From: Nitrospirales bacterium
Lineage (GTDB): Bacteria; Nitrospirota; Nitrospiria; Nitrospirales; UBA8639
Assembly: GCA_021604005.1 (NCBI GenBank)
Contig: BQIV01000009.1
Span: 1 to 64,000 of the forward strand
Length of the DNA: 64,000 nucleotides
Direction: 5' to 3'
The translations under genes and the position numbers were made by a program. The notes beneath the pieces were generated by a model. It saw only the letters and a list, made by a program, of their open reading frames with translations, had not been told where the DNA came from and did no database searches. Of this stretch, positions 1 through 64,000 are shown piece by piece; positions within the stretch are counted from its first letter, which is position 1, and every line of letters starts with the position of its first letter.

Positions 1-123
1 GAGGAAGCTCGACAGAGAATTACTCGGTGGATGCGGTGGTACAACGAGGAGCGTCCGCATCAAGCGTTAGGTTACCGGAGCCCGCACCAATTTCGGCACG
101 AACAACATGAACGGGTGGCTTGA
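1..123 (+). mobile_element. IS3-family transposase (OrfB), C-terminal fragment
   Basis: The first 41 codons of the window are open and end in TGA at 121-123. They read as the end of a DDE integrase core: a tryptophan-rich stretch, then WYNEERPHQALGYRSP, then a short tail. The phrase YNxxRPHxALGYxSPxxF is the usual C-terminus of IS3-group transposases and includes the catalytic glutamate region. The rest lies left of the window, so I cannot tell whether the element is intact. I did not find a convincing right terminal repeat in the next 140 bases. It sits just downstream of pilX. Confidence 0.85.
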
Positions 124-262
124 ATTCAGGGGAGCAGTACACATGTTCATAATGCATATCTGGAGGGAGGGAGTTGCTGTACGTTCGTGCTCCAGGTACC
201 TCTTGGACATGTTGCGGTTTCGCTCTATAGCCCAAGAAACCCTGCTTGCTTATGACGAGGCG

Positions 263-1573
263 TTACAATAGCTGCTTCCATTTTCTGACAATTAATGGTT
301 GACGAAGAACGGAAGCCCTGATAGCGCAACTATCGTATACCACAGTGAATGACCCAGCCAGATCAACCAGTTGATTTGTCCACACTCCCCCTTGAATCTG
401 TACTGGTCCCGGCGCACCATTCACACGGATGGTGCCTGCACTGATAATGCCTCCCTGCCATTGCACAGGCCCTTCAAGCAGGACATCACCAACGAGAAGA
501 AGCAGACCGGAACCTCGCATATTTTTTATTGAGAGGCCACCAGACATTGACGAAGCATCTACCAATACCGTTTGCGAAGATGACGTATCCCCCCAGGTGA
601 CCCCAGACTGATGGGTGGTCACGAGTGATGGTACCCCGGGCTGTAACGAATGAATCGCTTGCAACAATGGAATCTCCAGCATCCCCTGTTGCGGAGATGA
701 CGGAACACCAGAAAACACAGCTGGCCCTGTTGCTGAAGATGTGCTCCCGGTATACACCGGTGGCTTGGAAGGAGCCATCCCACATTGATCATGCCCACTC
801 ACCGCGTTCAATGGACCGGCAAATGATGCACCCTCTTTTGCATAGAGGGCTGCAAGGACATGCGGGATTGGAGGATGAACAACATCGACCTCAATCGTCG
901 CCGCTCCGCCGATTCCACCGGCTGACGATACGATTCGTTCAACTGGATACGATCCCTCTATCGGCACTTGGCTTGTGAATTCCAATGGTGTGAAGGCGTT
1001 TGCCGTTGGATAGCCATACAGAATGACGTTGCCAGAATTCGCTCGCGTATGCTTTTTGAGACTTCCATCACTGTCGACATAATGAGGAGAGTCGGATCGA
1101 TGCCCATCCCGCTCGGCATCGTACTCGGTCTTGTGCTTCACCTTCACCCAGTAAGGTAAATCCCGTTGAAGACTATTCGGCTGCATCATTGCATTCATTT
1201 GATTTCCACCGATGGGAAAATAGTTCGTATGACCTTTGTAAAAGGTCGTATCGTTTGATGAGCTCCAGTTGGCGGAGGTGAGAATATACGCAGTCCACCG
1301 AGGATCGTAGGTTTTCGTGAGATCCACAATCAGTTGTGGATTGCTGAGCACATCTCCACGCAATCGCGCCCGCCCTTCAGCGATTCCCGCTTCGGCAAGA
1401 TAAACATTTTCGACCCCACGCCGATAATTGCCACTGATCGTAATTTCTGTTGACGTCGCAGTGAGCACAGTTGCTCCCATGACACTTAAGACGGCCATCA
1501 GCATGAGGGCGGCGATTAACGCCACGCCTTTCGTGCTCGCGGGAGAACGTGTTCTGATATCGACTAGGGTCAT
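263..1573 (-). CDS. pilX: Type IV pilus assembly protein PilX-like
   Basis: A 436-residue protein with a PilX-type N-terminus: a short charged leader, then a hydrophobic helix at residues ~16-40 (GVALIAALMLMAVLSVMGATVL), then a TxxEIxISGNYRR segment and LAEAGIAEGRARL, which are typical of PilX_N proteins. It lacks the strict G/FTLIE prepilin cleavage motif, as many PilX proteins do. The rest is a long exported domain, longer than classical PilX (about 200 residues). It is the last gene of a leftward operon of pilin-like genes, 18 nt after pilW. It would act as a minor pilin in pilus assembly or as an adhesin-associated tip component. pilY1, which often follows pilX, is not seen; an IS3 fragment lies there instead. 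Confidence 0.75.
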   Translation of the reverse strand: MTLVDIRTRSPASTKGVALIAALMLMAVLSVMGATVLTATSTEITISGNYRRGVENVYLAEAGIAEGRARLRGDVLSNPQLIVDLTKTYDPRWTAYILTSANWSSSNDTTFYKGHTNYFPIGGNQMNAMMQPNSLQRDLPYWVKVKHKTEYDAERDGHRSDSPHYVDSDGSLKKHTRANSGNVILYGYPTANAFTPLEFTSQVPIEGSYPVERIVSSAGGIGGAATIEVDVVHPPIPHVLAALYAKEGASFAGPLNAVSGHDQCGMAPSKPPVYTGSTSSATGPAVFSGVPSSPQQGMLEIPLLQAIHSLQPGVPSLVTTHQSGVTWGDTSSSQTVLVDASSMSGGLSIKNMRGSGLLLLVGDVLLEGPVQWQGGIISAGTIRVNGAPGPVQIQGGVWTNQLVDLAGSFTVVYDSCAIRASVLRQPLIVRKWKQLL

Positions 1574-1591
1574 CGCACGCTTAGACTTTCT

Positions 1592-2194
1592 CTATGACAA
1601 CCCAATATTCCGGATAGACATTCGTGAATGTAACGTAAAGGTCCGATACCCATGGTTGAGTGGATAGCGCTGGTCAGGAGTTGCGGTTCTGGCTTTGATC
1701 GTCACAGCGACTTGCCGAATCTGTTGTGAATCGATCGTTGGAAGTCCATGTCGATTAAAATAGTGAATAGAAAAGCTTTCGATATGTTCAGCCACCGGTT
1801 GTCGCCCGCCTCCTGTATCACGACGCAAAGTCATCGTATCCCGATCATGCGAATAGCGAATGGATTCATTGGCATCCGTGGGACTTCCATTGCCATTGAG
1901 ATCGGCTTTGATATGAAGCTGCGTGGGGTGATAGACAATACCGTCAAAGTCATTCATGGCACTGCCATCGAGATTGACATGACGTGGATCATAACCAGCC
2001 ATTCTCAGTTCACGAAGAATGACATCCATGGCAGCTCGAGCATGTTGTTGCATATCTAGCGTATCGTCTCGCACCACTTGAGCGCGGACTTGCCCTGCAT
2101 ACACCGAATAAATCGTGCCGAGCGTCACAACGCCCAATGCGATGGAGACGACAACCTCTAACAGCGTAAACCCGTGATCGTTTCTCACCTTCAC
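1592..2194 (-). CDS. pilW: Type IV pilus minor pilin PilW-like
   Basis: A 200-residue pseudopilin. Residues 7-30 carry the class III signal HGFTLLEVVVSIALG with cleavage after glycine and Glu at +5, followed by a hydrophobic helix. The segment MQQHARAAMDVILRELRMAGYDP is the hallmark of PilW family proteins. The start is GTG at 2194; a second in-frame GTG lies two codons later. It is 6 nt downstream of pilV and 18 nt upstream of pilX, so the three are almost certainly co-transcribed. Its role is as a minor pilin that helps prime pilus assembly in the inner membrane and periplasm. PilD (also in this operon) would process it. Confidence 0.85.
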   Translation of the reverse strand: MKVRNDHGFTLLEVVVSIALGVVTLGTIYSVYAGQVRAQVVRDDTLDMQQHARAAMDVILRELRMAGYDPRHVNLDGSAMNDFDGIVYHPTQLHIKADLNGNGSPTDANESIRYSHDRDTMTLRRDTGGGRQPVAEHIESFSIHYFNRHGLPTIDSQQIRQVAVTIKARTATPDQRYPLNHGYRTFTLHSRMSIRNIGLS

Positions 2195-2200
2195 CCTGTC

Positions 2201-2623
2201 CTATTCCGTCAAGAGAGTCGACAGCGACGTCGCATGTGCATCAGCATCCCAGGCCACGGTCACAGTCACTGTCTGCATGCCAGGGGCAGGGGTCCCAGCT
2301 TCAACAACCACTGTCCGTTTGAATAATGGTGCGTCTATCATTGAACCGTAGGGTTCCGTACTCGTTGTGACCCCAGATAGTGACCGGCGATACCCCATTC
2401 GAAGGACTTCTTCGATTTGATCTTGTGCCAAGGTAACAGCCTTTGTCATTTTCTGACTCACTGACATGCCAGTAATGGATGCAGTGGAGAAGCCAGAAAT
2501 ACCGGTGATCGCAACAGAGATCAGCGCCATCGCCATCAAAACTTCTAACAAGCTGCTTCCGCGATTCGTCGCCATTTTCGACAACGCATTTCGAACATAT
2601 ACGATGAATATGTTGGTGTTCAT
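2201..2623 (-). CDS. pilV: Type IV pilus modification/minor pilin PilV-like
   Basis: A 140-residue protein with a relatively long 21-residue basic leader followed by GSSLLEVLMAMALISVAITG, a type IV prepilin-like signal in which FTL is replaced by SSL. Downstream, AVTLAQDQIEEVLRMGY matches the PilV/GspI style, where residues after the helix contain a conserved A..A..Q/E pattern. Its ATG overlaps the stop of the FimT-like gene by 4 nt (ATGA), indicating translational coupling. Inferred role: minor pilin of the type IV pilus or type II secretion pseudopilus; the neighbouring PilW and PilX favour the pilus. Confidence 0.8.
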   Translation of the reverse strand: MNTNIFIVYVRNALSKMATNRGSSLLEVLMAMALISVAITGISGFSTASITGMSVSQKMTKAVTLAQDQIEEVLRMGYRRSLSGVTTSTEPYGSMIDAPLFKRTVVVEAGTPAPGMQTVTVTVAWDADAHATSLSTLLTE

Positions 2624-3090
2624 GATTGAATCGTCACGCGACCTGTAATGCCAACCGTGACACGTTTCGTCCCTGCTGTATTGGAAAGGGTCACGGTCGC
2701 GAGATTGGACGCAGTCCCACGTGGATGAAAAATTGGATGATTCGTACTGGTAAGCATGACATCTTCATAATCCACACGAATATCACGTATGTTCAGAAGC
2801 TCCAATGGGTCTGGTCTCCCATTATTGTTATCGTCATCCAATATGGAATACCGGTGCGCATCAAGAAAAGTAATACGTTGCTTGTTGCCTTGCGTCACGG
2901 CTTTCGTCTTCGCCGCCATGAAGTCCGACGCCACTTGCCGCACTGCGCCATTCAACCGCCACTTTGGCAACTGAGACGAAAGCCACGATTGACTCAATAA
3001 CAAGATGATGGCCAACAACCCGACTACCGTCACTAACTCAATGAGACTATACCCACCCCGTGCTTGCAGTTGAGACAGACCAGGATTCAT
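2620..3090 (-). CDS. fimT: GspH/FimT-family pseudopilin
   Basis: A 156-residue pseudopilin. ARGGYSLIELVTVVGLLAIILL is a clear prepilin signal (cleavage after Gly, then YSLIE with Glu at +5) and membrane helix. The region LRQVASDFMAAKTKAVTQGNK fits the GspH/FimT domain. The start is taken at ATG 3090 because it overlaps the prepilin peptidase stop as ATGA; a TTG at 3111 would add seven residues but has no advantage. It belongs to the leftward pilD-fimT-pilV-pilW-pilX operon. It would be a minor pilin processed by the adjacent peptidase. Confidence 0.85.
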   Translation of the reverse strand: MNPGLSQLQARGGYSLIELVTVVGLLAIILLLSQSWLSSQLPKWRLNGAVRQVASDFMAAKTKAVTQGNKQRITFLDAHRYSILDDDNNNGRPDPLELLNIRDIRVDYEDVMLTSTNHPIFHPRGTASNLATVTLSNTAGTKRVTVGITGRVTIQS

Positions 3091-3869
3091 AGAAATCGTC
3101 CAAAATACCAATTCAGCATGTCTGTCCCGAAAAACAAGGTCAACACGGCTCCAAGGGATAGATACGGGCCAAATGGAATATACTGCCCTCTTTGTAAAAC
3201 TTTAAACGCCAGGAGAATCACACCGATCATGGATCCAACAATCGAGGCGACCATGAGTGTCAGCAACGCCGCCTTCCAGCCGAGAAACGCCCCGACCATA
3301 GCCAAGAGTTTAATATCACCTCCGCCAATACCTTCTTTGCCGAATAGGTAGGGACTAATCCAGGCTATCCCTAACAAGATCCCTCCACCCACCAGCACCC
3401 CAATCATGGAATTTACAAACCCGGTGGGCAGCACCGTTGATGCCGCAACAATCCCGAGGACAATTCCCGGTAATGAAATAACATCTGGAATAATTTGGTG
3501 ATCCCAATCAATCCACGTAATCGCCAAGAGCGCAGAAAATATGACCGCATAGATCACCGACTCCCACCCCCACTCAAAGCGCCAAAGAATGGCCATATAT
3601 CCCAACCCATTGGATAATTCGATGATGGGATATCGTGGGGGAATCGATGCATGACACTGCCGGCATCGTCCTCGCAGAAGAAGAAAACTCACGACGGGGA
3701 TATTGTCATACCAGCAAATCGTCTGCTTGCAATGTACGCAGGCAGAACGTGGAAATACAATGGAGAGGTCTTGGGGCACACGATGTATACAGACGGTCAA
3801 AAAACTTCCGATAATTAACCCAAAGAAAAATACCGATCCATATTCCAACATCAGCGGTACCATGGTCAT
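3087..3869 (-). CDS. pilD: Prepilin peptidase / N-methyltransferase (type IV leader peptidase)
   Basis: A 260-residue polytopic protein of family A24. The N-terminal domain has EYGSVFFFGLIIGSFLTVCIHRVP and the two zinc-type cysteine pairs CVHC and CRQC that mark the bifunctional peptidase/methylase form. The catalytic aspartates are in WIDWDHQIIPD and in the GxGD-type motif GGGDIKLLAMVGAFLGWK. It cleaves the leader from prepilins and N-methylates the new N-terminus in the inner membrane. ATG 3869 is followed by a second ATG at 3863 that has better spacing from a GGGAG; either could be used. It is the first gene of the minor pilin operon. Confidence 0.93.
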   Translation of the reverse strand: MTMVPLMLEYGSVFFFGLIIGSFLTVCIHRVPQDLSIVFPRSACVHCKQTICWYDNIPVVSFLLLRGRCRQCHASIPPRYPIIELSNGLGYMAILWRFEWGWESVIYAVIFSALLAITWIDWDHQIIPDVISLPGIVLGIVAASTVLPTGFVNSMIGVLVGGGILLGIAWISPYLFGKEGIGGGDIKLLAMVGAFLGWKAALLTLMVASIVGSMIGVILLAFKVLQRGQYIPFGPYLSLGAVLTLFFGTDMLNWYFGRFL

Positions 3870-3976
3870 CTCCCATTCACTTTTGATATTAGTCGAATCT
3901 ACGTAAAATCATGAGTTTACTTTCAGAAAGTGGCCTGCTACGATCCCCTACTTAGTCGCAATACTTTGATGCATAC

Positions 3977-4237
3977 ATGCTAGGAATTCATGAAGTGAAA
4001 AAACGGGATCTTCCTCCAGTCAAGCGTAAACGACCAGAAGCCTTAACGGATCGAGAGCAAGAAATTTTGCAGCTCATTTGGTCGGGACTCAAGAACAAAG
4101 AAATCGCCCAACGCCTCAAGATTAGCGTGAAGACCGTCGAAGCCCATAGGGCAAATATGATGAAGAAGGTACGCGTGTCGAATGCCGCCCAACTCCTGAA
4201 TGCGGCCATTCAGGAAGGTCTCATCCAGGTAAAGTAG
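3977..4237 (+). CDS. Small LuxR-type helix-turn-helix protein
   Basis: An 86-residue protein that is almost only a GerE/LuxR DNA-binding domain: LTDREQEILQLIWSGLKNKEIA followed by LKISVKTVEAHRANMMKKV. This is the canonical four-helix NarL-type HTH, with the recognition helix at SVKTVEAHRANM. There is no receiver or ligand domain, only about 25 basic N-terminal residues. It is divergent from pilD, whose start is about 110 nt away, so it could regulate the pilus operon; this is inference from position. Its 3' end overlaps the convergent rlmB end by 17 nt. Confidence 0.85.
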   Translation: MLGIHEVKKRDLPPVKRKRPEALTDREQEILQLIWSGLKNKEIAQRLKISVKTVEAHRANMMKKVRVSNAAQLLNAAIQEGLIQVK

Positions 4238-5081
4238 AACTGTCTCCCGGTTCATCAGCCAGACGTCGCTGCCGCATGGCTTCAAACAACACAATCGCAA
4301 CACTCACGGACAAATTCAGTGAATCAATTCGCCCGAGCATCGGTATCGATGCACGGTAGTCGCACTTTTTCAATACCCCAGGGCGAATTCCTTGTCCTTC
4401 CGCCCCGAACACCAATGCCGTTGGTCCCGTGAAATCTACGTCCGTATACGGAATATCTGCCGATGGATCGAGGGCACAGGTCATCACTTCGGCAGATTGA
4501 AGTTTTTCTACAAGCCGGTTGGTATTGCTGGCGCGTGCGACCCGCATATATTCAACAGCACCGGCAGACGCTCGAGCGACTCCGCTCGTTAGCCCTACTG
4601 AGCGATGTTTAGGGATAAAGATACCTTGGATTCCGGCGGCATCCGCCGTTCGAAGAATGGCGCCAAGATTTTGAGGGTCTTGTACGTTATCTAACACGAT
4701 GACAAATGCAGGAGAGTGTTGCCGGGTGACTTGGTCTAGCAATTCATCTTCATCCACATAGGACTTAGCGGTAACGAGACCGACAATACCCTGATGATTT
4801 CCTTGCGGTACGAGTCGATTGATTCGATCACGAGGTTCAACCGAAATCGGAACCTCTTGCGAACGAGCAAGCCGAACAATTTCAGCATACTGTGCATCGT
4901 CACGAATCACATGAAGGCGTAGCAAAGAACGGGTCCCTGCCCGGAGAACTTCTCGAAGTGCATGAAGACCGTAGACGAACTCTTGCCCGTTATCGTTTCC
5001 AGCGGGTTGTGCCGTCCGGTCGGTCTTCGAGAGTGATGCCTTGGGACGCCAGGTCTTGGCGAATTTTGTCGGCCGTGGCAA
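4221..5081 (-). CDS. rlmB: 23S rRNA (guanosine-2'-O)-methyltransferase RlmB (TrmH family)
   Basis: A 286-residue SPOUT methyltransferase. A substrate-binding domain begins at FVYGLHALREVLRAG (residues ~36-50). The three SpoU motifs follow: NLGAILRTADAAG, LVFGAEGQGIRP and LNLSVSVAIVLFEAMRQR, which form the trefoil knot binding S-adenosylmethionine. It would methylate the ribose of G2251 (E. coli numbering) in 23S rRNA. The ATG at 5081 lies inside the 3' end of cysS (92-nt overlap), giving about 35 extra basic residues before the conserved domain. cysS-rlmB is a common pairing. Other TrmH-family paralogues are hard to exclude by eye. Confidence 0.9.
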   Translation of the reverse strand: MPRPTKFAKTWRPKASLSKTDRTAQPAGNDNGQEFVYGLHALREVLRAGTRSLLRLHVIRDDAQYAEIVRLARSQEVPISVEPRDRINRLVPQGNHQGIVGLVTAKSYVDEDELLDQVTRQHSPAFVIVLDNVQDPQNLGAILRTADAAGIQGIFIPKHRSVGLTSGVARASAGAVEYMRVARASNTNRLVEKLQSAEVMTCALDPSADIPYTDVDFTGPTALVFGAEGQGIRPGVLKKCDYRASIPMLGRIDSLNLSVSVAIVLFEAMRQRRLADEPGDSSTLPG

Positions 5082-6489
5082 AGTCTTTCCTTTTTCTTGC
5101 CTGTAGACGGTTTTCTATTTGTTGCTCGATCCAATTACTATCAACTACGGAAGAAGGTGAAACATTCGCGATCGCTCCAAAAGTCACTGACTCATCAAAG
5201 GTACGGCTAAAGCTCCAATCCTTACTGGAAAGTTGAAAAAGACCGAGTGGAACACCAAACTGCCGAAAACTCTCGAGAGCCTGAGTTTTCGCCTCAGACG
5301 TCAATCCTCCCGATGCCAACCATTTATTGATCTCACCACGAAACCGCTGAAACTCTGCCAACGCCTTAGGGGTATTGAGATCATCATCCATGACTTGCTC
5401 AAATTGTTGTGAAAATTCAGCAAGAGCTTTTTCTAGAAGGCGACTGTTTTCTATTTGATCTTCTTGTCCAGACTCTTCCAAGCGCTCAAACAAACTATAG
5501 ATATTATCCAAAGCCGACTTGGCTTCAGAGAGAGCTTTATCGGAAAAATTCAGATCGCTTCTATAGTGGGTCGAAAGCAGAAAATACCTCAAGACTTCTG
5601 CCGTCACGTCATCTTCTTTTCCTTGTTCATCCTTCTTCCAAGGAGACTTCTGAAATATTTCCTGAATCGTAAAGAAGTTTCCCAAAGATTTTGACATCTT
5701 CTCTTCATCAATGGTGACAAATCCGTTGTGGACCCAATAGCGAGAAAATTCTTGTCCCGTGTATGCACATGATTGGGCCATTTCATTTTCATGGTGCGGA
5801 AAAACCAAGTCTTTTCCCCCTCCATGAATGTCGAATATCTCACCAAGATGCTTGATAGACATGACCGAACATTCAATGTGCCACCCTGGCCTCCCAAGTC
5901 CCCACGGACTCTCCCAGCCAGGCTCGCCTGCCTTTGCGCCTTTCCATAAGGCGAAGTCCATCGGATCCTTTTTCCGTACATCCACCTCAACTCTCGCCCC
6001 AGCCAACATTTCATCCTTCTTACGGCCGGAGAGACGCCCATAGGCTTCATACGCACTGACGTCATAATACACATCGTTTTCAACTTGATAGGCAAACCCC
6101 TTTTGGATCAAGCCTGCGATCATGTCAATAATTTCCGGCATATGCTGAGTGGCGCGCGGCTCGACATCCGGAATCCTGACTCGAAGGCGATTCATATCAC
6201 GGTAATACGCGTCGATATATGTTGCCACGATCTCCGTCCATACGACTTTTTCTTCCAGTGCCTTTTTGAGTATTTTGTCATCCACGTCCGTAAAGTTTCG
6301 AACATAGGTAACCGCGTACCCCTTGTGCTGGAGATATCGAGACAACACATCAAAGACTACCGCACTTCGAGCATGCCCCACATGACAATCGTCATACACC
6401 GTCACACCACAGACATACATCCGGACATGGTTATCCTGAAGAGCGACAAATCGTTCTTTTTTTCTGGTCAATGTATTAAAAATATTCAT
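4990..6489 (-). CDS. cysS: Cysteinyl-tRNA synthetase
   Basis: A 499-residue class I aminoacyl-tRNA synthetase of normal length. The signature HVGH (residues 36-39, in DDCHVGHARS) and the KMSKS loop (EEKMSKSLGNFF) are both intact. The zinc-site cysteine C27 (YVCGVT), GWHIECS and HHENE are also present. The C-terminal DALR-type region ends with a short basic tail. It charges tRNA-Cys in the cytoplasm. Its 3' end overlaps rlmB, so the two are likely co-transcribed. The upstream 230 bases contain one copy of a ~95-bp dispersed repeat. Confidence 0.97.
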   Translation of the reverse strand: MNIFNTLTRKKERFVALQDNHVRMYVCGVTVYDDCHVGHARSAVVFDVLSRYLQHKGYAVTYVRNFTDVDDKILKKALEEKVVWTEIVATYIDAYYRDMNRLRVRIPDVEPRATQHMPEIIDMIAGLIQKGFAYQVENDVYYDVSAYEAYGRLSGRKKDEMLAGARVEVDVRKKDPMDFALWKGAKAGEPGWESPWGLGRPGWHIECSVMSIKHLGEIFDIHGGGKDLVFPHHENEMAQSCAYTGQEFSRYWVHNGFVTIDEEKMSKSLGNFFTIQEIFQKSPWKKDEQGKEDDVTAEVLRYFLLSTHYRSDLNFSDKALSEAKSALDNIYSLFERLEESGQEDQIENSRLLEKALAEFSQQFEQVMDDDLNTPKALAEFQRFRGEINKWLASGGLTSEAKTQALESFRQFGVPLGLFQLSSKDWSFSRTFDESVTFGAIANVSPSSVVDSNWIEQQIENRLQARKRKDFATADKIRQDLASQGITLEDRPDGTTRWKR

Positions 6490-6525
6490 AATGTCAGCAA
6501 CGTAGTCATAGCGATTTTACGTAAA

Positions 6526-6620
6526 TATAGCGAAACCAAATACGTTCCAGCTGAAGTCGATCAACTAACCCCGCGCGATTACTCACTTCAAGCATGTGGA
6601 AGTTATTTGAAACGGCTACA
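6526..6620. repeat. ~95-bp MITE-like repeat, copy A
   Basis: This starts TATAGCGAAACCAAATACGTTCC and ends GGAAGTTATTTGAAACGGCTACA. The right end read on the other strand resembles the left end (TATAGC, five variable bases, CAAATA, then TTCC), so the unit has imperfect terminal inverted repeats. The centre contains CCGCGCG. The copy at 59517-59610 is almost the same length and matches at both ends and in the centre. No coding capacity. It lies between cysS and the yqaA-like gene. Confidence 0.75.
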
Positions 6621-6719
6621 GACAGACGTTCAACAACTTATGAGGACAACATTCGCCTTACGCGCATGCAAGTGAGTTCACTACCTATCTCGCTATACAG
6701 TAGACATGAACCTAGATGG

Positions 6720-7364
6720 CTACAACAATAGTTTAACAAGAGTAAATCCTCCCACCAATAAGACAAGGAACAGAATCGAAAACAGATCAAAGTACTTTTC
6801 TAAGATGAGTTTCACTGACGGACCGAATAGGCGTAAGGCTCCGCCGAGCAAGAAAAATCTCAAGCCACGACTCAATACCGAAGCGATGACGAAGGTCATA
6901 AAGTCAATGTGCGAGGCTCCAGCTGCCAGAGTGAATACTTTGTAAGGAATAGGAGAAAATCCTGCTGCAAAGACTGCCCAAAACGCATTATCGCTATACA
7001 ACGTTGATACTTTTTCAAACACTTCTGGCGTAAAACCTGGCACATATGCATAAAACCACTCGGCAATGATGGCCCACATCCCCATTCCGATTGCATACCC
7101 AACCATTCCACCGAAAACAGAACCTGCCAAACATATGCCGGCAAACCCTAAGGCACGCGATGGAGCTCCCACGCCCATAGCGACCAACAAGACATCAGGA
7201 GGAACAGGGAAAAAAGATGACTCCGCAAAGGCAATCAATAACAATGCGACTTTTGCATGGGGTGTGGTTGCCCAATGAATGACCCATTCGTAAAGCGCAC
7301 GAATAATTGTCGAGGGATGATATTTTGATCTCGGGGAAGATGACGGAAAAAAATTAGTCGGCAT
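6720..7364 (-). CDS. YqaA/DedA-type (VTT domain) membrane protein
   Basis: A 214-residue membrane protein with about five hydrophobic segments. The first region, LLLIAFAESSFFPVPPDVLLVAMGVG, has the ESSFFPVPPD motif of the YqaA branch of the SNARE-associated/VTT (DedA) family. A second conserved part is AAGFSPIPYKVFTLAAGA, the F/G-x-x-P-I/L-P-x-K/R motif. DedA-like proteins are linked to membrane lipid homeostasis and envelope integrity; the exact substrate is unknown here. The gene stands alone and is not obviously in an operon. The window does not show which lipid is involved. Confidence 0.85.
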   Translation of the reverse strand: MPTNFFPSSSPRSKYHPSTIIRALYEWVIHWATTPHAKVALLLIAFAESSFFPVPPDVLLVAMGVGAPSRALGFAGICLAGSVFGGMVGYAIGMGMWAIIAEWFYAYVPGFTPEVFEKVSTLYSDNAFWAVFAAGFSPIPYKVFTLAAGASHIDFMTFVIASVLSRGLRFFLLGGALRLFGPSVKLILEKYFDLFSILFLVLLVGGFTLVKLLL

Positions 7365-7383
7365 TGCTCGTTGTATATTATCT

Positions 7384-7410
7384 TACAGCCGTTTCAAATA
7401 ATTTCCATCC
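7384..7410. repeat. Fragment of the ~95-bp repeat (one end only)
   Basis: The stretch CAGCCGTTTCAAATAATTTCC matches the reverse complement of the right end of the repeat copies at 6526-6620 and 59517-59610 with few mismatches. The other half of the unit is not recognisable. It lies just upstream of the yqaA-like gene. Confidence 0.5.
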
Positions 7411-7468
7411 ATTGAGGGGAATGTTTTCGCAGCATTGGTACCTGTGGGACCGTCTGGTTTACGCAGAA

Positions 7469-7499
7469 AAAAACCCGCCTCGGATTGAGACGGGTTTTT
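7469..7499 (-). terminator. Rho-independent terminator of the por operon
   Basis: A 13-bp stem (AAAAACCCGCCTC / GAGACGGGTTTTT, one mismatch) with a 5-base loop. A-rich and T-rich flanks on both sides allow it to work in both directions. It lies 43 nt beyond the stop of the last por gene. Confidence 0.9.
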
Positions 7500-7541
7500 A
7501 AAATTTCGTCAATGCGAAGATGCTGAAGAGACGAATGTTCG

Positions 7542-8888
7542 TTAAATGTTTTGCATGAAATGGGCAACGGCATCAGGATCTACCTTACCCATAATTGCAG
7601 AAGATGGAACAGTGCTGGATTTCTTTCCAGAAAGTCCACAGACCACTTCATCAACAATCATCTCAACGGGCATCGACATTCCACCATAGACATGCGGGCC
7701 AGCGACAATTTTAGCATTTGAATAACCATAAATGGCAGTCGCCACGTCTTTCGCCAGCCATCCAACAAAGTTAAACTCTGGTACAACGATTAATTTGGCC
7801 TTTGCACAAAGCTTACGAAGCTCTGCTGTTGGGAATGGCCGTAGGGACTTAATTTTGATCAATCCGGCCTGTATGCCTTTTTCCGTACATTCGCGAACGG
7901 CTTCACGGCATTGTGCGGCGGCGCTCCCAGAGGCGATAAGCAGAACATCCGCATCTTCCACATTTTGGGTTTCCACCAATCCGTCCATGTACTGATCAAT
8001 ATACTTTCTAGACCGCTCTACGGCCGCCCACACTTCTTGCTGCCAGACGGCATGAATGTTATAGGCCATAAAATTCGATTTTTGTACCGGGGCATCCCGC
8101 GACAATCTGGCTGGGGGATTCTCGGCATCCAACACCGGAACCGCACCTCTCCACGCTTCACGTTCTGGCAGTTTCAATCCTTTATCTTGCATAGAACAAT
8201 ATCCTCGAGCATGCGTCACAAAGAAGCCATCGCAACAGACTCCGACAGGAAGCGTCACATCATTTTTCTCACTAATAATGAAACCCTTCATAATATAATC
8301 AAACAAATCTTGTTGATTTTCAGCATGAAAAACAATCATCCCGCAATGCAATAAATAAGCAATTTCAATATTGTCTGGCTGAATAGCTAATGGAGCATTA
8401 ACAACCCGACACGTAAACATAGCGACGGCTGGAAGACGATGACCAGGCCATGAGGCAATGGGTTCCAGTCCACGAAGCGTACCAGGACCGGCAGTTGCCG
8501 TAAAACATCTGACACCCGCACGCGAGCCACCGGCAATTGCCGACATAACTCCATACTCTTCTTCACCACGATAATACTCTTTGACATACCCTTCACCATA
8601 GAGCACACCAATCAACTGCATTGTTTCACTTTGCGGGGTAATCGGATACGCAATAGAAAGGTCCACATTTGAACGGCGCACAGCTTCTTTCGCAGCTTCA
8701 CTTCCTGTAATAAACTCTCGTTCCCGCGGAGCTTCATTAAACATATATTCAGGCGTCACAACTCTTTGCCGTTTGGCCTCGGCATGCGGATCTTTTTTCC
8801 CAGCTTGGGATGAAGGAGGCGCAGGAGCTGCGGTAATAGGGTCGCCTTGCGGATTTGTTTTGACTTCAGGTTCCAGTGCTTCGCTCAT
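7542..8888 (-). CDS. porA: 2-oxoacid:ferredoxin oxidoreductase, alpha subunit
   Basis: A 448-residue alpha subunit of the pyruvate/2-oxoglutarate:ferredoxin oxidoreductase superfamily. After a variable Pro/Ala-rich leader of about 55 residues, FITGSEAAKEAVRRSNVDL and AYPITPQSE mark the domain I pyrophosphate-binding region. TATAGPGTLRGLEPIASWPGHRLP follows, and a C-terminal transketolase-like domain ends with LIKIKSLRPFPTAEL. With the other four subunits it would catalyse reversible oxidative decarboxylation of a 2-oxoacid, which in autotrophs means CO2 fixation onto acetyl-CoA or succinyl-CoA. It is the last gene of the porB-G-D-E-A operon, with a strong ribosome site (AAGGGGTGATCC). Pyruvate or 2-oxoglutarate specificity cannot be read from sequence alone. 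Confidence 0.9.
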   Translation of the reverse strand: MSEALEPEVKTNPQGDPITAAPAPPSSQAGKKDPHAEAKRQRVVTPEYMFNEAPREREFITGSEAAKEAVRRSNVDLSIAYPITPQSETMQLIGVLYGEGYVKEYYRGEEEYGVMSAIAGGSRAGVRCFTATAGPGTLRGLEPIASWPGHRLPAVAMFTCRVVNAPLAIQPDNIEIAYLLHCGMIVFHAENQQDLFDYIMKGFIISEKNDVTLPVGVCCDGFFVTHARGYCSMQDKGLKLPEREAWRGAVPVLDAENPPARLSRDAPVQKSNFMAYNIHAVWQQEVWAAVERSRKYIDQYMDGLVETQNVEDADVLLIASGSAAAQCREAVRECTEKGIQAGLIKIKSLRPFPTAELRKLCAKAKLIVVPEFNFVGWLAKDVATAIYGYSNAKIVAGPHVYGGMSMPVEMIVDEVVCGLSGKKSSTVPSSAIMGKVDPDAVAHFMQNI

Positions 8889-8989
8889 GGGATCACCCCT
8901 TTATAACAGTTGATGGCTCTACGTATCATAAATGCTATGGTTGACTCATTAAAAACGCATGATTCTTCAGGATAAAGGATGTACTGCTC

Positions 8990-9751
8990 TTATCCTTCAC
9001 GCTGCATATCTTCAGGTCGATGGCCAAAAGCGGCAGCACTGGCTCCACCAGGCTCACCAAGTGGAATATGTAATGGATTCGTGTGGGTCTTTCCACTATG
9101 CACTTGAGATTGGAGTCCTGTAAACCGAACGTTTTCTCCATTCTCTGGAATGGTAATGCCCATTTCTTCTCGAACTCGTTTAAAGACCTTGGCTATACGT
9201 CGAATTTTGTCTGCATCAGAATCTCTGACCGTAAACATCGCATCTTCATGACCTTGCTCAGCACAAATCGCAGAGGTCCAACAGTTGGTTCCGGCTCGAA
9301 TCATTTTCAACGTGAGATTCGCATAATGACAGTGCACACCAATGAAAATACAGGCTTCGATTTTATTTCCCCAGATCGTCAGATTCGGATGGTTGGGGTT
9401 AATCATTTCTTCCGGTTCAATTTTAGGGTATTTCGGCCGATAATCCGGCATGGGGATAATCATGACTTCAGGTAATTGCGCGGCTAATTCCAAGACGGCT
9501 TTGGCCTTGTCCGCGGCATGATCATTCCAATTCCAGAGCACGAGAGGACCGGGGAAGATGGTGGCATTCTTCCGAGTCAACATGGACCGAGCCATTTCCT
9601 CCATAGCGGTTTCTTCTTGAACGACATTTCCAAACCGTAAGCCAAACCCCGTTTTCGGAGGAAGAACACCTAACTCAGCGGCGGACGGTGGATGAAATCC
9701 AGCTGGCCCTGGTTCAACTATTCTTTCTTCTGCATCTTGAGTTGCTTCCAA
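8990..9751 (-). CDS. porE: Fifth (epsilon-type) subunit of 2-oxoacid:ferredoxin oxidoreductase
   Basis: A 253-residue protein of the kind often named CO dehydrogenase beta-subunit family, which in Aquificales and Nitrospirota is the extra subunit of five-subunit 2-oxoacid:ferredoxin oxidoreductases. Recognisable segments are FPGPLVLWNWNDHAADKAKAV, IFIGVHCHYANLTLKMIRAGTNCWTSAICAEQGHEDA and a charged C-terminus. The two conserved Cys in the central part could be structural. It starts with TTG at 9751 after a GGGGTGATC. Its position between the ferredoxin-like and alpha genes supports the assignment. Its biochemical role is not established; it is not a catalytic CO dehydrogenase subunit. Confidence 0.8.
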   Translation of the reverse strand: MEATQDAEERIVEPGPAGFHPPSAAELGVLPPKTGFGLRFGNVVQEETAMEEMARSMLTRKNATIFPGPLVLWNWNDHAADKAKAVLELAAQLPEVMIIPMPDYRPKYPKIEPEEMINPNHPNLTIWGNKIEACIFIGVHCHYANLTLKMIRAGTNCWTSAICAEQGHEDAMFTVRDSDADKIRRIAKVFKRVREEMGITIPENGENVRFTGLQSQVHSGKTHTNPLHIPLGEPGGASAAAFGHRPEDMQREG

Positions 9752-9816
9752 TTGATCACCCCATAAATTTAAAGTTTTCTCGATGAAGAAAACTTATAGA
9801 CTTGCAATTTGTAAAA

Positions 9817-10140
9817 CTACCCTCGAATAGGATTCGCCAGCTTTGCCGTTGTATTCTTCTCACCATACGTAATATTCTCAGTCAATGCTGAATCGCCAAC
9901 CTGATCGATCATTTCCATTTTAATCGCATTATGTTTGGCCATATTGTCGCAGACCCAGACACACTGCGCACATCCTTTACATCGATCAACGGCCACATAT
10001 GCCGAGCCATACTTTAAGCCCTTTTCTTTTCCAGCATCATTATTATAAAGAATGGTGTTGGCTTCAGGACAATACTGCGTACATAACTTACAACTCGTTG
10101 CCGCACAAATTTCAGTATCTATATAGGCAATTAAATACAT
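9817..10140 (-). CDS. porD: 2-oxoacid:ferredoxin oxidoreductase, delta (ferredoxin-like) subunit
   Basis: A 107-residue iron-sulfur protein. Two cysteine clusters are visible: CAATSCKLCTQYCPEAN near the N-terminus and CKGCAQCVWVCDNMAKHNAI in the middle. The second is a CxxCxxCxxxC-type motif, though its fourth ligand spacing and the first cluster (CxxxxCxxCxxxCP) differ a little from a textbook bacterial ferredoxin. It would carry [4Fe-4S] clusters passing electrons between the thiamine-diphosphate site and free ferredoxin. It sits between the gamma and epsilon-type genes in the same leftward operon. Confidence 0.88.
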   Translation of the reverse strand: MYLIAYIDTEICAATSCKLCTQYCPEANTILYNNDAGKEKGLKYGSAYVAVDRCKGCAQCVWVCDNMAKHNAIKMEMIDQVGDSALTENITYGEKNTTAKLANPIRG

Positions 10141-10167
10141 TGAATCCTCATGTTCTTAGATAAATAT

Positions 10168-10869
10168 TTATGCCGTTGCGGCAGCAGGCTTCGCCTTAGG
10201 AGCTTCCCAACCATGTTCAACTGCATAGTCCCAGGCCGCCTTGACCACGGCAAGATTCTTATCAATCAATTCTTGCTTTTTCTTAAACTTTCTTTCGACC
10301 ACACTATCTAATGCCGCGGTCCCACCAGACACGACAAATCCCTTACCCAGGAATCGATCTTTTACGGCCTGGCCAAGCGCATCCATATTTGTTAAGCCGG
10401 TAATTGCGCCAATGGCTCCATTCATTGCCATATTGGTTGCCAGATCGATCCCTGCAACTTCTAGCGACAATGTTGTTGCAGGAATATAGTAGATCTTTGC
10501 GTTGAGTTCTTCTAATTCCCGCTCTTGGTCAGGCTCAAGCTTCATGGGTGTATCATGATTAATCAAGGCCACTCCGTTTTTCTTCAGTCCGAAATAGAAT
10601 GGGTTTGTGTAACTTTTTCCATGCGTGATCACTTGTGGATGAAAAATCATAATAATATGAGGAAAGGTAATCTCGCCAATTTCATAAATCGGCTGATCTG
10701 AAACCCTCACATAACTTTCCACCGGCGCCATACGTTTCTCTGAACCATAAAAGGGAACAATCGTACTTTCCCCACCCGCATTAATGACACCCGTACTAAA
10801 AATGTGAGAGGCTGTGACGACACCCTGCCCCCCAACACCAGCCATGCGAATGTTGTATCGAATAGCCAT
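10168..10869 (-). CDS. porG: 2-oxoacid:ferredoxin oxidoreductase, gamma subunit
   Basis: A 233-residue gamma subunit. The N-terminal RYNIRMAGVGGQGVVTASHIF is the hallmark GxGGQG motif of the family. PFYGSEKRMAPVESYVRVSDQPI is the usual second block, here with GSEKR in place of GPEARGG. A C-terminal extension rich in Ala/Lys ends the protein. A very good ribosome site (CTAAGGAGG) precedes the ATG. It lies 83 nt after porB and 27 nt before porD. It forms part of the 2-oxoacid:ferredoxin oxidoreductase core that binds coenzyme A. Confidence 0.9.
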   Translation of the reverse strand: MAIRYNIRMAGVGGQGVVTASHIFSTGVINAGGESTIVPFYGSEKRMAPVESYVRVSDQPIYEIGEITFPHIIMIFHPQVITHGKSYTNPFYFGLKKNGVALINHDTPMKLEPDQERELEELNAKIYYIPATTLSLEVAGIDLATNMAMNGAIGAITGLTNMDALGQAVKDRFLGKGFVVSGGTAALDSVVERKFKKKQELIDKNLAVVKAAWDYAVEHGWEAPKAKPAAATA

Positions 10870-10952
10870 TTTATTGCCTCCTTAGTTCTTCCGTAGGTCC
10901 AATCAAGAAACGTACAAGTTCTACGAGCAAATGAATAACAACGTCCTAAGAC

Positions 10953-11843
10953 TTATCCAGCCGTCACAGTCTTGGCCGGCTTTGGAAGATATTCTTTATA
11001 TCCATATAGCTCACCAAGGGCTTGCTTAGCATCGTCTGTCAGATATTCAGAGAACTTATAACGATCGTTTTCAACGTCCTTTGCATCTTCCATCACTTTG
11101 TCGGTAGGAATGGCGTATTCAATATTACAAGAGGTATAGGCTTGAATGTAGGTTGGGCCAACTTCTCTGGCGACTAATACTGCCTTTTTGATCACACTCT
11201 CGACCCGGCGTGGATTATTGGGAACAACCGTCGCGACATACGCACAGCCAGAAACTTTTGCCATTCCTAACATATCCATCTTTTCAAACTTCTTGCCCAC
11301 GGGGGCCATCTTCAACACTTGCCCCTTATTCGTCATGCCGCTTTCCTGTCCACCAGTGTTTCCGTAGACTTCATTATCCAACATGATTGTGGTGAATTTT
11401 TCTTTTCTAAACCATGAGTGAAGAGTTTGCGCAAAACCGATGTCAGCCATGCCACCATCGCCAGCCATCACAACAACATCTTTTGGCTTATCGCCAAATC
11501 TAAGCTTAAGACCTCTGGTCAAGCCACTCGCCACACCGTTTTGATCCCCATAATTGCCATAGACAAAAGGAATGGCCGCTTGAGAGATCGCAAGACGGCC
11601 ACAACCTGCCGTTCCTACGGTGATGGTATCTTCAGGATTCGGGAATGCAATCATGGCTAAGCGAATGAATAATGTCATGGCACATCCGGCACACATTGGA
11701 TGTTCTTCAAGAATTTCCTTGAACGTTCCAACTTGCGAGACAGAGGTCTTTTTTCCAAAAGGACCATGATCTACCATATCGCGATACTCTTTGGGCATCC
11801 ATCGATCAAAACCTGGGGTAAATTTCACATAATCGAGGCTCAT
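10953..11843 (-). CDS. porB: 2-oxoacid:ferredoxin oxidoreductase, beta (thiamine diphosphate) subunit
   Basis: A 296-residue beta subunit and first gene of the operon. CAGCAMTLFIRLAM and TVGTAGCGRLA provide the conserved cysteines that bind a [4Fe-4S] cluster. VVVMAGDGGMADIGFAQTLHSW with later LDNEVYGNTGGQESGMT is the thiamine diphosphate/Mg2+ motif (GDG...NxxYxxTGGQ). PVGKKFEKMDMLGMAKVSGCAYVATV is the following block. The ATG at 11843 is preceded by GAAGGAGGAGC, an excellent ribosome site. The five-gene order B-G-D-E-A and the extra subunit are typical of organisms using the reductive TCA cycle. Confidence 0.92.
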   Translation of the reverse strand: MSLDYVKFTPGFDRWMPKEYRDMVDHGPFGKKTSVSQVGTFKEILEEHPMCAGCAMTLFIRLAMIAFPNPEDTITVGTAGCGRLAISQAAIPFVYGNYGDQNGVASGLTRGLKLRFGDKPKDVVVMAGDGGMADIGFAQTLHSWFRKEKFTTIMLDNEVYGNTGGQESGMTNKGQVLKMAPVGKKFEKMDMLGMAKVSGCAYVATVVPNNPRRVESVIKKAVLVAREVGPTYIQAYTSCNIEYAIPTDKVMEDAKDVENDRYKFSEYLTDDAKQALGELYGYKEYLPKPAKTVTAG

Positions 11844-12384
11844 ATCTCGCTCCTCCTTCTTTCTTCGTGTTTTAAATAAAAACCTTTGAGAAACATGACA
11901 AGCTTTCCTATAACTTCTAAATATTTACGACACATAAAATTAGGTAGATTCACCCATACCAAAAAAGAAACCTAGCAAAGAGATTCAAATGATGTCAAAT
12001 AATCATACTTCACCTTACTCACTTTAGAACGATAATTGAACTCATGATAAACCTGTTCCGCTTCCTATTCAACTCCAAAGAAGACCCACTAGGCCAAAAA
12101 GAAGGCCTACCTAAGCGGTAAAACCTTTAGGCCTTTGGGGCAGAGGAAGTCTGTCTAATTATGAACGAACAATCGTGAACATGTCATACTCACTCAAACA
12201 TTGTCATGACGTGAAGGCCCCTGCTGCATTTGAATTAGCTTGCCAGACGAGAGAATATCCTACGCTTCAGTTAGGCCTAGCGCCAATCTGAAACACCTCA
12301 TGTAAGGAACAGTGGATATCAGGAGGATCTAAGGAGACTGACAGATCAAACAAACAAAACACGATTAGAACAATAAACGCCGGT
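11844..12384. other. 541-base intergenic region upstream of porB
   Basis: No convincing gene. It must hold the promoter of the por operon near its low-coordinate end. An 8-bp inverted repeat AAGGCCTA (12102-12109) / TAGGCCTT (12128-12135) could form a hairpin, but no run of T follows, so I do not call it a terminator. Confidence 0.6.
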
Positions 12385-13365
12385 CTAATCGAGTATATAT
12401 TGGACCGGGTCAACCACACGGTCATTGACCGCGACTTGATAATGCAGATGTGGCCCTGTTGAAAACTTTCCGGTGCTGCCGACAAGCCCTATCAACATAC
12501 CACGCTTGACTTTTTGTCCATATTTCACATGCATTTTAGAGAGGTGACCATAGGTGGTCTCGATCCCAAAACCATGATCAATGCGAATAAATTTCCCCAT
12601 CCTGGCATCATAAGCTGCAACGACAACCTTACCCGCAGAAGGCGCTCGCACCTCAGTCCCCCGGGGCGAACCAATATCAATGCCAGCGTGCAACGCCTTT
12701 TTCCCAGTGAACGGAGAAACCCGTGGGCCAAATTTCGATGTGATTGGTCCCTTGACCGGCCAAATAGATGGAGTGGACGCCCACCGTTCAGCACGAAGAT
12801 TTGCGGTATTCAGCAAGGTATCAAGGATATTTTTCTCGACTTTTGACTGGGCGTCGATCCAGCGAAGCCCAACCTCTATGTCTCGAATTCTTTCATGCTC
12901 CGTTGCGTCTTTGCCCGTAGAAGTCAGATAGCTATTCGCATCTGAAACCTGATGGCCTTTCTCCAAACTCACAGCCTGGCTATCATACGGGAACTCTTCT
13001 CCCCCCTGTCCTGGCACAGAGTTCGGAACGCCTTCAATTTCATCAGGCTCCAAGCCAAACATTGTCTGAAGTTTGCGATTGAGGTGCTCTAACGACACCA
13101 TTCGCTTTTTCATGCTATCAACCTCAACGCCGAACACTCCGGTCCGTTCACGTGAAGTTGCCAGCTCCTTTCGAAGCCCATCCAATTCAGCTAATTGACT
13201 TCGTTGGTATATATAGTGAGTTAAAATTCCGCTTTGCAGAACAAGCAAACACAGTCCGGCAATCAGCGAATAGCGCACGGTGGACTTCCGCAACTTGATG
13301 CGCAATGGATTCGAACGAGCCCCGCGAAAAACAATGATTGAGTAGCTTTCTTCAGAACCTTTCAT
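12385..13365 (-). CDS. M23-family peptidoglycan endopeptidase, membrane anchored
   Basis: A 326-residue protein. Residues ~28-52 form one transmembrane anchor (YSLIAGLCLLVLQSGILTHYIY), followed by a coiled-coil region (residues ~55-100, LAELDGLRKELATSRER...). The C-terminal LytM/M23 domain has the zinc motifs HAGIDIGSPRG (HxxxD) and GPHLHYQV (HxH), plus YGHLSKM. It would cleave peptide cross-links in peptidoglycan, or activate amidases, from the periplasmic face of the inner membrane. The ribosome site is AAGGTAAGC before ATG. It is similar in layout to proteins near murein and division genes in other Nitrospira. Confidence 0.88.
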   Translation of the reverse strand: MKGSEESYSIIVFRGARSNPLRIKLRKSTVRYSLIAGLCLLVLQSGILTHYIYQRSQLAELDGLRKELATSRERTGVFGVEVDSMKKRMVSLEHLNRKLQTMFGLEPDEIEGVPNSVPGQGGEEFPYDSQAVSLEKGHQVSDANSYLTSTGKDATEHERIRDIEVGLRWIDAQSKVEKNILDTLLNTANLRAERWASTPSIWPVKGPITSKFGPRVSPFTGKKALHAGIDIGSPRGTEVRAPSAGKVVVAAYDARMGKFIRIDHGFGIETTYGHLSKMHVKYGQKVKRGMLIGLVGSTGKFSTGPHLHYQVAVNDRVVDPVQYILD

Positions 13366-13488
13366 TGCTTACCTTTTATACTTTTTATTATGTAAATCCG
13401 TCACAAGAAGTTTTGTATTTGACCTAGCTGTAGACTAACAATACGGTGATAAAAATTCTACCCTTTCAAAAAAAATTAACGATTGGCA

Positions 13489-13824
13489 TCACTCGTTTGC
13501 AATCGTAGGGTTCACGGCGTGCCTGAGCCAATCCAAGTAGTCCGCAGACCCCATCTGGATGGGAAATGCGATAATTTCAGGAACACGATAACTATGGTGC
13601 ATCTTAACGGCCGACTCCAACATAGCAAACATTTCAACTGTTGTCTTGATGATGAGGAGAGACTCCTGCTCTTCCGATACCTGCCCCTCCCACTCAAACA
13701 CCGACTGGATCGCTGGCACGATATTCACACATGCGACAAGCCGATCCTGGACAATTCGCGTCGCAATGGCCTTGGCCTCAGCTTCAGATGCCGTAGTCAC
13801 CAAGACGACAATTTCTCCAGCCAT
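13489..13824 (-). CDS. cutA: Divalent cation tolerance protein CutA
   Basis: A 111-residue protein matching CutA1 in length and motifs: IVVLVTTASEAEAKAIATRIVQDRLVACVNIVP near the N-terminus, IQSVFEWEGQVSEEQESLLIIKTT in the middle and HSYRVPEIIAFPI near the end. CutA1 is a trimeric ferredoxin-like-fold protein linked to copper and other divalent metal tolerance, though its exact role remains unsettled. It stands alone between the M23 peptidase and a lipoprotein gene. Confidence 0.95.
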   Translation of the reverse strand: MAGEIVVLVTTASEAEAKAIATRIVQDRLVACVNIVPAIQSVFEWEGQVSEEQESLLIIKTTVEMFAMLESAVKMHHSYRVPEIIAFPIQMGSADYLDWLRHAVNPTIANE

Positions 13825-14066
13825 AACTCCAATCTATGACGTACATAAGCCATACGACCAAGGGCTTACAGCACATCGCAGCTTTCCTACATAGGATATA
13901 TCGGTCGATTCTTGTGATTCCTAAAGCCTTGAATATACAGCAAGAACCGATAACGGTACCAAACTGCCAGGCGACCAATCAGCACACCCACCTCACACAA
14001 ACGATCAACAGCCCATGATATTCACCCCAAAACGCTCGTCGGTTCCTATGAACGTCTCATTCGCAC

Positions 14067-14822
14067 TTACTGCCCAGCATGCAGACGACTGGGGTCTTCA
14101 TCCGCAAGTTGGACTAAGTCAATAATCGCAGGACGTAACGCCTCTTGCAAGGCTCCAGGGTAACTCTGGACAGCATCTTCCAGATTATAATAAGGGCTGT
14201 CGTATTTTTCGCCTTCATACTCCATTGCCATGCTCCATAACACCTTTGAGGGGTCAGACGCTGGCGTTAATCGTAAATCCAACTCAACCGCCGTTTCCGT
14301 TTCACCCATTGGTGCCCCTAAAAACCAAAACACCACGCCAATCGGCCCTAAAAAGTAGGTATCAAGGCGACGTTTCCACTCCGTCGATTGCAAACGCCCC
14401 CGAAACACTAAATCTGCCGGACCCGCGTTCTCATTTTCAGCAAATGTGACCGACGAAAAGAGTCCAGCTTCTTGTAATTCCGCGACAGTAGCCTTTGCAA
14501 AGTCATTTGGCGGATCAAAGTTCACAACATCCACCTCTTCGGGGTTAGCCGCTTCTTCCGGCCGATCATACGTTGTTTCGCCATACCGCACTAAAGGAAT
14601 TGATGCCTTCCAATATTCTTCCTCCATATCTCTCCCTCGAAGATCTTCAAAGGGCAACACCACCGCTTTGGCGGAAAGCGGAGTTTTCGCCTTCACATCA
14701 AGATATGCTCCCGTTGAAGCTGGCGGATACTCCCAATTTCGGTTGCCCAAACACCCGGCAAGCAGGCTAACACTCAGCACAATACTCAAACCACGACACA
14801 GACTTGCGAGAGAAGAGTTCAT
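14067..14822 (-). CDS. Predicted lipoprotein of unknown function
   Basis: A 251-residue protein with a lipoprotein signal: hydrophobic LSIVLSVSLLAGC with the lipobox LLAGC at residues ~20-24, so Cys24 should be lipidated. The mature part contains AVVLPFEDLRGR, a pattern seen in lipoproteins whose mature domain starts with a K/R-V-A-V-LPF-x-D segment (as in GNA1162- or TolB-N-like folds). It also has one hydrophobic stretch, LGPIGVVFWFLGAP. I do not recognise the family with certainty. The ATG has a good AAGGAGA ribosome site. It is monocistronic, to judge from the spacing of about 240 nt downstream. Confidence 0.75.
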   Translation of the reverse strand: MNSSLASLCRGLSIVLSVSLLAGCLGNRNWEYPPASTGAYLDVKAKTPLSAKAVVLPFEDLRGRDMEEEYWKASIPLVRYGETTYDRPEEAANPEEVDVVNFDPPNDFAKATVAELQEAGLFSSVTFAENENAGPADLVFRGRLQSTEWKRRLDTYFLGPIGVVFWFLGAPMGETETAVELDLRLTPASDPSKVLWSMAMEYEGEKYDSPYYNLEDAVQSYPGALQEALRPAIIDLVQLADEDPSRLHAGQ

Positions 14823-15302
14823 TCATATTCTCCTTTCTAACCTGAATAGGGAACGATAGAATTTCATGATAAGACGGCCTCTTCAGAGACTTTCGGGAAG
14901 GCCTGAGTTTGTCATAACCGATTTAATTAATTTGCGTCCCCTTGAAGCGCGTAATGCCGCATTGACAGTTCTCATGGCTCAATTGGTACGTATGTGGATC
15001 CGTTATTATGATATGAATACGCCCACTGATATGCGAGGGAGAGGAACGACACGATCAACCATCCTCAAGAAGTTGATGTCCGGGAGGGCCATTTTCCTGA
15101 ATTGACAAGTACCACCAAGCCTTCCTAGGTGCCAGGATCCGTGAATGGAGCGGATAGGCCTACAAGCTAAATTCAGCACATACATGAAAACACCAATACA
15201 GCCACAGATTTGTCGTCAGCCTTCACAAAATACTCTTCACGCTCCTTCAGGAATGGCGGCAAACACACACACCACATCAACATGAGAGGTGCATACGAAC
15301 AT
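14823..15302. other. 480-base intergenic region with no supported gene
   Basis: It includes the ribosome site and presumably the promoter of the lipoprotein gene. Short open frames here have no good ribosome sites and no recognisable protein features. I see no strong repeat or terminator. Confidence 0.5.
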
Positions 15303-15923
15303 CTACACGGCAAACCCTCCGGCATGCGCGAGGCGGGCTTGAAACTCCTCATATGTCCGAGTAACGGGAAATTGAGGAAACTCATCTTTGATAGATTCTG
15401 GAGGACAGAAAAAGATTCCCGCATCCGCTTCTTTCAACATCGAGATATCATTGTACGAGTCGCCAGCGGCAATAACCCGAAATCCGATATTTTTCAATGC
15501 CTGAACGGCATGGCGTTTTTGATCGGGCATGCGAAGATGATAGTGACTGATAAACCCCTGTTCATCCACTTCCAACGAATGACAGAAAATTGTTGGATAG
15601 TTCAATTGCTTCATCAGCGGCGACACAAATTCATAGTAGGTGTCAGAAAGGATTATGACCTGACAGCGCTCACGCAACCACGCAAGGAACGGCACCGCAC
15701 CCTCTAACGGTGAGAGCCCCTCGACAATACGCTTAATCTGCTCTAACGTAATCCCATGCTCTCGCAATACAAGTAACCGCTTCTGCATGAGTTCATCATA
15801 ATCGGGAATATCCCGGGTCGTCATTTTTAGATCTTGAACGTTAAAATGATCAGCTACGGCAAGCCATATTTCCGGAGCCACCACCCCTTCCATATCAAGA
15901 CATGTAACAAGCGGATGTGTCAT
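15303..15923 (-). CDS. thrH: Bifunctional phosphoserine phosphatase / homoserine phosphotransferase ThrH
   Basis: A 206-residue HAD-superfamily enzyme. Motif I is CLDMEGVVAPEIW, the variant DxEGV of ThrH rather than the usual DxDGT. TTRDIPDYDELMQKRL, SPLEGAVPFLAWLRER, VIILSDTYYEF (motif II) and IAAGDSYNDISML (motif III/IV) agree closely with Pseudomonas ThrH. ThrH can dephosphorylate phosphoserine and transfer the phosphate to homoserine, joining serine and threonine synthesis. The ATG has an AAGGAAGG ribosome site. It appears to be monocistronic. Confidence 0.93.
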   Translation of the reverse strand: MTHPLVTCLDMEGVVAPEIWLAVADHFNVQDLKMTTRDIPDYDELMQKRLLVLREHGITLEQIKRIVEGLSPLEGAVPFLAWLRERCQVIILSDTYYEFVSPLMKQLNYPTIFCHSLEVDEQGFISHYHLRMPDQKRHAVQALKNIGFRVIAAGDSYNDISMLKEADAGIFFCPPESIKDEFPQFPVTRTYEEFQARLAHAGGFAV

Positions 15924-16055
15924 AGACCTTCCTTTGATTTTCAGTGATGCTCAGTACAGACCCTGTAAATTTCTGGCCATCATAAAGAAAAGCGCTCCAT
16001 GTTACAACAGGAAACACCCGCCTCCTCACGCAACCAATAGATGGTCTCCCACTAT

Positions 16056-16150
16056 TATAGCGAACCCCAATACGTACGAGTAAAACCATACGGAATGTCA
16101 ACGCGATAGCACACACGTCAAGGGCACAGAAGTTCATAGCATCGGCTATA
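16056..16150. repeat. ~95-bp MITE-like repeat, copy D
   Basis: It starts TATAGCGAACCCCAATACGT and ends ATCGGCTATA, 95 bp long. Its left end matches copies A (6526) and B (59517) closely; its right end is more diverged. It lies in the 305-base gap between gph and thrH, which otherwise holds nothing I recognise. Confidence 0.6.
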
Positions 16151-16228
16151 ACTCAAGTACTTTCACTTATCGCGAAGGGGAAATATGTAGGCTATGACAA
16201 GGTCATGCCAACAGCGAGGCAAGCGAGG

Positions 16229-16903
16229 TTATGAGCGTCCAACAATCATCGTCAACAAATCTTTAGGAGTTTCACAGTAGAAATCCGGGCGCAAGGCCTT
16301 CACTTTGTCCTGATTTCCATAGCCATACCCCACAGCACACACCTTCACGCCACTGGCTTGAGCAGCCCTGACATCATTGGTACTATCTCCAATCATCAGG
16401 GTTTTCTCAGGAGAAACATCGAATGCCTCAAGCACCCTGAGCAACATGCCAGGGTCTGGCTTTAACTCTGAACTATCCCGCGGACTTTCTATGGCAGCAA
16501 AGGTCCCGGCCGCACCGAGGCCTTGAATAATCTGCAACGTATATTCCAGCGTTTTGTTGGTCACCACGGCACAATGTCGGCCATTTAGATGAGAAAGCAC
16601 ATCGGTAATGTTCGGATAGAATTCCGTGTTATCCAAGCAATGTTCGAGATAATGCAGACGAAAGATACGTAAAGCCTCCTCGTACCGGCTTACATTCCCC
16701 TCGCCGACAGAGAGCCGCAAGAGCTGCTTTACCCCATCGCCGACAAACCCGAATATTTCCTCACGCGTACGTTGCGGCAGGCTCAAATCTTCAAGCGTAA
16801 AATTCACGGAATTGGCGATATCCACCTTCGAGTCAATCAGCGTTCCGTCTAAATCAAAAAGAACTAATTCCACTTGCCTGCCATCAAATTCTTCCTTCAT
16901 CAT
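16229..16903 (-). CDS. gph: Phosphoglycolate phosphatase-type HAD hydrolase
   Basis: A 224-residue HAD hydrolase with motif I LVLFDLDGTLIDS, cap-region GFVGDGVKQLLRLSVG, motif II HCAVVTNKT and motifs III/IV KPDPGMLLRVLEAFDVSPEKTLMIGDSTNDVRAA. This is the Gph pattern (KPxPxxLxxxxxxxxxxPxxxxxVGDSxxD). It would remove phosphate from 2-phosphoglycolate, although related HAD enzymes act on other sugar phosphates. Its ATG overlaps the stop of the upstream gene by 4 nt (ATGA), so translation is probably coupled to the unknown gene before it. Confidence 0.88.
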   Translation of the reverse strand: MMKEEFDGRQVELVLFDLDGTLIDSKVDIANSVNFTLEDLSLPQRTREEIFGFVGDGVKQLLRLSVGEGNVSRYEEALRIFRLHYLEHCLDNTEFYPNITDVLSHLNGRHCAVVTNKTLEYTLQIIQGLGAAGTFAAIESPRDSSELKPDPGMLLRVLEAFDVSPEKTLMIGDSTNDVRAAQASGVKVCAVGYGYGNQDKVKALRPDFYCETPKDLLTMIVGRS

Positions 16904-17457
16904 TTTGGCGCCTGCGTTAACTGTTCACGAAGCTGTTGAAATTTCTTTTTTCGCATATCGTCAGGTTCCTGTAACTGCGCTAAGCGAATAAAATTCACTA
17001 GCCGTTTCTTTCCCACATGGGGGGGCAACTGAGGCCCAACGATCCGCCAACGCTCATGAATGGCCTTGACATGATAATACTCAAGATACTTCTGCGGCTC
17101 CGGCAAAAACGTGGCCGTCTCCCAATACATCGTCCCGACGACTTCGAAGGTGACGGGAATGAGCATCTCCGTGCTGGAGAGTATTTCCCATTGGCCGACA
17201 TCTTCGATGACCTGAAATTCGGAGATCACCACAACCCGCCCCCACGCCGGCTCCTCGGTCCATGACACAAAAGGAGCTAGCACCTCCTGGGAATCGACCT
17301 CAAGTCGTGCTCCGCGTTTATCCAATGACAAGTACTTTTCAAGGAATCGGCTCGGATCGTTTTTTATGTCGCCGGAAAAGGCCGACGTTTCGATGGAACC
17401 CCAGAGAACCACCAAGCCCACAAGCATGACTTGGACCAAGCGAAGGAACCGTTTCAT
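16900..17457 (-). CDS. Exported protein of unknown function
   Basis: A 185-residue protein from the ATG at 17457; an upstream in-frame start at 17499 would add 14 residues before the obvious signal peptide MKRFLRLVQVMLVGLVVLW. The mature part is predicted to be periplasmic and mixed alpha/beta, with a conserved-looking RLEVDSQEVLAPFVSWTEEPAWG and a Lys/Gln-rich C-terminal helix. I do not recognise a family. It overlaps gph by 4 nt and follows a membrane-tethered receiver gene by 54 nt, so the three form a probable operon. Confidence 0.75.
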   Translation of the reverse strand: MKRFLRLVQVMLVGLVVLWGSIETSAFSGDIKNDPSRFLEKYLSLDKRGARLEVDSQEVLAPFVSWTEEPAWGRVVVISEFQVIEDVGQWEILSSTEMLIPVTFEVVGTMYWETATFLPEPQKYLEYYHVKAIHERWRIVGPQLPPHVGKKRLVNFIRLAQLQEPDDMRKKKFQQLREQLTQAPK

Positions 17458-17511
17458 GGGAAATCTGGCGGATGAACACCACAACAGGCAAACACACACG
17501 GGAAGGGGTCA

Positions 17512-17985
17512 TTATCCTTTCAACAGAATAACCAGGATAATGCCAAGGAGGAGCCATAATGGAATGGAAAGCATGAGACCCCACACGAGCCCCTGAGAGG
17601 TCTTTAATCGACTCTTCAACTTCCGCTTTTCAACAGCCTTGGCCACTCGCGTTTTCACCTCCTCGAGATGAAACGGTTTCGTGATATAGTCATCGGCGCC
17701 AAGACTGATGGAACCCACGGCCGTACTAATAGATGGATGTCCCGTAATCATCAGAAAAATAATGTCGTCATTGACTTCACGAATCCGTTTTAACAATTCC
17801 ATGCCGTCCATGTCCGGCATAATCAAGTCAGCTAAAATGATTTCGACGTCATCTTGTTGATATTTGTTCAACGCATCCACGCCATTTTCGGCTATCGCGA
17901 CCGAATACTCAAGGGTTTCAAGATATTCGGCCAGAGCCTCTCGGACGCCTGGATCATCATCAACGACTAAGACTCGCTCAGCCAT
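17512..17985 (-). CDS. Response regulator receiver domain with C-terminal transmembrane anchor
   Basis: A 157-residue protein from ATG 17985. Residues 3-120 form a standard receiver: VLVVDDDPGVRE (acidic pocket), IILADLIMPDMDG with the phospho-accepting Asp, LMITGHPS (Thr) and YITKPFHLEEV (Lys). After a short basic linker (KRKLKSRLKTSQG) the C-terminus is one hydrophobic helix, LVWGLMLSIPLWLLLGIILVILL, ending in KG. The receiver would therefore be held on the cytoplasmic face of the inner membrane with no DNA-binding or enzymatic output domain. Its kinase is not in the window. The flanking genes give no clear function. Confidence 0.9.
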   Translation of the reverse strand: MAERVLVVDDDPGVREALAEYLETLEYSVAIAENGVDALNKYQQDDVEIILADLIMPDMDGMELLKRIREVNDDIIFLMITGHPSISTAVGSISLGADDYITKPFHLEEVKTRVAKAVEKRKLKSRLKTSQGLVWGLMLSIPLWLLLGIILVILLKG

Positions 17986-18024
17986 GGTCAATCATCTTCC
18001 CCGCATAGGGCATTGCGTCCATGA

Positions 18025-18702
18025 TTACATTGTTGGCGCATCGACGACAACAACATCATCAGGCATCGTTAGGTGTAACACGTTCGCGTCAAGTCCTTGA
18101 TTAGTACGGATATTCGAAAACTGTAAGGTCGAGATATTTCCCGTCTTCTCATGCAAGACAATCTGACGGATAAGGTAAGACGTGGGATCGATGGTGAGTT
18201 CGATGCGAGTCACGGTTGAGGTTGGTTGATCCTCACGTTTCGGAACGAGAACGACAAGAGGAAGTTCCCCGGCACTCTTGTCCTGATTAGCGGACGTCGC
18301 AATATCAAATTGCTCTCCAAGCTTTCCCACTCCCTGTAACAACGTGAGTGGAGCTTTGGAGGCGGCCATTTGCGTCAGATTCCCCTTGACCACCTGTTGA
18401 TGCTCCGGCACGTACCACATCACGTGATCGCCATCGACAAGTATGTGCTCAACATTAGGCTTCTGGTAATCCCAGCGAAGCAATCCCGGTTTTTTCAACA
18501 ACACTCGGCCCGACGATGTCAGCCGACTGTCAAAGCCTTCGATTTGCGTTTCCTGCGAAAACTCCGCTTGCAAGTCTTGAGTGTCGAGATAGCGGGCATC
18601 GACTTGTTTGACGAGAGCCTGAACATCGGCGAGAGATGCCAACACGATCGTCTGACCACTCCCAAGAACCACGAGCAAGATGAGGCAGAAAAGATGTTTC
18701 AT
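18025..18702 (-). CDS. lolA: Outer membrane lipoprotein carrier protein LolA
   Basis: A 225-residue periplasmic chaperone. A signal peptide (MKHLFCLILLVVLGSGQTIVLA) is followed by LVKQVDARYLDTQDLQAEFSQET, then SSGRVLLKKPGLLRWDYQKPN with the conserved G-x-L-x-x-x-K-P-G-x-x-R/M-W motif, and VDGDHVMWYVPE. It ferries lipoproteins from the LolCDE transporter to the outer membrane. The ATG overlaps the ftsK stop (ATGA), and ftsK-lolA is a widely conserved pair. It supports a Gram-negative envelope. Confidence 0.95.
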   Translation of the reverse strand: MKHLFCLILLVVLGSGQTIVLASLADVQALVKQVDARYLDTQDLQAEFSQETQIEGFDSRLTSSGRVLLKKPGLLRWDYQKPNVEHILVDGDHVMWYVPEHQQVVKGNLTQMAASKAPLTLLQGVGKLGEQFDIATSANQDKSAGELPLVVLVPKREDQPTSTVTRIELTIDPTSYLIRQIVLHEKTGNISTLQFSNIRTNQGLDANVLHLTMPDDVVVVDAPTM

Positions 18703-21095
18703 CCGGCTTCTCCAATTGCAGCCTGACGAGCCAACAACTCCCGGCGCCCATCCCGACCAGGCGCACTCACTAAACCCTCCTCCTCCATCTGTTCAATCAT
18801 CCGAGCCGCTCGTGGATACCCAACTCGAAGCCGTCGTTGGATAAACGACGCAGATGCGTGCCCGGACTCCATCACAACCTCCCGGGCGCGTTCATAGGTT
18901 TCATCGCGTTCTTCATCGTCTTGAGCGGTCTCCTGACTCGAGAAAAATTCTTCATCTTCATACACCGGCGCAGCCTGTTGTTTCACCCATTCTACCACTT
19001 CTCGTACCTCGTCATCTGAGACAAACGGGCCATGCAGTCGAGTAATACGACCAGAACCGGACGCCATATACAGCATGTCGCCTTTTCCAAGTAACGTCTC
19101 GGCCCCATTGGCATCCAGAATCGTGCGTGAATCGATTTTGGAAGACACTTGATAGGCAATTCTCACCGGAAAATTCGCCTTGATCAGCCCGGTCACTACA
19201 TCAACTGACGGCCGTTGGGTCGCTAAAATAAGGTGAATGCCTGAAGCTCTCGCCATTTGAGCCAATCGTGCAATCCGGTCTTCAACTTCCTTGGGGGCGA
19301 CCATCATCAGGTCAGCAAATTCATCAATGACAACCACGATATACGGGAGATGCGTCAACGGCTCATCACTGGAATCATCGGACGTTGCCGCAACATCTTC
19401 CGGTTCTGATGATTGGGCCTTCTTCTTCACAGGCTTTACCGAACGTGGCGCCTGCTGCTGTTCGGCAACCTTCCGATTATAGGCATCGATGCTTCGCACC
19501 CCATGTTCAGCCAGCATTCGATAGCGGCGCTCCATCTCCTGCACCACCCACGTCAATCCACGCGCCGCTGACTTTGGATCGGTAATTACCGGCCGAATGA
19601 GATGTGGAACTCCATCATAGACTTGAAGCTCTAGCACCTTGGGATCAATGAGCAGCAGTTTGACTTCATCAGGGTGCGCCGTAAAAAGGATATTGAGCAA
19701 CATGCAATTGAGCCCAACACTTTTCCCGGCCCCCGTGGCCCCGGCAACAAGAAGATGTGGCATGGTCCGTAGATCGGAAACCACTGGATGCCCATAGATA
19801 TCCTTCCCCAACGCAAGTGCGAGTCTTGCCTGCGACCGCACAAAGGCAGGACTGGTCAGCATATCTTTCAACGACACGGTCTCCCTAATTGGATTTGGCA
19901 CCTCGATGCCAACCGTCGATTTTCCAGGAAGCGGTGCGACCACGCGAACTTTCAGTGCCTTGAGTGCCATGGCTAAATCATCGGCTAAATTGACAATCCG
20001 AGAAACTTTAATGCCCGGCCCTGGCGCAAACTCATACATGGTAATAACCGGACCTGGGTGCACCTCAGTCACTTTTCCTTCGATGCCAAAATTTTCCAAC
20101 GTCTGGGTCAAAACTTGAGATTGCGTTTCCAACACCTGATCGGTCTGACGGGACGAACGCCCCGGCACAGTCGTGAGCAAATCTTCAGGAGAGGGCGGCC
20201 GATAGGTTTTTGATACTGAACCGTACACGGGAACGGCTGGGCGTCGAGGAGAAGAGTCCAGAGCATCATCGGAGTCATGAGCAATCGGCGCATCCTCAGA
20301 TTTTTCTGGACGTTCGACAGATGATTCTTCTGTCTTTTTGAAATGCAGTAACCCTCCAATCCCTCCACGAATCGGTGTGGAACGATTGATTTTCACAGCT
20401 TTATTGGGTTTCACGGATTTGTTCTGTTCGCGCTCAATAGCCCGCCGTGCCATTCGTTCCTGCACGGCGCCTTTCGCTGAACCGCTCCATTGCGTGAGAC
20501 GGCGAGCGGTTCCGGGGATAGACGTCGGCGAAAGCAAAACCAGCGAGACCACCAATGCGGCCGCCAGCAAAATATGGCTGCCAAGGTACGCAAAATTTTG
20601 CTCTAACATGAACGTGAGCCAATAGCCGCTGATCCCTCCGGCCATCCCCACGCCAACAGCCACATCACTGAGCAGCGGAACCGCAGGAAACCGAAGCTGA
20701 AAGAGCGCACTCAGCGACACTATCGCTAACACGGCACCGAGCACATGATGAACCTTTACCTGAACATCCTGATTCACCCAGGCACGAATGCCTAAAATGA
20801 CAAGCAAAACAGGCGCCAGGTAGGCCGCCCCACCAATTATGCCAATGAGCGCAAAGGCTAACGTGGATCCTACTTTCCCAATCCAATTATGAAACCCGAC
20901 GTTCGTATTCGGATCACTAAACGGATCTTGCTGAATAAATAGGTGGGGATCATGGGGATGAAACGAGACAACCCCCAGGAATGACAAGACCCCAAACGTC
21001 GTTAAGAGAATCCCGATGATTTGCGCCGTTAACGGCGAATTTTCAGGCTTTTGGCCCTTCTTTCCTGAACGGGTCGTACTAGGGAAGATACTCAT
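18699..21095 (-). CDS. ftsK: DNA translocase FtsK/SpoIIIE
   Basis: A 798-residue protein from ATG 21095, which has an AGGA ribosome site; an in-frame start at 21140 would add 15 residues. The N-terminal ~200 residues contain four to five membrane helices. A linker rich in charged residues leads to the motor domain: GIEVPNPIRETVSLKDM, Walker A GATGAGKSVGLNCML, Walker B YIVVVIDEFADLMMV and LATQRPSVDVVTGLIKANFPVRIA. The C-terminal gamma winged-helix (SASFIQRRLRVGYPRAARMIEQMEEEGLV) recognises KOPS-type sequences. It pumps DNA for chromosome segregation at the septum. The linker carries an unusual insertion with KKKAQSSEPEDVAATSDD between conserved motor motifs. Confidence 0.97.
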   Translation of the reverse strand: MSIFPSTTRSGKKGQKPENSPLTAQIIGILLTTFGVLSFLGVVSFHPHDPHLFIQQDPFSDPNTNVGFHNWIGKVGSTLAFALIGIIGGAAYLAPVLLVILGIRAWVNQDVQVKVHHVLGAVLAIVSLSALFQLRFPAVPLLSDVAVGVGMAGGISGYWLTFMLEQNFAYLGSHILLAAALVVSLVLLSPTSIPGTARRLTQWSGSAKGAVQERMARRAIEREQNKSVKPNKAVKINRSTPIRGGIGGLLHFKKTEESSVERPEKSEDAPIAHDSDDALDSSPRRPAVPVYGSVSKTYRPPSPEDLLTTVPGRSSRQTDQVLETQSQVLTQTLENFGIEGKVTEVHPGPVITMYEFAPGPGIKVSRIVNLADDLAMALKALKVRVVAPLPGKSTVGIEVPNPIRETVSLKDMLTSPAFVRSQARLALALGKDIYGHPVVSDLRTMPHLLVAGATGAGKSVGLNCMLLNILFTAHPDEVKLLLIDPKVLELQVYDGVPHLIRPVITDPKSAARGLTWVVQEMERRYRMLAEHGVRSIDAYNRKVAEQQQAPRSVKPVKKKAQSSEPEDVAATSDDSSDEPLTHLPYIVVVIDEFADLMMVAPKEVEDRIARLAQMARASGIHLILATQRPSVDVVTGLIKANFPVRIAYQVSSKIDSRTILDANGAETLLGKGDMLYMASGSGRITRLHGPFVSDDEVREVVEWVKQQAAPVYEDEEFFSSQETAQDDEERDETYERAREVVMESGHASASFIQRRLRVGYPRAARMIEQMEEEGLVSAPGRDGRRELLARQAAIGEAG

Positions 21096-21226
21096 ATCAT
21101 AAATCCTAGCATAGGTGTTTCTCTTTAGCAAACAAACCATAGACGGAAAGGCGTTCCACCTTTTCCAAGCTCCAATCGTTTCAGCGGCATTCCGTTAGCA
21201 ATTCATGAAAGAAGGCAAGAGAAAGA

Positions 21227-22030
21227 TTAGGCGAGTGCCAGCATGCGAGCCAGTCGCTGAAAATCGTGAACCGTCAACGTCTCGGCACGGCGCCCCCCAT
21301 GAATCCCCGTCCCTTCAAACGCGACCTTTAACGCATCGGAGGCCATTCCTGCATCACGCATCGCATTCAACAATGTTTTCCGTCGATGACTGAATGCCGC
21401 TTTCACGACTCGAACAAACTGCTGAATGTCCTCCGGACGATCCATCTCGCATGGAGGTTTCAGACGTAACTCCACAATAGCGGACTCCACATCAGGCCTT
21501 GGCCGAAAACAGGTCCTTGAGACGGTAAACGCGACATCGACATCGGCAAAATACTGAGCCAAAACTGACAGCACGCCATACTCACGTGTCCCTGCTTTTG
21601 CAGCCAACCGTTTCGCAACCTCGAGCTGAAGCATCAGAATCATCCGGTCAACCGAAGCCCGCGCATCGAAGAGTTTAAAGAGCAGTGGAGTAGAAATATT
21701 GTAAGGAAGATTGGCGACGACCACCGTGTGTGGAGGAAGCGTCGTATATGGATAGGCCAAGGCATCGCCGAACGATAATTCAAGGTTGACATGTGCCTTG
21801 AGTTCGTCCTGGAGATTGCGAAACAGATCCTCATCGATTTCAACAGCCAAGACACGCGTGGCGACTTGACACAGAACTCTCGTCAATGCACCTCGACCAG
21901 GCCCTATTTCCAAGACGGTCTCATGGGGAGAAAGAGCTGCACGGGCCACAATTTTCTTGACAATATTGTGATCGACAAGAAAATTTTGCCCAAATCGCTT
22001 TCGGGGGTAAGGAGGAACAGAGGAAGACAT
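21227..22030 (-). CDS. rsmA: 16S rRNA dimethyladenosine transferase RsmA/KsgA
   Basis: A 267-residue methyltransferase from ATG 22030; a GTG at 22060 would add 10 residues without a better ribosome site. RKRFGQNFLVDHNIVKKIV is the family signature, VLEIGPGRGALTRVLC is the S-adenosylmethionine motif and VANLPYNISTPLLFKL contains the catalytic NLPY. The C-terminal part (AFSHRRKTLLNAMR) binds 16S rRNA. It dimethylates two adjacent adenines at the 3' end of 16S rRNA. Downstream of it in the same direction is ftsK, about 130 nt away. Confidence 0.96.
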   Translation of the reverse strand: MSSSVPPYPRKRFGQNFLVDHNIVKKIVARAALSPHETVLEIGPGRGALTRVLCQVATRVLAVEIDEDLFRNLQDELKAHVNLELSFGDALAYPYTTLPPHTVVVANLPYNISTPLLFKLFDARASVDRMILMLQLEVAKRLAAKAGTREYGVLSVLAQYFADVDVAFTVSRTCFRPRPDVESAIVELRLKPPCEMDRPEDIQQFVRVVKAAFSHRRKTLLNAMRDAGMASDALKVAFEGTGIHGGRRAETLTVHDFQRLARMLALA

Positions 22031-22096
22031 GAGAGACAAGCTTCTTGCCGAAAAAAGCACCCGCCTACCCTGACGGTGGAATACCTTGAATCAAAT

Positions 22097-22414
22097 TCAA
22101 CACATCACAGGAGAAAGCCTGTCAATTTCTATAAAGTCATGGCTGCCGTTTTGAACCAGGAGGTACGACGCATCAGCAGCGGTGGGATTGCGCACCCGAT
22201 GTTCAACCTTGGGCTTGAGGTCGTAACGCTCACCAGGCGATAAACGGATTGTTGAGGCAGGATGTCCACACTGAACCTCAATGTGTCCGTGCAAGCAAAA
22301 CACAGACTCCGTCAGTTTGGTGTGATAATGCCACGGGGACTGTTCATGAGCTTGAAGAATAATCTCCGCAACTCTCGCATTGTGCGTGGCAATTAAATCT
22401 TCACGTTGATTCAT
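22097..22414 (-). CDS. Small cupin-domain protein
   Basis: A 105-residue single-domain cupin. Cupin motif 1 is spread over SPWHYHTKLTESVFCLHGHIEV, with H-x-H and E/Q-type metal positions, and motif 2 is PGERYDLKPKVEHRVRN with a histidine at the usual place. It would fold as a small beta-barrel binding a divalent metal, but the substrate is unknown. The start is taken as ATG 22414 (a GTG precedes it). It lies between rsmA and an unknown helical protein gene, all leftward. Confidence 0.8.
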   Translation of the reverse strand: MNQREDLIATHNARVAEIILQAHEQSPWHYHTKLTESVFCLHGHIEVQCGHPASTIRLSPGERYDLKPKVEHRVRNPTAADASYLLVQNGSHDFIEIDRLSPVMC

Positions 22415-22442
22415 CACGTTTCAGGGCCATGCCACGTTGAAA

Positions 22443-22775
22443 CTAGCTGACTCCCCCCTCCTCCGGCAATCCATGCGCCTGAATGTCTTTAAGTAATTTC
22501 TTGAGATGTCGACGGCACATATCGACATCATCGGATAACTCATCAAATAAATCTCCAACAATATACGACGTTTCAAGCCAATCTTTCGCTAATTGCCGTT
22601 CGTCTGCCTCACTGATTTTCCCTCTCAGTGAATCTAAGGCCTCTTTTTTCCACTTCACCACCTGATCTCGGCCTTGGACCGCGTTTAACGCCTCCAACGC
22701 TTTCGCGTGAATCTGCTCAAGTTCTTTGAGTTTCAGTTGAATAAAATCAATCGCTGCCTGTTCACGCTCAGTCAT
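22443..22775 (-). CDS. Small helical protein of unknown function
   Basis: A 110-residue, highly charged protein, predicted almost wholly alpha-helical, with heptad-like patterns (AIDFIQLKLKELEQIHAKALEALNAV). No cysteines except one (DMCRRHLKKLL), no signal peptide or membrane helix. The ATG at 22775 has a very good AAGGAG ribosome site at 7-nt spacing. I do not recognise a family. It precedes the cupin gene by 28 nt, so the two may be co-transcribed. Confidence 0.7.
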   Translation of the reverse strand: MTEREQAAIDFIQLKLKELEQIHAKALEALNAVQGRDQVVKWKKEALDSLRGKISEADERQLAKDWLETSYIVGDLFDELSDDVDMCRRHLKKLLKDIQAHGLPEEGGVS

Positions 22776-22856
22776 GATCACTCTCCTTACAAAAAAACTC
22801 CGAACACCTAGAAATCATCGATTACGTATCACCATAAAAAAGAACGCAACAGCACT

Positions 22857-23825
22857 TCATTGAATGCGGTCCTCGGGATGTACAGCGAAACGCATGCCGG
22901 GTGTTAACGGATAGCCAGCTAAAAATTGCGAAACATTCATACGCTTTCGATTGGCCATTTGCAGTTCCGTAATCCCAAGCATTCCTCTTCCAGCCTTTAC
23001 AAGGATCTCGTGTTTTCCCACTTTGACAATAGTTCCAGGCTCATCTGATGACGTTGCCACATCTGAATCATCGTTATACGGAACCGTCTTCCAAATGGAA
23101 AGCCGGTCTTGCCGGCAAAATGTATAGCCTCCCGGCCACGGCGAGAGCCCTCGAATCCGATTATGGATCATGGTTGCCGGTTGACCCCATGTAATTGCCC
23201 CATCTTCTTTACGCAGCATTGGAGCCATGGTGGCGTTGGCGCTATCCTGGATGGTCGGAGTTATGTCGTTGGATTCCCACAAACGAAGAGTTTTTAGCAA
23301 AAGCTGCCCTCCAACCTGAGCCAACCGGTCGGACAGTTCTTGGGCGGTATCTTCAGGTTCAATCGACACCGTTTCCTGCAACAAAATCGGTCCGGTATCC
23401 ATGCCTTCATCCATGAGCATCGTCGTGATCCCCGTCTCCGCTTCACCATTCATCAAGGCCCATTGAATCGGCCCGGCTCCGCGATATTTCGGCAATAATG
23501 AAGAATGAACATTCAGGCACCCGCGTGGAGGAAGATCCAGAATGACCTTTGGTAAAATTCTGCCAAATGCGGCAACGACCAAGACATCGGGTTGCAACAC
23601 TTGCAAAGCTGACAGAAAGTCAGGATGTTTCATTTTTTCCGGTTGTAGGACCGGAACATCATGTGTGAGCGCTAATTCCTTCACTGGTGAAGGGGTCACG
23701 GTTTTTCCACGGCCTCGCGGACGGTCCGGCTGCGTCACAGCCCCGATTACCGGGTACTCTGAATCGAGAAGCGCAGCCAAGGTCGGCACAGAAAAATCCG
23801 GTGTCCCCATAAAAATTACACGCAT
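22857..23825 (-). CDS. fmt: Methionyl-tRNA formyltransferase
   Basis: A 322-residue enzyme. RVIFMGTPDFSVPTL is the N-terminal Rossmann signature, and VVAAFGRILPKVILDLPPRGCLNVHSSLLPKYRGAGPIQWA carries the catalytic Asn-His...; Asp is in GITTMLMDEGMDTGPIL. The C-terminal domain contains RIRGLSPWPGGYTF. It formylates the initiator methionyl-tRNA using 10-formyl-tetrahydrofolate. ATG 23825 is chosen because the AAGGA ribosome site is correctly spaced; ATG 23831 directly abuts it. def, which often precedes fmt, is not adjacent here. Confidence 0.96.
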   Translation of the reverse strand: MRVIFMGTPDFSVPTLAALLDSEYPVIGAVTQPDRPRGRGKTVTPSPVKELALTHDVPVLQPEKMKHPDFLSALQVLQPDVLVVAAFGRILPKVILDLPPRGCLNVHSSLLPKYRGAGPIQWALMNGEAETGITTMLMDEGMDTGPILLQETVSIEPEDTAQELSDRLAQVGGQLLLKTLRLWESNDITPTIQDSANATMAPMLRKEDGAITWGQPATMIHNRIRGLSPWPGGYTFCRQDRLSIWKTVPYNDDSDVATSSDEPGTIVKVGKHEILVKAGRGMLGITELQMANRKRMNVSQFLAGYPLTPGMRFAVHPEDRIQ

Positions 23826-24096
23826 GGCCATTCCTTACCAGTTCCATTTCCATGAATCAATGAACGGCGCTTGCCACGCCTAAATTCCTATGTTCTCTAG
23901 AGCAACACCAACAAGCCACGCTTCAGAGCCCCCGCAGCCAAAAAACATATGTATTTACACTTATCATTCACATTGACTCCTTCTTGAACCCTATGATACA
24001 AATTTTTTCCTAGATGCGAGTACTTCAACGCAGATGGCCAACGGTACAAATATTATAACTGATAGGGCTTTCGCTTCGAGATTAAGGTAAAAGATC

Positions 24097-24849
24097 ATGG
24101 GTGGTCATAGTCATTGGTCGACAATCAAGCGTCACAAAGGCGCGCAAGACGCCAAACGTGGCAAGATTTTTACTCGCGTCATTCGAGAAATCTCAATCGC
24201 CGCTCGAAGCGGAGGGGATCCCGATGGCAACCCCGCCCTCCGGCAGGCCATCGCAAAGTCCAAAGAAGTCAACATGCCGGCGGATACGGTTAAACGGGCC
24301 ATTCAACGCGGCACAGGCGAATTACCAGGCATGGAAGTCGAAGAATTTATGCTGGAAGGTTATGGGCCCGGCGGCACAGCAATTCTCCTAGAAGTGATGA
24401 CGGACAATCGAAACCGCACCGTGGCCGAAATCCGCAGCATGTTTACCAAAAACAACGGTAACATGGCTGAAGCTGGCGCCGTCGCCTGGCAGTTTGAAAA
24501 AAAAGGGTTGCTGATTATCGAACAGGATAAAGTAGATGAAGATCGGCTCTTCACCCTTGCATTGGAAGCTGGGGCAGAGGACGTCAAACAGAGTTCGTCA
24601 TCGTTTGAAGTCATCACTTCGCCTACTGAATTCGAATCGGTAAAAGCGGCGCTGGCAGACGCCGACATACCGTCGACCTTCGCGGAAGTCACCTTCTTGC
24701 CTCAGAACCATATTCAACTTGACGAAAAAGCCGCAGAGCAGGCCTTGAAGCTTGTCGAAATCATGGACGATCATGACGACATTCAAAAAGTCCATGCCAA
24801 TTTCGATATCTCAGATGAGATTATGGAAAAGCTTGCCTCAGCCGTATAG
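24097..24849 (+). CDS. yebC: YebC/PmpR/TACO1-family protein
   Basis: A 250-residue protein starting MGGHSHWSTIKRHKGAQDAKRGKIFTR, the invariable start of the YebC family. NMPADTVKRAIQRGTGE and YEGYGPGG-like EGYGPGGTAILLEVMTDNRNRT, then NNGNMAEAGAVAWQFEKKG, follow in the usual order. Members are described as transcription regulators and, more recently, as ribosome-associated factors that help translate polyproline or stalled stretches. It is the first gene of a rightward pair with ruvA, a classic neighbourhood (yebC-ruvC-ruvA), though ruvC is absent here. Confidence 0.95.
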   Translation: MGGHSHWSTIKRHKGAQDAKRGKIFTRVIREISIAARSGGDPDGNPALRQAIAKSKEVNMPADTVKRAIQRGTGELPGMEVEEFMLEGYGPGGTAILLEVMTDNRNRTVAEIRSMFTKNNGNMAEAGAVAWQFEKKGLLIIEQDKVDEDRLFTLALEAGAEDVKQSSSSFEVITSPTEFESVKAALADADIPSTFAEVTFLPQNHIQLDEKAAEQALKLVEIMDDHDDIQKVHANFDISDEIMEKLASAV

Positions 24850-24990
24850 GGTAAAATCTTCCCCCTTCTCGCTTCAGGCTGATCACGAAAATCTCCGATG
24901 GTCACCGCATCACATTCCATAGACCTTCCCCACCCTTAGCGATAAGCTGAACATTCCTTGCAATACAGATATCTTGGAGGTGGATACATC

Positions 24991-25596
24991 ATGATCGCAC
25001 GACTCACCGGCCAACTGCTTTCCAAATCCCCATCGACGGTCATTCTTGATGTGCAAGGCGTGGGCTATGAAATCTCTATTGCCCTCAGCACCTACTTTGC
25101 CCTTCCCCATTTGAAAGACTCAGTCACACTCGCTATCTCTACACACATACGAAATGACACCATTCAACTCTTTGGATTTCTAACACCGTCGGAAAAAGAG
25201 ACCTTTACCTTACTGACTGGCATTAGCGGAATTGGCCCGAAATTAGCACTAAGTGCGCTCTCAACGTTGAACGTGAATGACATTCTTGCGGCGATTCAAA
25301 GCAACGACGTGGAGAAGTTATCCTCCACCCCGGGAATCGGGAAGAAGTCCGCAAGCCGTATCGTCTTGGAACTCAAAGACAAAGTCGCCAAATATATTTC
25401 CGCTGATGCATTACCCGGCGAACAACTCCCCGCCGAAGATTCCTTACAAACCGATGCCGAATCGGCATTGACCAACCTCGGCTATCGCACAGCCGATGTC
25501 CAGAAAGCCATTAAACGAAGTCGAGAAAAATTGGGCGATAACCCAAGCCTCGAATTCATCATTCGCGAATCCCTTAAGGTGCTGGCCAAAGGTTAA
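24991..25596 (+). CDS. ruvA: Holliday junction helicase subunit RuvA
   Basis: A 201-residue protein, typical RuvA length. MIARLTGQLLSKSPSTVILDVQGVGYEI is the domain I OB fold. Two helix-hairpin-helix motifs follow: LTGISGIGPKLALSALS and LSSTPGIGKKSASRIVLELKDK. The C-terminal domain III (ALTNLGYRTADVQKAIKR) contacts RuvB. The start is ATG 24991, 7 nt after GGAGGTGG. RuvA binds four-way junctions and directs RuvB branch migration. Neither ruvB nor ruvC is seen in this window. Confidence 0.97.
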   Translation: MIARLTGQLLSKSPSTVILDVQGVGYEISIALSTYFALPHLKDSVTLAISTHIRNDTIQLFGFLTPSEKETFTLLTGISGIGPKLALSALSTLNVNDILAAIQSNDVEKLSSTPGIGKKSASRIVLELKDKVAKYISADALPGEQLPAEDSLQTDAESALTNLGYRTADVQKAIKRSREKLGDNPSLEFIIRESLKVLAKG

Positions 25597-26457
25597 TATT
25601 CGGTTTCCTTCAATCATCCTAAAAACGGCAGTTGAGCGCGAAAAAGTTGTGCAAACTATTTGCGTGCAGAGGAAATGTGCAAATCTCGTGGTCACCTTGT
25701 GGGTGATGAGAGATTTTTACATTTACTCGGTGCATGAAGATCTGCAATGGAAAGCCTAGCCACGATCGTTTCGTGTTCCATGCTATCTAAGAGGGCAGCC
25801 TTGGGTGAACGTCTCGTTGCGGCCCACTCTTTGGATTGCAGGTGGCCAGATGTGCAGACTTTCGTGATCCAACTGCTGTTTCTAGGATCATAAGTCTTTC
25901 GCGAGTGTCAAGAAGTTTGGATATGCACAGCCAACCTACCAATTTGGGCACACCTTACTTGAGAGAAGGTCTCGGGCACAGAAAAGCTAGAAAAATTGGC
26001 ATTTTTAATAAAAGATCCCCGCAGTAAGACTACGGGGTATTCAGAGGGACAATGATTAGGAAATCCCCCTAACCCTCTTTTCTAAAGGGGGACTTAAGCG
26101 GTAACCCCGTAGCAAGAGCTATGGGGAATAGCAAATTTAATACATTCACTTTCATTCTGCGTCATGTTTCTGACAGGCTCATTAAACATCCAAAAGTTTC
26201 CTCTTTGCCTTTATTAATTATTTCCAATCTCGACGATGAATTGCCTGAAAACTTTCTGACTCACTGTTACCACAAACCAATACCGTAGATACACACAAGC
26301 TTGCATGATAGAGCTTCACGCTCTGCCCCTGAGATCGGAACTCATAAAACGCGAAAGCCTACGGTAGATATTTTTACATGATTTGGAAAACCAATTTGAA
26401 CAATCACTTGCAATATGTACGGTTCTACAGTACATCTATAGGTAGAGGACAATTTGC
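25597..26457. other. 861-base intergenic region with hairpin repeats
   Basis: No supported gene between ruvA and higA. The middle part (26017-26126) has three stacked hairpins, described separately. A toxin gene of the HigB type, expected upstream of higA, was looked for and not found: frames on both strands are short and lack family features. Confidence 0.6.
26017..26126. repeat. Cluster of CCCCGTAG-type hairpins
   Basis: Two similar hairpins flank a third. CCCCGCAGT (26017-26025) pairs with ACTACGGGG (26029-26037) with one mismatch. CCCCGTAGC (26105-26113) pairs with GCTATGGGG (26118-26126), also one mismatch. Between them is a C-run/G-run hairpin (CCCCCT... AGGGGG, about 26066-26092). Their similarity suggests copies of one repeat, possibly acting as transcription terminators after ruvA. 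Confidence 0.6.
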
Positions 26458-26763
26458 ATGAAGAAGACAGGGACAAAAAATGTTGCGGACCCGGTTCATC
26501 CGGGCGCCGTCATAAAGACGAAAATAATCGACAAACTGGGGTTAAGTGTGACGAAAGCCGCTGAGGTCTTGGACGTGCGGCGTGCCACCCTGTCGGATTT
26601 GCTTAACCAAAAAGCCGCCCTGTCGCCGGAAATGGCGCTACGATTGGAAATGGCCTTTCACCTCAATATGAACAAGTTACTGAAAATGCAAGCATGGTAT
26701 GACGCCACTGAGATACGAAAACACACACGGCACATCAAGGTCACTCCATATGCCCAAACATAA
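26458..26763 (+). CDS. higA: HigA-family antitoxin (XRE-type), without a visible toxin
   Basis: A 101-residue protein. The N-terminal PVHPGAVIKTKIIDKLGLSVTKAAEVLDV and RATLSDLLNQKAALSPEMALRLEMAF form the XRE helix-turn-helix of the HigA/VapI group, whose members typically begin with HPGE-x-L/I. HigA represses its own promoter and neutralises the HigB ribonuclease. The toxin gene normally lies immediately upstream, but the 860 bases before it have no HigB-like frame. It is therefore an orphan antitoxin, a remnant, or a plain regulator. An insertion element begins 60 nt downstream. Confidence 0.85.
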   Translation: MKKTGTKNVADPVHPGAVIKTKIIDKLGLSVTKAAEVLDVRRATLSDLLNQKAALSPEMALRLEMAFHLNMNKLLKMQAWYDATEIRKHTRHIKVTPYAQT

Positions 26764-26823
26764 CATTTCGTTCTTTTCTCGTATGCCACACGCAGAAGAC
26801 AGGCAACTCAGCAATAGACAAAT

Positions 26824-27149
26824 GGGCACCTCTAAAAACCAGGATTTTTGTGTAAGAGCAAGGAAGCCGCGCGCGGAACTTGGGCACCTGTGATCGTTCT
26901 CGCGGAAAGGAGAAGCCATCCCAACACAGGAAAGATGGCAGTACCATCTGCCCTCTGGTCCATCGTGCCCAAGGCCACTACCCTGAACCTTGGCTACGAT
27001 AGTGGGACGACCCTCACAACACTGATGAACCCTCCATTGTGTGAGGGGAACGAGCTCTTGCTATTGTGATCGTAGGTAGCCAAGACATGAGGGTTTGAGC
27101 ACGCGGCTGACGCTGCTATCACGGAAAAGGACGGTTTTTAGAGGTGCCC
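26824..27149. mobile_element. 326-bp non-autonomous insertion element with terminal inverted repeats and target duplication
   Basis: Both ends carry the same 17-bp perfect inverted repeat: GGGCACCTCTAAAAACC at 26824-26840 and its complement at 27133-27149, with partial matching inward. A 4-bp direct repeat AAAT flanks the element (26820-26823 and 27150-27153), which looks like a target-site duplication. The ends resemble those of IS5-superfamily elements by my recollection. At 326 bp there is no room for a transposase, and I see no recognisable remnant inside, so it is either a MITE or an internally deleted IS. Confidence 0.8.
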
Positions 27150-27243
27150 AAATAATGGTCCGAGATCACCGGGTCCTCAGTCATTCATTGATTATGTTCC
27201 AAACGCACAGGCATCACTCACCCCTGCACAATAATCCGTTCGC

Positions 27244-28308
27244 ATGATGATGGCGTTACGTTCCAGGCCACTTTGGTCGCTCTTGCTTCTGTTCGCAATC
27301 CTGCTCGGATCTCTACACGTCAGCTGGGCGGATGAAGTTCAGTTTGTCAACGGCGATCGCATCACCGGCACCATTGTGCGAATGGAAGAAGGTGCTCTGA
27401 TTTTCAGAACAACCTATGGCGGTGAGTTTAGCCTTGACTGGAGCGTTATTGAAGGGTTGTCTTCGGCAAACCCCTTAACGATTGAACTTGTTGATGGTAC
27501 GCGATTGCGGGGAAGCGTGGTCACATCAGACCCGGAAGAAGTCATTATGGTTGCCCCAGAAGAAATCGTCACCCCCAGAGAAGAGAAAGTTCAGCTTCGT
27601 AAGATATCTATGGCGATGATCTCCTCAATCAATCCACTTCCCGTATTTCGGTATAATGGGAATACGTCGTTAGGCGGAAACCGAACGGCCGGGAACTCGT
27701 CTACACAAGCGGTGAATGCGTCTGCCGATTGGACCTTTCGCTTTCGCAAAGCCCACCGTGCCGGGTTCGGAGGTCAATATAACTACGGCGAGGCAAACGA
27801 CATCGTCACGGCCAGAAATTCCAGAGGGAACCTCAATTACGATTACTTTGTCTCAGAAAAAATCTTTTTGAATGTTGATGAACTGTTCGAACAAGACTCA
27901 TTCCAAGATTTAACCGTGAGAAGTTCAACCACCGTCGGCTTAGGCTATCAATTCTTCGACGACGAAGAGCATTCATTGTCTGCCGTTGTCGGACCAGGGT
28001 ATGTACTTCAGGATTTCAAATCCAGGAAAACCATACAGAATCCAACGGGACTGTGGGCTGTCGACTGGAAATACTGGCTCATCTCCAATGGCGTAGAAGT
28101 ATTCTTGAACCATCAAGGCTTTCAAGACTTCGGGGAACAAAGTACCGCAATTCGTATCAACTCAAGGCAAGGGTTGCGGGTAAAATTGAATAAATATATG
28201 TATGTCACCTTCGAATATGATATTCGATTCAACAGCCGTCCCTTATTTAACAATAAAAAACTGGATGAAGCATTGATTTTTGGAATCGGGTTTGATGTCG
28301 GAAATTAA
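27244..28308 (+). CDS. DUF481-family outer membrane beta-barrel-like protein
   Basis: A 354-residue exported protein. A signal peptide (PLWSLLLLFAILLGSLHVSWA) is followed by two tandem beta modules, DEVQFVNGDRITGTIVRMEEG and IELVDGTRLRGSVVTSDPEE, resembling the N-terminal repeat of such proteins. The C-terminal part (from about residue 140) is DUF481: alternating beta-strands with many aromatic residues, for example NASADWTFRFRKAHRAGFGGQYNYGEA and the final VKLNKYMYVTFEYDIRFNSRP. It probably inserts in the outer membrane; the function is unknown. Start 27244 or the next ATG 27247; no clear ribosome site is visible. Confidence 0.85.
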   Translation: MMMALRSRPLWSLLLLFAILLGSLHVSWADEVQFVNGDRITGTIVRMEEGALIFRTTYGGEFSLDWSVIEGLSSANPLTIELVDGTRLRGSVVTSDPEEVIMVAPEEIVTPREEKVQLRKISMAMISSINPLPVFRYNGNTSLGGNRTAGNSSTQAVNASADWTFRFRKAHRAGFGGQYNYGEANDIVTARNSRGNLNYDYFVSEKIFLNVDELFEQDSFQDLTVRSSTTVGLGYQFFDDEEHSLSAVVGPGYVLQDFKSRKTIQNPTGLWAVDWKYWLISNGVEVFLNHQGFQDFGEQSTAIRINSRQGLRVKLNKYMYVTFEYDIRFNSRPLFNNKKLDEALIFGIGFDVGN

Positions 28309-28336
28309 CGTCATGCATACATACGGAAATGTTTCA

Positions 28337-29242
28337 ATGAAAGAATGGGTATCTCACATGCTAGTTTTCTGCCTTTGGCTACTACTGGTCACTCCGCTTC
28401 CCACATCCAGCGCAGCCGCAGCGTCGGAAGACGAACCTCGGTTGCCGCTAGCCATGACGGTTCTCGTAAAAAAACCCAAACCACAACAGTATGACCTGCA
28501 TATCCATTTGACGAATATCAGCCAAAATCCCATCACGGTCGATGTGCATGATCTGCCCTGGAATCCACCAAATGACTCAAAGTGGCTTAACGCGTTTCGA
28601 CTGGATGTGCACAACAGCCCACTCACCCAACACACGGTACGCTGGGATGTCGGCTCACAGGAGGTTCGGCTTCTTCCCGGTGAATCAATCCAGGACACCA
28701 TCGCATTAAACCCTCGGATACCTTCTCTGCTGTCCGACATTAAAAGATTCGGGATACAATTGAATTGGGACTGCCCTCCACCTTCATTAAAGTTTGTCTG
28801 TGACGCCCATGCACCCAACAACATCACGATACCCAAAAGGGATGCAGGAGAACCCGATCACACCCCCATCGACAAGACGGCATGTCGTGCACGCGCACGT
28901 ACCATCCAGCTCATTCGCATTCCTCAAGATCATGACGTCCTGTTCCTTCGTACCACTGAAGCAATAATGGACAACGTACAACAAGTCCAAGCGCTCCTCT
29001 ATCAAGTCGATGACTATATCCAACACTGTCAACCGATGTGGACAAACAGTTGGGCTGTGAGTTTTTTTACAGAGGAAAAATACGCAGGCTTCCTCAATGA
29101 TACGGACAATGAACCCTACTATGAGCAAGGGCTTTGGCAACGAGCCAACATTGGACAATATTCCAGCCAGATTCGAACCCTGTATCGATTTCCATGGGAC
29201 AAGAAAAAATCAGACACCGTGTATCTGTCGGTGTACCAGTAA
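28337..29242 (+). CDS. Exported protein of unknown function
   Basis: A 301-residue protein from ATG 28337; in-frame ATGs at 28313 and 28280 would extend it, the latter overlapping the upstream gene. A signal peptide (HMLVFCLWLLLVTPLPTSSAAAA) precedes a predicted periplasmic domain. The first half, YDLHIHLTNISQNPITVDVHDLPWNPP and RLLPGESIQDTIALN, reads like a beta-sandwich similar to extracytoplasmic transglutaminase- or Ig-type modules. The second half has four cysteines (WDCPPP, FVCDAH, TACRAR, QHCQPM) which could form disulfides. I do not recognise the family. It probably shares a transcript with the DUF481 gene. Confidence 0.7.
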   Translation: MKEWVSHMLVFCLWLLLVTPLPTSSAAAASEDEPRLPLAMTVLVKKPKPQQYDLHIHLTNISQNPITVDVHDLPWNPPNDSKWLNAFRLDVHNSPLTQHTVRWDVGSQEVRLLPGESIQDTIALNPRIPSLLSDIKRFGIQLNWDCPPPSLKFVCDAHAPNNITIPKRDAGEPDHTPIDKTACRARARTIQLIRIPQDHDVLFLRTTEAIMDNVQQVQALLYQVDDYIQHCQPMWTNSWAVSFFTEEKYAGFLNDTDNEPYYEQGLWQRANIGQYSSQIRTLYRFPWDKKKSDTVYLSVYQ

Positions 29243-29568
29243 TTCATCGACATATGCATCGAACACACAAAGCCCCTTGGCCGATTTTGCAGAAGAATTC
29301 AATGACAATTCGAAGAAGATTTCTAGACGAGCTATCTAGTCAAAACAAATGTTAAGGCATGACGTATTTCTGAGACAACGTTCTGCCAGATTCAATACAC
29401 TTGCATGATACGCTTGTACAGTGGAACATTGCTTGCCGTAGTCTCACAACAGCTTCTCAAAGAACATGAGATATGAATATTGTAGCGTTTTCACGTCGTC
29501 CAGGTTCTTCATTCTTCTCTACACACACAGACGTGCTCGTTGTCATTCCCGGCAACTCATTGAGTCTC
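29243..29568. other. 326-base convergent intergenic region
   Basis: It lies between the 3' ends of two convergent genes. I see no gene, strong hairpin or repeat family member here. Confidence 0.45.
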
Positions 29569-29886
29569 TCATAAACAAACAAGCTCTTGCGAGATCGTAA
29601 CCGTTGTTTCGGACATCGACACAGTTTCTTCCTTTAGCCGTGATTGTTGTTCGAATGTCTGATTCTTCATGTTGGGACTTCGTATGATCCAACTACAGAC
29701 CACTCTCGTTTTTGGATTCACCTTTAACTCGACCTGTGCCCCCTGTGAATCATAGGCATTCACCGCATACCAATGATCTTCACATTCAATGGCATACACA
29801 TGATACTGCTGTCGCTGTAAGTCCTCAACGACTTCCCCTGGAGAATGCCAAGGCTGTCTTCCCCATTCATGAAATTCCGTTCTCAT
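29569..29886 (-). CDS. Small protein, PepSY-like, of unknown function
   Basis: A 105-residue protein. The ATG at 29886 follows AAGGAGG with ideal spacing, so I prefer it over an in-frame start at 29916. EVVEDLQRQQYHVYAIECEDHWYAVNAYDSQGAQVELKVNPKTRVV resembles a small PepSY module (helix, then beta-strands ending in a DPxTG-like NPKT turn). There is no obvious signal peptide. It is divergent from the PepSY/two-component operon that begins at 30040, about 150 nt away, so the two may share regulation. Confidence 0.65.
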   Translation of the reverse strand: MRTEFHEWGRQPWHSPGEVVEDLQRQQYHVYAIECEDHWYAVNAYDSQGAQVELKVNPKTRVVCSWIIRSPNMKNQTFEQQSRLKEETVSMSETTVTISQELVCL

Positions 29887-30039
29887 AGTGCCTCCTTGGT
29901 TGAAGTATGATGACAATGTTCATGAGCACAGCATACTCCACAGAGCTTCAAGACACGCTGAAGTGATCTTTCAGCTTGGCTTAAGGTTCTCTCTGATAAG
30001 ATCTAAAATATGATGAGATCTTATGGAAGGGAGGGACAT

Positions 30040-30423
30040 ATGAGAACATATCAACAGAAGCCTAGCACACACTCAGACAGATCCTTTGTTACATGGGCCA
30101 TAATCTTAACACTCATAACATGGGCGATTGTCTTAGCGGTGGGACTCGGATGGTCCGTTCTCCCTGCTCACGCAGAAGACGAGACATTACCCTACGACCA
30201 ATTAAAAACGGAATTTGCACCAATTCAGCAACTCTTGACCCGGATCAATCAAGATTTCGACGGCATTATCCTTGAAATTGAATTAGAAGAGGACGACGCT
30301 CAGTGGATCTATGAAGTCAAACTCCTCACACCTCAAGGGAACGTACTTGAGGTAGAGTATGATGCCAAGAGCATGGACCGTCTCAATGTCAATGGACGAC
30401 GAGATACCCCAAACCCGTCCTGA
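30040..30423 (+). CDS. PepSY-domain membrane-anchored protein
   Basis: A 127-residue protein from ATG 30040, which has a strong GGGAGGGA ribosome site. One N-terminal membrane segment (WAIILTLITWAIVLAVGLGWSVL) with a possible signal cleavage (AHA) precedes a PepSY-like domain: YDQLKTEFAPIQQLLTRIN, then IILEIELEEDDAQWIYEVKLLTPQGNVLEVEYDAKSM. PepSY proteins often bind or inhibit partners in the periplasm. It precedes a response regulator gene by 15 nt, so it is probably an accessory or sensor component of that two-component system. Confidence 0.8.
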   Translation: MRTYQQKPSTHSDRSFVTWAIILTLITWAIVLAVGLGWSVLPAHAEDETLPYDQLKTEFAPIQQLLTRINQDFDGIILEIELEEDDAQWIYEVKLLTPQGNVLEVEYDAKSMDRLNVNGRRDTPNPS

Positions 30424-30438
30424 AAAGGTCTTCGAGTT

Positions 30439-31110
30439 ATGAGAGTGCTTGTCGTTGAAGACGATCACCACGTCGCAAGACAGTTGGCAAAGGCCCTGAG
30501 TAAAATGGCATATGCCGTGGATGTTGCGCATAATGGTGAGGATGGAGAATACTTCGGTCAGACCGAATCGTACGATGCCGTTATTCTTGATCTTGGCCTT
30601 CCCAAAAAGGAAGGATTAACGATCTTGCAACACTGGCGAGAAGAAAATCGGATGATGCCGGTCCTTGTGCTAACCGCACGTGATACTTGGCGGGAAAAAG
30701 TTACGGGCTTGAGAGCAGGAGCAGATGATTATCTAACCAAGCCCTTTGAAATGGAAGAGGTGGTTGCACGAGTAGAAGCCTTAATCCGACGTGCAACGGG
30801 ACACGTGAATCCCCTCATCACCTGGGGGCCGGTTCAACTCGACACAAGCAGTCAACAAGTGTCGTTTAACAATGTACCTCTTGAATTGACAGCACTGGAG
30901 TTCAGAACATTATCCTATTTTCTTCACCATCCGAATGCCATCATCTCTAAAACACGGTTGACTGAACATATTTACAACCAAGACTTTGACCTCGATTCCA
31001 ATGTTATTGAGGTCCTCGTGAACCGGTTACGAAAAAAACTTGGAGCGTCATTTATCACCACACACCGAGGAAAAGGGTATCAGCTCACAACCTTTGATGA
31101 ACACACGTAA
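30439..31110 (+). CDS. Response regulator, OmpR/QseB type
   Basis: A 223-residue regulator. Receiver: VLVVEDDHHVARQLA, phospho-Asp in AVILDLGLPKKEGL, VLTARD and DDYLTKPFEMEEV. The C-terminal winged helix has LELTALEFRTLSYFLHHPNAIISKTRLTEHIYN and VIEVLVNRLRKKLGASFITTHRGKGYQL, the OmpR/PhoB class signature. It would bind DNA after phosphorylation by the kinase encoded next. The overall resemblance is to QseB/PmrA/TctD regulators. Genes PepSY, regulator and kinase form an operon, the last two overlapping by 14 nt. Confidence 0.93.
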   Translation: MRVLVVEDDHHVARQLAKALSKMAYAVDVAHNGEDGEYFGQTESYDAVILDLGLPKKEGLTILQHWREENRMMPVLVLTARDTWREKVTGLRAGADDYLTKPFEMEEVVARVEALIRRATGHVNPLITWGPVQLDTSSQQVSFNNVPLELTALEFRTLSYFLHHPNAIISKTRLTEHIYNQDFDLDSNVIEVLVNRLRKKLGASFITTHRGKGYQLTTFDEHT

Positions 31111-32452
31111 CACCCTCACACTCCGCCTTCTTCTCACATCGAGTATCTGGGTTATTTTAACCCTCGTCGCTACCGACATCCTCTTAGTCCAATTATTTCG
31201 CTCACACATCGAACTGCGGTTTGATGCATTTCTTTTTGATCAACTTCAGGGAAATATTGCCGCCAGTGAAATATCTCCACAAGACGGACGCTTACGAATG
31301 ACATGGAGCCCCTCCAATCTTCGCTTTCATCGCCCACTCTCAGGATGGTATTGGCAAATTCTCAACGATGGAAAACTGGTGGCCAAATCTCGCTCGCTCT
31401 GGGATAAACGTATTCAAACCAACGACCCAGATATTGCTAGCGGCTTACAGTATCAGAACATCCTTGGCCCTGCCGGAGGGCAATTACGAGCGTTGAGCGA
31501 AAAGGTGACACTTCCGGATTCCGATGCCTACTTTACCTTTGTTGTGGCAGGTCCCATATCGAATATTGATCTCGATGTTCAGCAATTTTCTAAAATGTTA
31601 CTGATTACACTGACCGCCTTAGGCATCGGGTTACTCGGTGCCGTCCTACTGCAAATTCGATTTGGATTACGACCATTGCGGCAGTTAAAGGTTGCGTTAA
31701 CGGAAACCCGGTCAGGACACACAGCTCGGCTACCCGAGAGTTTTCCTAGCGAAATCCAACCAGTGGTATCCGAACTGAATGCCCTGCTTGATCACAATGC
31801 CGCATTGCTAGAGCGAGCACGCACACAGACAGCCAATCTGGCTCACGCACTGAAGAACCCGTTAACAGTCCTCAATAATGAAACACGAGAAATTCAGGGG
31901 GAAAGCCGGCAAATTCTCCAAGACCAGCTCACAAGTATGACGGACTCCATCCATCGATACTTATCCAAAGCCAGAGCGGCCGGAGCCGGGGGGCTGTTAC
32001 GAACTCGCATCGACGTGGCACCATTAGCAGAGGACTTGCGTTTTTCCATGAATCATCTCTACAAAGACAAGAACCTCTACATCCACTTTAGCGGATTAGA
32101 AGACTGTTCGTTTCAAGGCGATCGATATGACTTGGAGGAAATGCTCGGCAATTTACTAGACAACGCATGTAAATGGGCTCAAACGCGGGTTGAAGTCCAT
32201 GGGGAACGAAATAATGGGCAATGGAAGTTGATTGTAGAAGATGATGGCGTTGGGATCTCAGAAGAACAATTGACTTTAGCCCTGCAGCGAGGACGCCGCC
32301 TTGACGAAACGACTCCTGGGCATGGGTTAGGCCTCAATATCGTACATGATATCGTCGCCCTATACGGTGGAACACTGCAATTACACCAGTCTTCGCTGGG
32401 CGGTGTGAGGGCCAGCCTTGAATGGCCTGCTGTCGATGAACCTGATTCGTAA
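31097..32452 (+). CDS. Sensor histidine kinase, QseC/PhoQ-like
   Basis: A 451-residue kinase from ATG 31097, overlapping the regulator stop by 14 nt. Two membrane helices (LTLRLLLTSSIWVILTLVATDILL and MLLITLTALGIGLLGAVLLQI) enclose a periplasmic domain of about 130 residues. A HAMP-like linker follows (RFGLRPLRQLKVALTETRSGHTARLPE). The phospho-acceptor region is LAHALKNPLTVLNNE, an H-A-L-K-N-P variant. ATP lid motifs are LLDNACKWAQ (N box), VEDDGVGISEE (G1) and GHGLGLNIVHDIV (G2). It would phosphorylate the preceding regulator. The ligand is unknown; in Proteobacteria such systems sense cations, peptides or stress. Confidence 0.93.
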   Translation: MNTRNTLTLRLLLTSSIWVILTLVATDILLVQLFRSHIELRFDAFLFDQLQGNIAASEISPQDGRLRMTWSPSNLRFHRPLSGWYWQILNDGKLVAKSRSLWDKRIQTNDPDIASGLQYQNILGPAGGQLRALSEKVTLPDSDAYFTFVVAGPISNIDLDVQQFSKMLLITLTALGIGLLGAVLLQIRFGLRPLRQLKVALTETRSGHTARLPESFPSEIQPVVSELNALLDHNAALLERARTQTANLAHALKNPLTVLNNETREIQGESRQILQDQLTSMTDSIHRYLSKARAAGAGGLLRTRIDVAPLAEDLRFSMNHLYKDKNLYIHFSGLEDCSFQGDRYDLEEMLGNLLDNACKWAQTRVEVHGERNNGQWKLIVEDDGVGISEEQLTLALQRGRRLDETTPGHGLGLNIVHDIVALYGGTLQLHQSSLGGVRASLEWPAVDEPDS

Positions 32453-32573
32453 ATCGAGGGATGTCAAGCCATTCCTCCAAGAAAAACAATCCGAAATTTC
32501 CTAAGAATAAGAATACATCGCGCTTGAGCATGACTCTCGCTTAGGACGCACAATTCATTTCTGAAAAAATTTG

Positions 32574-32612
32574 ATTTCATGTCCTTCACCACATTGATGA
32601 AGGACATGAAAT
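32574..32612. terminator. Bidirectional terminator between the kinase and YgiW-like genes
   Basis: A perfect 15-bp stem, ATTTCATGTCCTTCA paired with TGAAGGACATGAAAT, loop of 9, followed by TTT on the plus strand and preceded by runs of A. It separates two convergent genes, as expected of a terminator serving both. Confidence 0.85.
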
Positions 32613-32631
32613 TTTGACAATTATTTCCTCT

Positions 32632-33015
32632 TTATGGCTGTTGAGTTTGACTGGGACCTTGATCTGAGGCATTGACCACCTCGACTGTTTCTACTTCCAG
32701 TTCGGTCGTCGTCCACTCTTTGTCGATTTCGCCTGAAATGCGTAATGTCGTTTGCGGATTCGCTTGCACATTTCTCCACTTCTCATGATCGATCTCAACA
32801 ATCATCGTCCCAGTGGCATCTTGAAAAAGATATCGCTCTGCGGATACTTGGCGAACAATACTCCCAGTGAGCGAAACCCAAGAATCATCAACAGCCTCCT
32901 GAGCAGCTGACACAGTTCGAACATCTGCACTCCCGGCTCCCCGAAATTGCGCCGAAACAGTAAGCGCACTCAATACAATACACCCAACAATTAAAAACAA
33001 AATGCGTGTAGTCAT
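32632..33015 (-). CDS. YgiW/YdeI-family (BOF) periplasmic OB-fold protein
   Basis: A 127-residue exported protein from ATG 33015, which follows a CAAGGAG ribosome site; earlier in-frame codons to 33072 lack one. Signal peptide ILFLIVGCIVLSALTVSAQF. The mature domain, DDSWVSLTGSIVRQVSAERYLFQDATGTMIVEIDHEKW and TTLRISGEIDKEW, is the bacterial OB fold (BOF) of YgiW/YdeI stress proteins, with the motif V-x-L-x-G-x-I...Y-x-F-x-D-x-x-G-x-I-x-V-x-I. In E. coli ygiW lies beside qseBC; here a QseBC-like pair is convergent with it, which supports a shared stress or cation response. Confidence 0.88.
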   Translation of the reverse strand: MTTRILFLIVGCIVLSALTVSAQFRGAGSADVRTVSAAQEAVDDSWVSLTGSIVRQVSAERYLFQDATGTMIVEIDHEKWRNVQANPQTTLRISGEIDKEWTTTELEVETVEVVNASDQGPSQTQQP

Positions 33016-33741
33016 GAGAATTCTCCTTGATTGAATTGAAATGAACATCTGAGCGACCCAGCGAATATCCATGTTCGTCTCCCACTGGGTCTTAGCCTTA
33101 GACTGCGTGGCAATAATTCGATACGACCAGTGTTACCATCCACGAATCATTGACCTACAGCATACCCGCACGGTTACGTCCTGAGAGTGCTTGAATCATT
33201 CATGATGCCTCCGTTGTGGTTAAAGATTGTTGACTCTGTCGGCATCATACTTATTGCAGCATGAGACTACGCTGAAAATGCATTTCAGCCTGCATTAAGG
33301 TTCGCAATCCAAACTTGGATTCACAGCACGGCAGCATAGAAGGCAAAGGCAATTGGCAGGAAGAACAGAAGGTACGAATTGCAAGAGATAAGTCGTCGCG
33401 TGTTCAGGGAATACTAAGGTACAACTATTATGTCTTGTTGCACTGCAACCTTTTCTCACTCATTGCTTCCGGCTTTTCCTCTTCAATCCATCCGCTCTTG
33501 GGTTTCATGTGTAGGGTTTCTTTTAATAGGCAGAATAAAGTGTCTGAAAAATCCTCCACTCTCAACAAGGCTGTGCTCAAGCCACTTGTCGACGATGACG
33601 TGTAAGCCCTTGAATATACAAGCGAATTAAAAATTGCCTGAGAAAGGCATAACCCTTGCTCACTTTTGGTCACGTTTCTTCATACATTCCTACAATAATC
33701 ATTCAAGTATTTTTCATCATTCACCCAAAAGGAGGCACCCC
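33016..33741. other. Intergenic region of about 700 bases, no supported gene
   Basis: It contains the promoter of the YgiW-like gene near its left end. Several short frames exist on both strands but none has a ribosome site with a protein-like sequence, apart from the small frame listed at 33742. Confidence 0.45.
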
Positions 33742-33840
33742 ATGCCTGACAGGCTTCACAGCAATGCGCAACACGCAATTTTGGATCAAGTCCGTACAGT
33801 TTACAGGCACCCGCCTCACCCCAAAAATGTAGAGGGCTAA
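33742..33840 (+). CDS. Candidate 32-residue small protein
   Basis: A short open frame, ATG 33742 to TAA 33840, preceded by AAAAGGAGG at ideal distance. The product, MPDRLHSNAQHAILDQVRTV followed by twelve more residues rich in His and Pro, is soluble and unlike anything I know. The only evidence is the strong ribosome site in an otherwise empty 1.1-kb region; conservation in relatives would be needed to call it a gene. Confidence 0.35.
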   Translation: MPDRLHSNAQHAILDQVRTVYRHPPHPKNVEG

Positions 33841-34019
33841 TAACTAACCTCGACATCTATCTTTTGTGGAGTCAATTCTCCACAGACACCACATAGCCGA
33901 AATACATTCAACCGGACAATACTGAGACGTATAACTGCGCCTTGATGAATACTCGTCTTATAGTGTTCCATAAATTATGTTGCTTAATGTTACAAAACAC
34001 AGATACCGATAGCCATGAC

Positions 34020-34104
34020 ACAACAGCGAATCCAAAGAATTTCCAATCCATAATTCCAATTCACAGAGCGAAATAACCGCTGAAAGTGATGTGAAACGGC
34101 TATT
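34020..34104. repeat. Diverged copy (C) of the ~95-bp repeat
   Basis: It starts ACAACAGCGAATCCAAAGAA and ends GTGATGTGAAACGGCTATT, keeping the order and ends of copies A and B but shorter and with more mismatches. It lies 40 nt upstream of the alpha-carbonic anhydrase start, so it could be part of that gene's promoter or leader. Confidence 0.5.
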
Positions 34105-34143
34105 GCATTTTTCCCCATTTATACTTATATGAGGAGGCATGTT

Positions 34144-35034
34144 ATGCAAAGAGGAATGTTACGCGCTGGAATTACCCTAGGACTTGGGTTGACCCTACTT
34201 GCTGGGCTCGACACATCGCCAACAGTTCATGCCATGGAAGCGCTTGAAGCCGAGGAAGGGATGGAGTTTGGCTATGATGCGCCGGATGTGACACCTGATC
34301 AGTGGAATACACTCGCTCCCCTCTGCGGGAACGGGAAAGAACAATCGCCGGTTGATCTTAGCCAGTCAAAACTCACTCCCCGTCAGGAACGAGTCAGACT
34401 GCGAGATCAGAGAAATCTGAAGTTCTCATACCATGAAACACCTCTTGAAATTTTCAACAACGGACATACAGTAGAAGTTGAGTATGAACCAGGAAGTACG
34501 TTACGGCTAGAAAAGTTCGGCTCGGTATTTGATGTACGGCAATTTCACTTTCATAGTCCTTCTGAACATTCGTTTGAACACGGCGCGCTCTTTGATGTGG
34601 AAATTCACATCGTGCACAACCGGCAAGACGATCCATCGCAACTTGCAGTGGTCGCATTACTAGTCAAAGAAGGCCAAGAAAATGTGGCCCTCAAGCCAGT
34701 CTTCGATCACTTGGATGCCGTCATGAACAAAGGAGATCATTTTGTTGGAACCGAAGAAGTCAACATTGCCGATCTTCTCCCCAAAGATCAACGATACTTT
34801 GGCTACATGGGCTCACTCACAACCCCTCCATGTACCGAAAAAGTAAAATGGCATGTCCTTCGAATCCCCATCGAACTATCGCGCGAACAGATTAATCAGC
34901 TCATTGCGGTCTTTGACAATTCCTGTTGTCCCATCCACGGGAACAATCGACCAACCCAATCGATAAACGCCAGAGCACTCGTACTGGACAAGAATACGTT
35001 TTCAGATTCAAATGACAAGGAGGATGACGACTAG
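34144..35034 (+). CDS. Periplasmic alpha-type carbonic anhydrase
   Basis: A 296-residue enzyme from ATG 34144, six bases after GAGGAGG. The signal peptide (MLRAGITLGLGLTLLAGLDTSPTVHA) places it in the periplasm. The alpha-class pattern is complete: LCGNGKEQSPVDL, then the zinc ligands H135 and H137 in QFHFHSPSEH and H155 in EIHIVH, and GSLTTPPCTEKVKWHVL near the C-terminus (substrate pocket Thr). It interconverts CO2 and bicarbonate. Its place 3-5 kb upstream of a SulP transporter and DabA suggests a role in inorganic carbon supply for autotrophy; this is an inference. The C-terminal ~20 residues are acidic. Confidence 0.95.
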   Translation: MQRGMLRAGITLGLGLTLLAGLDTSPTVHAMEALEAEEGMEFGYDAPDVTPDQWNTLAPLCGNGKEQSPVDLSQSKLTPRQERVRLRDQRNLKFSYHETPLEIFNNGHTVEVEYEPGSTLRLEKFGSVFDVRQFHFHSPSEHSFEHGALFDVEIHIVHNRQDDPSQLAVVALLVKEGQENVALKPVFDHLDAVMNKGDHFVGTEEVNIADLLPKDQRYFGYMGSLTTPPCTEKVKWHVLRIPIELSREQINQLIAVFDNSCCPIHGNNRPTQSINARALVLDKNTFSDSNDKEDDD

Positions 35035-35272
35035 CAGCCGACGAGCATGCGCATTCTTTTCCATTGCACACAACAATACACATAACCCCCAATTGGACTT
35101 GTACGCAGCTAGGGATTGTGCAACGGATTTTAGCGAAACTACTGACTTGTGAACTACATTCAATCTGGCGGGTATAGAAAGAGGTATGTCAAAACAGAAA
35201 ACAGATATTTCGCCACATATCCCACAACATCGAAAGACGCTGTCGACAATTCCTCTGTGAACTAGTCAGGAA

Positions 35273-36259
35273 TTAAACCGCAATCTTTTTAGTATCAGCA
35301 CCTTGACCCATCGAATTTCGACTCTGCTGATTGAGCACCCAAGCCGGAACAGGTCGAACATCCCAAATCAACCCACACTTTTCAAATACCAGCAAGAGAT
35401 AGTAGGTAATATCAATTTCCCACCATCGAAATCCCTGCCTTGCCGAGCTGGCATACCAGTGATGATTGTTATGCCACCCCTCACCTAACGTGATAATTGC
35501 AAGCAGCGGATTATTCCGGCTATTGTCTGTGGTGGGATAGCGCCGAGTGCCAAAGCGATGGGAAAGCGAGTTGATCGTAAAAGTTCCGTGATACAAGGCC
35601 AGCGTGGAGATGACAAACCCCCATACCAACATCTGCCATCCATTGGTTTCAAGGCCTGGAGACATAGCACCTAACCATTCCCCAAAGGAAAACAAACCGA
35701 CCGCTAAGAGAAAAGGCACGAGCACATCAAAGCGATCAAGAAAGCGTAATTCCGGAAACCGGGCAAAATCTTTGATTCGCTGATGCTGGGCAGAAAGCTG
35801 CTGATAGGATAAAAACCAACCCATGTGGCTCCACCAAAGACCATGCTGGACGGGCGAATGAACGTCAGACGGCTGATCAGAACGAGCATGATGAATGCGA
35901 TGATTTGACGCCCACCACAATGGCCCTCGTTGCGCCGCGCTAGCTCCAACGATAGCAAAGACAAACTGCATAAACCGGGACGTGCGATATGATCGATGCG
36001 AAAAGTAACGGTGATAAAACCCTGTAATTGCAAACATGCGAATCCCATATAACAGCACGGCCATCAACACAGCCACAGGACTCCACCCTACCCAAAATAC
36101 CGTTAAGACAGAAACATGGAGTGCGATAAACGGAAGCGCACGCATTAGATCCATGGCACGGCTATCGTGATTAGAAGTCACTCCTTCCACGAATTGAGTA
36201 TCGAACCAGCGCCTTAAAGCATTCCAAAACCTCTTGATGATGTGTCGGACTTCAGACAT
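35273..36259 (-). CDS. Fatty acid (acyl-CoA/acyl-lipid delta-9) desaturase
   Basis: A 328-residue membrane di-iron enzyme. The three histidine boxes are intact: HRYFSHRSYR (HxxxxH), NHRIHHARSD (HxxHH) and GEGWHNNHHWYASSARQGF (HxxHH). Between them are four membrane-spanning stretches. The box context GEGWHNNHH is typical of delta-9 desaturases. It introduces a double bond in C16/C18 acyl chains, adjusting membrane fluidity. The ATG is preceded by GAAAGGATCGATAC, a reasonable ribosome site. It is transcribed away from the SulP/DabA region and has no operon partner here. Confidence 0.93.
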   Translation of the reverse strand: MSEVRHIIKRFWNALRRWFDTQFVEGVTSNHDSRAMDLMRALPFIALHVSVLTVFWVGWSPVAVLMAVLLYGIRMFAITGFYHRYFSHRSYRTSRFMQFVFAIVGASAAQRGPLWWASNHRIHHARSDQPSDVHSPVQHGLWWSHMGWFLSYQQLSAQHQRIKDFARFPELRFLDRFDVLVPFLLAVGLFSFGEWLGAMSPGLETNGWQMLVWGFVISTLALYHGTFTINSLSHRFGTRRYPTTDNSRNNPLLAIITLGEGWHNNHHWYASSARQGFRWWEIDITYYLLLVFEKCGLIWDVRPVPAWVLNQQSRNSMGQGADTKKIAV

Positions 36260-37123
36260 GCGTGTATCGATCCTTTCTCAGACTTGGGAATCTTGAGTCC
36301 TCAGGAGACAACAACCCAGGGAAGTTTGGCGATTCTTGTCAAAATGATTTTGATCGTCTGACATCCTTAGATTGTATTGGGGGGATTGAAAAACCATCTA
36401 AGGTATACCAGATGGGCACCATCATGCAATAAAAATTACAAAAAAATCGTACAATGCATTCGAAAATAGCGTTCGTAACTATTCAACACATGTATCGCCT
36501 CACCCTTCTTCCCTAACATTGCATAAACACAGAACATTCCCTTCTCGCTAACCGATCAGACCACTCCTGCGTATTGGCTCAACATATACAGGCAAAAATC
36601 CATAAACATCCGCACAGCGAGGATGCAGAGGATAATGACAAATCGTCACATTTCCAAATCAGCCTCAAGCAGAGAAAAAAACGATGGCCGCCACGACCCC
36701 ACCACTAGATAGGGGAAGAAGATGGAGAAAATGGAATACAGACTCATGCACTTTTTACCCGTTTTTACACGCTCCAAGATTGCGATTGCCAAATAAAAGA
36801 CCTCGCTGATCCGCCTTCCGATTAAAAGAACCGCTTCATGCGTCCTCTCGCCACTGATCTCTGCATTCTTCCTCCATAACCATACAAGCAAGTCAATCAA
36901 CTAAAACGTGCAAAATCGCACTGATTTTAAAGTGCGAATTTGCACACAAAAGGCTAACATCTCTACATCTCTTTTGCTTTAAAATTAAAAAAATAAATTA
37001 ATTCAATTATTTGTATAAATATATCCATAAAGGTAAATTTGGATCGAATTTTGCTTATTCATTAATACAAGACAGGTTACTCTTCAAGTCAGCGTACAAG
37101 AACAAAAGAGAGGCGGTAGCAAT
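36260..37123. other. Intergenic region of about 860 bases; contains one strong palindrome
   Basis: AT-rich and divergent side of the desaturase gene. No convincing gene. The clear structure is the inverted repeat at 36908-36945 (listed separately). A low-complexity A/T segment (about 36970-37030) could hold a promoter for the small protein that follows. Confidence 0.5.
36908..36945. repeat. 38-bp imperfect palindrome GTGCAAAATCGCAC
   Basis: The arms GTGCAAAATCGCAC (36908-36921) and GTGCGAATTTGCAC (36932-36945) are complementary at 13 of 14 positions, separated by 10 AT-rich bases. No T-run follows, so a terminator is unlikely. It may be a binding site for a dimeric regulator. Confidence 0.55.
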
Positions 37124-37195
37124 ATGGAACCATTACTAGACTTAGCTGTTATCGGGATTGTCTCAGTTCTTGTAATGTTTAACATTTACGGCTGA
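37124..37195 (+). CDS. Candidate 23-residue single-helix membrane peptide
   Basis: ATG 37124 to TGA 37195, preceded by AAGAGAGGCGG. The product starts with an acidic MEPLLD and then forms one hydrophobic helix, LAVIGIVSVLVMFNIYG, much like the tiny accessory subunits of membrane complexes (for example KdpF, CydX, or small cytochrome oxidase subunits). It lies 740 nt upstream of sulP in a gene-free stretch. Coding status rests only on the ribosome site and the neat membrane-helix composition. It could be a subunit of a transporter or an oxidase. Confidence 0.5.
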   Translation: MEPLLDLAVIGIVSVLVMFNIYG

Positions 37196-37934
37196 CGCAA
37201 CCCTGTATTTCAAAAAATCTATACGATAACACCTCACATCATCTCTTCAATTCTCCATTTTCGCTGATTTTTCGCGCCGAGCATTTCTCTACTGTACAGC
37301 ACCCAAACTCTTTGGTATAACGTAATAGGTTTAGGCTTTACATAAGGCCTCAGCCGGCCAGCCTTGCTTAGACTTCATATCGATAGCCACGCTATCACTA
37401 TAAAGTCCGATACATATAAGGTTATCAGGGCGGTTTTTGGATCTAAGCTAAGAGCCTGTATCCACCAGTCACATGTTCACGTGGTTTCTCTCATGAACCT
37501 GGCTGGTTTTTTTTTGACAAAGTTCAAAGGAAGAGGATGGCATGGCCCATAAAATACTTAGCAATATCAAGGTCTTCATAAACATATCGACGATCACCGA
37601 TCATTTGCCAAACAGCTAGTATCCAGAACACTATCGCCCACTGAACACCGTAACATCTCTATGGTCAATGTCAATTTCTACCACGAGTCGGCGACAAGAC
37701 GTCCCTCAATTCGTCATAATATTTCTGCCAAAAAACTTGAAATGGGCTTAAGTAAGCAGCTACTTCTCGAAAGCCTCTGGTCCTTCAAGGCGCCTGCTCG
37801 TCTTACAACTCAATCGGATTGTTCAACATTTAAGCCACGTGGTCAGACCAAACCACACATCGGCAGAACACCACGACTCGAAACCACATTTCTAGCACAA
37901 CGTCCTCTGAATATCACAAGAGTCGAACAGCCTC
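37196..37934. other. Leader region of about 740 bases upstream of sulP
   Basis: No supported gene. It carries a small dyad (37382-37396) and a T-run near 37508-37515. The promoter of the sulP-dabA pair must be here. A 100-residue frame from 37661 overlaps the sulP start and has no protein-like features. Confidence 0.5.
37382..37396. promoter_or_regulatory. Possible operator (GATAGC-N3-GCTATC) upstream of sulP
   Basis: A 15-bp perfect dyad GATAGCCACGCTATC lies in an AT-rich context (ATATC... ACTAT). Such short dyads suit LysR-type regulators, which often control carbon-uptake genes. No regulator gene is next to it, so this is only a candidate. Confidence 0.3.
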
Positions 37935-39575
37935 ATGATTTCAGAAACTCCATCAATTCCTAGGGGAACACTTTCAGAATTTCCCAAGAACTGGAAAGCT
38001 GACTTGATTTCAGGCTTTCTGGTCTTCCTGATTGCCCTACCCCTATGCTTGGGCATTGCATTAGCATGTGGGTACCCTGCCATCGCCGGCATCTTTACCG
38101 CAATTGTCGGCGGAACGATTGCCACATTCTTTAGCAACTCTGAACTGACGATCAAGGGACCCGCCGCAGGCCTCATTGTCATCGCCATTGGATGCGTCAC
38201 CGAATTTGGCTTCACCGGTGGAAAAGATCCAGACCTTGACTATCAAGCCTACAGACTGGCGCTGGGAGTCGGCGTCGCCGCCGGAATATTTCAAATTTTC
38301 TTTGGCATGTTTCGCGCCGGAATTTTGGGAGAATTTTTTCCATCATCGGCAGTCCACGGTCTTCTCGCAGCCATTGGCATCATTATCATGGCCAAACAAT
38401 TTCCCATTGCACTGGGAGTGAGTCCAGAGGGCAAGCCTCTCGAGATAATCGCTAAAATTCCACAATTCGTGTTGGAAATGAATCCACTTGTCGGACTGAT
38501 TGGGCTCATCAGCCTGATCATTATGTTTGGCTACCTGTTTATCAACAATCCTAAACTGAAAGTTATTCCGGCTCCCATGATGGTCCTGTTCGTCACAGTC
38601 CCGCTTGCCATATTCTTTGATTTCAGCCAGGAACAAACCTACACATTTAATGGGCAAGACTACCCCCTGGGCAAAAGCTTTCTCGTTGCCGTGCCGGAGA
38701 GCATGTTCGGCGCAATCACGCTTCCCGATTTTTCTGGACTAACAACCACCACCGGCTGGAAATACGTGCTCATGTTTGCACTGATTGGCAGTATTGAATC
38801 CTTGTTGAGCGCGAAGGCGATCGATAGCGTTGATCCATGGAAACGAAAGACCAACCACGATCAAGACATGTTAGCCGTTGGCGTCGGCAATACCATCGCC
38901 GCGTTCATTGGCGGACTTCCGATGATTTCAGAAATTGTGAGGAGCAAGGCCAATATCGACAACGGAGCACGCACTCGATTTTCAAACGCATTCCATGGGT
39001 TATTCCTCCTCTTCTTTGTGGCATTGCTGCCTGGCGTAATCAATCAAATCCCCCTTGCCGCACTTGGAGCAATGCTGGTTTTTACCGGATTTCGCCTCGC
39101 GTCTCCTCAAGAATTCATTCACACATATCAGGTGGGGAAAGAACAATTCATTATTTTTGTCTCGACAGTCGTTGGCGTGCTAGCCACCGATTTATTGATG
39201 GGTATTGCTATTGGCATTTTCGTGAATATCCTTCTGCATTTGAAAAATGGCGCACCGGCTTCGTCCCTTTTTAAACCACAAATCAGCGTCCAACGAGATG
39301 GGAAAACAGGCGTCACCGTCAAAGTCAAAGACTCGGCGATTTTCAGTACATGGATTGCGCTCAAGAAAACGCTGGAGCAATTTCCTGAAGAACCACGCGT
39401 GACATTGGATTTGTCTGAAACATATCTTGTCGACCATACAACAATGGGCAAACTCCAGGAAATGGAAAAAACCTTTAAGGAGCGAGATGCGACGCTGTAC
39501 ATTACAGGATTAGAATATCATCAACCTCTGTCAAACCATCCGGAAGCCGGACGGAAGAAAGCAAGACTAGGCTAG
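37935..39575 (+). CDS. SulP-family anion (probably bicarbonate) transporter with STAS domain
   Basis: A 546-residue transporter. After a short N-terminal region, [46 protein letters not shown] is the usual start of the SulP domain; about ten to twelve membrane segments follow, with [52 protein letters not shown] and [40 protein letters not shown]. The C-terminal STAS domain ([18 protein letters not shown]) is about 100 residues long. SulP proteins move sulfate, bicarbonate or other anions. Position 47 nt before dabA and near a carbonic anhydrase gene favours bicarbonate; the substrate is not proven by sequence. Confidence 0.92.
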   Translation: [546 protein letters not shown]

Positions 39576-39622
39576 TCCTTGCGATAAGATCCAAACGAAC
39601 ATTGTAAAGTAAACGAATCACG

Positions 39623-42600
39623 ATGATATCCGAAACGACAAGAGATCACACCAATACGCTCTCTTCTGAAACACGCGAGTACCTGCGTCAGGTCATTCAA
39701 GAGGCCAGCGAACCCATCGCCCCGTTTTGGCCAATGAAGACCATGGTTGCGCAAAACCCCATTCATGGCTTGGAATATCTCCCTTTTGATGAAGCCGTGC
39801 AAAAGGGGCGTCAGCTGCTTGGAGGCCATGGGTATCTACCGAATCACGAGTATCGCCAACTGTATCACCAGGGACGCATCACTTCCGCGAGTCTTACGCA
39901 AGCATTCGCGAGAGCCGGGCCTCGATACGACCAACAGGCTTCCCTCGACATAGGAAGCCGCCAGATTACGGCCAAAGACGTATGGCAATTCCATATTGTG
40001 TTTGGATGTGAAGCCTTAGATCCCGTACTCCAGCAGTGGGAATTCAGCAACGGCGAAGCGACTAAGCGATTTCGCCATGACCTTCCAGAAGCATCTCAAA
40101 AACGAATTATCGAGCAAACAATCAAAGAGTGTGAACATTGTCGAGAATATCCAGAGGAAGCCTACCTCACGAATCTCTGGAAATGCACATTAGCCTCGTT
40201 GGCGCTTGATCATCCTCGTTCTGACAATCATCAAGCAGTTGGAGCCAAGACTCACGCATCGGACAGCCCACCACCATCCATTGAGATTACCCTGCCAGCG
40301 CAACGGACAATGAGCGATTGGGTCGATAGCTTAGCCGGCAGTCGCCTCGTTGAGCAGATCAACAACCAACTGATTAAATGGATTTCGACATTTGTGGACG
40401 AAGGGCTAGCGGCATGGGAAATGCCGCAACGGCGGGAAGGGTTTTATCGAGCATGGCAGGAACTGGCACAACATGATCATTCGGCAAAATTTCTGGGCAT
40501 TCACGGGTTTAACAAAAAAATCTCCGATCTCCCATCAGACCCCGAAGACGCGCTGGCTGACAATCTCCATCGTCTTGGCATTCCACAGGAGCGCTGGCGA
40601 GACTATCTCTCACGTCAGTTATCACAATTACCAGGCTGGGCCAGATACGTACGTTGGCTTGGAGAACACCCCACGTATCATGCGCAGCGACAACATCCCA
40701 TCGATACCACGCAGTACCTTGCCGTACGTCTGTTTTACGAAGTGGAATTGACGCACGTTACCTGCCAGCAAGCATGGGACATTGACGGAACACTGTCAGC
40801 CCTCTGCGCGTATTGGCAGAGTCACATGGATGACTACCAGAATAAAATGTCGAATGGGGGACAGGCCGTTCCCCCGCTACAACAGGCGATCTGTCATGAT
40901 GCGTGGCGATTATTTCATCTTGCTCAATTTTTTGAACTCTCTCCCATAGACGTACAAGACCTGCCACTCTCTGATGCTCAACACTTACTCGATTGGCTCG
41001 ATGTCTTTCCGTCAGATCGGCATGGACCGGTATGGCTCGAAGCCTATGAAGAAAATTTCCGCAGAGACTTTCTTCAAAAACTTGCTTCCCATCAAGGGGG
41101 AGACTCAACAGAACATATTCGCCCACAGGCACAACTCGTGTTCTGCATCGATGTACGATCGGAGTCGTTCCGCCGCCACATTGAAGCCCAAGGTCCATAT
41201 GAGACGTTCGGGTTTGCTGGGTTTTTTGGCATTCCGATTAGCCATCAAGCCTTTGACAGTGAGGAACGGGCAATTCTGTGTCCCGTCTTACTCTCTCCCA
41301 ATCACGCGGTGTCGGAACAGCCTCGATCAGGAGAACATGAAGCATTACAGAAATATTCTTCCGGCACCCGATGGCAACAATTAGGACATCGGCTATTTCA
41401 CGATCTTAAACATAATCCTGTCGGATCATTGATGCTCATTGATCTCTTAGGCGTATTCTTTAGTGTCGGATTGGTAGGCAAGACACTCGTCCAAAAACCG
41501 TTTCATGCATTCATCTCAGCAATGCAACGATGGGTACGAACCCCGGTTCCGACGCAAATTTCAGTCTCACCCCCTGCCGACAGTCAACATCCAGAACAGC
41601 AAGACAGCAAGGCTAAAGCCCTCCCCCCTGAGCTGGCACACGGCTTCACACTCACGGAGCAGGCCACATTTATCGAAAACGGACTTCGCGCGATGGGACT
41701 GACGAAGAATTTTGGCCGCTTTGTCGTACTCTGTGGCCATGGGAGCGAAACAGACAATAATCCGTATTATGGCGCATTGGATTGTGGAGCATGCGGAGGC
41801 AATCCCGGCGATGTCAATGCGCGTGTGTTTGCCACCATGGCCAACAACCCAGCCGTCAGGAAAATCTTGCACGAGAATGGACTCGCCATTCCCGATGACA
41901 CCTGGTTCCTCCCCGGAAAACATAATACAACGACGGATCGAGTGATCTTTTATGATATCGAAGAGTTACCTATGAGTCATGTGACGGATTTACGGGAACT
42001 ACAGAAAGGTCTCGAATATGCGGGCATGAATCAAGCACTGGAACGCTGTCAACGCATCCCTCAAACGCCAACCAGTCTTTCTCCTGAACAAGCCTTTACC
42101 CATGTTGAGAGGCGAAGTTTCGACTGGGCAAACCCTCGACCTGAATGGGGACTCGCTGGCAATGCCGTCTTCTTAATAGGCAGGCGAACGCTCACGAAAG
42201 GGCATGATTTAGGAGGCCGAGTCTTTTTGCATTCCTATGACCCTCTATCAGACAACGAAGGCGCCATCCTCGAAAAAATTATGACCGCACCATTAATCGT
42301 GGGCGAATGGATTAACACGGGGTACTACTTTTCCGGCGTTGACCCATGGCACTATGGAAGTGGCAGCAAAGTACTACATAATGTAGTCTCAGGCGTGGGC
42401 GTGATGTTGGGAAGCCAAAGTGATTTACAAATGGGGTTTCCCTTACAGACTGTGAATGATGGCGAAACCCATTACCACGAACCAATGCGATTGCTAGCCA
42501 TTATTGAAGCATCTCCACACATCATCTCGTCGATTATTCATAAACATGACATTTTACAGCAACTCTTTCATAACCAATGGATGAACCTTGTTGCCCTAGA

Positions 42601-42676
42601 CCCGAAAACGTGTGAACGACATCGGTACAATCCGGATGCGACATGGGAAGTCATTCACGGAGAGCCATCGTTATGA
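39623..42676 (+). CDS. dabA: DabA-type inorganic carbon transport protein (DUF2309)
   Basis: A 1017-residue protein of the DUF2309/DabA family. Its beta-carbonic-anhydrase-like zinc ligands are all present: C508 and D510 in VFCIDVRSE, H706 in VVLCGHGSE, C721 in ALDCGACGG (15 residues after H706, as in Halothiobacillus DabA2, by recollection). PFWPMKTMVAQNPIHGLEYLPFDEA near the N-terminus is another conserved block. DabA works with a NuoL-like membrane subunit DabB to drive energy-coupled uptake and hydration of CO2. No separate dabB is next to it; instead sulP precedes it and an Mrp/Nuo-like operon begins 450 nt later. The start ATG 39623 lies 47 nt after sulP. Insertion regions relative to shorter DabA proteins are visible around residues 200-240 and 650-670. 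Confidence 0.93.
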   Translation: MISETTRDHTNTLSSETREYLRQVIQEASEPIAPFWPMKTMVAQNPIHGLEYLPFDEAVQKGRQLLGGHGYLPNHEYRQLYHQGRITSASLTQAFARAGPRYDQQASLDIGSRQITAKDVWQFHIVFGCEALDPVLQQWEFSNGEATKRFRHDLPEASQKRIIEQTIKECEHCREYPEEAYLTNLWKCTLASLALDHPRSDNHQAVGAKTHASDSPPPSIEITLPAQRTMSDWVDSLAGSRLVEQINNQLIKWISTFVDEGLAAWEMPQRREGFYRAWQELAQHDHSAKFLGIHGFNKKISDLPSDPEDALADNLHRLGIPQERWRDYLSRQLSQLPGWARYVRWLGEHPTYHAQRQHPIDTTQYLAVRLFYEVELTHVTCQQAWDIDGTLSALCAYWQSHMDDYQNKMSNGGQAVPPLQQAICHDAWRLFHLAQFFELSPIDVQDLPLSDAQHLLDWLDVFPSDRHGPVWLEAYEENFRRDFLQKLASHQGGDSTEHIRPQAQLVFCIDVRSESFRRHIEAQGPYETFGFAGFFGIPISHQAFDSEERAILCPVLLSPNHAVSEQPRSGEHEALQKYSSGTRWQQLGHRLFHDLKHNPVGSLMLIDLLGVFFSVGLVGKTLVQKPFHAFISAMQRWVRTPVPTQISVSPPADSQHPEQQDSKAKALPPELAHGFTLTEQATFIENGLRAMGLTKNFGRFVVLCGHGSETDNNPYYGALDCGACGGNPGDVNARVFATMANNPAVRKILHENGLAIPDDTWFLPGKHNTTTDRVIFYDIEELPMSHVTDLRELQKGLEYAGMNQALERCQRIPQTPTSLSPEQAFTHVERRSFDWANPRPEWGLAGNAVFLIGRRTLTKGHDLGGRVFLHSYDPLSDNEGAILEKIMTAPLIVGEWINTGYYFSGVDPWHYGSGSKVLHNVVSGVGVMLGSQSDLQMGFPLQTVNDGETHYHEPMRLLAIIEASPHIISSIIHKHDILQQLFHNQWMNLVALDPKTCERHRYNPDATWEVIHGEPSL

Positions 42677-43126
42677 ACACTGGTCTGTCATCTCATGCTC
42701 ATCTGTTGAGCAAGGAATGGATCACTGGTATAAGACCATAACGACTTTCAAGTAATTTTTCCTGAATACTACCCGAATCTTTGTCAAATTCTGACTGAGT
42801 TCATGGGAGCCATGATCCATTCGTGCACACATACTTATAACAGGTAGGGTGACACCTAACTGTTACAGTACAAGCCAATCTGAGGCTTTTCGAATACACA
42901 AGTCGAAGGGTATCCGATTGGCTTTTTTCATGACAACGCTCAAGAACAATCGTCAACATCACGGTGATCGTGGATACCCAGATACAACCACACGTGGCAC
43001 AACGCAATACCCGTGCATCGTGCGATTACACACAGACGACATACATGCAGGAAGCGGACGCGACAGAGTGAGGCGACAGGTAAGCCATCCCCATACACAT
43101 GGCACACGCAACATGAAAGAGATAAC
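42677..43126. other. Intergenic region between dabA and mnhE, with hairpins
   Basis: A 450-base gap. It holds a dyad (AACAGGTAGG 42839-42848 / CCTAACTGTT 42855-42864) and just after it a hairpin with a T-run (42872-42928). The remaining 200 bases lead to the mnhE ribosome site. The dyad-hairpin pair probably ends the sulP-dabA transcript and may also regulate entry to the next operon. Confidence 0.5.
42872..42928 (+). terminator. Terminator after dabA
   Basis: AAGCCAATC (42872-42880) pairs with GATTGGCTT (42916-42924), followed by TTTTTT to 42928. The long loop has a second stem (TTCGA...TCGAA), giving a branched hairpin of about 50 bases. Its position after dabA and before the next operon fits a transcription stop. 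Confidence 0.65.
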
Positions 43127-43621
43127 ATGAGGCCCGTCTCCTCTCAATTTTTATTGCTGAAGGCAACGGCATTGTTCGTGTTATGGATAATGTTGTCCGG
43201 CAGTTTTAATTGGATTCATCTGCTATTAGGCGCCACAGCTTCATTATTGATCGCTTGGATCAATTCTGGGCATTCGCCCTTTGTTCCAAATTTTCGCATC
43301 TGGGGAAAGACGATCCTGTTTCTTCCCTGGCTTTTTTCGCGAATTGTCCACAGCACACTACATGTGACAAAACTAATCCTCAATCCCAAGCTCCCCATTT
43401 CTCCCAAGCTCCTTCATGTGAAAACGAATTTACGCAATCGAGCAGCCGTGGTTCTGCTGGGAAATTCCATTACGTTGACCCCAGGAACGATCACGGCTGA
43501 AGTTGATGATTCCACGCTCATTGTTCATACCCTTGATGACGTGTCAAGCGAGGACGTCAGAAGTGGCCGGTTAGAAGGCAAAATTGCGTCGGTCTTTGGG
43601 AATGGAGATACCAGTCCATGA
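43127..43621 (+). CDS. mnhE: Mrp/Mnh antiporter subunit E-like protein
   Basis: A 164-residue membrane protein from ATG 43127 (GAAAGAG ribosome site). Three hydrophobic segments are followed by a hydrophilic C-terminal half. NWIHLLLGATASLLIAWINS, ILNPKLPISPKLLHVKTNLRNRAAVVLLGNSITLTPGTITAEVDDSTLIVHTLDD matches the MnhE/MrpE pattern, where NSITLTPGT is nearly invariant. MrpE is required for assembly of the multisubunit Na+/H+ antiporter. First gene of the mnhE-F-G-...-nuoM operon, next gene overlapping by 4 nt. Confidence 0.9.
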   Translation: MRPVSSQFLLLKATALFVLWIMLSGSFNWIHLLLGATASLLIAWINSGHSPFVPNFRIWGKTILFLPWLFSRIVHSTLHVTKLILNPKLPISPKLLHVKTNLRNRAAVVLLGNSITLTPGTITAEVDDSTLIVHTLDDVSSEDVRSGRLEGKIASVFGNGDTSP

Positions 43622-43884
43622 ATACCTTCTTCCTCTTTGTGTTACTCACGCTTGCGGTATTAATCGGAGCGTATTTATATCGCGTGCTTCAGGGACCGAC
43701 GATTTTTGATCGCGTGTTGGGCCTCAATGGCATATCCACAAAAGCGATTATTTTACTCATACTGATTGGGAGCGTGCATGAACGGGTCGACATGTTCATC
43801 GATATCTCAACCGGCTATGCACTCTTGAATCTCGTCGGGGCCTTGGCCGTCGCCAAATACCTCGAGCAAAAGGGACTTCCGTAA
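43618..43884 (+). CDS. mnhF: Mrp/Mnh antiporter subunit F-like protein
   Basis: An 88-residue protein with three hydrophobic helices and the MrpF motif YRVLQGPTIFDRVLGLNGISTKAIILLI, followed by DISTGYALLNLVGALAVAKYLEQKG. It overlaps mnhE by 4 nt and is 1 nt from mnhG. It is one of the small subunits of the cation/proton antiporter module, also found as MbhB-type subunits of membrane-bound hydrogenases. Confidence 0.92.
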   Translation: MNTFFLFVLLTLAVLIGAYLYRVLQGPTIFDRVLGLNGISTKAIILLILIGSVHERVDMFIDISTGYALLNLVGALAVAKYLEQKGLP

Positions 43885-43885
43885 C

Positions 43886-44185
43886 ATGGATGTGCTCGCG
43901 GTCATCTTTATTCTCGCCGGACTCTTTTTTCTGGTTGTGGCGGCCATTGGGGTTATACGGCTCCCTGATGTATTTACGCGCTCGCATGCGGTCTCGATCA
44001 CGGATTCTCTTGGAGCCTTTTTGATGCTTATAGGCATTGCCATCCATGAAGGCTTCAGCTTAAACGTCCTCAAAATTTTGGCCGTCTTGGCTTTACTCTA
44101 CCTTCAAAATCCGGTGATTGCCCATGCGACCGTTCGCGCAGCCCTTCGTGCAGGGTTGAAACCCTGGCAAAGAGAATCGACATGA
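43886..44185 (+). CDS. mnhG: Mrp/Mnh antiporter subunit G-like protein
   Basis: A 99-residue protein with three hydrophobic helices. FLVVAAIGVIRLPDVFTRSHAVSITDSLGAFLMLIGIAIHEG is the MrpG core; the family phrase is GxxRxPDxxxRxHAxxxxDTLG. It is followed by the C-terminal helix LALLYLQNPVIAHATVRAALRAG. It sits between mnhF and the DUF4040 gene with a 4-nt overlap at its end. It is a small membrane subunit of the antiporter module. Confidence 0.92.
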   Translation: MDVLAVIFILAGLFFLVVAAIGVIRLPDVFTRSHAVSITDSLGAFLMLIGIAIHEGFSLNVLKILAVLALLYLQNPVIAHATVRAALRAGLKPWQREST

Positions 44186-44712
44186 TATTTTCATTTGAAA
44201 TTCCACTGCTCATTCTCTTACTGCTGACAGCCGCTGGAGCCATTTTAGTCAAAGACCTCATGAGCGCCATATTACTGTTAGGCTGTTACAGTTTTTTCTT
44301 ATCGCTTGTCTGGGCATGGCTGGGAGCCGTGGATGTCGCCTTCGTCGAGGCCGTCGTGGGCGCAGGCCTTGCCACGGTCTTATTTCTCTTGACACTGTTC
44401 GGAACAGCGCCGAAAGACAGTCGCCTTCGCCGCCCTCCGCCGCCCATGGCTGCGCTGATTGGGCTCCCCCTACTGGGAATTTTATTACTGTATGCCGCAA
44501 AGGACCTCCCCCAATTTGGTGATCCGAATTCTCCGGCGAATTCTCATATTTCTCCTACCTATCTCGAACAGAGCTTTCACGATACACACACCCCGAATGT
44601 CGTCACGTCTGTCCTCATGGACTATCGATCGCTGGATACGATGGTCGAGACCGTTGTGATTTTTACCGCCGGTATTGCCTGCGTACTCTTATTGCGGAGA
44701 AAAGCCTCATGA
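44182..44712 (+). CDS. MbhD/MbhE-like (DUF4040) subunit, homologous to the MrpA C-terminus
   Basis: A 176-residue protein with about five hydrophobic helices. PLLILLLLTAAGAILVKDLMSAILLLGCYSFFLSLVWAWLGAVDVAFVEAVVGAGLATVLFL is the DUF4040/MbhD domain, related to NuoJ. The second half, with NVVTSVLMDYRSLDTMVETVVIFTAGIACVLLL, resembles MbhE. In Mrp antiporters these two domains form the C-terminal end of the large MrpA; here they are a free-standing protein and a NuoL is encoded separately. Overlaps mnhG and mnhB by 4 nt each. Confidence 0.85.
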   Translation: MIFSFEIPLLILLLLTAAGAILVKDLMSAILLLGCYSFFLSLVWAWLGAVDVAFVEAVVGAGLATVLFLLTLFGTAPKDSRLRRPPPPMAALIGLPLLGILLLYAAKDLPQFGDPNSPANSHISPTYLEQSFHDTHTPNVVTSVLMDYRSLDTMVETVVIFTAGIACVLLLRRKAS

Positions 44713-45161
44713 TTCGGCCACATGACAGCATCATCGTGCAATCGTTGGGGAGATTTCTCATTCCCGTCATTCAACTCTTTGGCCTCTATGTCCTATTTTT
44801 TGGACAGTATGGGCCGGGAGGAGGGTTTGTCGGCGGCGTCATTTTAGGCACCAGCATGGTCCTGGCCATTCTCGTCTTCGGTCATGATGCATCACGAAGC
44901 CAATTATCAAAGAAAGCCTTGCACGGAGACGGCCTTGGCATGCTGATTTTTGCAGGTGTCGGCGGACTGTGTTTGATCGGAGGTGGGGAATTTCTCAATT
45001 ATGCCCATTTACACATTCCAGGCCTTGAAATCGCCGCCCGCCGGTCACTCGGCATCGTATTGACGCAAATTGGCGTTGCCATCGATGTCGCCGTGACGGC
45101 CATATCCATCGTCTTCAGCTTATCCGCCGAAGAAATCATTGAGGATTCAACAAATGGTTGA
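44709..45161 (+). CDS. mnhB: Mrp/Mnh antiporter subunit B-like protein
   Basis: A 150-residue protein with four hydrophobic helices. IQLFGLYVLFFGQYGPGGGFVGGVILGTSMVLAILVFG is the MnhB core with its glycine-rich loop HxxPGGGFxGG (here YGPGGGFVGG). GGLCLIGGGEFLNYAHL and the last helix (LTQIGVAIDVAVTAISIVFSL) complete the fold. It overlaps both neighbours (4 nt with the DUF4040 gene, 8 nt with mnhC), so the operon is translationally coupled. Confidence 0.92.
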   Translation: MIRPHDSIIVQSLGRFLIPVIQLFGLYVLFFGQYGPGGGFVGGVILGTSMVLAILVFGHDASRSQLSKKALHGDGLGMLIFAGVGGLCLIGGGEFLNYAHLHIPGLEIAARRSLGIVLTQIGVAIDVAVTAISIVFSLSAEEIIEDSTNG

Positions 45162-45531
45162 TGTCATGTCGGCCCTCTTTCAACGCCCAAATTTTCTGAT
45201 TTTTGTCATTATATTTCTTTGGGGACTTTACATCATGGTCACGCGCTACAACCTGGTCAAAAAACTTGTCGGCATGTATCTCGTGCAAACCAGCGTCATC
45301 TTTTTTCTCGTATCGATCAGCGCCAAGAAAGGGGCGACGGTGCCGATCTTGCGGTCAACCACAGACACGGTCAATGCCATCGACTACAGCAATCCGTTGC
45401 CGCACGTCTTGACCTTGACCGCAATTGTGGTGGGAGTGGCAACCCTTGGCGTCGCCTTAGCCTTGTGTTCGGCCATCTATCGAACGTACGGGAGTCTTGA
45501 CGAAGAAGACATTTTGAAAAGACTAGAATGA
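45154..45531 (+). CDS. mnhC: Mrp/Mnh antiporter subunit C-like (NuoK-type) protein
   Basis: A 125-residue protein with three hydrophobic helices. ATG 45154 follows GAGGA with 8-nt spacing; an upstream TTG at 45139 is less likely. YNLVKKLVGMYLVQTSVIFFLVSISAKKGATVPIL, then NPLPHVLTLTAIVVGVATLGVALALCSAIYRTYGSLDEEDI are the MnhC blocks related to NuoK, including the acidic end. It forms the thin side of the proton-path subunits. The start overlaps mnhB and the stop overlaps mnhD by 4 nt. Confidence 0.92.
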   Translation: MVDVMSALFQRPNFLIFVIIFLWGLYIMVTRYNLVKKLVGMYLVQTSVIFFLVSISAKKGATVPILRSTTDTVNAIDYSNPLPHVLTLTAIVVGVATLGVALALCSAIYRTYGSLDEEDILKRLE

Positions 45532-46997
45532 GTCGACACATTCCAGCTCTCCTCTTTCTACTTCCGTTGTTTGCAGCCATTTCAATGCCAATGGCCTGCT
45601 TGAAACACCGAGAATGGAGCCGCCCGCTTGCCATCAGCGTGCTTGGCACCATGATCGGGCTTTCGCTCGTGAATCTGTCTTTCGTGTTGGAACACGGAGC
45701 CATCCACTACGACTTTAGTGGATGGGCGGCGCCTCTCGGCATTGAGTGGGTCGCTGACCCGTTAGCCAGCCTCATTCTCGTGGCATTAAGCTTTTTAGGT
45801 TTCGTGGCGTTGATATTCGCTGGAGCGGGAGAACCTAAAAACCTTGGCGGTCGAATCGTTCATTTCTATGTATTAATCCTACTGCTTATTTCGGCTCTCA
45901 CCGGAATTGTCTTTGCTGGAGATTTATTTAACCTGTTTGTGTTCCTTGAAGTGGCCGCGCTCTCCAGCTACGCCCTCGTGGGTGTCGCCGGTGGACGGGC
46001 CTTGTTCGCCGCCTTTCGCTATCTCATCTTAGGCACATTGGGAGCGTCCCTGTATTTACTGGGTGTCAGTTACTTCTATGCGGCAAGCGGCACGCTCAAC
46101 ATGGCGGATATGGCCGACAAGCTTCCCCACCTACTGATATCAAGGGCGGTTGTCGGCGGCCTCTTGTTTATGTTTATCGGACTGGGCATCAAAATGGCTC
46201 TCGTTCCCTTTCATGCGTGGCTTCCAGATGCGTATTCCAGTGCACCGGAATCCGTTTCGCCTATTTTAGCGTCGCTCGTCACAAAGGTGGCACTCCTCGG
46301 ATGGGTGAGAATCATCTTTTGGGTCTTGGGTGCGCAAGCGGTGCTTCAAGACATTCCAGTCCTGTTACTGATTGGCGTGCTAGGCGCACTTGCAACTGTC
46401 ATCGGTGCCGTGCTCGCATTCACACAGCATGAGATCAAACGCATGTTTGCCTACGGAGGAATCTCCCATATCGGCATTATTCTCATTGGCGTGAGTCAGG
46501 GAAATCAAACAGGATTTGCCGGCGGCATCTTCTACTTATTAAATGATGCCGTCATGCAAGCCGCCTTGTTTTTCTTTATCGGAATCGTCATTTTCCAATA
46601 TGGCATTCGCCATGTTGAGGATCTTGGTCAGATGGGCAAGCAGGCTCCTTGGCTGATCGGATCCCTTGTCATCATGGCAATGGGGATGATCGGCCTTCCG
46701 CCTACCGGCGGTTTTTTTGGAAAGTGGTACATCATTTTAGGTGCGCTCGAAGCCGACAACTATGTTGCCGTTGGAGCCATTTTGCTTTCAACATTGCTCA
46801 CGTTGGCCTATTTCGTCAAAATCTTCGAGCACCTGTTTCGGACACCCGCCACCGTTACGAATCCACAGGCTGTTGAAACGCCCGTCGCCTTCCAGTTCAG
46901 TGTCTTGGTGACCTCAGCGGCCATCCTCATTCTCGGCTTGGGAAGCGATCCTATTGTTGGCCTCATACTCAACCACGCGCTTCCTCCGGGACTGTGA
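45528..46997 (+). CDS. mnhD: Mrp/Mnh antiporter subunit D-like (NuoN/NuoM-type) protein
   Basis: A 489-residue polytopic protein of the proton-antiporter superfamily (NuoL/M/N type). It has about fourteen membrane helices; the central domain has FAGDLFNLFVFLEVAALSSYALVGVAG (proton-pump Glu on helix 5), FHAWLPDAYSSAPESVSPILASLVTKVALLGWVRI (Lys on helix 7/8) and FTQHEIKRMFAYGGISHIGII. It could pump protons or sodium. In the operon it precedes nuoL by 8 nt. Being between mnhC and nuoL, it acts as the D-type or N-type channel of a hybrid complex. Confidence 0.9.
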   Translation: MSRHIPALLFLLPLFAAISMPMACLKHREWSRPLAISVLGTMIGLSLVNLSFVLEHGAIHYDFSGWAAPLGIEWVADPLASLILVALSFLGFVALIFAGAGEPKNLGGRIVHFYVLILLLISALTGIVFAGDLFNLFVFLEVAALSSYALVGVAGGRALFAAFRYLILGTLGASLYLLGVSYFYAASGTLNMADMADKLPHLLISRAVVGGLLFMFIGLGIKMALVPFHAWLPDAYSSAPESVSPILASLVTKVALLGWVRIIFWVLGAQAVLQDIPVLLLIGVLGALATVIGAVLAFTQHEIKRMFAYGGISHIGIILIGVSQGNQTGFAGGIFYLLNDAVMQAALFFFIGIVIFQYGIRHVEDLGQMGKQAPWLIGSLVIMAMGMIGLPPTGGFFGKWYIILGALEADNYVAVGAILLSTLLTLAYFVKIFEHLFRTPATVTNPQAVETPVAFQFSVLVTSAAILILGLGSDPIVGLILNHALPPGL

Positions 46998-47005
46998 GGA
47001 ATACG

Positions 47006-49102
47006 ATGTCTATGTTTGCGCTCATCCCACTTCTCCCGCTTTTCGCCTCGCTTGCGCTGGTGCTCGGGGGGGCGCGATGGAGAGAACACGGGCACCGTGT
47101 CGGAATTCCTGCTATTGGCCTTTCCTTCGCATTGTCTGTCTGGGCATGTGTCGAGGTGATACAACATGGCCCTATCTCTATCTCCCTATACCGCCTCTTT
47201 CAATCCGGGTCGCTTATCATTGACTTAGGAATGTACATCGATCAACTCACCGTATTGCTCCTCTTGTTGGTGACGGGAGTCAGCGGCGTGGTGCATGTCT
47301 ATTCGTCCAACTATATGATTGGTGATCCCCGGTATAACCGATTTTTTGCCGTCATCGCGTTGTTTACCTTTTCCATGTTGATGCTAGTCAGCAGCACCAA
47401 CCTGCTCATGTTGTTTATCTGTTGGGAAATCATGGGCATGTGCTCGTACCTTTTGATCTCCCATTGGTCAGAACGGCCATCCGCATGCCGGGCAGCGACA
47501 AAAGCGTTTTTAGTCAACGCTGTCGCCGATGTCGGCTTAGGATTTGGTATCATTCTGACCTTTTTCACATTTGGAACACTCGACATTCAACATATTGTGT
47601 CTCAAACACAGAGCATGCAAGAACAAACGATTAATGTCCTCGAATGGGCCGGTCTTGATCTTCACGTGTATTCACTGACCATCATTCCAATCTGTATATT
47701 GATAGGGGCAATGGGAAAATCCGCACAAATGCCGTTTCATGTCTGGCTGCCATTTGCCATGGAAGCCCCCACACCCGTTTCCGCGTTGATTCATGCGGCC
47801 ACCATGGTGAATGCCGGCCCGTTTCTTCTGATTCGATTAAGTCCCTTAATCGTCCTCTCCCCCTTCGCCATGACGATCATCGCCGTGGTCGGAGCCGTAA
47901 CCGCACTGTTTGCCGCTATTGTCTCTTTAACTCAAAGCGACATAAAGAAGGTCCTAGCCTATTCAACCATGAGTCACATTGGGTTTATGATCATGACATG
48001 CGGAATTGGGGCATTCGTGGCAGCGACATTTCATTTGCTTGCCCATGGCTGTTTGAAAGCGTTTTTATTTTTATCGACCGGCAATACCCTTCGTACGGCC
48101 TCATCCCACCATTCACATGTCGACACACAACACGGAACACCTTCGCAGGCACCAACATCGCTCTATGCCGGAGCGTTCATCTTGGCCTGCCTTCCACCCT
48201 TTATTATTTTCTCCGGTCCCTATGAGTCCGTATGGATTGCACAGAATTTTGTGTCCGCCAAGATCGGGTTTTGGATAATCGGTCTTACAACAGTATTTTT
48301 TACCGCCATGTATCTGTTTCAAGGAATTATATCGATTTTTCAACATGCACCGGTCAAACCTGATCCAACAAATCCATTATCAAAAGCCGCACAGCCTCAA
48401 ATATTTTCGCCTGCTCACCTGTTAGGGATCTGTATTGGGGGAGGGTTCATGGCCATGGTCCTCTTGGCCGCATGGACGTGGTTTGCACAATTTCTTACGC
48501 CGGCCTTTTCCGTAACCACGCCACGTGCCATGGAAGCCTTCGAAGAAACTTCTCCAGGATTCGGTCCTTGGATTATTCTCCCTCTTTTCGCGGCAATCGG
48601 AGGATGGGCCTACGCGTTGTCGAGATACCGGCGATCGAGTCACCCGTCGGCTAAACAATCAAAATTCATGCAAACACTGTATGTCACATTCTTAAACAAA
48701 GGGTATTTCGACGAGCTATACGAATTGTATATTGTTCAGCCAACGCTTCGATTCGCCAACTGGCTCTGGCGGATTGTTGATGTTCGCGGGATTGATGCAG
48801 CCATTCATATGATCGCAACATCTTCTCTCCTTTTTGCTCGATGGCTTTGGAGAGTCATCGATGTGCAAGGCATTGATCGTGCCGTGATCGGCATTGGACA
48901 ACACAGTATTGGACTGAGTCGTTGGCTATGGCGAGTCGTAGACGTTCGGTGGTTGGATCACAATATGAGCGAAATGGGGAAACGCGCCGATGCAGCAGGA
49001 GAATTGCTGCAAGAAGTTGAATCACGCACAATTCAACATCAATTACTCGTCATGGTGTTTTGGCTTGTTCTCGCGACCGGAATATTGTACCTCTTGATCT
49101 GA
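47006..49102 (+). CDS. nuoL: NuoL/MrpA-like proton channel subunit with triplicated C-terminal motif
   Basis: A 698-residue membrane protein from ATG 47006 (GAGGA ribosome site; GTG 46994 is alternative). The proton-antiporter domain has LLMLFICWEIMGMCSYLLISHWSERPSACRAATKAFLVN (pump Glu), MPFHVWLPFAMEAPTPVSALIHAATMVNAGPFLL (Lys/His line) and LTQSDIKKVLAYSTMSHIGFMI. It resembles NuoL, including a long C-terminal part. In that part the tryptophan motif LWRIVDVRGID / LWRVIDVQGID / LWRVVDVRWLD repeats at W586, W613 and W640, exactly 27 residues apart. After that a last helix (LLVMVFWLVLATGILYLLI) closes the protein. It may serve as the DabB-like partner of DabA, or as NuoL of a hybrid complex; the sequence does not decide. 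Confidence 0.9.
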   Translation: MSMFALIPLLPLFASLALVLGGARWREHGHRVGIPAIGLSFALSVWACVEVIQHGPISISLYRLFQSGSLIIDLGMYIDQLTVLLLLLVTGVSGVVHVYSSNYMIGDPRYNRFFAVIALFTFSMLMLVSSTNLLMLFICWEIMGMCSYLLISHWSERPSACRAATKAFLVNAVADVGLGFGIILTFFTFGTLDIQHIVSQTQSMQEQTINVLEWAGLDLHVYSLTIIPICILIGAMGKSAQMPFHVWLPFAMEAPTPVSALIHAATMVNAGPFLLIRLSPLIVLSPFAMTIIAVVGAVTALFAAIVSLTQSDIKKVLAYSTMSHIGFMIMTCGIGAFVAATFHLLAHGCLKAFLFLSTGNTLRTASSHHSHVDTQHGTPSQAPTSLYAGAFILACLPPFIIFSGPYESVWIAQNFVSAKIGFWIIGLTTVFFTAMYLFQGIISIFQHAPVKPDPTNPLSKAAQPQIFSPAHLLGICIGGGFMAMVLLAAWTWFAQFLTPAFSVTTPRAMEAFEETSPGFGPWIILPLFAAIGGWAYALSRYRRSSHPSAKQSKFMQTLYVTFLNKGYFDELYELYIVQPTLRFANWLWRIVDVRGIDAAIHMIATSSLLFARWLWRVIDVQGIDRAVIGIGQHSIGLSRWLWRVVDVRWLDHNMSEMGKRADAAGELLQEVESRTIQHQLLVMVFWLVLATGILYLLI

Positions 49103-49159
49103 CATATTCGTGATTTTGTCGCTCGTATTTCGTATCTCGTGGAAAAAGAGAACGTCGCT

Positions 49160-49277
49160 CGTCGCTCGTGAAGCGTATCTCGTACTTCGTAAAAGGCAAA
49201 GACCGTAAGGCCAAGACCTGCGAGGCAAGGGGCACAACATATTCTTTTCTTCCACGAGATACGCTTCACGAGCGACG
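49160..49277. repeat. Long inverted repeat of the TCGTATCTCGT family, between nuoL and nuoM
   Basis: The 24-bp arms at 49160-49183 and 49254-49277 are perfectly complementary and contain the core GCGTATCTCGT. The loop is 70 bases. Shorter TCGTATTTCGTATCTCGT stretches precede it at about 49122-49140. It lies wholly within the 231-base gap between nuoL and nuoM. A stable RNA hairpin or a protein-binding site is possible. Confidence 0.85.
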
Positions 49278-49333
49278 AAATCACGTCAGGATCGACAAGG
49301 AAGATATTTCTAAAAAGATAGGGAACGTCCAAG

Positions 49334-50839
49334 ATGGCGATTTTCGCGGATCATATGATCAGTTGGATGGTAGCAATACCCTTTGTGGGAATTGTTCTGC
49401 TCGCGCTTGTTCGCGATCAAGAGTGGATTCGGCGAATTACCTTGGGAACGTCAATCACCGAATTTGGATTGAGTCTCATCTTATGTCTCAATTTTGACTT
49501 CACCCAACAGGGCTTGCAATTTGTCGAGCGAGTAGCCTGGATGCCTACGTTTCACATTCAATATGCTGTTGGAGTTGACGGCATCAGCATTCTACTCGTG
49601 CTCTTGACAACACTTCTCTGTCCTTTGTGTGTCCTATGCTCTTGGAATTCCATCACAACTCGTGTCCGCGCGTTTATGTCGCTGATTCTGCTGGTTGAAG
49701 GGGCCATGATCGTCGTCTTTACGGCCCTCGACCTCTTTCTCTTTTTCATGTTGTGGGAACTCACGATGATTCCCATGTATTTCATGATTATTCTCTGGGG
49801 AGGTCCCAATCGAAGCGCAGCCGGAATTAAATTTGTCCTATACAGTCTCACGGGAAGTTTATTATTACTCGTCGGCATATTGGGTCTGTACCTCGAAGGC
49901 GGCCACACCTATGACCTGCTCGTGTTGAGCCAACACACCTATTCCCCAACCGTCCAGTTTTGGTTGTTCTTAGCCCTGTTCCTCGCCTTTGCCATCAAAA
50001 TGCCGATGGTCCCATTCCATACATGGCTACCAGATGCCCATTCCGAAGCGCCAACCGCCGGGAGCGTCATTCTCGCAGGCATACTCTTAAAAATGGGCGG
50101 TTATGGGTTTTTGCGATTTTGTCTGCCGATGTTTCCCGATGCTTCGGCGATGTTTGCTCCCTACATTCTCTGGTTATCCGTCTTTGCTATTGTCTACGGC
50201 GGGTACATGGCGTTGGCACAATCGGATCTGAAAAAATTGATTGCCTACTCATCCGTGTCACATATGGGCTTCGTCACGCTGGGAATTTTTGTGTTCAACA
50301 GTCAAGGCATTCAAGGCGCCATCCTGCAAATGTTCAATCACGGACTCACAACGGGAGCCTTATTTATTTCCGTCGGACAATTATACGACCGGACTCACAG
50401 CCGGGCCATCGATGACTATGGGGGCTTGCATAAACCCATGCCGAGATTTGTCACATTTTTCTTTCTGTTTTCGGTTGCGGCGTTCGGCCTCCCCGGCACC
50501 TGTAATTTTATTGGAGAATTTCTGGTGCTTGTCGGGACATCTTCCACAAGTTTCGCGATGGTCCTTCTGTCCATGGGCGGCATCGTCTTAGCGGCAGCCT
50601 ACATGCTATGGATGCTACAAAAGGTTGCATTGGGCGAACCCAATACAAAAGCTGCAGCGGTCTTGCCCGACCTCTCGAAGCGGGAATTGATGACTGTCAT
50701 TCCACTAGCCATCCTGGTATTGTGGATTGGGCTATACCCCAGCCCCTTAATGGAAATGATGGATGCAAGTGTGACGAATCTCGTCGAGCATATGGCCACC
50801 ATCTCGCCACAGATGGCGTTGATTTCAAGTTGGCCATGA
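49334..50839 (+). CDS. nuoM: NuoM-like complex I membrane subunit
   Basis: A 501-residue NuoM-type protein of about fourteen helices. Recognisable blocks: FHIQYAVGVDGISILLVLLTTLLCP, LDLFLFFMLWELTMIPMYFMIILWGG (pump Glu), FAIKMPMVPFHTWLPDAHSEAPTAGSVILAGILLKMGGYGFLRF (Lys), ALAQSDLKKLIAYSSVSHMGFV and LPGTCNFIGEFLVL. This is the standard complex I NuoM sequence rather than an MrpD sequence. It follows nuoL after a 231-base gap containing an inverted repeat. Whether it belongs to the same complex as the mnh genes or to a complex I encoded partly at 61.8 kb is open. Confidence 0.93.
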   Translation: MAIFADHMISWMVAIPFVGIVLLALVRDQEWIRRITLGTSITEFGLSLILCLNFDFTQQGLQFVERVAWMPTFHIQYAVGVDGISILLVLLTTLLCPLCVLCSWNSITTRVRAFMSLILLVEGAMIVVFTALDLFLFFMLWELTMIPMYFMIILWGGPNRSAAGIKFVLYSLTGSLLLLVGILGLYLEGGHTYDLLVLSQHTYSPTVQFWLFLALFLAFAIKMPMVPFHTWLPDAHSEAPTAGSVILAGILLKMGGYGFLRFCLPMFPDASAMFAPYILWLSVFAIVYGGYMALAQSDLKKLIAYSSVSHMGFVTLGIFVFNSQGIQGAILQMFNHGLTTGALFISVGQLYDRTHSRAIDDYGGLHKPMPRFVTFFFLFSVAAFGLPGTCNFIGEFLVLVGTSSTSFAMVLLSMGGIVLAAAYMLWMLQKVALGEPNTKAAAVLPDLSKRELMTVIPLAILVLWIGLYPSPLMEMMDASVTNLVEHMATISPQMALISSWP

Positions 50840-50938
50840 AATATTTGTGGCAATCATGATATACTCTTCATAAGAAAACGATGTTTTATGTGTTTTTTGA
50901 AACTTGACAACTAGCCAAAGAGTGATTAACTGTAAGGC

Positions 50939-51610
50939 ATGACACAACCTCGGCCTCTCACACATGATGAAAAGAAGGCTTCGGAAGCGGCATTCCGGGG
51001 ACTGCCATTTAATCCCAAATGGTCTCAGTCGGCAAAAGCCGTATACGATGGGATTATGGCCACATTAGATAAATCGTCAACGACTTCTGCCGATACGGAT
51101 CTCTCCACTGAAACACCAGAAGAATCAAGAGAACTGGTTCCTGTACCAATGAATGAAGTGGATGTGACCACCGGAGAGCACGTCAAAACCGATATCGAAC
51201 TCATCGATGAACAATCCGTACAACAAATTCACTCACGACGCGAAGCTATCGAAGCTGGATATTTGATGGACGTCTCCGAAGAAGCAAAGAATATCGGCCT
51301 CGAACTCGCTGTAGGCATGACAAAACCCCTATGGAATCAAGGAATTTGCCCTTCGACTGATTTGTCAGACGAAGAGTTACACAACCGTATTCGTGATGTT
51401 TTGATTGCCGTTCGCTTGCGACTGGCCGGCCTTGAGACGCCAGCCGCCTTTGTGGAGGTTCCGGTCCTGCTCTCGTTCCCGCCTGAACCCACACCGCAAC
51501 TGTTCCTGATCTACGCGCTCTTTCATAAGGATCCGCTTGAAGCCGATTCACTGCTTCTGCTCCATCCAGGGGAAGTTTCTCTGGCCAAACAATCCTTTTC
51601 TGAAAACTAA
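50939..51610 (+). CDS. Unknown protein, possibly DUF6573-like
   Basis: A 223-residue soluble protein. It has a polar, low-complexity N-terminal half (TSADTDLSTETPEE) and a C-terminal domain starting SRREAIEAGYLMDVSEEAKNIGLELAVGMTKPLWNQGICPS. The pattern SR-x-x-AI-x-x-G-x-L-x-DVSExA-x-x-G resembles DUF6573 proteins, many of which are plasmid- or phage-associated, but I am not certain. ATG with TAAGG ribosome site. It begins 99 nt after nuoM, with a possible own promoter (TTGACA at 50904). Function unknown. Confidence 0.7.
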   Translation: MTQPRPLTHDEKKASEAAFRGLPFNPKWSQSAKAVYDGIMATLDKSSTTSADTDLSTETPEESRELVPVPMNEVDVTTGEHVKTDIELIDEQSVQQIHSRREAIEAGYLMDVSEEAKNIGLELAVGMTKPLWNQGICPSTDLSDEELHNRIRDVLIAVRLRLAGLETPAAFVEVPVLLSFPPEPTPQLFLIYALFHKDPLEADSLLLLHPGEVSLAKQSFSEN

Positions 51611-51714
51611 GCGGCTCAGATCATTTCCTCGCATCCACACCTCATTCAACGAATATCCATAATCAATGGATTACTCCCTCGCCTTGCATATGGTATCGTA
51701 CCGCCTTTCCCTTC

Positions 51715-51836
51715 TGTCTCGTAGCTCGTGCTTGCGCGCTGAAGCGCTTTGGCGCGCAAGCGTGAGTCGTTGTTCGTCTCTCGTAAAAAACTTTAGGACT
51801 TTCCCCAACTACATACGAGCGACGAGATACGGGGCA
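51715..51836. repeat. TCGTATCTCGT-family hairpins between two unknown genes
   Basis: It combines TCTCGTAGCTCGTG with a stem GCTTGCGCGC (51730-51739) / GCGCGCAAGC (51752-51761), and further TCGTCTCTCGTAAA near 51774-51788 facing ACGAGCGACGAGATACG at about 51815-51831. It belongs to the same family as 49160-49277 and 52315-52432. Confidence 0.65.
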
Positions 51837-51877
51837 ATGAGGCCTCACGAGTTTGGTCATTTGAAGTGAGTACAACG

Positions 51878-52312
51878 ATGGATAAAACCCTTTGGCTGAA
51901 CCTTAATGCCGTCCTCGGAAGTCTGGTCGTGACGATTGGGCTTTGGATGTTACTTGGGACATTAGCGCTTCCGCTGGGAGTCGTCATCGCCCTAGGCGTC
52001 GCAGGTCTGCTAGCATGGAAATGTCCAAGCATCGGACATGTATGGATCGTGACGACATTGATCTTAGGGATCGAGAGTTTGGCCTGGCCCGTCATTCAAA
52101 TGGTGGACCTTCAAAAACTTGGCCCGGAACCCCCGCTGGAAGATCTTCAACGAATTTTTACAGCCGTGATGTTCGGTCTGTTTTCCGGAGTCTTCTGGAT
52201 GACCTTTGCATATGGAATTTATAAGCGAACCAAAGGCGAACCGCCTTTACCTGAATCAACCAATCAACCTGCAACCGGGAAAAAACGGAAAAAGTCAAAA
52301 CGAAAACAGTAA
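51878..52312 (+). CDS. Small membrane protein of unknown function
   Basis: A 144-residue protein from ATG 51878; a GTG at 51866 would add four residues. Four hydrophobic segments are visible: NAVLGSLVVTIGLWMLLGTL, LPLGVVIALGVAGLLAW, HVWIVTTLILGIESLAW and IFTAVMFGLFSGVFWMTFAYGIY. The C-terminal tail is strongly basic (GKKRKKSKRKQ). I do not recognise the family. It is flanked on both sides by hairpins of the TCGTATCTCGT family, and its stop is about 130 nt from the 3' end of the convergent priA-like gene. Confidence 0.65.
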   Translation: MDKTLWLNLNAVLGSLVVTIGLWMLLGTLALPLGVVIALGVAGLLAWKCPSIGHVWIVTTLILGIESLAWPVIQMVDLQKLGPEPPLEDLQRIFTAVMFGLFSGVFWMTFAYGIYKRTKGEPPLPESTNQPATGKKRKKSKRKQ

Positions 52313-52314
52313 TT

Positions 52315-52432
52315 CGTATCTCGTGGAGAGACAAAAACGTATCTCGTGAATCGTCGTTCGTATCTCGTAAAAAACTGCAGGAATTTCCTCACTCAATACG
52401 AGCGACCAGATACGAGATACGCTTATAAGGCG
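52315..52432. repeat. TCGTATCTCGT-family repeat array
   Basis: Between two convergent genes. TCGTATCTCGT occurs on the plus strand at about 52315-52325 and 52358-52368, with ACGTATCTCGTGAATCGTCG between them. The complementary ACGAGCGACC...TACGAGATACG follows at about 52399-52421. The whole can fold as a long imperfect hairpin and may act as terminator for both sides. Confidence 0.7.
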
Positions 52433-52445
52433 ACGAGGAACACCC

Positions 52446-54761
52446 CTATTGCAAGTTGATAGGGTTCACTTTTATCTCCAGCGTGACTCGTTCTTGCTTG
52501 AGTCTGTTTGCGAGATCTTTTTGCAGACGTTTCACCAATTCATGCGAACGTGTAGGATCCGACTCTTTTATAATCAACACATAGCGAGTCAAACCAGGAC
52601 TTGTTGTATGGGGCGAAAGCAACGGGCCTAAGATATTGTCGGTCTTTACAGCAGAAGGCCCTGTCTGTTTCCCAGACTTTTTGCCGCTTCCATCATCAAT
52701 CGCTGACAGTTGTTCCCGGCAGGTCATGGCTATTTGCAGTACAGACTCAGAATGTCTTCCGGATAGAGCGAGGTGGACAAGGATTGCATACGGGGGATAG
52801 TTCAAGGCAAGGCGGGTGCGGAGCTCTTCTTCATAAAAAATAGATGGATTTTGTTGCGTCACGGATTGAATCACGTAGTGGGTAGGGAGCAAAGTCTGAA
52901 GGATAATTTCAGATGAAGCACTCGCTTCATCGAGTAATCCCACAGCATCCAATAGTCGATGATAGGTTCGCTCAGCCGATCGAAAATCCGGAAAGTGCAA
53001 ACCGGCGTCGGCATTGGGAATCCCTACAAATTGCACGGGTGGGAATGTCTCAACATGAAACAACAACTCCGTCCCAATAAGGATACTGATGTTTTTGTTA
53101 TGAAAATCCTCAAGAACCGTTTTCTCTTGCAGGGACGTTTTGATTGTTTCTCGATCAAACCGGGCGACACAGGCATCGGGAAACTTTTTCTGAATCAGAG
53201 CCTCAAGTTGTTCAGTTCCATACCCTGAAGCTTCAATCCGCACTGACTGACACTTCGGACATACCATTGGCGGAACGTGAGCCGCCCCACAATACGAACA
53301 TCGTAGACGAGCCGGCTTTTGATAGAGGATCAACACCACGCCGCACTTTGTACAGTGCGGCACATGACCACAGTCTTTACATGTCAGTGAACGAGAAAAC
53401 CCTTTACGGTTCAAAAATATGACAACTCGCCCCTTACCTTCCAAGGCCTGTTGTATGCCGTCCACCATTCTCCTGGACAAGATGGTTCCATATTCAACGT
53501 CACGCAAATTCACGACGTCAATATTTACAGGCTTTCGAAGATTCTGATCCTGGCCCCCATTTGCCTCATCAACATGCCCCAATTGGTGAAACGTTTCTAG
53601 CGAAGGGTGGGAAGATCCCAGCACAAGCGTGGCCGACTCCAATCGGGCACGCATTCTAGCGACATCTCGTGCGTGATAATACGGACTTTGTTCATCTTGA
53701 AACGAAGCATCCTCTTCTTGTTCTACCCAGATGACCCCGATGGACTGAAGCGGTAAAAAAATGGCCAGTCGCGTTCCAACAACAACGTCATATCCACCAT
53801 CATGGATATCCTGCCACACCTGAGACCGGACCTGCGGAGAAAGATCCCCATGATATTCTGCAACGCGCGCTCCCATCACTGATCGCAACCCATCAACCAG
53901 ACAAGACACCTGCTGCACTTCCGGACACAACACCAATACTGTTCGTTGGCGTTCAAGCGTTTCCTGAATAACATTGATGAGATAGCTTTCCCGGATAGAC
54001 CGAGAGGCGTCTAATAGCATTTCATTGTATCGTTGAGCGGAAAGGGCTTTACGCACATACGTTAACCACGGAGACTCACATTCAGAACTCGTGTCATGAG
54101 CAAATAATAATGATCTTTCCCCTACCACCGTTCTCGAATCTGGCAAGAAACGAAAAGTTGTAGGCTGAATAATCGAAGACGCCGTGGTTTTCTCTGGAGC
54201 GTCCCGTACCCATTCAATGTCCTGAATAAACTTCCGACGCTTGAGCCCCGCAATGGCGGAACTGTTCCCCTCGATGGCCTTAAGAAGAGTTGCTCGTGTT
54301 AACCCTTTTGGTGTCTTTGCTAAACGAGTAAGAACGATAGATTGATCTGGTGAGAGTCGTGAATGTCCCCTCGCCAGCGCTCCTTCTTCTGTAAGCACGA
54401 TGCGCTTCGCGACACGATTCGAGGCTACTGGCGGGAGAACGAGTCGAAGGCCAGAACCTGGAGGTGCAAGATAATAGGTCTCGACTTGATTGGCTAATTG
54501 CAGCAACACCGGGCTCAGGGACGAATCCGATGGCTCATCAACGATCGCAGTAACTTCGCGAAGGTCATACCGAGACAACCCTTCTCTCAGCGATTGGTCA
54601 GCGAAATCCTGAAATAATTTAAACACGAGTCCTTGTGCAGACGAACGCCCAAGCGGAACCAGCACGCGACTCCCCACCTGAACCCGACCTGTAAGACGCG
54701 CAGGAATGCGATAGGTAAAGACTCGATAACGGCGTTGAGGAAAGACTATATCAGCAAACAT
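52446..54761 (-). CDS. priA: PriA homologue (primosomal protein N') with degenerate helicase motifs
   Basis: A 771-residue PriA-type protein by length and layout. The N-terminal DNA-binding domain is normal: MFADIVFPQRRYRVFTYRIP, VGSRVLVPLGRSSAQGLV. The zinc-binding insert has all eight cysteines in four CxxC pairs: CKDC, CTKC, CSYC, CPKC. But the ATPase motifs are lost. Where GSGKT is expected, near residues 250-260, it reads LLDASRSIRESYL. DEEH is replaced at residues 347-350 by EQEE, although VGTRLAIFLPL before it is intact. The motif VI arginine segment QVAGRAGR is replaced by LLDAVGLLDEASAS (near residues 600-615). It may keep replication-restart DNA binding but not helicase activity. 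Confidence 0.88.
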   Translation of the reverse strand: MFADIVFPQRRYRVFTYRIPARLTGRVQVGSRVLVPLGRSSAQGLVFKLFQDFADQSLREGLSRYDLREVTAIVDEPSDSSLSPVLLQLANQVETYYLAPPGSGLRLVLPPVASNRVAKRIVLTEEGALARGHSRLSPDQSIVLTRLAKTPKGLTRATLLKAIEGNSSAIAGLKRRKFIQDIEWVRDAPEKTTASSIIQPTTFRFLPDSRTVVGERSLLFAHDTSSECESPWLTYVRKALSAQRYNEMLLDASRSIRESYLINVIQETLERQRTVLVLCPEVQQVSCLVDGLRSVMGARVAEYHGDLSPQVRSQVWQDIHDGGYDVVVGTRLAIFLPLQSIGVIWVEQEEDASFQDEQSPYYHARDVARMRARLESATLVLGSSHPSLETFHQLGHVDEANGGQDQNLRKPVNIDVVNLRDVEYGTILSRRMVDGIQQALEGKGRVVIFLNRKGFSRSLTCKDCGHVPHCTKCGVVLILYQKPARLRCSYCGAAHVPPMVCPKCQSVRIEASGYGTEQLEALIQKKFPDACVARFDRETIKTSLQEKTVLEDFHNKNISILIGTELLFHVETFPPVQFVGIPNADAGLHFPDFRSAERTYHRLLDAVGLLDEASASSEIILQTLLPTHYVIQSVTQQNPSIFYEEELRTRLALNYPPYAILVHLALSGRHSESVLQIAMTCREQLSAIDDGSGKKSGKQTGPSAVKTDNILGPLLSPHTTSPGLTRYVLIIKESDPTRSHELVKRLQKDLANRLKQERVTLEIKVNPINLQ

Positions 54762-55097
54762 GATCCCTTAGTTATAGCAAGAATTTTTCAACTGGGTGAA
54801 TTCAAGAAGAATTTCTGTAGGATAGCTTTGCTAAATTTTGTTCTGGCTAGACCAATCCTTTCCCAACCTATCAGAACATGATAATTGGTCACACAGCCAG
54901 AAAGATCTATTCTATTCTAAATCTACATGTGCTAGCTCTATCACTGTCTGTACGCAAACTTGAAATTATCTCAGCAAATATCTAGCATAAACTCCCAGAG
55001 CCAGTACCGGACAGCCAACACAATCCATCAGCAGGATGAACCTGAGTCAGAAACCTCATCTTATAACTCAGCGCATATGGTCATCGTTTGAGACGCC
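54762..55097. other. 336-base divergent intergenic region
   Basis: It contains the promoters of priA (leftward) and of the SWIM gene (rightward). I see no repeat family member, gene or strong hairpin. Confidence 0.45.
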
Positions 55098-56785
55098 ATG
55101 AGTAAGAACTCACTCGCCACCATTTTAACGGCCAAACACCTTCGAACGTTAGCAGAAGACCGGTTTTTTGAACGAGGGCAAGACTACTTCGAGCATGGTC
55201 AGGTGGCTCGGTTGACCGAGTCTAATGGGGTGATTCACGCCTCGGTGCATGGGTCTAAACCCTATACGGTCAAACTTTGGGAAGAGCAAAGTGCTCTGGG
55301 CTATCGTTGCACATGCCCCGTAGGAGCGGACGGAGAGCTATGCAAACACTGCGTGGCCGTGGGACTCGCTTGGGAGGACAAGCAGACTGCGAACCAAGCG
55401 ACAAGCTCCCAATCGAAACAATCGGGCACACAGAAGATCACGCTCGATGATGTGCGAACCTATCTGGGCAGCAAGAAAAAATCTACCTTAATTGACCTCA
55501 TCATGGAGCGGGTTGACGAGGATGACCGATTGCGAGAACGGTTGTTCATCAAGGTTGCAAAGCAAGGGAAGAAGGGGCTGAATGTCCACGCGTTTCGCCG
55601 CTCAATCGATCGTGCGGTCGATGGTGGTGGATTCGTCGACTACCATTCCACCTATGACTATGCCCAAGGGATTGATGATGTCGTGGATTCCATTGCCGAG
55701 CTTCTTCAAGAAGGACTGGGCACTGAAGTCATCGAGGTGTCGGAATATGCCCTTCGCGCGGTGGAGGAATCGCTCCACGCGATTGATGATTCCGACGGCT
55801 ATATGGGTGACATTCTCGATCGATTACAAGAGCTTCACCATCAGGCTTGTCAGGTCGCTCAACCTGATCCTGAAACGCTTGCTACGCGGCTGTTTGAGTG
55901 GGAACTCCGAACCGATTGGGATACATTTTACGGAGCGGCCAAAATCTATGGAGATGTTCTGGGGAAGAAAGGGCTGGCACGGTATCGGATGCTTGCGGAC
56001 GAACACTGGGCACACGTCTCACCACTCAAACCCGGCGATCCCGAGCGATCAAGGCCAAAGATCTTTCACATGCCTACAATTTTTTGCAGATCGCGGAACT
56101 CTATCAACAAGCCCGCCAACATGACCTCGCGTTGGAGTGGGCTGAACGTGGAGTCCGAGCGTTTCCAGATAGGACAGATTCGCGGTTGCGTGCATTTCTG
56201 GCTCAAGAATACCACCGGCGTGATCGCCATGACGATGCCCTCTCGTTGATATGGGATGAGTTTTCCGATTTTCTGCATCTCGATCGTTACAAACTGCTCA
56301 AAACTCATGCCGACAAGACACAGCAATGGCCAAGCTGGCGCGAAAGGGCATTAGCCCTCGTGCGAACAAGACTAAGTGAGGCAAAAGGGAAAGAACAAGC
56401 ACGACGATGGAGTTGGGAGGCTACTGCGGACCACTCGGATCTCGTCATGATTTTTCTCTGGGAACAGGATGTCGAGGCAGCCTGGAAGGAAGCCAAAGCC
56501 GGAGGCTGCAGCTCTATCCTGTGGTTGAAGTTGGCGGCCAAGCGAGAAAACGACTATCCGGAGGACGCACTTGGGATCTACCAGAATCAGGTCGAGCCGA
56601 CGCTCGCGCGTAAGAATAACGACGCCTATCAAGAAACGATCACCTATCTGAAACAGATTCACCGTCTCATGCATGCAACCAACCAACAGCAACAATTCAT
56701 CAAATACATCCAGACGCTTCGTCTGGCTCATAAACCCAAACGCAATTTCATGAAACTGCTGGATGAGCAAAAAGATTGGCAATAA
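55098..56785 (+). pseudogene. SWIM zinc-finger protein gene, broken by a frameshift/deletion near 56045
   Basis: The first frame starts at ATG 55098 and carries a SWIM zinc motif, YRCTCPVGADGELCKHCVAVG (CxC...CxH), then a long helical region. It runs to residue ~320 (WAHVSPLKPGDPE), after which the sequence becomes meaningless and stops at 56249. A second frame, offset by one base, continues with AIKAKDLSHAYNFLQIAELYQQARQHDLALEWAERGVRAFP to a stop at 56785. Together they give a SWIM/TPR-like protein of about 560 residues. In related proteins about 25 residues usually lie between these two parts, so a small deletion is more likely than one lost base. An assembly error is an alternative. The role of intact relatives is unknown. 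Confidence 0.85.
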
Positions 56786-56969
56786 TCGATTATCCTAGTC
56801 ATTTGGGTGAGGCTTACTAACAATTCAGTTAACATCAGATATTTTACAGATTCTCGCTTCTGTAGAGTTAAGCCATGCCTTACCAATGCCCTTAAGATTT
56901 ATGCTGTTATCTACCAGAATATCGAACAAACCAGTTCAATAACGTAAACAATATACCATGGAGTTCTCT

Positions 56970-57716
56970 CTATTTACGTTGTTGTCGCATTCTCCATAAC
57001 CCTAAGGTTCCCAACCCTGACCCTAATAGTACTATCGTTGATGGTTCAGGGATTGGATTACCTCCTCCGGGAGGATCCGCAAAATCTTCTAAAAACCCGT
57101 TATGGCTCGTTGGCTCCGAAAAACCTAATATATTCAGATCGAGTGAGTTAGGTGAAACTTCAGTAAATTTTCCCAGAAGTGTTGCCGTGGCACTTTGTGA
57201 TTCTAAAACTCCAAAAACATTGGCTGCAGGAAAAGTGGCCATTGGAATAGTAGCCCTGTCCGCACTAGCTATCGGATCGGAAGAGTTAGGTGTATTCACA
57301 ATACTAATCACCCGAATGTCCGATCCAGCAAACTGAGTAGGGGTAATTTGAAAACTATCTAACGCTAAGGTTGCGCTGGAGATTTCTGTTCCTGGGAATA
57401 TTGTTCCGTTGAAAAACTCTATCTCTCCCAGAACAAAGGGTTGGTCAATCTCTGTAGTAAAAGATATAGGTGTAAAGGCAAAACTACTGGGCGGAGTAAT
57501 CGCCCCTCCTGGGCCCAAAAAGCAATTCGTTACACCGTCGCAAGGAACCCCCCAAGTAATAGTGCTCGTACCGAAACCAGTAGTTACAGAGGGAGGACTA
57601 GGAGGGACAGGATTGATAAACGTTCCACTATAGATTCCATTTACAGAAACAGCAAAAGCAGACATTGGGGAAAGAAGTGATGCAATAAAAATGAGAGTGC
57701 GAATTGTCGATTTCAT
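56970..57716 (-). CDS. PEP-CTERM sorting-domain exported protein
   Basis: A 248-residue protein. Signal peptide MKSTIRTLIFIASLLSPMSAFA. The C-terminus has PIPEPSTIVLLGSGLGTLGLW then RMRQQRK: a PEP motif, a hydrophobic helix and a basic end. That is the sorting signal processed by exosortase/EpsH systems. The middle is beta-rich with few charges; TSTITWGVPCD and SFAFTPISF look like a choice-of-anchor-type fold. Two cysteines (PCDGVTNCF) could form a disulfide. Exosortase itself is not in the window. The protein is presumably exported to the surface or extracellular matrix. Confidence 0.85.
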   Translation of the reverse strand: MKSTIRTLIFIASLLSPMSAFAVSVNGIYSGTFINPVPPSPPSVTTGFGTSTITWGVPCDGVTNCFLGPGGAITPPSSFAFTPISFTTEIDQPFVLGEIEFFNGTIFPGTEISSATLALDSFQITPTQFAGSDIRVISIVNTPNSSDPIASADRATIPMATFPAANVFGVLESQSATATLLGKFTEVSPNSLDLNILGFSEPTSHNGFLEDFADPPGGGNPIPEPSTIVLLGSGLGTLGLWRMRQQRK

Positions 57717-58564
57717 AACTACCCCTCCTTGGCATTAATTCGCATCTAACCTTATTTAAGTACTCGGGCCAGTTTATATAGTTAGATATTTTTGTCAAGC
57801 ATTTTGCATAACACCTCAAAATTTTTTTGTTCAGTCATACCGTGCACTTGCAGAGACACTGGCTCCTGGCATAAATAACAAAAATCACCTTAACCTTTCT
57901 CTTAAGAATACATTAGAACTTGGTCCGTTCTATTATTTTTTGGTGGCAAACCCAGCAAACCACTGCTTAAGGTCGACGACGAAAAAGTAACTATGCACAT
58001 CAAAGGCAATCAAGACGGGTTTAAAACTGAGCGTCCAAATGTTAGGGATTTGAACAAGAGTATGTTTATCCGTATAAAGACAGTAAATATGTGATGTTCT
58101 TTTTTAGTCTAATACATGAAAGGTTACTGATATTCCTCCAATGGCAAAACAAGGAAATGCCTCGGTAAACAAGTACGTTTGATCCCACTAATGAACTGCC
58201 ATCCATCAGATATGCATTGAGAAAACGAGATGGCGTACACAGTCACCAAAAATTTAGTTATAATAATATTTAGAAGCTGGTCCGCATAAAACTACATCAA
58301 GTCACTATGACGAAACTGAACCGACTTGGAGCGTCTAGCCGTAATTTTGATTTAGTCTTTTGGCAAATTCTGTCTCCGTCTATCAGGATGGCCGCGACAT
58401 CGGAAATGACGGTCATTCACCATAAGTTCAAAAAGCGCCAATTGGATGCACTCAGACTCAACCGAAATGTTACAGCTCTACGAAAGGTTGAATATTCCTG
58501 ATTGTGTTTAGGTAACAGACTTATTGCTCCAATTTACAGCAGAGGCTATTACGGCAATAACAGA
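57717..58564. other. Intergenic region of about 850 bases, AT-rich, no supported gene
   Basis: Upstream of both the PEP-CTERM gene (leftward) and the next exported protein gene (rightward). A run of T (about 57822-57829) is the only notable feature. Short frames here have no ribosome sites. Confidence 0.45.
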
Positions 58565-59167
58565 ATGGTCGTTCATTTCTATTCAAGACGAACTAGCAGT
58601 CAGAGTTTTTTGAAGAAAAGACTCTTTAACCTGTTGTGTGTCATTACGATTCTGGTGTGGGGATCATCAACCCTATGGGCTCATCCGAACGCCCTGTCCC
58701 CTATGAGTCCACCGTTCAGTGAACCTTTGCTCATTCCCGTTGTCACGCCATCTCCTTTTCCACATATGCAACCGGACCGGAAACCGGAAAGCCAACTGCC
58801 GGAAGAGCCCGACGAGTTTGATGATCGAGAAATCGAAGCATTTTACGACTGGCGGAATGATATGTTTTTCCGTCGCTTTGATATGACCGGGACAGGAGCC
58901 GTGGATTACATGACAGCCAGACGCACGTATAAAGTGTGGCTTGATGACTATGGTACGCCCTCGGTGATTACGGTCGCAGACCCATTGTTCTATTGGATCG
59001 ATCTGAATAACAATGGACGGTTTGAACAAGAGTTAGGTGAAATATGGGTCGACTCCTATGAAGACGGATTGACTGGCAATGAAAAGCCCTACGACAACAG
59101 CGATCTGCAGCAAGCTCCGGCAGAGGTTCCACTATGGTCGGCCCCGACACCTGATGCCGGTCAATAG
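58565..59167 (+). CDS. Exported protein of unknown function with EF-hand-like segments
   Basis: A 200-residue protein from ATG 58565; an in-frame start at 58502 would add 21 residues before the signal sequence. The signal is FLKKRLFNLLCVITILVWGSSTLWA. A Pro-rich region (SPPFSEPLLIPVVTPSPFPH) is followed by an acidic part. RFDMTGTGAVDYMTARR and WIDLNNNGRFEQELGEIWVD resemble calcium-binding loops (DxNxNG...), though not complete EF-hands. I do not recognise a family. A small gene follows after 8 nt and may be co-transcribed. Confidence 0.7.
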   Translation: MVVHFYSRRTSSQSFLKKRLFNLLCVITILVWGSSTLWAHPNALSPMSPPFSEPLLIPVVTPSPFPHMQPDRKPESQLPEEPDEFDDREIEAFYDWRNDMFFRRFDMTGTGAVDYMTARRTYKVWLDDYGTPSVITVADPLFYWIDLNNNGRFEQELGEIWVDSYEDGLTGNEKPYDNSDLQQAPAEVPLWSAPTPDAGQ

Positions 59168-59175
59168 GACACGAC

Positions 59176-59403
59176 ATGAACGATCAAGAACAATCTAACA
59201 ACGGCACATCCCCTGGCTCTTCTGAACCGAAAAAACGAATCAACACGCAAATTCATCGGCGCAGCAAAGCTAAAGCCGTGTATCCTCTCTCTGATGAATG
59301 GGAAGACTCCTCATCGTCAGCCCCGCCCAAACAACTCCGCATGCCATCCTCGAACATGAAGAAAACTGGCCAGGACGGCTCTAAAGAATCTAAAGAACCA
59401 TAA
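59176..59403 (+). CDS. Small, highly polar protein of unknown function
   Basis: A 75-residue protein rich in Ser, Lys, Glu and Pro, with no hydrophobic core; it is probably disordered. It starts at ATG 59176, 8 nt after the previous stop, with a weak ribosome site (AGGACA). The composition (KPKKRINTQIHRRSKAKAV-like basic stretch, then SDEWEDSSSSAPPK) offers no family clue. Its place in a likely two-gene operon is the main support. Confidence 0.45.
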   Translation: MNDQEQSNNGTSPGSSEPKKRINTQIHRRSKAKAVYPLSDEWEDSSSSAPPKQLRMPSSNMKKTGQDGSKESKEP

Positions 59404-59516
59404 TGATTGTCACGCAAATTCGATGATCATCTTTATTAAAGAGATACACACCTGTATCTCTTTCGATAACATTCCCACCTTCCTCGCATTCTGCATTTCA
59501 GAAAATTCAATACAAT

Positions 59517-59610
59517 TATAGCGAATCCAAATACGTTTCAAACGGAAAAATACAACGAACTCCGCGCGGTACAACGTTTGAATCAGCGGAAGTTATTTGA
59601 AACGGCTATA
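59517..59610. repeat. ~95-bp MITE-like repeat, copy B
   Basis: It starts TATAGCGAATCCAAATACGT and ends GGAAGTTATTTGAAACGGCTATA, 94 bp. Both ends and the central CCGCGCG match copy A at 6526-6620. It lies in the 327-base gap before the endonuclease/exonuclease/phosphatase gene, which is otherwise empty. Confidence 0.75.
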
Positions 59611-59730
59611 ATGTGTTCGGCACCCCTTTGTTGCTGGACCATTTCTTGCGGTAGGGTATGATGCAGGGAAGACAGTATCCCTGTATGCATACGGAGAACG
59701 CGATAGGGTAAATAGCACAAGGAGGTGAAA

Positions 59731-60720
59731 ATGTTACGAGTGGCCACATTTAATATTGAAAATCTGGATGACAAGGCAGATGAGAGGAACCCATCATTGG
59801 AGGTTCGGACTCCGATACTTCAAGCCACGCTTCGGCGCATCAATGCGGATATTTTGTGCTTGCAAGAAGTTCATGGACAAGAACTCCCGGAACATACGAG
59901 CAATAATCCGAAGCGAGCCTTAACCGCATTGGAGGCGGTACTGCAAGGTACCGAATACGAAACGTTTCACCGGGTCCATACCGTGACCGCTGGTGGAGAG
60001 GCCTACAACGAACGAAACCTGGTTATCTTGTCTCGATATCCCATTACCGCATCAGCTCAATACCGAAACACGCGCATCGATGAACTGCTCTATCGCCGAG
60101 TCACCGCCATTCCCCACGAGGCAGAGGCGAAAAAGGTGGGATGGGAACGTCCAATCTTGCATGCCGAGATTCAACATCCTCAACTTGGCACAATCCACGT
60201 GCTCAATCTTCACCTCAAGTCAAGGCTGGGCACACCCGTTCCTGGACAAAAAGACGGATTTTCCTGGAATAGTGCAGGCGGCTGGGCCGAAGGCAGTTTT
60301 CTTTCATCGATTAAACGGGTCGGACAGGCCCTTGAAACGCGGGTGGTGATTGATGATCTGCTTGATAGCGATCCTGAGGCAAAAATCGTCGTATGCGGAG
60401 ATTTCAATGGCGAGCCTGGGGAAGTCCCGGTCGAAGCCATCTGTGGAAAGGTCGAAAACACCGACAATCCGGATCTACGAGCAAAAGTCTTAATTCCCTG
60501 TAGCCTCTCGATCCCTGAGTCAATTCGTTTTAGCCATTATCATCATGGACAGGGCAACCTTTTGGATCATATGGTGATCTCACAGTCACTGCTACCGTAT
60601 TTTACGCGAGCCATGATCTATAATGAGAATCTTCATGACGAAAGCTTGCCATTCAGGTTCGATACGAAATATCCAGAAGCCGACCACGCCCCCTTCGTGT
60701 CTGAGTTCACTGAAGGCTAA
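59731..60720 (+). CDS. Endonuclease/exonuclease/phosphatase-family protein
   Basis: A 329-residue protein from ATG 59731, 3-4 nt after GGAGGTG; GTG 59725 is a less likely start. The fold motifs are complete: RVATFNIENLDD (N, E), ADILCLQEVHGQE (metal Glu), LVILSRYPI, HVLNLHLKSRLG (His), VVCGDFNGEPGE (D, N) and EADHAPFVSEF (DH pair). Such metal-dependent enzymes cut DNA/RNA or phosphate esters; the actual substrate cannot be inferred. No signal peptide. It stands alone with no operon partner. Confidence 0.9.
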   Translation: MLRVATFNIENLDDKADERNPSLEVRTPILQATLRRINADILCLQEVHGQELPEHTSNNPKRALTALEAVLQGTEYETFHRVHTVTAGGEAYNERNLVILSRYPITASAQYRNTRIDELLYRRVTAIPHEAEAKKVGWERPILHAEIQHPQLGTIHVLNLHLKSRLGTPVPGQKDGFSWNSAGGWAEGSFLSSIKRVGQALETRVVIDDLLDSDPEAKIVVCGDFNGEPGEVPVEAICGKVENTDNPDLRAKVLIPCSLSIPESIRFSHYHHGQGNLLDHMVISQSLLPYFTRAMIYNENLHDESLPFRFDTKYPEADHAPFVSEFTEG

Positions 60721-61008
60721 AAGACATATTTTCTAAAAAATAGAGACAATCGGCCATATTTCTAGATTTTCACTGTTTTACTTGATATAGCTTTAACTTT
60801 TCATTAAGACGTATAGCCGTGCCATGCCCTTCCGTCTGTACGAAGTGTGTCCTCGCGCTGTGTGAGTGGGGGTGGTTTGGCTGGAAGCTATGTGATTCCG
60901 CGATAGCCTTTGGGGAGGCGATTGCGTCAGAGGACATGTTGCTCGAGCCCACGGCTCACTCCACCGTTCATTGCCTATTGTCTTTGTCGTCTCAGTTTTG
61001 ACTCCCTG

Positions 61009-61190
61009 CCGGGGTTCGTCCCGGCGGCCAAGGCCCTTTTGTTTCGGCAAAAGGACCCAAAACCATGAACGCCCAGGCCAGGCTCATCGGATGAGCTGAA
61101 CCCCGGTTGGTGGGGCGGGCTAACTCGCTGCGCTCAAACAAGCCCGCCCGGTATGAGAGGTGTTCACTCAACGGACTGGCCTGCAAGCGT
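61009..61190. repeat. GC-rich structured repeat region with hairpins
   Basis: CCTTTTG (61035-61041) pairs with CAAAAGG (61048-61054); GGGCGGGCT (61113-61121) with AGCCCGCCC (61141-61149). CTCATCGGATGAG adds a short third dyad. The phrase CTTTTGTTTCGGCAAAAGGA recalls a dispersed bacterial intergenic repeat that I remember from other genomes, but this is from memory only. GC content is higher than in the surrounding sequence. Confidence 0.55.
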
Positions 61191-61497
61191 CAAAGCATAG
61201 GTACTGAAAAAAGTTAAAAAAACTATAGGGCTGTTAATTTTTCATGCCGATCACTCATAAATTGTCGTCTGTAGACTCGCATCCTGATATAGTAGTGATA
61301 GGGGAAAATAGTCTTAGCTCATCTTTAGCCTGTCGTGCTCTCGTCTACGCGTCAATCTAAAGGGGCAAGGCCAAGTGCGGATCTGAGCCTTGGCTCATCT
61401 GCCATTTCCTCAATTTGGCCAAAGGCTGCCACCTCCGAGGGAAGGCTCCATGATCCATGACGACAACAAATGCGAGCCAAGCCAGCAAGACTACATG

Positions 61498-61570
61498 TAT
61501 GAATCGTCGTTCGTATCTCACAAAAACCTGAAGTACGTTTCCCACGAAATACGAGCAACAAGCAACGAAA
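61498..61570. repeat. TCGTATCTC-family repeat upstream of nuoA
   Basis: GAATCGTCGTTCGTATCTCAC at about 61502-61522 faces CCACGAAATACGAGCAACAAGCAACG at about 61543-61569. It is an imperfect hairpin of the same family as 49160-49277. Confidence 0.6.
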
Positions 61571-61813
61571 CCAGAGTAGGCGGCGGATTTTTTCAAAATT
61601 CCCCTGATGACGCAGCAGCCCCCCCATTTCGCAATACTCACAATCTGTTATTCCTTCACATCTCTGTAGCATGAAAAACTCTCACGAATCAGTTATATTG
61701 GGCCTTTCTTGCTAGGCTTAGGTCTTTTGTTCCATTGATTAGCAAAATTTTTAGGTGCTACGATGCACGATTCGTGAGAAAATACGGACTTTTTGCTTTC
61801 GGAGGTCCTTGTT

Positions 61814-62197
61814 TTGGCTGGCTTTGACCTATTCATCGAATACCTAGACAGTTACTCCGCAGTTCTGATTTTTATTGTCATTGCCCTTGGCTTTGGCGTC
61901 GTGACCCTTGTCTTGTCCTATTTGGTCCAGCCCAAATACCCGGAAACGGAAAAACTCAGCACCTATGAATGCGGCAGCGAACCCTTTTCTGACTCTCGCA
62001 TGCCGTTTCCCGTTCGTTATTATGTTATTGCCATGCTCTTCGTGATTTTTGACATCGAGGTTATTTTCCTCTATCCCTGGGCAATAACATTTAATCAAAC
62101 CGGGTTGATTGGGTTTATTGAAATGATGATTTTCATCGGGCTGTTTGTCGTAGCCTACGTCTATGCCTGGAGAAAAGGGGCACTGGAATGGGATTAG
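61814..62197 (+). CDS. nuoA: NADH-quinone oxidoreductase subunit A
   Basis: A 127-residue three-helix protein. Typical blocks: [59 protein letters not shown] choose TTG 61814, 7 nt after GGAGGT; no ATG is available in the right place, and a TTG at 61793 precedes the ribosome site. NuoA is part of the quinone-end of complex I. It overlaps nuoB by 10 nt. First gene of nuoA-B-C-D. Confidence 0.94.
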
Positions 62198-62703
62198 TAC
62201 AAATAGGAAAGCCGGATAAAGACGGTGATCTCGGTATCGTCACCTTAACGTTAGAAAAAGCCGTGAATTGGGCTCGAAAAGGCTCTTTGTGGCCCATGAC
62301 CTTTGGCCTTGCCTGCTGTGCAATCGAGATGATCGCGGCCGTGTCGGCCCGATACGATATTGACCGGTATGGCGCCGGGGTATTTCGTGGCTCACCACGA
62401 CAGTCTGACCTGATGATTGTCTCAGGCACCGTCTGTCGTCGCATGGCACCGGTGATCCGAAAGGTCTATGACCAAATGCCCGAACCCAAATATGTCATTT
62501 CCATGGGATCGTGTGCCACCTCCGGCAACATTTACGACAGTTATAGTGTGGTGCAAGGCGTTGATCGCTTTGTGCCTGTGGACATCTATGTCCCAGGTTG
62601 TCCTCCAACTCCAGAAGCCTTATTTGATGGCATTTTGAAACTTCAAGACCGCATCATGCAAAAACGCGTGTTCACCAAACAGCCGGATCAGGTCAAAGTC
62701 TAG
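62188..62703 (+). CDS. nuoB: NADH-quinone oxidoreductase subunit B
   Basis: A 171-residue protein that carries cluster N2. The four Cys ligands are C43 and C44 (GLACCAIEM), C109 (SMGSCATSG) and C138 ([11 protein letters not shown]). A further Cys (GTVCRRMAP) matches the non-ligand site. DLMIVSGT and [27 protein letters not shown] complete the family pattern. It hands electrons to quinone together with NuoD. The ATG overlaps nuoA by 10 nt. nuoC starts about 70 nt later. Confidence 0.97.
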
Positions 62704-62771
62704 AAGTTAGAGTGAAAAAGGCAAAGTGAAAAGTGCAAAACATCAAAATACAGGAATGACGCCCAACATTC

Positions 62772-63314
62772 GTGTCTTCGGAACAGTATACGCACGACGT
62801 TAGATCACATGAGATTGTCATGCACGCAATAGCCGAACACATACAAGCGAAATTCCCGAATGGCTTTGTCAAAGCTGACGAGTGGCGGGGAGACTTGGCT
62901 ATTACGGTTACACGCGAAGCGCTACACGACGTCTGCCAGTTTCTTCGCGAAGATCCAGCCATGGATTGCGATTACATGGTTCATGTCAGTTCCGTGGACT
63001 GGCCCGACGAAGACGAACGATTTGAAGTCGTCTATGAAGTCCAATCTATTCGAAAGCGGCACCGCGTTCGAATCAAAGCGAGAGTCCCTGAACACGACTG
63101 CATCGTCGACTCAATGGTAGATTTATGGAAAGGCGCTGAGTTTATGGAACGGGAGGTCTTCGATATGATGGGCATTCGTTTCGCAAACCATCCTGATCTT
63201 CGTCGAATTCTCATGCCTGATGACTATCCGGAAGGCTACCCGCTTCGCAAGGATTTCCCTCTCCAAGGAAAAGGCTGGCGTGACACCTTTGATTTCCTGG
63301 ATGATCCGGCATAG
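62772..63314 (+). CDS. nuoC: NADH-quinone oxidoreductase subunit C
   Basis: A 180-residue protein from GTG 62772; ATG 62820 is also possible and would give 164 residues. DEDERFEVVYEVQSIRKRHRVRIKARVPEHD, then IVDSMVDLWKGAEFMEREVFDMMGIRFANHPDLRRILMPDDYPEGYPLRKDFPL is the 30-kDa subunit signature (EREVxDMxGIxFxxHPxLRRILxPxDxxGxPLRKDxP). It is separate from NuoD rather than fused. nuoD follows after a 116-nt gap with a hairpin of the TCGTATCTCGT family. Confidence 0.95.
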   Translation: MSSEQYTHDVRSHEIVMHAIAEHIQAKFPNGFVKADEWRGDLAITVTREALHDVCQFLREDPAMDCDYMVHVSSVDWPDEDERFEVVYEVQSIRKRHRVRIKARVPEHDCIVDSMVDLWKGAEFMEREVFDMMGIRFANHPDLRRILMPDDYPEGYPLRKDFPLQGKGWRDTFDFLDDPA

Positions 63315-63328
63315 GAGTAAAAATGTCT

Positions 63329-63423
63329 CTCGTGAATCGTCTCTCGTATTTCGCATAAAAAGAAAGCATTCGTTAATTTTTTCATAGAGTACAATCGACG
63401 AGAAACGAATCACGAGCAACGAG
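63329..63423. repeat. TCGTATCTCGT-family hairpin between nuoC and nuoD
   Basis: CTCGTGAATCGTCTCTCGT on the left pairs, with three mismatches, with ACGAGAAACGAATCACGAG on the right (about 63329-63347 and 63399-63417). The loop is about 50 bases. It fills the nuoC-nuoD gap, as the related repeat fills the nuoL-nuoM gap. Confidence 0.75.
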
Positions 63424-63430
63424 TTAAGAT

Positions 63431-64000
63431 ATGGCACACCGCATGGAAGACCAACGGGAAACGATCTATAAGGTCGATCCCGAACATCCTGAAACAGAGT
63501 CGCTCCCGACCCTTCGGACCGAAGAGCTTCTTCTGAATATGGGGCCTCAACACCCGAGCACACACGGCGTATTGAAGGTCATCTTGGAGCTTGAAGGTGA
63601 GCGTATCGTCAAATCCACCCCGGTGATGGGCTATTTACATCGTGGCGTGGAAAAGCTAGCGGAAGCTGGAACCTACCATCAATTCATCCCGCATACGGAC
63701 CGGCTGGATTATGTCTGTGCCATGTACAACAACTTCGCCTACTGCCGAGCCGTTGAGAAATTGATGGACATGACGATTCCCGACCGTGCGGAATATCTTC
63801 GAACAATCGTTGCTGAAATTCAACGAATCATTGGGCACTTATTTTGGTTAGGAACGCAGGCTCTCGATATTGGAGCCATGACCGTCTTCTTTTATACATT
63901 TCGTGACCGAGAGATTTTACTCGACTGGTTTGACGAACTCTGTGGAGCGCGGTTGACCACGAGTTGGTACCGGATTGGAGGCGTGGAACGGGACTTTAAC
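63431..64000 (+). CDS. nuoD: NADH-quinone oxidoreductase subunit D, N-terminal part (continues past the window)
   Basis: The frame opens at ATG 63431 and stays open to the window end (190 codons). After about 30 residues it has [68 protein letters not shown] and [48 protein letters not shown], which are the classical 49-kDa/NuoD blocks (HxxxTHG, HRGxEK, DRLDY, IGGV). It forms the quinone site with NuoB. The C-terminal half is not in view, and the following nuo genes are presumably to the right. Confidence 0.96.

Follow-up and report, generated by a model that had tools for sequence, protein, structure and literature searches.

A NuoL-like subunit with a lateral helix lengthened by 27-residue repeats in a conserved DabA-Mrp-NuoL-NuoM operon of Nitrospirales and other bacteria

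Introduction

A NuoL-like, or DabB-like, antiporter subunit of 702 residues, encoded on the forward strand at 46994..49102 of the window (the whole 64,000-nucleotide stretch of Nitrospirales DNA analysed here), carries three tandem 27-residue units at the site of the NuoL lateral helix (HL), and its gene belongs not to a complex I cluster but to a ten-gene operon with dabA, mrp genes and nuoM that is conserved in three phyla. We consider it probable that the protein is a NuoL/DabB-type subunit of a ten-gene hybrid complex, in which HL would serve as a modular, repeat-lengthened strap joining a DabA-bearing NuoL to antiporter-like subunits and an Mrp module; assembly of all ten products into a single complex is suggested, indirectly, by the conserved order of their genes. 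The purpose of the lateral helix of complex I, as piston, clamp or ruler, has long been disputed. The operon family provides a natural graded series, from 1 to 5 whole units at constant gene content, together with relatives that lack one module, and thereby makes the function of the lateral helix directly testable.

The repeated unit and its place in the protein

The open reading frame (PF00361 and PF00662; TIGR01974) starts at a GTG, with a 4-bp overlap onto the stop of mnhD, and has an alternative ATG at 47006; the tryptophans that mark the units are W590, W617 and W644 when counted from the GTG, and W586, W613 and W640 when counted from the ATG. With a period of exactly 27 residues or 81 bp, the motif L-W-R-[IV]-[VI]-D-V-[RQ]-x-[IL]-D recurs in three units: unit 1 (WLWRIVDVRGIDAAIHMIATSSLLFAR, 48761..48841, forward strand), unit 2 (WLWRVIDVQGIDRAVIGIGQHSIGLSR, 48842..48922, forward) and unit 3 (WLWRVVDVRWLDHNMSEMGKRADAAGE, 48923..49003, forward). 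Unit 3 is the last, and its second half has changed in the direction of the TM16 cap. The initial annotation spoke of three exact repeats: the spacing is indeed exact, but the sequences are only 9-13/27 alike, pairwise identities among the three being 13/27, 9/27 and 9/27 residues (8/11, 8/11 and 7/11 in the motif core) and 40/81, 36/81 and 42/81 nucleotides (10/27, 7/27 and 11/27 at third codon positions). The periodicity is nevertheless far from what composition would give, as the lag-27 self-match of 28/84 (0.33) in the 111-residue C-terminal stretch was equalled in none of 20,000 shuffles that preserved the composition of this stretch, with all lags from 8 to 44 scanned and a largest shuffled value of 0.24. 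A DNA-level repeat finder run on the window did not detect the three units, consistent with an old duplication. Being homologous yet far from identical, they point to a duplication that is old and undatable from DNA, so that the proposed alignment of the three units at the DNA level yields identities (36-42/81 nucleotides) but no date. The internal duplication first suggested is borne out and was in frame, and the homologues hold the 27-residue period exactly.

All three units fall between TM15 and TM16, which is the HL site of NuoL. The HL linker, measured from a conserved D-E-x-Y to the QH of TM16 (48722..49033, forward strand), comprises 104 residues, or 50 + 2x27, and leads into the TM16 anchor ESRTIQHQLLVMVFWLVLATGILYLLI (49019..49099, forward), whose QH is shared by all 37 Mrp-type NuoLs of our alignment A2. 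The protein scores 478 bits against TIGR01974 (NDH_I_L), above the cut-off of 407.5, and in a phmmer alignment unit 1 pairs with the one HL unit of Paracoccus NuoL. Likewise, the genome's own canonical NuoL has a single HL unit, MWKRVDVAVIDGAVNGIARG, of which unit 1 is the counterpart; on our reading of its anchor, its HL would fit 50 residues, that is, zero extra units. Together, these observations support the proposed lateral-helix position and identify the repeated unit as the ordinary HL unit of NuoL, copied in tandem. Elsewhere the protein departs from canonical NuoL, in that the TM12 Lys-Asp pair (FSKD) is replaced by GPYE, nearly invariantly across NuoLs of DabA-Mrp operons, a DabB-like trait since K399/D400 of NuoL are likewise replaced in DabB2 (PMC13144422).

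Structure prediction

An AlphaFold2 monomer model from 37 sequences (mean pLDDT 71) has a NuoL-like core fold, its best Foldseek matches being NuoL/ND5 chains of complex I. It shows helix over residues 568-617 (ATG numbering) at a pLDDT of about 60-76 and is mainly helical past residue 617, at about 40-60 over units 2-3; the model of a five-unit homologue (L114) gives a similar picture at lower confidence. With such low pLDDT from unit 2 onward, a single unbroken helix along the surface is no more than tentative, and the prediction, which had been proposed as a check of the initial idea, speaks neither for that idea nor against it. Moreover, 27 residues make 7.5 turns of an ideal alpha-helix, so that equivalent residues of adjacent units would face opposite ways unless the helix is kinked, and each HL unit therefore probably holds a kink; the HL of Escherichia coli has a kink region at P564 (PMC3274701). 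Hydrophobic-moment and periodicity analysis of the units was uninformative on the facing of the helix, since the 27-residue repeat itself fixes the spectral lines.

A ten-gene operon

Pfam and NCBIfam assignments give the gene order dabA, mrpE, F, G, mbhDE, mrpB, C, D, nuoL-like and nuoM, all on the forward strand, with most neighbours from mrpE to nuoL overlapping by 4 bp. DabA (39623..42676; 1017 residues; PF10070, 900.8 bits) has the zinc-ligand motifs CID, GHG (H) and DCGACGG (C), and its finger motif has Asp, as in the other operon DabAs, versus Glu in the second DabA of the source genome. There follow MnhE/MrpE (43127..43621; PF01899), the sole copy in the genome, MnhF/MrpF (43618..43884; PF04066), MnhG/MrpG (43886..44185; PF03334), an MbhD/MbhE-type protein that represents the split-off, NuoJ-like C-terminal part of MrpA (44182..44712; PF13244 and PF20501; NF009159), MnhB/MrpB (44709..45161; PF04039), the NuoK-like MnhC/MrpC (45157..45531; PF00420) and the antiporter-like MnhD/MrpD (45528..46997; PF00361), with FFGKW and hence Lys in the TM12 region. 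Beyond the NuoL-like gene lies that of a NuoM-type antiporter-like subunit (49334..50839; TIGR01972, 619 bits), with FIGEF and thus Glu in the TM12 region. The Mrp set is accordingly present from B to G, with MrpA split into the NuoL-like protein and MbhDE, and with NuoM as an extra.

Upstream of dabA, a SulP-family, BicA-like transporter gene (37935..39575, forward strand; PF00916) and a eukaryotic-type (alpha) carbonic anhydrase gene (34129-35034) form an inorganic-carbon island. Between nuoL and nuoM, an inverted-repeat element occupies 49109-49285, with perfect 25-nt arms and 44-nt outer arms at 84%; its core has 26 genomic copies at no more than 2 mismatches (control, 0), as befits a dispersed REP/MITE-like element inside the operon. 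Two small genes without assigned function downstream of nuoM, at 50939-51610 (weakly DUF6573) and 51866-52312, recur near many of the operons. The source genome and its relatives also have a second DabA system, consisting of DabA, a partial antiporter-like protein of 358 residues and a NuoL-like DabB with a short HL; in the source genome it lies on other, small contigs (G000:C70:94-2896, L055; and C84, L053), and at two loci elsewhere (L057 and L062:667-6753) it adjoins the Mrp-type operon in opposite orientation.

The first reading of the protein as the NuoL of complex I does not survive this context. Its gene is accompanied by dabA and mrp genes rather than by nuo genes (NuoB/C/D/I etc.), and the nuo clusters lie elsewhere in the genome: that of canonical complex I is on contig C27, apart from the operon, and that of 2M complex I (NuoL-M-M-N) is at G000:C9:62000-76000 (L054), on the same contig about 11 kb downstream, a separate cluster which implies that the operon's NuoL-like protein is not a 2M subunit. 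At two further loci (L088 and L092) 2M NuoB/NuoD genes also lie downstream of the DabA-Mrp operon. That the gene is a stray from complex I was rejected, given the conservation of the operon in three phyla.

Unit number among homologues

Of 396 genomes of the phylum, 30 yielded a match at E <= 1e-140; one of these matches (L083) sits in a nuo cluster instead. Named genomes, scanned with the C-terminal alignment, contributed 42 loci from Nitrospirota, Nitrospinota (Nitrospina among them) and Acidobacteriota. On contigs of sufficient length, the ten genes, their order and the single NuoM are conserved with few exceptions; at a few loci (e.g., L086 and L091) dabA is further away or was not seen in the stretch examined. 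HL, measured from D-E-x-Y to QH, is exactly 77 (n=2), 104 (n=13), 131 (n=16) or 158 (n=2) residues long in 33 of the 37 proteins of alignment A2 and one residue short (103 or 130) in the other four, lengths that follow 50 + 27n with n from 1 to 4 and correspond to 2 to 5 units. The survey of homologues proposed at the outset thus finds the period kept and the length changing in whole units, with at least two units in every one of the 37. Conservation of the unit motif (WLW-R-D-ID), over 117 units, is seen at W1 (114/117), L2 (112/117), D7 (110/117) and W3 (109/117), and D12 is conserved as well. Two proteins (L066 and L072) have the HL length of three units with the WLW-D motif largely lost in units 2-3, possibly a decay of the strap as judged from the motif.

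These numbers bear on the initial idea that the repeats extend HL in a NuoL of complex I so that it can accommodate an extra NuoM, at one repeat per added subunit. In its favour, 2M complex I and Complex_I_3 pair an HL insertion of about 26 residues with an extra pump subunit (PMC9040806), and a NuoM is present in the operon alongside MrpD. Against it, this is no nuo operon, 2M complex I is encoded by another cluster of the genome with a NuoL HL of 75 residues, and 2, 3, 4 or 5 units occur with an identical gene set. Equality of unit number and antiporter gene count was rejected on this last ground: units do not correspond one-for-one with subunits, which already contradicts the simple form of one repeat for one extra channel subunit, and we regard the idea as a whole as improbable.

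Unit number has been labile. A tree built without HL requires at least 12 changes, as the minimum under parsimony on that single tree, in which some deep forks are unsupported, compared with one change in the presence of Mrp. Several duplications are recent: units 1-2 of a Nitrospina locus (L105) are identical at 78/81 nt and units 2-3 of L095 at 76/81 nt, and further cases are found in L100 (70/81 nt) and the acidobacterial L121 (68/81 nt). Such turnover is what neutral drift in copy number would produce, through in-frame 81-bp slippage of little functional effect and with the motif kept merely for amphipathicity, and we found no correlate of having 2 rather than 5 units. Yet gains and losses involve whole units only, the motif is conserved even between units that are about 45-50% identical in nucleotides, and the minimum of two units in all 37 Mrp-type proteins stands against a single unit in most of the Mrp-less ones; we therefore think drift an unlikely explanation, if the most credible of the alternatives weighed here.

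Relatives without the Mrp module

In one clade (families f2/f4 of the order), Mrp genes are missing and the locus consists of dabA-nuoL-nuoM. MrpE, searched genome-wide in six genomes of this clade, was found in none (0/6), whereas each Mrp-type genome tested has exactly one MrpE, inside the operon. In the NuoLs of these six genomes the QH..LV motif that anchors TM16 is lost, and the unit numbers are 1, 1, 1, 1, 2 and 3, three being retained in L074 even though Mrp is absent. In a genome of the same genus as one of the Mrp-less genomes (G351), mrpE, F and G are still found next to dabA; the NuoL there retains three units, with the TM16 motif in the form QQQ-LV. A link between loss of Mrp and both the shortening of HL and the loss of the TM16 anchor is suggestive only, as it stems from one clade and one loss event.

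A proposed modular strap

How the repeats might act can be outlined as follows. DabA, a zinc protein resembling carbonic anhydrase, would dock on the NuoL-like subunit, followed in the membrane by NuoM, MrpD, MrpC and the cation module. The HL has grown as the one amphipathic unit of about 27 residues found in ordinary NuoL was copied in tandem and in frame. A helix of 27 residues spans some 40 A, about the width of one antiporter-like subunit, and each unit, if helical, could thus form one strap segment of that width. The strap would run from the DabA-bearing NuoL over NuoM and MrpD to the Mrp cation module, where TM16 would be anchored. It would tie a proton arm like that of complex I to a Na+ module like that of Mrp, so that ion flow could be coupled to vectorial hydration of CO2 by DabA. 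Surplus units may be tolerated, or may contact further parts of the module or a dimer partner. A strap reaching the small Mrp subunits would have to exceed the length of that in complex I, which fits the finding that no Mrp-type protein has fewer than two units. The proposed strap function does not account for the difference between 2 and 5 units, which may reflect drift, contacts with a dimer partner or variable stoichiometry, and a strict ruler would not predict variation at constant gene content.

That variation would be accommodated if the number of repeats set the number of stacked copies of the product of the single NuoM (or MrpD) gene, so that pump number differs while the genes stay the same; the match between one unit (about 40 A) and the width of one antiporter would fit as well. 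We know, however, of no relative of complex I or Mrp in which the same antiporter subunit is present twice in a row, and we judge such stacking very improbable. Equally improbable is an undescribed class of ion-coupled, CO2-hydrating complexes in which HL units would set the length of the membrane arm, with variable antiporter copies and a stoichiometry evolving by 81-bp duplications.

The operon also suggests that, in nitrite-oxidiser-like bacteria, a single complex may link the uptake of inorganic carbon to a sodium module of Mrp type, for which no description was found in the papers searched.

Comparison with known systems

In the literature covered, mostly outside subscription journals, searches that combined DabA/DUF2309 with Mrp, with Nitrospira or with Nitrospina yielded no account of a DabA-Mrp operon, and none of 27-residue HL repeats. 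Two published loci are very probably the same or sister ones. Operons of DUF2309 (YbcC), NuoL, NuoM and SulP make up clade C of COGNAT (PMC5700660), where the parts of the account available to us mention neither Mrp genes nor repeats, and "Candidatus Nitrospira alkalitolerans" has a locus with Mrp, NuoL/NuoM-like and BicA genes (PMC7784846), described with NuoL/M read as extra MrpA/D and with DabA and the repeats unmentioned.

The 2M complex I of Nitrospira is reportedly the subject of a 2018 study by Chadwick and colleagues. It is the system to which the initial annotation correctly pointed as having a lengthened NuoL and an extra NuoM (PMC9040806, PMC6606698), and it shares with the DabA-Mrp operon a longer NuoL HL, here by an insertion of about one unit, an antiporter-like NuoM beyond the usual set, and its occurrence in the same bacteria. 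It alone is a redox complex with NuoB/C/D/G/I, and it has neither DabA nor the small Mrp subunits. Its NuoL, of 663 residues in the source genome, has an HL of 75 residues in all 18 automatically measurable proteins; the NuoL of the window differs in having 54 rather than about 26 extra residues, one NuoM rather than two, and no nuo genes. With IIGIG/IIGYG occurring 28 residues apart in 2M NuoL, the 2M insert may itself be an old copy of the unit.

DAB2 (DabA2-DabB2; PDB 9rd0; PMC13144422) resembles the operon proteins in the zinc-ligand motifs of DabA and in a NuoL-like partner without the TM12 Lys-Asp, K399/D400 of NuoL being absent from DabB2, where a DabA residue takes over (PMC13144422). 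It differs in having two subunits, a short HL and neither Mrp nor NuoM, and in its DabA finger residue, Glu444, where the operon DabA has Asp. With the Mrp Na+/H+ antiporter (PMC7419157) the operon has in common MrpB-G, the C-terminal part of MrpA, and HL on the MrpA/NuoL-type subunit. This helix serves as a brace in the Mrp complex (PMC7419157); its counterpart in E. coli complex I acts as a clamp, not a piston, and engineered insertions in it disturb pumping (PMC3274701). What sets the operon apart from the Mrp antiporter is a split MrpA, an extra NuoM, a DabA predicted to be attached, and an HL lengthened by repeats.
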